In this document: positions 1 to 22,534 of the stretch, piece after piece
Position numbering within the stretch: the stretch's first letter is position 1
Layout: each line of letters opens with the position of its first letter
The notes under the pieces: generated by a model
Told to the model about the DNA's origin: nothing
Database searches by the model: none
The model's input: the letters and a program-made list of their open reading frames with translations, nothing else
Made by a program: the position numbers and the translations under genes
IMG/VR virus record: IMGVR_UViG_3300025133_006240
Span: 1-22,534 of that record
Origin: a virus
Strand: one strand, 5' to 3'
DNA length: 22,534 nt

Positions 1-115
1 AGTACGGTGCCTCCAGATACGCGATAGCCGCCTTGATGCGCCGCCGTCGCTCGCCGTGCGACACGGACAGCGCCACCCGCAGGATCAGCAGGGTGTCAGT
101 AATGGAGTAGGTCAT
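1..115 (-). CDS. Partial small protein, cut by window edge
   Basis: The first 38 codons of a minus-strand gene are visible, starting at ATG 115 and running off the left edge. The protein starts MTYSITDTLLILRVALS and turns basic (GERRRRIKAAIAYLEAPY), so it may be a short helical protein. Its ATG overlaps the TGA of the upstream gene (ATGA, 4 bases), and a GGGAG sequence lies about 8 bases before the start. Both support a real, translationally coupled gene. I do not recognise the family, and no function can be inferred from this fragment. Confidence 0.55.
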   Translation of the reverse strand, partial: MTYSITDTLLILRVALSVSHGERRRRIKAAIAYLEAPY

Positions 116-417
116 ACGGAGTCTCCCTCTGGGGGCGTCGGCATCGGGCGCCAATGTGAGACGGCGTAGCCGAGGACGATCCCGTCGACCGCATACCCCC
201 CGCCCTCGCAGAGCCCAGGCCAGATGCGGTCCGCCGCCCGAAAACCGAGGGCGCTCGCAGGGCGGTCCAGACCGCAGAGCGCGCAGTGGACGGAGGCCTC
301 GACTGAGCCGGTGTCGCGCTCCACCAAAAGGTCCAGTTCCTGGGGGCCGCTACCGTCCTCGCGCTGACAGCCGTCCGGGCAGGTCGGCCAATTGTCGGGG
401 TAGATGAGTGCACTCAT
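112..417 (-). CDS. Small cysteine-containing hypothetical protein (101 aa)
   Basis: Unrecognised protein starting MSALIYPDNW. It carries CPDGC near residue 13 and a CALC pair about 35 residues later, a spacing compatible with a small zinc-binding knuckle or ribbon. I chose ATG 417 because it forms an ATGA overlap with the stop of the upstream gene; an in-frame TTG at 441 would be an alternative. It is part of the minus-strand early block, in a run of four small overlapping genes. The zinc reading rests only on cysteine spacing, and a structural rather than DNA-binding role is equally possible. Confidence 0.6.
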   Translation of the reverse strand: MSALIYPDNWPTCPDGCQREDGSGPQELDLLVERDTGSVEASVHCALCGLDRPASALGFRAADRIWPGLCEGGGYAVDGIVLGYAVSHWRPMPTPPEGDSV

Positions 418-701
418 CGCGCCGACCCCATCCCAACCCAATGCCCGCAGCCGGTGCAGAGGATCGTCGCCCGGTCCTCCGGGAGGAGGTACTCCTTGGA
501 GCAGGGGCCGCAGTGCGCCACCCTTGCTCCCGGAGCCTTCCGCCTACGCGCCTGGGCGGACGAGTATCCGAGCCGGGTCCGGTGGTATCGGACAGTCGGC
601 TCGGAGACGCCGACAGCCGCAGCGATCGCGAGGTCCGACAACTCCCCGTAAGGGTCCCCCTTGAGGGCGATTTCGACCCTCTCCCTGGTGGACCGGCTCA
701 C
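414..701 (-). CDS. Small HTH plus zinc-ribbon protein, possible regulator (95 aa)
   Basis: Residues about 1-45 look like a helix-turn-helix (LSDLAIAAAVGVSEPTVRYHRTRLG). The C-terminal half contains CGPC and, 16 residues later, CTGC, the usual pattern of a zinc ribbon. A small phage transcription regulator or DNA-binding accessory protein is therefore plausible, but no specific family is recognised. The start is a GTG at 701 that overlaps the upstream stop (GTGA). The gene lies at the downstream end of the recombination module, so it is probably co-transcribed with it. Confidence 0.65.
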   Translation of the reverse strand: MSRSTRERVEIALKGDPYGELSDLAIAAAVGVSEPTVRYHRTRLGYSSAQARRRKAPGARVAHCGPCSKEYLLPEDRATILCTGCGHWVGMGSAR

Positions 702-907
702 CTCGCAACCCGCTCGATCAGGCGGCGGACGCGGGGGGACCGGATGATGAGCCCCTGCTCCTGGGACGCCATCCCGAGACGGACCGCGATGCGGAGCCGC
801 TTCGCCATCTTCTTGTCCGCCTTCGGGAGGTTGCGCCCCTTCCGGCCCTCGTTGATGTAGGGGGTCGGCTTTCCGTCCTTGTCGGTGTGGTTGAACGTCC
901 TCGGCAT
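698..907 (-). CDS. Small basic hypothetical protein (69 aa)
   Basis: The protein starts MPRTFNHTDKDGKPTPYINE, is rich in Lys and Arg, and ends IIRSPRVRRLIERVAR. I do not recognise it. The strong basic character would suit nucleic-acid binding, which is inference only. The start at ATG 907 is well supported by GGAGAGAAGAAG immediately before it, the same leader that precedes the genes starting at 6718 (minus) and 18763 (plus). The downstream end overlaps the next gene by 4 bases. It is separated from the upstream ssDNA-binding-like gene by about 115 bases containing hairpins. Confidence 0.65.
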   Translation of the reverse strand: MPRTFNHTDKDGKPTPYINEGRKGRNLPKADKKMAKRLRIAVRLGMASQEQGLIIRSPRVRRLIERVAR

Positions 908-993
908 CTTCTTCTCTCCTTCGATTGCACCGTCAGCCGCTCCGGTTGGAGCGTTGCCCGTCCCCCACCTTCTTGGCGGTGGCGCTTGGGGGA

Positions 994-1015
994 CTCCCCC
1001 GCCCCGGCGGGGGAG
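994..1015 (-). terminator. Strong GC hairpin after the ssDNA-binding-like gene
   Basis: A perfect inverted repeat (CTCCCCCGC / GCGGGGGAG, 9 bp, 4-base loop) lies 8 bases past the TAG stop of the minus-strand gene ending at 1023. There is no run of T after it on the minus strand, so it is not a standard rho-independent terminator. It may attenuate transcription or protect the 3' end of the mRNA. A second weaker hairpin (GCTCC-ggtt-GGAGC) lies further down the same 115-base gap. Confidence 0.4.
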
Positions 1016-1022
1016 CGTCAGC

Positions 1023-1601
1023 CTAGAAGCCGACGCAGTCCTCGCAACCCTTCCCGAAGCAGCCGGGGCAGTCCGGGTCCCCCCACCCCTCGGCGGGGGG
1101 CTCACCCGTCTCCTCCGGCTCCCTCCCCCGGTTGTCCGGGGGCTCCTCCGCCTCGGGCTCCCGGACGCCCTGGGGGGCCTCCAGCAGCTCGTTGATGTAG
1201 ACGTCCTTGTAGGTCGTCTGCTGGACCCGGCGGGACCGCTGGCGGACCCGGACGCGAGCGCCGAGGACCGCGTGCCGGATGGGGCCGGTCTGCCCGGTGT
1301 CCTCAATCGCCATCTCATCCCAGGAGGGGATCCGGTCGATGACCGTGCGGAAGTCGGCCTTGGTGAAGCCGACCGTGTTGTCGTTCATCTGGAGGAAGCG
1401 CTGGAGGAGCGCCCCCGACCGGAGCCCCTGGTCGACCTCGATCCACCAGCTGATGTACCAGTCGCCGGAGTCCGCCCGGAAGCAGGAGAAGTCCACGACC
1501 CGCCCGTCGTAGCTGCCATCGGGAACGTCGCTCATCGCCCGGTCGGTCCGGGAGCCCTTCTCCGTGGCGGGGGTATCGTCCCAAAGTTGGTTCATCGTCA
1601 T
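1023..1601 (-). CDS. DUF669-like putative ssDNA-binding protein (192 aa)
   Basis: The N-terminal half (DVPDGSYDGRVVDFSCFRADSGDWYISWWIEVDQG) resembles the start of DUF669 phage proteins, beta-rich proteins thought to bind single-stranded DNA next to Sak4-type recombinases. The middle ends with a KDVYINELLEAP strand, followed by an acidic proline-rich tail. An unusual cysteine cluster (CPGCFGKGCEDC) near the C-terminus could bind zinc. ATG 1601 was chosen because GGAGAG lies 8 bases upstream; ATG 1595 would leave too long a spacing. Only 3 bases separate it from the ATPase gene. Family assignment rests on a short N-terminal similarity plus gene order, so it is moderate. Confidence 0.55.
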   Translation of the reverse strand: MTMNQLWDDTPATEKGSRTDRAMSDVPDGSYDGRVVDFSCFRADSGDWYISWWIEVDQGLRSGALLQRFLQMNDNTVGFTKADFRTVIDRIPSWDEMAIEDTGQTGPIRHAVLGARVRVRQRSRRVQQTTYKDVYINELLEAPQGVREPEAEEPPDNRGREPEETGEPPAEGWGDPDCPGCFGKGCEDCVGF

Positions 1602-1604
1602 CGT

Positions 1605-2387
1605 CTAGCTCTCCTTCTTGGTCCCGCCGGAGCGGGGGTTGAACGCGCGCGAGAAGGACCCCGCGAGCGTCTTGAAGTCCAGGGGCACGAGGTCCGGGAG
1701 ACGGTGCTCCAGGGTCCCCCTCCCCTTGGCCTCGATCTGGGCGGTGTCCGTCTCCGCCGGCTGGGTCCGCAGGAAGCGGCCCCCCTTCTCGTCCTGCTCC
1801 GCGTGGAAGATGAAGTCCACGGCGGAGTGGAGGACGCCCCGACCGCTGTTGGGGAGGTCCGACGAGACGTAGAAGCGACCCGTTTCGACCAGCCGCTTGC
1901 CCTTCTTGATCTTGATCGTCTCCTTCCGCTCGTGGGACAGGAACACCGTGCAGACCGGGGACCCATCCGCCGTCTTGAGGTTGCGGAGCCCGTGGACCGC
2001 GTTGATCCACCGATTCTTGAGCGCGCGCCAACCGCGTCCCCACTCGGCGTCCGCCGGGTCGGTGATCCCCAGCTCATCGCAGACCGCCTTGACGCAGAGG
2101 GGGTAGAGGAGGTCGATGGTGTCTACGACGACGGTGCGGAAGGCGTGGGACTCCTTCCCCCGGAGGGCCTCCTGGACCGCCAGGAAGTCCTCCCAGGACC
2201 CGATGGGCACGCTGGCCGCTTCCATCAACTCGGTCCCGCTCTCCGTGGAGAGGAACAGCGCATCAGGAAACTGGTTGCCGAGGGTGGTCTTGCCGATCCC
2301 CGGCGGACCGTAGATCAGAAAGGAGAAGTCGGACATCCGGGTGCGGGGGGGCCGCTTTCCGGTGGGCAGGATGCGCGATGCAGCCAT
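1605..2387 (-). CDS. Sak4-like RecA-fold ATPase, single-strand annealing/recombination (260 aa)
   Basis: A P-loop ATPase with Walker A GPPGIGKT at residues 27-34 and a Walker B-like strand FRTVVVDT ending at about residue 90. A likely polar sensor strand (CTVFLSH) follows. Length and motif order match phage Sak4/AAA_24-type proteins, which promote single-strand annealing during phage recombination together with an SSB. The SSB-like gene follows directly and a RecB/Cas4-like nuclease gene precedes it, the usual module. There is no clear Shine-Dalgarno at ATG 2387. The start is inferred from its overlap with the TGA of a 15-codon mini-ORF, with ATG 2336 as a less likely alternative. Confidence 0.8.
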   Translation of the reverse strand: MAASRILPTGKRPPRTRMSDFSFLIYGPPGIGKTTLGNQFPDALFLSTESGTELMEAASVPIGSWEDFLAVQEALRGKESHAFRTVVVDTIDLLYPLCVKAVCDELGITDPADAEWGRGWRALKNRWINAVHGLRNLKTADGSPVCTVFLSHERKETIKIKKGKRLVETGRFYVSSDLPNSGRGVLHSAVDFIFHAEQDEKGGRFLRTQPAETDTAQIEAKGRGTLEHRLPDLVPLDFKTLAGSFSRAFNPRSGGTKKES

Positions 2388-2434
2388 CAGGAGTCGTCCT
2401 CGTTGTTGGGGGTGGGGGGGGTCTTGGCGTCCAT
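2387..2434 (-). CDS. 15-residue mini-ORF coupled to the Sak4-like gene
   Basis: A tiny ORF (MDAKTPPTPNNEDDS) starts at ATG 2434, 6-7 bases after an excellent AGGAGAG that lies in the last codons of the nuclease gene. It ends with a TGA that overlaps the ATG of the ATPase gene (TGATG). The ATPase start has no good ribosome site of its own, so this mini-ORF probably delivers ribosomes to it. It might instead be a leader peptide or simply fortuitous. The peptide is acidic and proline-rich, with no recognisable motif. Confidence 0.5.
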   Translation of the reverse strand: MDAKTPPTPNNEDDS

Positions 2435-2435
2435 A

Positions 2436-3485
2436 TCAGCTCTCCTGGTTGGGCTGCCTGGGCAGCTCCGGGTTGGCGTCCGTGAGGACGCGGAATGCCT
2501 CGGGGCCAACGGCTCCGGTGCAAAGATCGAAGTAGGTGCAGCGCCCGTAGTCGAGACAGGCGTTGGTGTTGCGGACGGGGAAGGCTCCGCCCTCCAGGGC
2601 GAGGACCCGGAGGTGGAGACTCCAGACCTCCCAGCGCCACCGGAGGAGGTCTTCGTCGGTCCGAGTGACCCGGACCTCGATGAAGTAGTCCTCCGGGCGG
2701 TCCAGGTACTCCTGGCGGACCCGCTCCCCGTACTCCTCGACCGTCTCCGGGATCTTCCGGGTGAGGGGCTTCCGAGCGGCCTCCCGCTCGGTGGACCGGC
2801 GGAGGTACTGGTCGTCGGTTTCCGCCTTGCGCTGCTTGAGGGGAGCCAGGGGCTTCCGGGCCGCGATGCGCTCCCGGTACTCCTTCTCCGTTTCCCCCTT
2901 CCTGGGGCGGATCCCCGGCTTCTTGATGATCCGGTAGACGACCTCCCGGAAGTCCCGCCCGGTCAACTCCGAGGAGGCCGCGAGGTAGGTGGTGACCTGG
3001 AAGTCGATGTCGAGGCGGGCGATGTAGTCCCGGTCAACCCGGCTGGAGGTCTTCAACTCCAGGAGGTGGTCCCGCGTGGAGTAGACCCCGTCGATCACCC
3101 CGCCGAGGGAGTGGGCCGTCGAGCGCCCCCCCGTCTCCGGGTTGATGACGGGGAGCTTGAAGGGGACCTCCGGGGAGGAGGGCCAGGAGGCCCAGCGGCG
3201 GAGGGCTCCCTCGACCATCGCGTGGACGATGGCGGAGTCCATATCCAAGGCCCTCCGCTCGGCGTCCGTCCAGGGTTCGCCGCGCGCCTCCCGGAGAGCC
3301 CGGACCCCCGCCTCGGGGCTGTGGTGCTCAACCCCCGCGTGGACCCCCTTTCCGATCGAAAAATACGGCTTCTCCTCCATCGGTCGGAGCCGCTCCAGGT
3401 AGCGGAGTCGGAACATCTCCTCGCAGACCTGGAGCGTCCCGAGGGCGGACTGGGTGAGGACGGCGAGGCGGGGGTGGTGGCTCAC
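2436..3485 (-). CDS. PD-(D/E)XK nuclease, Cas4/RecB-like with probable Fe-S cluster (349 aa)
   Basis: The nuclease core is visible: His49 in KGVHAGVEHH, Asp132 in GVIDGV, the Glu143-Leu-Lys145 pair in LLELKTS, and a QVTTY motif at 163-167, as in RecB-family exonucleases. Cys21 together with Cys310, Cys316 and Cys322 (ACLDYGRCTYFDLC) gives the one-plus-three cysteine layout of Cas4/AddB iron-sulfur nucleases. It probably processes DNA ends for the ATPase and ssDNA-binding-like protein encoded just downstream. The start is GTG 3485, with AGGAG 5-6 bases upstream and a GTGA overlap with the preceding small gene. Residues 190-262 form a charged insert with three similar short segments. Confidence 0.8.
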   Translation of the reverse strand: MSHHPRLAVLTQSALGTLQVCEEMFRLRYLERLRPMEEKPYFSIGKGVHAGVEHHSPEAGVRALREARGEPWTDAERRALDMDSAIVHAMVEGALRRWASWPSSPEVPFKLPVINPETGGRSTAHSLGGVIDGVYSTRDHLLELKTSSRVDRDYIARLDIDFQVTTYLAASSELTGRDFREVVYRIIKKPGIRPRKGETEKEYRERIAARKPLAPLKQRKAETDDQYLRRSTEREAARKPLTRKIPETVEEYGERVRQEYLDRPEDYFIEVRVTRTDEDLLRWRWEVWSLHLRVLALEGGAFPVRNTNACLDYGRCTYFDLCTGAVGPEAFRVLTDANPELPRQPNQES

Positions 3486-3616
3486 TTCTTCTCCTGGAAG
3501 TCCCCGGAGCCCTTGATGGGCGATCCCCGGTAGACGGTGACGACGTGACCGGCGATGGGCCGACGGCGGTTCCTCAGCTTGAGGAGGAGGTGGGACAGTT
3601 TCTGGTAGGTGCTCAA
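3482..3616 (-). CDS. 44-residue basic protein with TTG start
   Basis: A short ORF starting at TTG 3616, with AGGAG 6 bases upstream, ends in a GTGA overlap with the nuclease gene. The product (LSTYQKLSHLLLKLRNRRRP and on) is basic with a possible N-terminal amphipathic helix. No family is recognised. The ribosome site and coupling to the nuclease are the main evidence that it is real. It could be a nuclease partner or only a translational coupler. Confidence 0.5.
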   Translation of the reverse strand: MSTYQKLSHLLLKLRNRRRPIAGHVVTVYRGSPIKGSGDFQEKK

Positions 3617-3657
3617 CGGGGCTCCTGTACGGAAGCCCCCGGAAGCCCTGACGGCTC

Positions 3658-3671
3658 CCGGAGGCTTCCGG
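3658..3671. repeat. Inverted repeat CCGGA-GGCT-TCCGG (leader copy 3)
   Basis: A 5-bp inverted repeat with a 4-base centre lies in the 74-base gap before the 44-residue gene. It differs by one base in the centre from the CCGGA-GGGT-TCCGG cores at 5343-5356 and 11112-11125. It sits inside a larger fold: CGGAAGCC near 3630 can pair with GGCTTCCG at about 3663-3670. Confidence 0.5.
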
Positions 3672-3691
3672 TTGGGGTTGGGGTTGGGGTT
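3670..3691 (+). repeat. Telomere-like GGTTGGGG tandem repeat
   Basis: Plus-strand GGTT followed by three GGGG tracts joined by TT (GGTTGGGGTTGGGGTTGGGG) runs up to the stop codon of the minus-strand gene ending at 3691. Four G-runs could form an intramolecular G-quadruplex on the plus strand, which is the template for the leftward transcript. Related CCCCAACC stretches occur at the other end of the same gene, around 4935-4945. Confidence 0.5.
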
Positions 3692-4950
3692 CAGCGGAGG
3701 TACTTCTCGGCGGCGGTCGGGAGCGTCTGGACGACCTCGGTGGAGGGCGTCTCGGCGGGGGTGACGAACCCGGTGAAGAGGCGGCTGTCCTTCTTCCAGC
3801 TGCCGTCCTCCTCCTGCTGGAAGTAGGCGTGCCACTTGACTCCGGGGGTGGACGCGGTGAGCGCGAGCTTCCCGGCGGGGAGGCGGATCCAGGTTCCGGG
3901 CTGGAGGTCCCCGATCGCGACCTCGTCCCCCGTGGGCGTCCGCGTGGACCGGGGGGCCTTCTTCGGCGTGGGCTTCGCCGTCGCCGCGTCGAGCTTGGCC
4001 TGAATGAGGTCCAGCTTGGTTTCAATCTCCCGGAGACGGAATCGGAACGCCTCCAACGTGGAGAGGTTGGAGAGGTCCGGGAGGTCCGGGGTGACCTCGA
4101 TGCCCTTGAACGTCGGGGCCGGCTCCGGCTCCTCGGGGACGACGACGGGGACCGCCGCGAGGGCCTTCTTCGCGTCCGCCGGCTCGGCGAGGACGACGAC
4201 GTCTCCGTTGGACTGGACGGTGACGCGGGGGTCCGTCTTGGCGCTGTCCTGGATGGTCTTAACCTCCGGGAGCTTCCCGCCCGTGAGGACCTTCCCCCGC
4301 TTGACGAGGGCCGCGAGGACCGTCCTCCGGGCCTTCCCCTCCTTCTCGACCCGGTAGAGGACCCGGAGGTCGTCGGCGGAGTCGTGAGTCCGCGCCCAGG
4401 CCGCGAGGTCCTTGGCGGGGAGCTTGGCGAGGCGGTCCGCGTCGGCGTCGGTGAGCGGCTCCCGCTTCTCCTCGTCCTCGGACCGGCGGGACGCCTCCTG
4501 GAGCCGCGTGGCGTCCTGCTCCTCCTTCTCCTGGGCGTCCTGCTCCTCCCGGATGTGCTCCGGGATCTCCGGGGAGTCCTCGGCCCAGCCCCGCTGGACC
4601 GCGAGGGCCTCCCCGTCGTCCGTGAGGGTGGCGGACCCGCCGGAGAGGACCAGGAGCCCCTCCTTGACCGTCTCCGCGAGGAGCGCCTTGACGTGGGCCT
4701 TCCCGAGCCCGTGGGCGGTCTGGAGCCGGAGGTGGACCTGGGCGATCCGGGCGGGGCGGTCCTCGGAGTAGAAGGCGACGGACTCGACCGCCGCCTCCTG
4801 GAGGGACTCCGGCTTGGAGATACCGGGGGCCTCGACCTCCGTGGCGTCCGTGGCGAAGTCGACCGGGGAGCCGGCCTCCCCGGCGGGTCCGCCGACGAAG
4901 GCGGAGTGGAGGGCGTCGATGGCGGTGTTCAGCGGATTGGGGTTGGGCAT
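3691..4950 (-). CDS. Large hypothetical protein with winged-helix-like and coiled-coil segments (419 aa)
   Basis: I do not recognise this protein. Residues about 60-120 (IAQVHLRLQTAHGLGKAHVKALLAE and on, ending in a small beta hairpin) look like a winged helix. Residues about 130-170 are a very charged Glu/Gln/Arg stretch and about 300-325 a short coiled coil. The C-terminal 90 residues form a distinct domain rich in Trp and aromatic residues (GTWIRLPAGK, VKWHAYFQQ, KKDSRLFTGF). AGGAA lies 7 bases before ATG 4950. The gene is inside the early block, next to the recombination genes, so a DNA-related role is plausible but unproven. Confidence 0.7.
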   Translation of the reverse strand: MPNPNPLNTAIDALHSAFVGGPAGEAGSPVDFATDATEVEAPGISKPESLQEAAVESVAFYSEDRPARIAQVHLRLQTAHGLGKAHVKALLAETVKEGLLVLSGGSATLTDDGEALAVQRGWAEDSPEIPEHIREEQDAQEKEEQDATRLQEASRRSEDEEKREPLTDADADRLAKLPAKDLAAWARTHDSADDLRVLYRVEKEGKARRTVLAALVKRGKVLTGGKLPEVKTIQDSAKTDPRVTVQSNGDVVVLAEPADAKKALAAVPVVVPEEPEPAPTFKGIEVTPDLPDLSNLSTLEAFRFRLREIETKLDLIQAKLDAATAKPTPKKAPRSTRTPTGDEVAIGDLQPGTWIRLPAGKLALTASTPGVKWHAYFQQEEDGSWKKDSRLFTGFVTPAETPSTEVVQTLPTAAEKYLR

Positions 4951-4960
4951 CTTGGGGTTC

Positions 4961-5311
4961 CTAGCGGTTGGGGGTGATGATGATGGAGGAGGAGGAGATG
5001 GAGGCGATGAGGCGGTCGGGGGTGATGAGGTCGGTCTGGATGAAGTAGCCCTCGTGGTTGTGCTCCTCCGCGACGTAGGCGGCGGCGGCGCCGTCGGCGA
5101 AGCGGAGCCCGTGGTTGGCCCAGAGGGTGTCCGCGTAGCGGGCCGCGAGATCCTCCGGGGTGGTGAGAAGCTCGACCACCAGATCGGCTCCGGTGTACCC
5201 CCCGTGGTCGTGGTCCGCGACGACGCGCGCGGTGAGCCCCCGGAGGGGGGAGGGCTCCCCGACGAGGTCGCGGTGGTCGGCGGGGAAGGTGATGTTGGTT
5301 CCGAGGTTCAT
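4961..5311 (-). CDS. Hypothetical protein (116 aa)
   Basis: Unrecognised protein beginning MNLGTNITFPADHRDLVGEPS, with a central HDHGGYTGADLVVELLTTPEDL segment and a Ser/Ile-rich tail. There is no signal peptide or membrane segment. AGGAGAG is placed 6-7 bases before ATG 5311. It is the first gene after a 177-base intergenic region with a hairpin and an AT-rich element, so it may open a transcription unit running left through the recombination module. Confidence 0.65.
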   Translation of the reverse strand: MNLGTNITFPADHRDLVGEPSPLRGLTARVVADHDHGGYTGADLVVELLTTPEDLAARYADTLWANHGLRFADGAAAAYVAEEHNHEGYFIQTDLITPDRLIASISSSSIIITPNR

Positions 5312-5340
5312 CTGAGTCTCTCCTAGTGGTTGGGGCTCGG

Positions 5341-5358
5341 CCCCCGGAGGGTTCCGGG
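5341..5358. repeat. Shared leader inverted repeat, copy 1
   Basis: CCCCCGGAGGGTTCCGGG is identical over 18 bases to 11110-11127. Its core is a CCCGGA-GGGT-TCCGGG inverted repeat. It lies 30-47 bases upstream of the minus-strand gene starting at 5311. It could be an operator or an RNA hairpin. Confidence 0.6.
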
Positions 5359-5359
5359 G

Positions 5360-5390
5360 AGGGCTTTAATCTATAGAAGCCGGGACTAGA
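5360..5390 (-). promoter_or_regulatory. AT-rich element, possible promoter region for the leftward genes
   Basis: In this GC-rich genome a TTTAATCTATAGAAG stretch stands out. It contains the 8-bp palindrome TCTATAGA, and GGCTT/AAGCC arms flank it. On the minus strand TATAGA could serve as a -10 element for the gene starting at 5311, but I see no matching -35. The call rests on composition and position only. Confidence 0.3.
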
Positions 5391-5430
5391 TGGGAAGCCC
5401 TGGGGGGAGAAAGATAGCTAAAGGGGGAAC

Positions 5431-5467
5431 GAAGGAAGGGCGGACCCCGTAGGACCCGCCCTCCTTT
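5431..5467. terminator. Hairpin after the DUF932-like gene, possible terminator
   Basis: A stem of GAAGG-(a)-AGGGCGG with CCGCCCT-CCTTT encloses a 12-base loop: 11 Watson-Crick pairs plus one G-T pair, with one bulged A. It begins about 20 bases beyond the stop of the minus-strand gene ending at 5489. The tract that follows on the minus strand is C-rich with only three T, so termination efficiency is uncertain. Confidence 0.45.
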
Positions 5468-5488
5468 CTCCGCCCCCTGTGGGGGGGT

Positions 5489-6718
5489 CTACGCCTCCGC
5501 GACGAGGATCCGGCCTCCGCCCTTCCGGGCCTGCTCCAGCCCCTTGGCCAGGATGCGCGCGCCGAACGCCTCCAGGTCCCGCTGCTTGATGAGGTCCTTC
5601 TCGTCCTGAGCCGCGAGGGTGATGGCGTCGACCAGGGACGCCAGCTTCTTGCCGGGGGTGACCGTCTCGTCCTGGAAGGCGTCCTTGGCCCGCTCCCGCT
5701 GGCCGGCGGTGAGGTCGTCGCCCCAGGCGTCCAGGAGGTCGAAGGCGTTGTCGATCCCGACCTCCGTGGCGGCCTTGTAGTTGTCGATCTGGCCGTTCGC
5801 CCGGACCCGAGCCGACTTGACCGCGTCCCCGATGCCGGCCTTGATCTTCTCCGCCCGGTCCTCCCCGCCCGTGTGGTTCCAGCGGTAGGACGTCCCCCCG
5901 TCCCCGTATCCGCCGAGCCCGTTGAGGCAGTGGGTGAAGTAGACCTTGTCGAGGACCCGGATGGCCGCGTTGCCGACCTCGCCGTTCCAGACCTCCAGCA
6001 TCGGGATGGGGAGGTTCAGCGTCGTGTCGTGGGACCCGGTGGGATTCTTGATCCTCCCGGTGAGCGGGTCGAACAGGATGGCGTCCTCCGGGTTGAGGAG
6101 GAGCCGGATCCGCATCAGATCGAGGGTGATGTGGGACTCGATGACGGGGAGGTCCCGCAGCTCCGGGGCGTCCAGGAACAGCTGGAGGACGTCCAGGTTG
6201 TCGATGACCGAGTAACCGCGTCCGCCGCCGGAGAGGACCGCCCGGATGGTGCGGAACTTCTGACCGGGGAGCTGGACGGTGCGGAGGAGGGAGGGGGCCT
6301 CCTGCCGCTGGAGGGCGTGGTTCCAGTTGACCTCGGCCAACTTCTGACCGTGCTCCCCCTGCTTCCGCTGATTCTCCAGGAACTTCGCCCCGCCCCCGCC
6401 GAGGACCTTGTATCCCATCTGGGAGAGGGCGGAGCCGGTGAAGCTCTCCGGGCTCTCCCAGGACCCGTCCGGGCGGCGGAAGGCCAACGCGGCCTTCCCG
6501 CCCTGGTAACGGAAGAAGCTCTGGTTGAGGGGGCGGTCCGTGTCCTGGGGGTCCAGGTCCGCGTGGATCTTGGCGACCGTCGAGTGGAGGTGATCGATGG
6601 ATCCGGGCTTGAGGGTGCCCCGCTCCTGCCTCTCGTCCAGGAGGGCTCGCGTGGTGAGGTAGGCGGGGGTGTCCTTGACGTCCAGGACCGTGGTGGGGGG
6701 GACGAGGTTTGCAGCCAT
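5489..6718 (-). CDS. DUF932-like phage protein (409 aa)
   Basis: The central segment RTIRAVLSGGGRGYSVIDNLDVLQ resembles the core of DUF932 phage/plasmid proteins, which share an R-x-LS-x(4)-Y-x(3)-DN pattern. The molecular function of that family is not established. N-terminal residues include a YQGGKAALAFRRPDGSW region. The C-terminal 120 residues are mainly helical and charged. ATG 6718 has the perfect leader GGAGAGAAGAAA. The gene appears to be its own transcription unit: a terminator lies upstream at 6926-6945 and a hairpin downstream at 5431-5467. Length is in the usual range for such proteins. Family call is moderate and function is unknown. Confidence 0.6.
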   Translation of the reverse strand: MAANLVPPTTVLDVKDTPAYLTTRALLDERQERGTLKPGSIDHLHSTVAKIHADLDPQDTDRPLNQSFFRYQGGKAALAFRRPDGSWESPESFTGSALSQMGYKVLGGGGAKFLENQRKQGEHGQKLAEVNWNHALQRQEAPSLLRTVQLPGQKFRTIRAVLSGGGRGYSVIDNLDVLQLFLDAPELRDLPVIESHITLDLMRIRLLLNPEDAILFDPLTGRIKNPTGSHDTTLNLPIPMLEVWNGEVGNAAIRVLDKVYFTHCLNGLGGYGDGGTSYRWNHTGGEDRAEKIKAGIGDAVKSARVRANGQIDNYKAATEVGIDNAFDLLDAWGDDLTAGQRERAKDAFQDETVTPGKKLASLVDAITLAAQDEKDLIKQRDLEAFGARILAKGLEQARKGGGRILVAEA

Positions 6719-6925
6719 TTTCTTCTCTCCGGTTTGGGCCTGAGCCCGGTGGGTTCCTCGCTGGGAGAAACCCAACGGGAGCGCCCAGCCTAGTACGAAA
6801 CGGGAGGGTATGGGAACGACGGGTAGAGGTTTTTTCTTGAGTAGTCCTGTCAGGTGCCCGCCACGTTGGAGGCCCCTGGTTTGCCGCTGGAGACGTCCGA
6901 GGGTCCCCAGCGGGGGAGTACACCC

Positions 6926-6945
6926 AAAAACCGCTCGGGCGGTTT
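6926..6945 (-). terminator. Rho-independent terminator on the minus strand
   Basis: On the minus strand AAACCGC-CCGA-GCGGTTT forms a perfect 7-bp stem with a 4-base loop, and the right arm runs into five consecutive T. This is the best intrinsic terminator in the window. It lies about 490 bases beyond the last gene of the replication operon (stop at 7437) and about 210 bases before the DUF932-like gene, so it separates the two. Confidence 0.7.
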
Positions 6946-7365
6946 CGCCTCTGCATACGACGTTCATGGTGGCGGCCCAGAGCCCCTGTCCCGGCGTGAG
7001 GTTTCTTCCGGCCTGGAGGGGGTCGTCTACGCCCCAGGAGGGCTGAACCGCCCGGAGCCCCTATCAGCCGACGCTGGCGGCTTCCTGCGGGGTGCGCGCG
7101 TGTCTGTCGGCCCGGAGGGGGTGGAAGGGCTCCAGGGCGGTTGTGGGTCGGTGGAAACGACTGATCACCGCGAAGCTCTGAGCCGACGCAGGAGGTGTTT
7201 TCACGGGCGAACCCTTCCGACCCCCCTATGTCGATTTTTGGAGGGCTCTGGCGTGGGCTCGTTTCCCGGCTCTCAGCGTGATTCTGAGCGGTTTTTGACC
7301 CCCTCAAGCTGTCCCCCTACCTAGAAACGGCAGGAAGGGAAAACCGCGCAAGTCGCCGGAAGTAA

Positions 7366-7380
7366 AGGGTTTTTCACCCT
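7366..7380 (-). terminator. Weak hairpin after the replication operon
   Basis: On the minus strand AGGGT-GAAAA-ACCCT is followed by TTACTT, about 57 bases after the stop at 7437. The stem is only 5 bp, so it could be a partial terminator; the stronger one is at 6926-6945. Confidence 0.3.
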
Positions 7381-7436
7381 CACCGATTTTCAAAAAGGGA
7401 CCGTTGCTGGTCTAGAAATTGGCTACCGACGCTGAA

Positions 7437-7940
7437 TCACGGCTTTTCGGATTCTGCGGACCGGGCGGCGAGGACGACCCGCAGGGCGGATTCTTGGTCC
7501 CGGAGGTCCTGGAGGAGGGCTCGGGTGCGGGGTCCATCCGGGATGTCTCCACCCGGCAGATCCAGGTAGGTGTCGGCCCACCTCTGCGCGGCGGAGTGCC
7601 AGATGGACGTGGGATCCGGGAGGCCCCCCTCGATGGTCTGGACCTTCTCGTTGGCGAGGAGGAACAGGTGGAGCGCGCGAGCCTTCCGGTGGAACGCGGC
7701 GAGCCTCCCCCATCGGATCGCGAGGGGCCTCTTGAGCCGGCCCTCCGACCAGACGAGGTCGGAGTTTCTGATGGGTTCCGGGGGGACGCTCAGACGGATC
7801 GTCCGGGCGTAGACCTTGGCAGCCCAGGAGGTCCACTCCGCCGGGGTGGGCTCCCTCCTCTCCGCCGCCGGCTCTCCCGACCGTCTGTAGGACACCAGCC
7901 GAAGCAGGAGGGCTCCGCCGGAGAGTTGGGGGTCCTTCAT
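7437..7940 (-). CDS. Hypothetical protein downstream of the helicase (167 aa)
   Basis: I do not recognise this protein. It starts MKDPQLSGGALLLRLVSY, is largely helical, and contains LAAFHRKARALHLFLLANEKV, the Trp-rich segment SIWHSAAQRWADTYLDLPGG, and a C-terminal helix ending RSAESEKP. ATG 7940 overlaps the helicase stop by 4 bases (ATGA), so it is translated from the same message and a replication accessory role is plausible. It is the last gene of that operon before the long noncoding stretch. Confidence 0.65.
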   Translation of the reverse strand: MKDPQLSGGALLLRLVSYRRSGEPAAERREPTPAEWTSWAAKVYARTIRLSVPPEPIRNSDLVWSEGRLKRPLAIRWGRLAAFHRKARALHLFLLANEKVQTIEGGLPDPTSIWHSAAQRWADTYLDLPGGDIPDGPRTRALLQDLRDQESALRVVLAARSAESEKP

Positions 7941-9271
7941 CGTCCGTCCGTCCAGGTGGGCGCTACGGGGCGCTGGGGGGCTTCGTAGTCCCGAAACCAG
8001 CCGTCGCCGGGTCGAAAGTGTGCCGGGATTGTGACGTGCGCGCGCCCGTTCCTCTGCTTCTCCAGGATGAGCTCAACCTTGTTGGGCTCCTTCGCCATCC
8101 GGTTGTAGGCGACCTCCCGGTAGACGAACAGGATGGAGTCCGCGTCCTGCTCCAGGGCTCCCGACTCCCGGAGGTCGGACGCGAGAGGTCGGCGGTCCTT
8201 CCGCGCGTCCACCCCCCGGTTCAGCTGGCTCAGGACGATCCCGCAGAGGCCGGAGGAGCCGCAGAGGGAGGAGAGGGCCTCGGAGGCGTTGGCGATCTCC
8301 TGCTCCCTGGAGTCCCTCCGGGGCAGGCGCATCTTCTGGAGGTAGTCCACGACGAAGGCGACAATGCCGTGGCGCGCGTGGGCGATGCGGATCGAGGAGA
8401 GCACCTCGGAGAGCGTCTTGGAGTGGTGATCCATCCAGAGCGGGACCCCCTCCCAGGAGGCCCTCGCCGTGTCCTCCCTCTCCTCGATGGAGCCCTCCCC
8501 CGCGACCGACGAGGAGTAGACCCGCTCGGCCAGGGAGTCCTCGCCCATCTCCACGCTGATGAACAGGACCGGGCCGTGCCTGTCCGCCATCCCCCGCGAG
8601 AGGGTGAGGGCCAGCTGCGTCTTTCCCATCCCCGGACGCGCCGCGATGAGCCCGTAGTGTCCGGGGTGGTACTTGAGGACCCGGTCCAGGGCGGGGAGCC
8701 CCGTCAACAGCTGGGGGTCCTTCTCCTCCCCCCGGCGGACCCTCCCCGCCCGGATGGTCGCCTTCTCCAGGAGCCGGGAGGCGGGGACAACCCCCTCCCC
8801 CCCGGAGGTCCGGGAGTGGACCTCCATCACCGCCCCCTCCAGGGCCTCCAGCATCTCCGCCGACGTCCCGCTTGCCTCGTGGATCGACTGCGTGAACGCG
8901 GTGGCTCGGAGGAGCGTCCGCCGCTTCCGGTACTCCCGGAGCGTATCCACGTAGACCTCCAGGTTGCCCCGCTTCGCCGGAACCCTGGAGAGGTTCCCGA
9001 CCGTGGCGGCGAGGAAGGAGAAATCCGGGAAGGGCCTCCCCGGTCCCAGGTTCCTCTCGTGGCGCTCCAGGACCGTCGCCTCGTCCGGCCCGGTCCCCCG
9101 CTGTCGGTCCAGGACCATCCCCGACCAGAAGGCCCGCATCGCGGATGATGAGAAGTCCTCCTCCAGTAGCCCCAGCGTGAGGGCCTCGTCTACGACTCCC
9201 GGATCCCGCAGCCCGAGCGCGACCACCGCGTGCTCAGACTGATCAGCTGTCTCTCGTCTCGTCCTCTCCAT
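7937..9271 (-). CDS. dnaB: DnaB-type replicative DNA helicase (444 aa)
   Basis: An N-terminal DnaB-N-like helical domain (residues about 10-130) is followed by the RecA-fold domain. Walker A ARPGMGKT is at 211-218, FISVEMGEDSLAER (237-250) matches the DnaB motif with the catalytic Glu, Walker B-like IVAFVVDYLQKM is at 303-314, and IVLSQLNRGVD is at 345-355. The arginine-rich end segment LILEKQRNGR is also present. It would unwind phage DNA as a hexameric ring, loaded by the initiator encoded two genes upstream. GGAGAGG lies 6 bases before ATG 9271. The coding region overlaps the upstream gene by 29 bases. Confidence 0.93.
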   Translation of the reverse strand: MERTRRETADQSEHAVVALGLRDPGVVDEALTLGLLEEDFSSSAMRAFWSGMVLDRQRGTGPDEATVLERHERNLGPGRPFPDFSFLAATVGNLSRVPAKRGNLEVYVDTLREYRKRRTLLRATAFTQSIHEASGTSAEMLEALEGAVMEVHSRTSGGEGVVPASRLLEKATIRAGRVRRGEEKDPQLLTGLPALDRVLKYHPGHYGLIAARPGMGKTQLALTLSRGMADRHGPVLFISVEMGEDSLAERVYSSSVAGEGSIEEREDTARASWEGVPLWMDHHSKTLSEVLSSIRIAHARHGIVAFVVDYLQKMRLPRRDSREQEIANASEALSSLCGSSGLCGIVLSQLNRGVDARKDRRPLASDLRESGALEQDADSILFVYREVAYNRMAKEPNKVELILEKQRNGRAHVTIPAHFRPGDGWFRDYEAPQRPVAPTWTDGR

Positions 9272-9596
9272 TCGGTCCCTCTCCTTCCGCCTCCGCCAGC
9301 TTCTCAGCTACGAAGGCGCGCGTGATGCGAAGGAGGATCGGCATCGCCGTCCGGGCCTCCGCGATGAAATGAGCGTCGGTCCGCGCGTCCCCGAGAAGCT
9401 CGGAGGCGTGGACCCCATCTGTCGTGATCAGCCAGTCGTGACCGTCCACCCCGGAGTTGCCGAGGGAGCCGATCAGCCAGTCCTTGCCGATGTCCTCTCC
9501 GGGCGTCGGCTTCCAAGGGGGCGTGGTGGCGCTCCTGGAGAGGGCCTCCCACTCATCGAGCTTCCGGGCCAGGGCTTCAAGCTGTCGTGCGTTCAT
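9243..9596 (-). CDS. Ead/Ea22-like small phage protein (117 aa)
   Basis: The core DARTDAHFIAEARTAMPILLR matches a short motif seen in many small phage proteins annotated as Ead/Ea22-like or unknown, whose function is unclear. It starts MNARQLEALARKLDEWEAL and ends with an acidic tail. ATG 9596 overlaps the stop of the initiator gene (ATGA), and the last 29 bases overlap the helicase gene, so all three are coupled. Confidence is high that it is a gene and moderate for the family label. Confidence 0.65.
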   Translation of the reverse strand: MNARQLEALARKLDEWEALSRSATTPPWKPTPGEDIGKDWLIGSLGNSGVDGHDWLITTDGVHASELLGDARTDAHFIAEARTAMPILLRITRAFVAEKLAEAEGEGPNGEDETRDS

Positions 9597-10759
9597 TGTC
9601 GGTCCTCCAGCCAGCGCAGGAGGGGCTGGGTGTCAGGTGGGGTTGGAATCCCGTCTCGGGCGCAGGCTGCCAGGAGGAGCCCCCCCTCCCGGACCTTGTC
9701 CAGGGAGGCGGCCTCATCAGCCCAGCGGAGGAGCCAGCGGTGGTGCTCATCCATCCACTCCTTCGTCGGGTTGTGGGTCCCGGAGGCGATCTTCGCGCCC
9801 CCCTGGCGCGCCTGGATGATCAGCCGGTCGAAGTGCTCCCGGACCTTCCCCCCGGAGAGGAGGTTGGGCCGCCAGAAACCGCTCTCGTCCCCCCGGTGCG
9901 CCCAGAGGATGACTGCGCGGACCTCCCCCTCGGTTGCCCCGTCGAGGCGCATCAGCCGCTCCAGGTCCCGCTCCCAGGTCAGAAGCTTCCCCTTGCCGTC
10001 GTACTTCTTCGCGATCCGGGGGGTGTGGGTTCGGATGGACTCCCGGAGGGCCTCCGCGAGCCTCCGCGCCTCCGGCCCGTAGCGGGGCGGAGACGTTCCA
10101 CTATCTCTCTTTGTTCCTCTTGTATCTTGCTCTTGTATAGGGGAAGGCTTACCCGAAGCCTTTCGGGAAGGCTTTCCCGTAGGACGCGGAGCCTGCTGAC
10201 CCCCCGGAGACGCCCTCCCAGAGGGGACGTCCGACCCCCCCTCGGAAGCCTTCCCGGAAGCCTCGGGGGTACCCTTTCGGGAAGCCTTTCGGGAAGGCTT
10301 TCGGGAAGGCTTTCGGAGTCCAGGAAAGGTGACGTCGAAGGCCCGGAGGAAGCTCTCCCCCCGGAGCCCCGCCCGGATCCCCGCCATCGCCTCCTCCCGG
10401 AGGTCCGTCTCCGGCAGTTCCAGGTAGGGGCCTCGCCAGGACTTCACGACGTTCGGGCTGGTCGGGGGGTTGTGGTTGATGGCTCGGGGGAGCCAGATGA
10501 GCGGAGGACGCTTCGACCTCTTGATGAGGCTTGCCTCCTCCAACTCCTCCACCAGCTGCTGGAGGACGTCGACCGGCCAGCCGAGCCCGTCCGCAAGAGC
10601 CCCCACCCCCGCGCTGAACAGCCCCGGAATAGGCCCCTGAACGGGTCCGGTCAGGAGGTAGATCCAGAGCGTCTGAGCGTTCGGCTCAGGGGCGGACAGC
10701 TCCCGAAAGCGCACGTCGGACCACAGGGTCCTGGTGACGAGGGAGTACCGGAGCCTCAC
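9593..10759 (-). CDS. Phage replication initiator / replisome-organiser-like protein (388 aa)
   Basis: The N-terminal 130 residues have the pattern of phage initiators with a winged-helix domain: RTLWSDVRFREL, LWIYLLTGP, IPGLFSAGVGALADGLGWPV, LIKRSKRPPLIWLPRAI and NPPTSPNVVKSW. A low-complexity basic linker of repeated KPSRKASRK-type units follows (about residues 146-215). A C-terminal domain then continues (KLLTWERDLERLMRLDGATEGEVRAVILWA), resembling a helicase-interaction domain. The gene order (HTH protein, initiator, small protein, DnaB) supports this role. The start is GTG 10759 with a GTGA overlap. The DNA of the linker contains 12-bp repeats next to an AT-rich stretch, as in initiators that carry their own origin. 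Confidence 0.75.
   Translation of the reverse strand: MRLRYSLVTRTLWSDVRFRELSAPEPNAQTLWIYLLTGPVQGPIPGLFSAGVGALADGLGWPVDVLQQLVEELEEASLIKRSKRPPLIWLPRAINHNPPTSPNVVKSWRGPYLELPETDLREEAMAGIRAGLRGESFLRAFDVTFPGLRKPSRKPSRKASRKGTPEASGKASEGGSDVPSGRASPGGQQAPRPTGKPSRKASGKPSPIQEQDTRGTKRDSGTSPPRYGPEARRLAEALRESIRTHTPRIAKKYDGKGKLLTWERDLERLMRLDGATEGEVRAVILWAHRGDESGFWRPNLLSGGKVREHFDRLIIQARQGGAKIASGTHNPTKEWMDEHHRWLLRWADEAASLDKVREGGLLLAACARDGIPTPPDTQPLLRWLEDRQ
10099..10320. other. Candidate replication origin inside the initiator gene
   Basis: Three full tandem copies and one partial copy of a 12-base unit CTTTCGGGAAG(G/C) start at 10274, 10286, 10298 and 10310, with another copy at 10160-10171. Next to them is the most AT-rich coding stretch of the region (10099-10140), which contains CTCTTGTAT twice, 13 bases apart (10117 and 10130). 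Iterons beside an AT-rich unwinding-type segment within the initiator gene is the arrangement of the lambda O/ori region. The repeats also encode the KPSR/KASR linker, so a purely protein-level cause is possible. Confidence 0.45.
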
Positions 10760-10977
10760 GGAAGGAGGCCCTCCGAGAAGTCCTCCAGGCCGGCCTTCTC
10801 CTCCGCCTCCTGGGCCTCCTTCTTGATCCAGGCATCGAGGGCTGCCGGCCTGACCCTCCACTTCCCGGCGAGCTTGAAGGCGGGGATGGCTCCCTGTTGG
10901 GCCATGGTGTACGCGGTGTTGTCCGACACCCCCAAGAGGGTCGCAACGTCACCGATTCTGAGCAGTTTGTCCGTCAT
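10756..10977 (-). CDS. Excisionase/MerR-type helix-turn-helix DNA-binding protein (73 aa)
   Basis: The sequence KLLRIGDVATLLGVSDNTAYTMAQQGAIPAFKLAGKWRV is the typical HTH_17/excisionase fold (first helix, recognition helix, then a wing with K-W-R-V), followed by a short acidic helix. It is the first gene of the leftward operon, so it may regulate the divergent promoters or help initiation; no integrase was seen that would make it an excisionase. GGAGACG lies about 6 bases before ATG 10977. Its stop overlaps the GTG of the initiator gene. Confidence 0.8.
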   Translation of the reverse strand: MTDKLLRIGDVATLLGVSDNTAYTMAQQGAIPAFKLAGKWRVRPAALDAWIKKEAQEAEEKAGLEDFSEGLLP

Positions 10978-11144
10978 TTGGTCGTCTCCGGGCGTCCGTT
11001 TCTCCCGGACGCACTTTCCCGACCCTACCCGGTCCGACCCTTCTCTTGCCGTCTCTTACTCCTTTCTACGGTCCCTTGACCTTTTGACCCTTCCCGTTGC
11101 AGTCTGTCCCCCCCGGAGGGTTCCGGGACCAACCAGGAGACTCG
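10978..11144. promoter_or_regulatory. Divergent control region between the left and right gene blocks
   Basis: The 167 bases between the HTH gene and the ParB-like gene must hold the start signals of both blocks, unless long read-through occurs. It contains a perfect 7-bp hairpin (GCGTCCG / CGGACGC, 10992-11012) close to the leftward start, two TTGACC direct repeats 8 bases apart (11076 and 11084), and the shared inverted repeat at 11110-11127. I cannot find a convincing -35/-10 pair, so the promoters may not be of the standard sigma-70 type. Confidence 0.5.
11110..11127. repeat. Shared leader inverted repeat, copy 2
   Basis: This 18-base element is identical to 5341-5358, with a CCCGGA-GGGT-TCCGGG core. 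It lies 18-35 bases upstream of ATG 11145, just before the AGGAGA ribosome site of the first rightward gene. Confidence 0.6.
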
Positions 11145-11780
11145 ATGAACGATCGGCAGGGTGAAGGTGAAGTGGCGGCGGTGTGGGTGGGGATCGGGGA
11201 TCTCGTCCCCTGGGCGGACAACCCCCGGATCAACTCGGACGCTGTTGCCGCCGTCGTGGAGAGCATCCGGCGGTTTGGCTTCTCCTCCCCGATCATCGCC
11301 AGGACGGCGGACTCTCAGGTCATCGCCGGCCACACCCGGCTTGAGGCCGCGAGGACCCTCGGGCTGGAAAAGGTCCCAGTGCGCTTCCTCGACCTCGATC
11401 CGGCAGACGCGAAGCTCCTCGCCGTCGCGGACAACCGCCTCGGGGAGGTTGCGGAGTGGGACGAGGAGGGGCTGGCAGGGATCCTCAAGGGGCTTTACAA
11501 CGAGGGACTCGTCCTGGACATCGGTGTCGCCGGCTTCACCGAGGCGGACCTGGAGGGCCTGTTCACCGCGCAGTTCGACCTCGACGTCGAGGACGTCCCC
11601 GACCCCTTCGCGGTCCCTCCTGCGGCGGACGAGGCTGTCTCCTTCACCTTCGGGGAGTACCGGGGCAGGGTGGACCGGGCGGTCTACCTCCACTTCACCG
11701 CCGAGTACGAGAAGCAGAAGGCTGCGGGGGACTCCCCGCCGATGCTCTCAGACGTGCTCAAGGGGTGGCTCGGTGTCTAA
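11145..11780 (+). CDS. ParB-like N-terminal domain protein (211 aa)
   Basis: Residues about 12-100 match the ParB/Spo0J N-terminal fold: VGIGDLVPWADNPRIN, then IRRFGFSSPIIARTADSQVIAGHTRLEAARTLGLEKVPVRFLDLD, with the diagnostic GHTRLEAA box at 62-69. The C-terminal half is acidic (DLDVEDVPDPFAVP) and unlike chromosomal ParB; there is no ParA gene nearby. Such stand-alone ParB-domain proteins are common in phages, next to or fused with DNA methyltransferases, as here. Partitioning is therefore less likely than a DNA-modification or regulatory role. AGGAGA lies just before ATG 11145. It is the first gene of the rightward block and overlaps the next gene by 8 bases. Confidence 0.85.
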   Translation: MNDRQGEGEVAAVWVGIGDLVPWADNPRINSDAVAAVVESIRRFGFSSPIIARTADSQVIAGHTRLEAARTLGLEKVPVRFLDLDPADAKLLAVADNRLGEVAEWDEEGLAGILKGLYNEGLVLDIGVAGFTEADLEGLFTAQFDLDVEDVPDPFAVPPAADEAVSFTFGEYRGRVDRAVYLHFTAEYEKQKAAGDSPPMLSDVLKGWLGV

Positions 11781-12726
11781 GAAAGCCCCCATCAGGGACC
11801 GCGTCGAAGCCTCTCAGAAGAAGCGGGCCGCGATGGTCGCCCGCCTCGGCTGCGTCCCCCACTCCGTCCTGAAGCTCAACCGGGGAGCCCTCTCCCGCTC
11901 GATGTTCTGCTACCAGCAGGAGCGCCCCGACCGCCGGGGAGGAACCGCCGCCTACACCGCCTCCATCGCCAACTACGGGAGCGAGGAGTCCGAGGAGGCC
12001 CAGCGCATCCGGGAGAAGGAGAAGATCGCGGGTGCCGGTTACTCCCGGAACCCGTCGAAGGACCGGATGGCGGCCAGCATCATGGCGGCGGAGCTGGTCG
12101 ACTTCTTCGCCCGGTACTACTCAGCCCCCGGAGAGGTCTACGTCGACCCCTTCATGGGCCAGGGCGTCCAACTCCAGGTGGCGTGGCTCCTCGGGATCCA
12201 CTACCGAGGGATGGACCTTTCGGAGGACTTCTTCGCCTACATCGAGGCAGTCCGCGACCGCCTCCTCGCCATCGCCCCGGACCGGAAGGACCCCCCGGAG
12301 GCACTGGTGCTCAACGGTGACTCCCGCTTCCTGGAGGGTATCCCGGACGGGGAGGGGGACTTCTGCTTCACGTCCCCCCCGTACTGGGACATCGAGTGGT
12401 ACGGGTCGGAGGAGGAGCAGTTGGGGACGGGTCAGACCTATGAGGACTTCCTCGCCGGCATGGAGGAGGTCGCCGTCGCCCTCCGGCGGAAGATGAAACC
12501 CGGAGCCTTCGCCGTGATCAACGTCAACGACTTCCGCCGGGGTGGCGACTTCTACCCCTATCACGCGGACACCATCTCCCTCTTCCGGCGGGCTGGCTGG
12601 AAGGTCCACGACATCTGGATCATCGAGGGACTCATCGGGGGCCTCCCCAAGGTGTTCGGCGTGAAGTCGAACACCGCCCGCATCGCCCCGAAGGTCCACG
12701 AGTACGGGCTGGTGTTCCGGGCATGA
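11773..12726 (+). CDS. SAM-dependent DNA adenine/cytosine-N4 methyltransferase (317 aa)
   Basis: The SAM-binding motif I VDPFMGQG is at 124-131, an acidic loop follows at GMDLS (146-150), NGDS is at 181-184, and the catalytic motif IV TSPPYW is at 200-205. The SPPY type signals N6-adenine or N4-cytosine methylation. The order, motif I before motif IV, is not the beta-class order common in small restriction-type enzymes. The N-terminal 95 residues (CYQQERPDRRGGTAAYT and on) form an extra domain that may recognise DNA. The start GTG 11773 lies inside the end of the ParB-like gene. The protein probably protects phage DNA from host restriction or marks it for packaging. No restriction enzyme gene accompanies it. 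Confidence 0.85.
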   Translation: MSKKAPIRDRVEASQKKRAAMVARLGCVPHSVLKLNRGALSRSMFCYQQERPDRRGGTAAYTASIANYGSEESEEAQRIREKEKIAGAGYSRNPSKDRMAASIMAAELVDFFARYYSAPGEVYVDPFMGQGVQLQVAWLLGIHYRGMDLSEDFFAYIEAVRDRLLAIAPDRKDPPEALVLNGDSRFLEGIPDGEGDFCFTSPPYWDIEWYGSEEEQLGTGQTYEDFLAGMEEVAVALRRKMKPGAFAVINVNDFRRGGDFYPYHADTISLFRRAGWKVHDIWIIEGLIGGLPKVFGVKSNTARIAPKVHEYGLVFRA

Positions 12727-13043
12727 TGGACCCTGCCGTGCACCACGCCCTCCTCGTCGCCAGGGGGGACTTCACGGACCCGGACGCCTCTTGGCTCGCC
12801 TTCCTCCAGGCGGTCCGAGACACCGGGCTGACGGTCCTCCAGACGGGTTTCCACTTGTTCCCTGGTGGGGGCTTCACTGGGATGGTCCTTCTCGCTGAGT
12901 CCCACGCTGCCGTCCACACATGGCCCGAACAGGGGCTCGCCTGGGTGGAGCTGCTCTCCTGCGGTGAGGCTGACGGCCCAGCCCGGTTCGCTCGCGGCCT
13001 TCTAGAGCACCACTTCGCCCGCTCCCTGGAGCCCGCGAAGTGA
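12723..13043 (+). CDS. speD: S-adenosylmethionine decarboxylase homologue (SpeD-like, 106 aa)
   Basis: The segment FHLFPGGGFTGMVLLAESH followed by AAVHTWPEQGLAWVELLSCG is the diagnostic core of class 1b AdoMet decarboxylase. Ser60 (in ESH, the residue that self-cleaves to form the pyruvoyl cofactor), His65 and Cys80 are all present, with the same 5- and 15-residue spacings as Ser63, His68 and Cys83 of the Thermotoga enzyme. At 106 residues it is slightly shorter than usual, mostly at the termini. The reaction would be SAM to decarboxylated SAM, the aminopropyl donor for spermidine. No spermidine synthase is seen here. The gene overlaps the methyltransferase (ATGA) and RusA (GTGA) genes. Some SpeD homologues have changed substrate, so activity on SAM is not certain. 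Confidence 0.88.
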   Translation: MMDPAVHHALLVARGDFTDPDASWLAFLQAVRDTGLTVLQTGFHLFPGGGFTGMVLLAESHAAVHTWPEQGLAWVELLSCGEADGPARFARGLLEHHFARSLEPAK

Positions 13044-13537
13044 CGTCGTTTCGGGCGACCCTCCCGGTGGCTCCCAGGGGGAAGGAGCGACCGAGGGCCT
13101 CCATCCCCTGGCCCTGGATCGAGAAGTGGCTCCGCTCCGGGAGGCGGGGGAGGAGGCCGATCCCCCACGTCTACACCCGGAAGGAGTACCAACTCTATGA
13201 GGAGGGCCTCGCTGACCGGCTTGCTGCCGCCTGGGGAGCCGCTGGACGCTTTGCGCCCCTCGATGAGCCCTGCTCCCTCCTCCTCGTCTGCTTCTTCCCG
13301 CGTCCGTCCTCCAGGACCCGCAAGACGCTCCCAAATCCCGCCTACCCACACACCGTCCGCCCGGACGGGGACAACGTCGCCAAGGCGGTCCAGGACGCTC
13401 TCCAGAAGGCGGGGTGCGTGGTAGACGATTCTCGCGTCTTTGACCTCCGGGTGGTCAAGTGGGTCTGCTCCGGGGGGGAGATGCCTCGGATCGAGGTGGT
13501 CCTCCGGTGGGGCGTTGGGGTTACCCTCCTTCGGTGA
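13040..13537 (+). CDS. rusA: RusA-type Holliday junction resolvase (165 aa)
   Basis: The RusA signature is clear: RPDGDNVAKAVQDALQKAG followed by CVVDDSRV, with the acidic residues Asp109, Asp111, Asp119 and Asp129/130 expected to bind metal. The N-terminal PVAPRGKERPRAS segment is also typical. The enzyme would cut branched DNA left by replication and recombination before packaging. The GTG start at 13040 overlaps the SpeD stop. An extra basic insert (RSGRRGRRP, residues 32-40) follows the N-terminal strand. It lies between the SAM-related genes and the terminase, where debranching nucleases are often found in phages. Confidence 0.88.
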   Translation: MTSFRATLPVAPRGKERPRASIPWPWIEKWLRSGRRGRRPIPHVYTRKEYQLYEEGLADRLAAAWGAAGRFAPLDEPCSLLLVCFFPRPSSRTRKTLPNPAYPHTVRPDGDNVAKAVQDALQKAGCVVDDSRVFDLRVVKWVCSGGEMPRIEVVLRWGVGVTLLR

Positions 13538-13568
13538 GGAATGAATCCAGACCCTATGGAGAGAATCC

Positions 13569-14003
13569 TTGACGACCAAGGCTGAACGTGAGCGGAGGCT
13601 GGCGATCGTGGAGCAGGCGATCCACCGCCACGGGTGGTCGATGCAGATCGAGAAGGCCCTCGCGGACCAATTCGGGGTCACGGCCAGGGCTGTCCGCACC
13701 TATCGGAGGGAGGTCGAACAGTTGACCCGGAAGGAGATGGACCGGGACCGCCGGATGGTTCGGGCCTCCCTCCTGGTGCGCATCCGGGGGCACCAAGCGG
13801 CGGCCCGGTCCGGGGGGAAGTTTGGCCCCCTCGCCGCCATGCTCGGGCTGGAGGCCCGAATCACCGGGGTTATGGAGCCGGAGCCGGAGCTGGTCCCGGA
13901 CAACCTGGAGGCGGTGTCCAACGAGGACCTCCTCGTTGAGCTTAACCGTGATCTGACCGACGCCGACGTCGAGGCCCTCCTCCGCCTTCGGGGGAAGAAG
14001 TGA
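13569..14003 (+). CDS. Terminase small subunit candidate (144 aa)
   Basis: An N-terminal helix-turn-helix (IEKALADQFGVTARAVRTYRREV, residues about 26-50) is followed by a helical region and an acidic C-terminus (LVELNRDLTDADVEALLRLRG). Size, HTH and position directly before the large subunit fit a TerS, which recognises the packaging site. The start is a TTG at 13569, supported by GGAGAG about 6 bases upstream; an ATG at 13556 is out of frame. It overlaps the large subunit gene by 4 bases. Call rests on context more than on sequence family. Confidence 0.7.
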   Translation: MTTKAERERRLAIVEQAIHRHGWSMQIEKALADQFGVTARAVRTYRREVEQLTRKEMDRDRRMVRASLLVRIRGHQAAARSGGKFGPLAAMLGLEARITGVMEPEPELVPDNLEAVSNEDLLVELNRDLTDADVEALLRLRGKK

Positions 14004-15433
14004 GCCGGCTCGGGGCGGTCCGCCGGCTCCGGGCGAATCCAGCAATGTCCCTCGCCCGGTATAGGCCTGGGCCGGTCCATCTCGCCTTCCACGAGGACAG
14101 CGGCCGCATCCGTCTCCTCCGGGGGCCAAACCAGTCGGGCAAGACGGAAGCGGGATGCAAGGAGTCCGCTGACCGTTGCCTCGGGCGGGGCAAGTGGCAA
14201 GCGGTGAAGCCTCCCCCCGTCCGGGGTCGGGTGGTCTGCCACTCCTTCAAACAGAGCTTGGTGATCCAGCGGAAGCTCTGGATGAGCATCCCGAAGGGAG
14301 AGTTGGACCCCCGGACTCGGTTCGACCGGGTCCTCGGCTTCCGGCACGGTTGGATCGGCTTCCGCAACGGGTCTGAAATGCGGGTCGTCACCGTGGGTCA
14401 GGACATTCTCGCCCACGCCTCTGAGACGCTCGACTTCATCTGGATTGATGAACCGCCCACCCCGGAGGTCTACGCCGAGTGCGTCTCCCGGACCATCCAG
14501 ACCGCCGGGGTGATCTTCCTGACGCTCACCCCCATCGGGCGTCCGGTGAAGTGGCTGTGGGACCTCGTCCTCGGGAACCTCCCGGAGGAGTTGGAGGGGC
14601 TGGAGGACTTCGCTGGCGACGTTGCCCACACCGTCTCGGAGCACCACTACACGTTGTCGGTGGCGCACTGTCCCTGGATGACCGAGGCCCAGGTCCGGGA
14701 GGCGATCTCGGCGGTCCCCTTCTACGACCGACCGCAGCGGATCCTCGCCGCATGGGAGGGCCTCACGGTCGGGCGCTGCTTCTCCGCCTTCTCCCCCGCG
14801 AACATCGGCCCCGCTGGCCGCTCTCCGTTGGAGGGCTGGGCAACGGACTCTCCTGTCAAGATCGTCCTCGGCGGGGACCACGGGGAGAAGGCTGCGCACA
14901 GCTTCTGGCTCCTCGTCGCATACCAGTTGGACCGGAGGGGCGTCGGGCTCCCGAGGGTTCGGATGAGGGTCCTCGGGGAGTACGCCAACGTCGCCGGGGC
15001 GGACGACTATGAGGACGCCTCTGCGATCAAGGCAATGACCGAGGAGAGGGGCCTCCGCCTGGACGCTGTGGACTTCGGTGTCGGGGATATCAACACCGCC
15101 GGAAAGTCACGCGGCGGCCGGAAGTTGAACGACCTGATGACGGAGCACTTCGCCGTCCTGATGGGCCTCCCTCCGGGGGCTCCCTCGTTCGTGGTCCGGT
15201 CCGCCTGGAAGGGCTCCGGGTCCGTTGACTACGGGCTCCGGCTGACCAATAACCAATTCCGGCGCACGGACCTGGAGGTCGACCCGGAGTGCGAGTTGAT
15301 GATCGAGACGTGCCGCCACTGGACGGGTGAGTCCTCGGGCAAACTGGTTCACCGGGCGGACACTCTCCGCTACATCGTGACTGAAATAATGCGGGAGGAG
15401 GACGCGAGCATGGTCCTGCCCCACGCGAGCTGA
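14000..15433 (+). CDS. terL: Terminase large subunit, DNA-packaging motor (477 aa)
   Basis: The ATPase domain has Walker A GPNQSGKT at 42-49 and Walker B LDFIWIDEPP at about 143-152, followed by the FLTLTPIGR coupling motif. The C-terminal RNase H-like nuclease half shows KIVLGGDHGEKAAHSF (about 288-303, first Asp) and VDFGVGDINTAG (about 356-367), with a late acidic RADTLRYI segment. It pumps DNA into the prohead through the portal and cuts concatemers. The start is GTG 14000, overlapping the small-subunit stop. The length is typical. Confidence 0.93.
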   Translation: MSRLGAVRRLRANPAMSLARYRPGPVHLAFHEDSGRIRLLRGPNQSGKTEAGCKESADRCLGRGKWQAVKPPPVRGRVVCHSFKQSLVIQRKLWMSIPKGELDPRTRFDRVLGFRHGWIGFRNGSEMRVVTVGQDILAHASETLDFIWIDEPPTPEVYAECVSRTIQTAGVIFLTLTPIGRPVKWLWDLVLGNLPEELEGLEDFAGDVAHTVSEHHYTLSVAHCPWMTEAQVREAISAVPFYDRPQRILAAWEGLTVGRCFSAFSPANIGPAGRSPLEGWATDSPVKIVLGGDHGEKAAHSFWLLVAYQLDRRGVGLPRVRMRVLGEYANVAGADDYEDASAIKAMTEERGLRLDAVDFGVGDINTAGKSRGGRKLNDLMTEHFAVLMGLPPGAPSFVVRSAWKGSGSVDYGLRLTNNQFRRTDLEVDPECELMIETCRHWTGESSGKLVHRADTLRYIVTEIMREEDASMVLPHAS

Positions 15434-15449
15434 TGACCCTGGAGCCGCT

Positions 15450-17048
15450 ATGAGTCGCCGCTTTCTTGAGCCCCCCCAGCCCCCGAGCGCAGAGGACCAG
15501 CAGCGGGTCGCGGAGTCCGGTCGCCGCCGATCCTTCCTGGAGGGGACGTGGGAGGCCCTCCTCCGCAGCCACCTCGTCCTCCAGCTGGGGAAGAAGCGGT
15601 CAAGGATGGTCGGGCTCCCGGATATCAGCAGCTGCCTCTTGAAACAGGCGGTCCTCCAGATCGCCAAGCTCCACACCGAGGAGCCGACCCTGGACCACGC
15701 GGACGCGGCAGGACTGGAGACGCTCAAGGAGCACCTCAAGGAGTCGAGACTCTGGGGGCTGTCTCAACGCAACCAACGGCTGACCCTCGCCGCGAACGAG
15801 TCAGTGATGTTCCTGGGCTTCCAGGAGGCCCCGGACGCCTCCGGTGGACACCTCACGGCAGACGTGGTCCCGGCGGACTTCTGCTGGGGCGAGGGTCACC
15901 CCCAGGACCCCAACCAATTCGGGATCCTTTACCGTGCTCGCCGACGCGACGTGTTCGTAGACGAGGGCCGGCGGGTTGAGCAGTGGGTGTGGGATGTGTG
16001 GGACGTCCGCGTCCCTGATGATGACGCTCCCCCAGGATCCCCGGAGGCGCAGCGCCCCTCCTTCCGAGTCCTCTCGGAGGATCGCAAGACCGACATCACG
16101 CGGCAGTTCGTGGATGCGGAGGAGTGGATGGGGACCGCCTACCCCTACCGGAACCAGAAGGGGGAGCCGGTGATCCCCGCCGTGCTCTACCACTCCGAGC
16201 CCCACTCCTCCCTCTGGAACGCCTGGAGCAATTCGGAGGTCGTCTTCGGGACCCTCCAAGACGCCCTGAACTGGACCAACGCCAACCACGCATTCATGCG
16301 GGCGAGTTGGGCTCAGAGGTACATCGGCGGGGGCTCCATCCGGGGGACGGTCACCAAGACCGCCGGGGGAGAGAAGGTCGCGGTGGCGACCGAGGACCCG
16401 GCGACAGCCACGCAGATCCGTTCAGACGGGGACGGGTCCCTCACGGTCGGGCAGTGGGGTGCCGCCGTCGACATCGACAAGGCCGAGCGGTTTGCCCGGA
16501 ACTACGGGATGCGCCTCGCTGTCCACTTCGGGCTTTCCCCCGCTGACGTGAGCTTTGAGTCCCGGAGCCCCTCCTCCGGCATCGCCCTGACCGTCTCCAG
16601 GTCGGGCCTCCGCGATGTTCAAAAGCGGTTTGCCCCACTGTTCAGGGAGGCCGATCTCCTGCTGCTGGCGAGGGCCTCCGCCGTCCTGGCCGCCCACGGC
16701 ATCAAGGTCCCCGAGGACGGCTTTTCCCTGGAATACGCAGCCGTGGAGCTGTCCACGCTGGAGAAGAAGGAGAAGCTCGCCAACCTCCGGGAGGAGTTGG
16801 AGATGGGCTTGACCACCAAGGTCCGGGCGGTGGTCGAACTGAACCCCGGTATCAGCGACCGGGAGGCGGAGAGGCTCCTCCGCGATGTGGCGATGGAGAT
16901 CGAGAAGGAGACGGCCCCCACTCCCTCCCCTGCTCCCCCCTCCGCCCCTCCCGAGCGGGTTCCGGGAGGGGGACCCTCCCCGGAGGATCAAACCCCGGAG
17001 GCGGCTTCTGGGCCCGCTTCTTCTGAGGCTCCGCTCACCAGGGGTTGA
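15450..17048 (+). CDS. Portal protein (532 aa)
   Basis: Position directly after TerL, size, and composition fit a portal protein, the dodecameric ring at the capsid vertex. Visible features are an N-terminal helical stretch, a stem/crown-like region with ANHAFMRASWAQRYIGGGSI, and the segment ARNYGMRLAVHFGLSPADVSFESRSPSSGIALTVSR. This last segment resembles the conserved portal region preceding the long C-terminal helices. Residues about 430-490 are helical and the last 40 residues are Pro/Ser/Glu-rich and probably disordered. GGAG lies just before ATG 15450. Family is not proven by a diagnostic motif. Confidence 0.8.
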   Translation: MSRRFLEPPQPPSAEDQQRVAESGRRRSFLEGTWEALLRSHLVLQLGKKRSRMVGLPDISSCLLKQAVLQIAKLHTEEPTLDHADAAGLETLKEHLKESRLWGLSQRNQRLTLAANESVMFLGFQEAPDASGGHLTADVVPADFCWGEGHPQDPNQFGILYRARRRDVFVDEGRRVEQWVWDVWDVRVPDDDAPPGSPEAQRPSFRVLSEDRKTDITRQFVDAEEWMGTAYPYRNQKGEPVIPAVLYHSEPHSSLWNAWSNSEVVFGTLQDALNWTNANHAFMRASWAQRYIGGGSIRGTVTKTAGGEKVAVATEDPATATQIRSDGDGSLTVGQWGAAVDIDKAERFARNYGMRLAVHFGLSPADVSFESRSPSSGIALTVSRSGLRDVQKRFAPLFREADLLLLARASAVLAAHGIKVPEDGFSLEYAAVELSTLEKKEKLANLREELEMGLTTKVRAVVELNPGISDREAERLLRDVAMEIEKETAPTPSPAPPSAPPERVPGGGPSPEDQTPEAASGPASSEAPLTRG

Positions 17049-17124
17049 CATTCCTTCGTACCCGCACGCATCCTGAGCCGGCCTCGGACCCGTTGGTCCT
17101 AAAAGTCGAAGGGGTTGCGGACGG

Positions 17125-17742
17125 ATGCTGAGACGACGACGGTATTTCTCCCCCGCCGAAGGTGGTGGAGAAGCAGGAAAGGAAGACGCGAAGGCACCGG
17201 AGAAGGCTCCGGCGGCTGTACCCAAGGGAGGACCCGAGCCGGTCCCCTATGAGGTGTTCAAGGAGACTAACGAGAAGCTCCGAGCCGCAGAAGCCGAGAC
17301 GGCAAAGCTCACCGCGAAGATCCAAGGCTACGAGGGCTGGAAGGCCCCCAAGGAGGTTGAAGACCTCCTCGCCACGGAGAAGGCTCGCGGAGAGACGCTG
17401 CTGATGATGGCGGACAAGCAGGTCGCCCCGAAGTACCGGGGATACATGCTGGACCGCCTGGGCCAGGACAAGCCGGAGGATCCGGCGACGTACCTGGACC
17501 AACTCCGGCTGACCGAGCAAGCCTTCTTCACCCCCACCGCCCCCGGCGAAGCGCCCCCCGCAAAGGAGCCCGAACGAACCCCACCCAAGTCCAACCCGGA
17601 TGGCGGTGCGGGATCCCCGGCTCCCGGTGACGGACGACCCGTCTCGGCTGCGGACATCGACGCGATGACCACCGCCGAGTACCTCGCCTGGAAGAAGGCT
17701 GGGGGGCTGGACCGCATCCGGGCCGCCGAGGCGACCGCGTAG
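17125..17742 (+). CDS. Head scaffolding protein candidate (205 aa)
   Basis: A charged, low-complexity protein lies between the portal and major capsid genes. Its middle is a coiled coil (YEVFKETNEKLRAAEAETAKLTAKIQGYEGWK), flanked by Pro/Ala/Gly-rich disordered stretches. The C-terminus is short and structured (AADIDAMTTAEYLAWKKAGGLDRIRAAE), a common pattern for scaffold proteins that bind the capsid protein. The ribosome site before ATG 17125 is weak (GCGGACGG). No protease domain is visible. Confidence 0.75.
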   Translation: MLRRRRYFSPAEGGGEAGKEDAKAPEKAPAAVPKGGPEPVPYEVFKETNEKLRAAEAETAKLTAKIQGYEGWKAPKEVEDLLATEKARGETLLMMADKQVAPKYRGYMLDRLGQDKPEDPATYLDQLRLTEQAFFTPTAPGEAPPAKEPERTPPKSNPDGGAGSPAPGDGRPVSAADIDAMTTAEYLAWKKAGGLDRIRAAEATA

Positions 17743-17766
17743 TCCCTCCGGGAGGAGAGATCGACC

Positions 17767-18681
17767 ATGGCGAACGAAGTCCGAGTCAGCACCGCAGGGA
17801 ACCTCCTCACCACCTCCATCTTGGCGAAGGAGTTGGAGGTCCTGCTCCACCAGAAGCCGTTCGCCCTCGACCTGATGGTCTTCCGGGGAGACGTTCGCGG
17901 CTCCGGCTCGGACACCATCAAGGTGCGTCAGGTCGACAACGACGACATCGGCGAAGTCGTGGCGGAGGGCGCGTCGATCTCGGGCAACACCGACATCACG
18001 CACGCCAGCTACACGCTGGCCCCCGCACGGATCGCCATCAAGCGGACCTTCTCCGACCTCATCGGCATCGTGGACAGCACGGGCCTCGTGGATGAGGTCG
18101 CCCTCGCCCGCTACAACTTCACCGCGATCATGAAGGGGCTCCACGCCCTGTTCGCCACCGCCACGCAGTCCCTGACGGGGACCGCCGGAAGCACCGGGGT
18201 GGACATGTCCGCGTCGGACTTCTTCACCGCGCAGCAGGCCCTCCAGACCCGGAAGGCGAAGGGGCGGCTGATCTTCCACGGTCACCAGGAGCAGTTCAAC
18301 AACCTCCAGACGGACCTCCGTGGCGAGGTCGGCCCCTGGCAGCTGGTCCCCGCCGTCCAGGAGGCTTTGGCCTTCAAGGGCGACGACTACAAGGGTCTGC
18401 TGAACGGGGCCGAGTTGTGGACCTCGGATCAGGCCCCGGACGTGGGCGGCGGTACGGACCACGGTGGCGCGATGTTCGTGAAGGGCGCGATCGCTTACGC
18501 CCAGGGCAGCGCCAAGCCGGTCCAGCTGCGGGGTCGCCTCATCGCTCCCGGTGGCGTCATCTACACCGACGTCGACTACAACGTGGACAGTGCGGAGGAG
18601 TCGTTGGTCAGCAACGGATTCTTCGGCGTGTCCGTCGCCCAGGCCGGCATGGGCATCAAGGTGATCACCGACCACGCTTAA
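17767..18681 (+). CDS. Major capsid protein (304 aa)
   Basis: Identified from context (after the scaffold), a strong GGAGGAGAG ribosome site, and a sequence pattern compatible with an HK97-type fold. This includes an N-terminal arm followed by a long helix (LAKELEVLLHQKPFAL), a beta-rich segment (SDTIKVRQVDNDDIGEV), ARIAIKRTFSDLIGIVD, and KAKGRLIFHGHQEQFNNLQ. The C-terminus (FGVSVAQAGMGIKVITDHA) is a typical strand ending. It forms the icosahedral shell. A perfect 14-bp hairpin follows the stop codon. Confidence 0.82.
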   Translation: MANEVRVSTAGNLLTTSILAKELEVLLHQKPFALDLMVFRGDVRGSGSDTIKVRQVDNDDIGEVVAEGASISGNTDITHASYTLAPARIAIKRTFSDLIGIVDSTGLVDEVALARYNFTAIMKGLHALFATATQSLTGTAGSTGVDMSASDFFTAQQALQTRKAKGRLIFHGHQEQFNNLQTDLRGEVGPWQLVPAVQEALAFKGDDYKGLLNGAELWTSDQAPDVGGGTDHGGAMFVKGAIAYAQGSAKPVQLRGRLIAPGGVIYTDVDYNVDSAEESLVSNGFFGVSVAQAGMGIKVITDHA

Positions 18682-18689
18682 CCCTCCCG

Positions 18690-18737
18690 GCGGTCCCCCT
18701 CGGACCCCCCCCCTCCTCTCCAGCCGAGGGGGACCGC
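18690..18737 (+). terminator. Perfect 14-bp hairpin after the capsid gene
   Basis: GCGGTCCCCCTCGG (18690-18703) is exactly complementary to CCGAGGGGGACCGC (18724-18737), with a 20-base C/T-rich loop. It starts 8 bases after the capsid stop. No T-run follows (ATAACGGG), so it is more likely an attenuator or a 3'-end stabiliser that keeps capsid mRNA in excess over downstream messages than a full terminator. Confidence 0.6.
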
Positions 18738-18762
18738 ATAACGGGTGGCAGGAGAGAAGAAC

Positions 18763-19587
18763 ATGGCTGTCCACCCGCTTTCATCCACTCAGCCCCGCAC
18801 GGCTGCGTCCAGGCTTGAATCCCCGAACCTCGCGAAGGAGGAGGCGATCAATGGACGGGTCCAGGACTCCCCTCGGGGCAACTACATTCTCGCCCACCCC
18901 AAGGACGAGTGGCAGCTGTCCGGTGACGGGGAGTTGTTCCCGGTCCTTGTCCCACTGTCGAAGCTCCCCGGAGTCCAGGGCTGCGACCGACGTGGGAACT
19001 GGTCAGCGGCGCACGCCTACTACATGGAGCAGGGCTTCACGCTGATCCCCCACGACGTGATCCCCTCGGACTACGTCGCGCTGTACCTGAACACGAAGGG
19101 CCAGAGGGTCCACCGCTCCGTGTTCCAGACCCCCCTCGATGGACCCAACGGGACCGTGTGGGTGATGGACGAGGACAGCTGGCGGAAGTTTGTCCAGCTC
19201 CTCCGGGTGAAGGGACTCGTCAAGGCCCCTCGCCCCCACATCCTCCGGGGGATGCTCCACACCACGAGGGAGACATACCTCCATCTGCGCCCCCCTGCCG
19301 TGGAGGACGCCTCCCGCCGAGACAGCTACGACCGGCAGGTGACGATGTACCAGAAGCAGATCGCCTGCCTGGAGCGTGAATTGGAAGGCTCCATCGAGGA
19401 GCACGGGGAGGACCGCTCCCCCGCCCACAACACGATCGGCTCCCTCCTGGACGAGGCCCTCGGGGACGCCCAGGCGGACCGGGATGCCCTGGAAGCTGCC
19501 CGGACCCCCGCTCCCCCGAAGTCCGTGAAGAAGTCCCACAAGAAGAAGGTGCCGGCCCCGAAGGTGGAGCCAGAGATCGAGGTGTGA
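18763..19587 (+). CDS. Hypothetical structural-region protein (274 aa)
   Basis: I do not recognise this protein. It starts MAVHPLSSTQPRTAASRLES. The middle shows YILAHPKDEWQLSGDGELFPVLVPLSKLPG, and aromatic residues cluster in GFTLIPHDVIPSDYVALYLN. A possible helical/coiled segment covers residues about 190-215, and the tail is Lys-rich (KKSHKKKVPAPKVEPE). I prefer ATG 18763 because GGAGAGAAGAAC lies directly before it; the in-frame GTG 18745 would place that site inside the gene. Its position just after the capsid gene suggests a head or head-completion role. The basic tail might touch packaged DNA, which is inference. Confidence 0.75.
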   Translation: MAVHPLSSTQPRTAASRLESPNLAKEEAINGRVQDSPRGNYILAHPKDEWQLSGDGELFPVLVPLSKLPGVQGCDRRGNWSAAHAYYMEQGFTLIPHDVIPSDYVALYLNTKGQRVHRSVFQTPLDGPNGTVWVMDEDSWRKFVQLLRVKGLVKAPRPHILRGMLHTTRETYLHLRPPAVEDASRRDSYDRQVTMYQKQIACLERELEGSIEEHGEDRSPAHNTIGSLLDEALGDAQADRDALEAARTPAPPKSVKKSHKKKVPAPKVEPEIEV

Positions 19588-19892
19588 GAGTCGTACGCAA
19601 CCCGGACGGATCCTCCTCGGTGATCTGCTCCACCCTCTCCGCTCCCCGCGAGAATCAGGCCGGCAGGGCGGAGGTTTATGGGTGGGCCTCCGAGACGTTC
19701 CTCCGCCAGCAGGAGGACCGCCAGGACGTCCGCCGGAGAGCCCATGAGGCCGACGACCCGGAGGAACGTGCCCGTTGCCGGGAGGCGGTCCTGAGCACCC
19801 CTACTCCGTCCTACGGGGAATGCCTCCGGTACTCCCGGAAGATCCGCATTCGGCGGGAGGTCGATTTCAGGTCGACGCTCCTGGATGGTTGA
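19584..19892 (+). CDS. Small charged hypothetical protein (102 aa)
   Basis: A GTG-started protein overlaps the preceding stop by 4 bases (GTGA). It contains VYGWASETFLRQQEDRQDVRRRAHEADDPEERARCREA, a highly charged helix, and ends KIRIRREVDFRSTLLDG. No family is recognised. Context is the head gene cluster. Coupling to the upstream gene supports expression at a linked level. Confidence 0.65.
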   Translation: MRVVRNPDGSSSVICSTLSAPRENQAGRAEVYGWASETFLRQQEDRQDVRRRAHEADDPEERARCREAVLSTPTPSYGECLRYSRKIRIRREVDFRSTLLDG

Positions 19893-19930
19893 TGATGGCT
19901 TGACAGCCGCTAGATCATCGGAGGATCCTC

Positions 19931-19960
19931 AGACACGGTTGCGGAGCTTCTCCGCTGTCT
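19931..19960 (+). other. Bulged hairpin in the gap before the next structural gene
   Basis: AGACA and TGTCT pair around an inner perfect GCGGAG-ctt-CTCCGC hairpin, leaving a 5-base bulge (CGGTT) on one side. It lies in an 86-base gap, one of the few in the rightward block, about 20 bases before ATG 19979. A TTGACA occurs at 19900 without a clear -10 partner. It may be a processing site, an attenuator or part of an internal promoter region. Confidence 0.35.
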
Positions 19961-19978
19961 CAACTACCGGAGAATTTG

Positions 19979-20575
19979 ATGCCCACCGCCAAGGACGCCC
20001 TCCAGCCGCAGTTCAAACGCCCGATCGCAGCCAAGGGGCTTTACCGGCGCGATCCCGCCACTGAGGCGGTCGTCGGAGCCACGCCCATTTCGGAGACGTT
20101 GGGAGCCCCAGCCGCGAAGGGGACCACGGACATTCACGCGGCCTTTGCTGCGAATGATGCAGCACGCCCCTTCCCCGGTCCCTTCACCGACCCGGACGCC
20201 CCCCGCTCGATCCGCGTGACCTTCGGGGCCGCGTGGGATGCCGGTGACGTCACCGTCGTCGGTACCGACCAGTTTGGGGAGGCGCAGATGGAAGTGATCG
20301 CCGACGTCGGCGGAACCACCGTCGAGGGGGATGCGATCTTCAGCACCGTCACCAGTGCGTCGAAGGAGCTGGTGGGAGCCTCCGCCCACGGGGCAAGTAT
20401 CGGCTGGGGTGACAGGCTCGGGCTCTCGTTTGAGTTGGTCCAGCCAGTCGGGGTCCTCGGTGTGGACGGGCTGACCGAGGCCGCGACCTGGGACGAGGCC
20501 GAGCACTCGGTCCTCCCGGCGACGGTCCCTGACGGTGCCGTGGTTTACGCGGCCCAGTACGTCGCGGCAGTCTGA
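19979..20575 (+). CDS. Beta-rich structural protein, head-decoration-like (198 aa)
   Basis: The protein starts MPTAKDALQPQFKRPIAAKG. It contains a repeated beta pattern (SIRVTFGAAWDAGDVTVVGTDQFGEAQMEVIADVGGTTVEG and IGWGDRLGLSFEL) of the kind found in phage proteins located after the capsid gene and often predicted to decorate the head. The low cysteine content and the many Gly, Thr and Val residues suit a virion protein. GGAGA lies 5 bases before ATG 19979, preferred over TTG 19976. The specific function is not proven. Confidence 0.65.
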   Translation: MPTAKDALQPQFKRPIAAKGLYRRDPATEAVVGATPISETLGAPAAKGTTDIHAAFAANDAARPFPGPFTDPDAPRSIRVTFGAAWDAGDVTVVGTDQFGEAQMEVIADVGGTTVEGDAIFSTVTSASKELVGASAHGASIGWGDRLGLSFELVQPVGVLGVDGLTEAATWDEAEHSVLPATVPDGAVVYAAQYVAAV

Positions 20576-20874
20576 TGGCGTGGGATCCGAAGGGTCCTCC
20601 GCTGGGCCTACCCACCAGCGCAACGCCCCCCGAGGCCCTCTCGGTCACTGGGGCCGCCGCGCTTCTTGAGTTGGCGGCTCCGGTGGACAACCGCCGTCGC
20701 CTCGTTGTCGTCCCCACGGACGGGGACATCTTCATCGGGACCGACAACACGGTCACGGCGGCTGACGGGCTCCTCCTGGCCTCCGGTGCGTGGCTTGAGT
20801 TGGACGGGTCCGCTGCGTGGTGGGCGATCTCCGCTGGCGCGGTGGACGTCCGCGTCTTCTCCATCGAGTCCTGA
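20575..20874 (+). CDS. Small beta-rich virion protein (99 aa)
   Basis: The ATG overlaps the preceding TGA by one base (TGATG). The sequence (RRLVVVPTDGDIFIGTDNTVTAADGLLLASGAWLEL, then WWAISAGAVDVRVFSIES) is compatible with a compact beta barrel such as small head-fibre or decoration domains. I recognise the style but not a named family. It is translated with its upstream neighbour, so the two may form one substructure. Confidence 0.6.
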   Translation: MAWDPKGPPLGLPTSATPPEALSVTGAAALLELAAPVDNRRRLVVVPTDGDIFIGTDNTVTAADGLLLASGAWLELDGSAAWWAISAGAVDVRVFSIES

Positions 20875-20875
20875 C

Positions 20876-21583
20876 GTGCCGGGTTACATCACCCCGGCAC
20901 CCGGCGGCGGACCGCCCCAACCCACGGTCCTGACGCTCGCTCCGGGCTCGGGCACGTTCACCGAGACGGCTGGCATCATTGTCGGCGGCATGTGGGATGG
21001 GTTCGACCTCCACGACCCCGGCGGCAACTTCGTGGACATCGTGGGGGCCGGATCCGAGTCGGTCCTGAACACCGCCGTCCAGGGCAGTCACTTCCGGCCC
21101 GCCTACGAAAATGGCACGCTCTTTGATGATGAGGCGTTGGCGTTGACCGTGGACGCGGTCGGGGATTGGACCGTCGAGCTTAAAATGAAGTACGAGACGA
21201 CCTCGGCGTCCACTACGCACCTTTTCGCCGGCCCCGGTGCGTGCTGGCCGCGCGGGAACGATTCCGCGTTCTTGCTGACGACCGCGAACGACAACTCGAC
21301 CAAGGTCCGGGCGCGTGCTGTCATCGGCCTGGAGCAGGTGGGTGAGACTGACGGGGGGACGTCCGTCGATCCCACCAGCTATTGGTACTACCGGACCAGT
21401 CGGTCGGGCGCGGACATCGTTTATGAGGAGTCCTCGGACGGCGCATCGTGGACGACCGTACGATCCGCTGAGGACGACGTCGTTGGATCGGTGGCGAAGA
21501 TTGGCCTGATCGTCGGCAATTGGACCTCCTACGCTGGCGTCATCACCGTCGAGTCAGGGTCCCTGACCTACTTCCCCGCATGA
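20876..21583 (+). CDS. Lectin/laminin-G-like beta-sandwich virion protein (235 aa)
   Basis: After a Pro/Gly-rich N-terminal linker (PGYITPAPGGGPPQPTVLTL), residues about 25-230 show the alternating strands of a concanavalin/laminin-G-type jelly roll. Examples are WTVELKMKYETTSASTTHLFAGPG, SAFLLTTANDNSTKVRARAVIG, SYWYYRTSRSGADIVYEESSDGASWTTVRSA and VAKIGLIVGN. Such domains bind glycans or decorate capsids. The start is GTG 20876, one base after the preceding stop codon. A lectin-like gene within the head cluster suggests a capsid surface protein rather than a tail fibre. Confidence 0.6.
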   Translation: MPGYITPAPGGGPPQPTVLTLAPGSGTFTETAGIIVGGMWDGFDLHDPGGNFVDIVGAGSESVLNTAVQGSHFRPAYENGTLFDDEALALTVDAVGDWTVELKMKYETTSASTTHLFAGPGACWPRGNDSAFLLTTANDNSTKVRARAVIGLEQVGETDGGTSVDPTSYWYYRTSRSGADIVYEESSDGASWTTVRSAEDDVVGSVAKIGLIVGNWTSYAGVITVESGSLTYFPA

Positions 21584-22302
21584 CCCTCGCCCCCCGATTC
21601 CAACTCCCCCGCCTCATCGAGCAGGGGAAGGCGCAGACCCTCTCCCTGCCGGTCTTCGACGGGCTGGCGCAGGTGACCCCCTCCCTCGGTGTCTACACCC
21701 TGTTCGACCGGGGTGGGCTCCAGGTCTTCACCGCCCCGGTCACCAACCTGGGCTCCAACGACGTCGCGCTCGTCGCCGGGGACACCTCCGCCCTAGTCCG
21801 AGGGGAGGCGTGGCAAGAGGAGTGGGAGTTGACCATTGATGGGGTGGTGGAGACGTTCCACCGCGAGGCCGCTCTGGTTGGGCGGGTGGTCTACCCGACG
21901 ATCACCGACGTCGACCTGGAGCGCATCCATCCGGGCCTCTCCGCCTACCTCCCGACGACGCAGACGTCCTGGCAGGAGCAGCGGGAGGAGGCGTTCAGCC
22001 AGCTCCAGGCGAGGCTCCTCGGGAAGGGGAACCGACCGAACCTCATAGTCAGCTCCTGGGCTCTCCGCAACGTCCACCTGTACTGGTCTGCCTTCCTCAT
22101 CGCAGAGCTTCTCCGGGTGACGTCCTCGGGACGCTGGGGACAGCTGGCCGCCGATTGGGGCGCGCGGGTTGAGGCCGAGTGGGACGCCCTCTCCTTCCAA
22201 TACGACGACGACGACGACGGAGTCCCTGACGGGGACGACAGCGCCGTCCCCACCCTGCTCCTGGCTGACCTCCCTGAGCAGGGTGGGGATTGGAGCTTCT
22301 AA
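21580..22302 (+). CDS. Head-tail connector / neck protein candidate (240 aa)
   Basis: The ATG overlaps the preceding stop by 4 bases (ATGA). Residues about 10-110 are beta-rich (LFDRGGLQVFTAPVTNL, WELTIDGVVETFHREAALVGRVVYPTITDVDL). They are followed by a helical segment (TSWQEQREEAFSQLQARLLG, NVHLYWSAFLIAELLRV). Near the end, DDDDDGVPDGDD at 209-220 has the DxDxDG spacing of calcium-binding loops. Position after the head genes suggests an adaptor or neck role, but no family signature is certain. Confidence 0.6.
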   Translation: MTLAPRFQLPRLIEQGKAQTLSLPVFDGLAQVTPSLGVYTLFDRGGLQVFTAPVTNLGSNDVALVAGDTSALVRGEAWQEEWELTIDGVVETFHREAALVGRVVYPTITDVDLERIHPGLSAYLPTTQTSWQEQREEAFSQLQARLLGKGNRPNLIVSSWALRNVHLYWSAFLIAELLRVTSSGRWGQLAADWGARVEAEWDALSFQYDDDDDGVPDGDDSAVPTLLLADLPEQGGDWSF

Positions 22303-22534
22303 TGGCGTTCGTGGACGTGCTGGCCGCTCTCCGGGGGGCTCTCCGCGAGACGGGGATGCAGGAGTCCCCCCAGGCCCAGGAGAGCAAGCAGGGGTTCACC
22401 CGGCGGCACCGTGGGTACCGGGTGGTGATCGGGGAGATCGGCAACACCGGGGACTTCCACGACCGCTCGCGCACCCTCCTCAGATACTCCCTCCGGCTCC
22501 TGACTTCCCACCTCCTCCGCCCCTCCCCGGAGGA
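22302..22534 (+). CDS. Partial gene at right edge, probable head-tail joining or tail protein
   Basis: A new reading frame starts at ATG 22302, overlapping the TAA of the preceding gene, and is open to the window edge (77 codons). It begins MAFVDVLAALRGALRETG and continues HRGYRVVIGEIGNTGDFHDRSRTLLRYSLRLL. Position is that of small head-closure or tail-terminator proteins. Sequence alone does not identify it. Confidence 0.5.
   Translation, partial: MAFVDVLAALRGALRETGMQESPQAQESKQGFTRRHRGYRVVIGEIGNTGDFHDRSRTLLRYSLRLLTSHLLRPSPE

Follow-up and report, generated by a model that had tools for sequence, protein, structure and literature searches.

A phage SpeD gene adjoining a motif I-altered DNA methyltransferase homologue as a candidate module for DNA aminopropylation

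Background

The closest described system is the SpeD/SpeE pair of polyamine synthesis, in which SpeD makes decarboxylated SAM (dcSAM) for a partner transferase and motif I positions 0 and +3 of the partner track the use of dcSAM. Spermidine synthase uses dcSAM as cofactor and putrescine N-methyltransferase uses SAM; residue D103 in the GGGDGG loop of spermidine synthase binds the dcSAM amine and presumably repels the carboxylate of SAM, and the substitutions D103I, Q79T and V106T together turn the enzyme into a SAM-dependent methyltransferase (PMC3725402). A second related group are the phage ParB-domain DNA methyltransferases (MTases; phrog_498, phrog_12517; PF01555), which have a [ST][CS]PPY motif IV and are often located near the terminase genes. 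In amino-methyltransferases of such kind motif I (FxGxG) is the site at which the methyl donor binds (PMC6787082). Moreover, the SpeD of Croceibacter phage P2559S restores spermidine in an E. coli speD mutant and is a bona fide AdoMet decarboxylase (AdoMetDC), and a methyltransferase is never mentioned in the main text of that study (PMC9992855). In the open-licence literature, no description of a SpeD-MTase module and no prior report of decarboxylated SAM or aminopropyl groups in connection with phage DNA modification were found.

Here, a SpeD homologue encoded by a virus fragment from IMG/VR was analysed together with its neighbouring genes and its relatives in other phages. The window, i.e. 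the whole stretch of DNA that was analysed, comprises the complete record of 22,534 bases with a GC content of 67.7%.

Materials and methods

Scans of IMG/VR with the SpeD or the MTase of the window as single proteins gave almost no matches, and scans with alignments and motifs were needed to recover the relatives. MTases with the motif I FAGD[ST]VFG were collected by a DNA-pattern scan that was blind to SpeD and by an alignment scan seeded with three SpeD-linked MTases. The viral pattern-scan counts for the FAGD and FAGGSVRGIVA motifs are samples, taken among the matches listed. For the clade of the window, 30 loci were obtained by an alignment scan with Y[VL]DPFMG and SPPYWDI, patterns that include neither position +3 nor SpeD. 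The search for SpeE (PF01564) was extended to 28 MTase-bearing phage records containing either the module or a relative, one of which (the record of L361) belongs to an Arg-type phage. GenBank entry MT839461 (L003, 'Bacteriophage sp.') was considered as a source of a close phage SpeD and was dropped, as its ORF is longer, with SpeD at the C-terminus, and probably bacterial.

The input alignments for AlphaFold were assembled without rows from GenBank phage records. The trees of the MTases were built with motif I masked. The T. maritima row of the SpeD tree agrees with the aligned PDB stretch.

Results

The SpeD homologue of the window

The gene at 12723-13043 (+) codes for a protein of 106 aa that is a genuine SAM decarboxylase homologue of class 1b with predicted activity. 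The protein matches the Pfam family AdoMet_dc (PF02675; E 5.8e-18, 65.6 bits, cut-off 25), three PHROGs annotated as SAM decarboxylase and the solved SpeD structures 1tlu, 1vr7 and 2iii from T. maritima and A. aeolicus (about 2e-12). With TIGR03330 it reaches 61.6 bits and stays below the equivalog cut-off of 75.65, so that it is best termed a homologue outside that equivalog. The putative catalytic residues are Ser60 (12900-12902), which aligns with S63 of T. maritima and is the predicted self-cleavage and pyruvoyl residue with the cut after Glu59, His65 (12915-12917), a predicted processing and catalysis residue, and Cys80 (12960-12962), predicted to be catalytic. None of the three varies in an alignment of 23 divergent relatives. 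A preliminary description of the locus, made from the sequence alone, had placed the ORF and the triad exactly here, and the superposition on the Thermotoga AdoMetDC that it had proposed agreed with this assignment: the AlphaFold model (pLDDT 96.2) was matched by Foldseek to T. maritima SpeD (1vr7) with a TM score of 0.84-0.86. Domain, fold and Ser/His/Cys residues of a class 1b SpeD are consequently all present. Maturation to a pyruvoyl enzyme, likewise anticipated there, is predicted from the invariant triad, the intact fold and the ability of the paired P2559S SpeD to restore spermidine synthesis. The supposed truncation of the N-terminus was overstated, since only about three residues are missing relative to T. 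maritima (S60 vs S63); the difference in length (106 vs 130 aa) is mainly C-terminal, and this shortness is common to the SpeD of P2559S and other MTase-linked phage SpeDs.

Operon and methyltransferase-like partner

Four genes on the plus strand overlap head to tail and code for a ParB-like protein, an MTase, SpeD and RusA. The operon starts with the ParB-like protein (11097-11780; 227 aa; PF02195, 3.1e-7; phrog_620, 6.6e-35), followed by a DNA amino-methyltransferase-like enzyme with a GTG start (11773-12726; 317 aa; PF01555, 2.1e-13; phrog_12517). The MTase gene shares 8 bp with the ParB gene and 4 bp (ATGA) with speD, whose start lies within the MTase stop codon, and a further 4 bp (GTGA) are common to the end of speD and the start of the RusA-like Holliday junction resolvase gene (13040-13537; PF05866, 6e-16). 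A presumed small terminase gene and the gene of the terminase large subunit (14000-15433, +; PF03237, 1.2e-4; phrog_2, 7e-7), representing the packaging region, are located 3' of RusA. No match to SpeE (PF01564) was found in the 22.5-kb record; hence the spermidine synthase partner of the SpeD/SpeE pathway is missing from the window, as had been noted before. SpeE was also absent from the 28 MTase-bearing phage records, nearly all of which have a paired SpeD. The preliminary statement that there is no partner gene therefore holds for polyamine genes and fails for the overlapping DNA methyltransferase gene, which is the partner by position.

The MTase has the PF01555 domain, an FxGxG motif I (DPFMGQGVQLQVA, 12145-12183, +) and, according to the alignments, the catalytic motif IV TSPPY (12370-12384, +). 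Motif I precedes motif IV, an order permuted relative to 2zie, the best solved relative. The AlphaFold model (pLDDT 80.8) has a class I MTase fold, and Foldseek returned generic class I methyltransferases only, a result uninformative on the cofactor. By motif alignment, D103 and V106 of spermidine synthase map to MTase positions 0 and +3, which are Gly/Arg in ordinary ParB-MTases, Asp/Phe in the FAGD types and Gln/Gln in the clade of the window. The window enzyme thus lies outside the FAGD class, with Gln130 at position 0 and Gln133 (12169-12171) at +3 in place of the Arg of SAM-using ParB-MTases. The aminopropyltransferase-like combination of Asp at 0 and a hydrophobic residue at +3 is found in the FAGD[ST]VFG class and not in the window, whose signature is weaker: with Gln at both positions, that at +3 being polar, it falls short of the full spermidine synthase-like signature. 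By analogy, Asp/Phe of the FAGD type would be the pattern expected for dcSAM, and the clade of the window would represent loss of the Arg only.

Coupling of SpeD to FAGD-type methyltransferases

The overlap of MTase and speD genes recurs in Pseudomonas phage ZRG1, in an IMG/VR contig (L004) and in Croceibacter phage P2559S, whose MTases all have the motif I FAGD[ST]VFG. P2559S resembles the window in its 106-aa SpeD, the catalytic triad and the overlap with the upstream MTase gene, and differs in having an MTase of the FAGDTVFG class. Among the matches listed, SpeD lies directly downstream of FAGD[ST]VFG MTases in 92 of 96 testable deduplicated contexts (92 with SpeD, 4 without and a further 7 without room); for the loci of the pattern scan alone the count is 82 of 86 testable MTases, again among the matches listed. 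All nine FAGD-type MTases (9/9) on contigs of bacterial and archaeal genomes are followed by SpeD. Ordinary ParB-MTases with FAGGSVRGIVA had SpeD downstream in 0 of 106 cases with room, among the matches listed, and the ParB-MTase of Pseudanabaena phage Pam4 (FAGGSVRG) has no SpeD nearby. SpeDs in GenBank phages are mostly cyanophage genes and did not adjoin an MTase in the regions read, which indicates that the linkage is no general property of phage SpeDs.

The records of five FAGD-type MTases (L028, L033, L036, L074, L135) contain no SpeD; these enzymes are possibly fed by a host SpeD or represent ongoing loss. For them, as for the Gln-type MTase L352 described below, SpeD may be dispensable or supplied by the host.

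Several unusual arrangements were observed in individual records. In Pam4 (L008, 3006-5495) a PLP-dependent (PALP) domain is inserted between motifs I and IV of the ParB-MTase. In Bacillus phage vB_BcoS-136 (L005, 3755-4828) SpeD is flanked within one ORF of 357 aa by uncharacterised N-terminal and C-terminal regions, and the Klebsiella plasmid pINF237_02 (L436, 3001-3369) carries a lone speD with no polyamine gene annotated nearby.

Covariation of motif I and SpeD in the clade of the window

A search with the pattern SPPYWDIEWY gave two contigs with MTases 54-55% identical to that of the window. One has a SpeD 46% identical to the window SpeD downstream of the MTase, and in the other a tandem pair of such MTases is followed by a SpeD with 50% identity. 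Among the clade loci, position +3 was Gln in 10 SpeD-linked members (10/10) and one unlinked member, and Arg in no linked and 15 unlinked members; besides the Gln exception, located on a 4.3-kb contig (L352), the unlinked Arg/Gln relatives thus have Arg in 15/15 cases. A further unlinked relative (L370) belongs to neither the Arg nor the Gln class. Position +3 is the only column of the catalytic domain that fully divides linked from unlinked members. The motif I of L344 (DPFMGQGVRLQVA) differs from that of the window (DPFMGQGVQLQVA) solely by Arg at +3, and L344 has no SpeD. No SpeD was detected across 30 whole records, of which 28 were checked as Arg-type, including that of Microcystis phage Mae-JY30 (source of L009), and one is that of the Gln exception L352.

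In the non-redundant set overall, among the matches listed, SpeD was linked to 0 of 121 MTases with Arg at +3, and MTases with Asp or Gln at position 0 and a non-Arg residue at +3 were linked in 137 and unlinked in 6 cases. The Fisher value for this table of motif I and SpeD is 9e-69, computed ignoring relatedness and among the matches listed.

Some relatives show deviating motifs. In one contig (L339; G001:C1:12000-26000, 5996-8630, minus strand) tandem window-like MTases are located upstream of SpeD, and one of them has HSPPY for TSPPY as motif IV. In four related MTases (L051, L054, L055, L061) motif I is shortened to FSGG-AFGF or FSRG-AFGF; they come without SpeD and possibly represent a third cofactor variant. 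The second MTase of contig L191 (3257-4720, minus strand) has the motif I NPFGGGVQMG.

Phylogenetic analysis

The window belongs to a well supported clade of 13 rows (100/99), in which the Arg members lack SpeD. Independent contrasts between Arg and non-Arg MTases number three on supported branches and five on all branches. SpeD accompanies the non-Arg state in about 2.8-2.9 of the three supported contrasts and the opposite direction never occurs; the independent switches are too few for a sign test to reach 0.05, so that the case rests on the combination of evidence. In the SpeD tree, the majority of window-like SpeDs join the polyamine-type SpeDs, among them that of T. maritima, apart from the FAGD-linked SpeDs (80/89), and this separation suggests two recruitments of SpeD to MTases.

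Discussion

SpeD is fixed directly 3' of one DNA methyltransferase class and does not follow the close relatives of that class, which argues for a supply of dcSAM to the neighbouring enzyme. The two proteins very probably work together, and the transferase probably uses dcSAM. In the proposed module, composed of the ParB-like protein, the transferase and SpeD, the latter would be the cofactor-supplying half of a phage DNA modification system: SpeD would process itself to a pyruvoyl enzyme and decarboxylate SAM to dcSAM. The neighbouring enzyme has lost the Arg at +3 that SAM-using relatives keep. We take this Arg to bind the carboxylate of SAM, by homology with spermidine synthase rather than from a structure of the MTase family, and its loss would allow decarboxylated SAM to be bound. 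A 3-aminopropyl group in place of methyl would then be transferred to an exocyclic amino group of the DNA, at N6 of adenine or N4 of cytosine, and the positively charged adduct may make the phage DNA resistant to restriction and offset part of its charge for packaging. That SpeD feeds dcSAM to the adjacent enzyme and that this enzyme aminopropylates phage DNA bases is the reading we favour with some reservation; that such aminopropylation is a widespread new class of DNA modification, built from SpeD and a motif I-switched former methyltransferase with at least two origins, we favour only slightly.

This module would differ from the SpeD/SpeE pair in its partner, a ParB-linked DNA amino-methyltransferase homologue with DNA instead of putrescine as proposed acceptor, and in the lack of SpeE in the MTase-SpeD phage records searched. 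With the phage ParB-domain DNA methyltransferases it shares the homologous catalytic domain, whereas in the SpeD-linked members the Arg of motif I is lost and speD follows immediately. In the switch between putrescine N-methyltransferase and spermidine synthase the same two motif I positions help to decide between SAM and dcSAM, with the opposite evolutionary direction and a small-molecule acceptor (PMC3725402).

The coupling and the motif I covariation would suit any use of dcSAM by the MTase, and the acceptor enzyme is itself homologous to methyltransferases. dcSAM might accordingly serve as an unusual methyl donor or tune the neighbouring MTase, the product being ordinary N4/N6 methylation. 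We regard this as unlikely, since close relatives methylate without SpeD and an additional gene leading to an identical product would bring no clear benefit; moreover, the Asp and hydrophobic pair of the FAGD class matches an aminopropyltransferase. The three purposes named in the preliminary description, i.e. feeding the host SpeE, depleting SAM or acting on a new substrate, do not account for the coupling of SpeD and MTase. As an auxiliary polyamine gene, SpeD would boost dcSAM for the host spermidine synthase and thereby provide spermidine for DNA packing or translation, a role put forward for other phage SpeDs. Phage SpeDs are indeed often found without SpeE, several of them being true AdoMetDCs (PMC9992855), but it would be left unexplained why SpeD adjoins one MTase class so tightly and is missing beside Arg-type MTases, and why motif I covaries with it, which makes this role quite improbable. 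We give equally little credence to a neofunctionalised SpeD (SpeDA/SpeDC) that acts on arginine or ornithine and yields a diamine used as polyamine or added to DNA. Such phage enzymes exist (PMC9992855, PMC10407285), the SpeDC ornithine decarboxylase being marked by the four diagnostic residues Gln, Thr, Phe and Tyr (PMC10407285), and the score of the window SpeD below the TIGR03330 cut-off would be in line with them; however, the assayed paired SpeD of P2559S, which accompanies a FAGDTVFG MTase, is a genuine AdoMetDC, the window-like SpeDs cluster with those of polyamine type, T. maritima SpeD included, and the covariation concerns a SAM-binding site. Depletion of SAM in the manner of the T3 SAMase, by which host methylation or SAM-dependent restriction would be blocked while the MTase protects the phage DNA, is very improbable: SpeD does consume SAM and phage SAM-degrading enzymes are known (PMC7877911), but a SAM-destroying enzyme beside an MTase that needs SAM would be self-defeating and the Arg loss would have no reason.

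If aminopropylation of DNA by the SpeD-linked MTases is true, many 'orphan' phage speD genes would be explained, a cationic alkyl-amine would join the known DNA modifications and phages would gain a route past restriction. Furthermore, an enzyme that equips DNA with a chemically reactive primary amine would be at hand, and the module would represent an evolutionary cofactor switch by one or two residues combined with the capture of a cofactor-making gene. Cultured phages with the pair are P2559S (gp66-gp67) and ZRG1, for both of which the complete genome has been sequenced. In ZRG1, a putative nucleotide modification gene of the Nmad5 family (L002, 12044-12643) is located near the MTase-SpeD pair.
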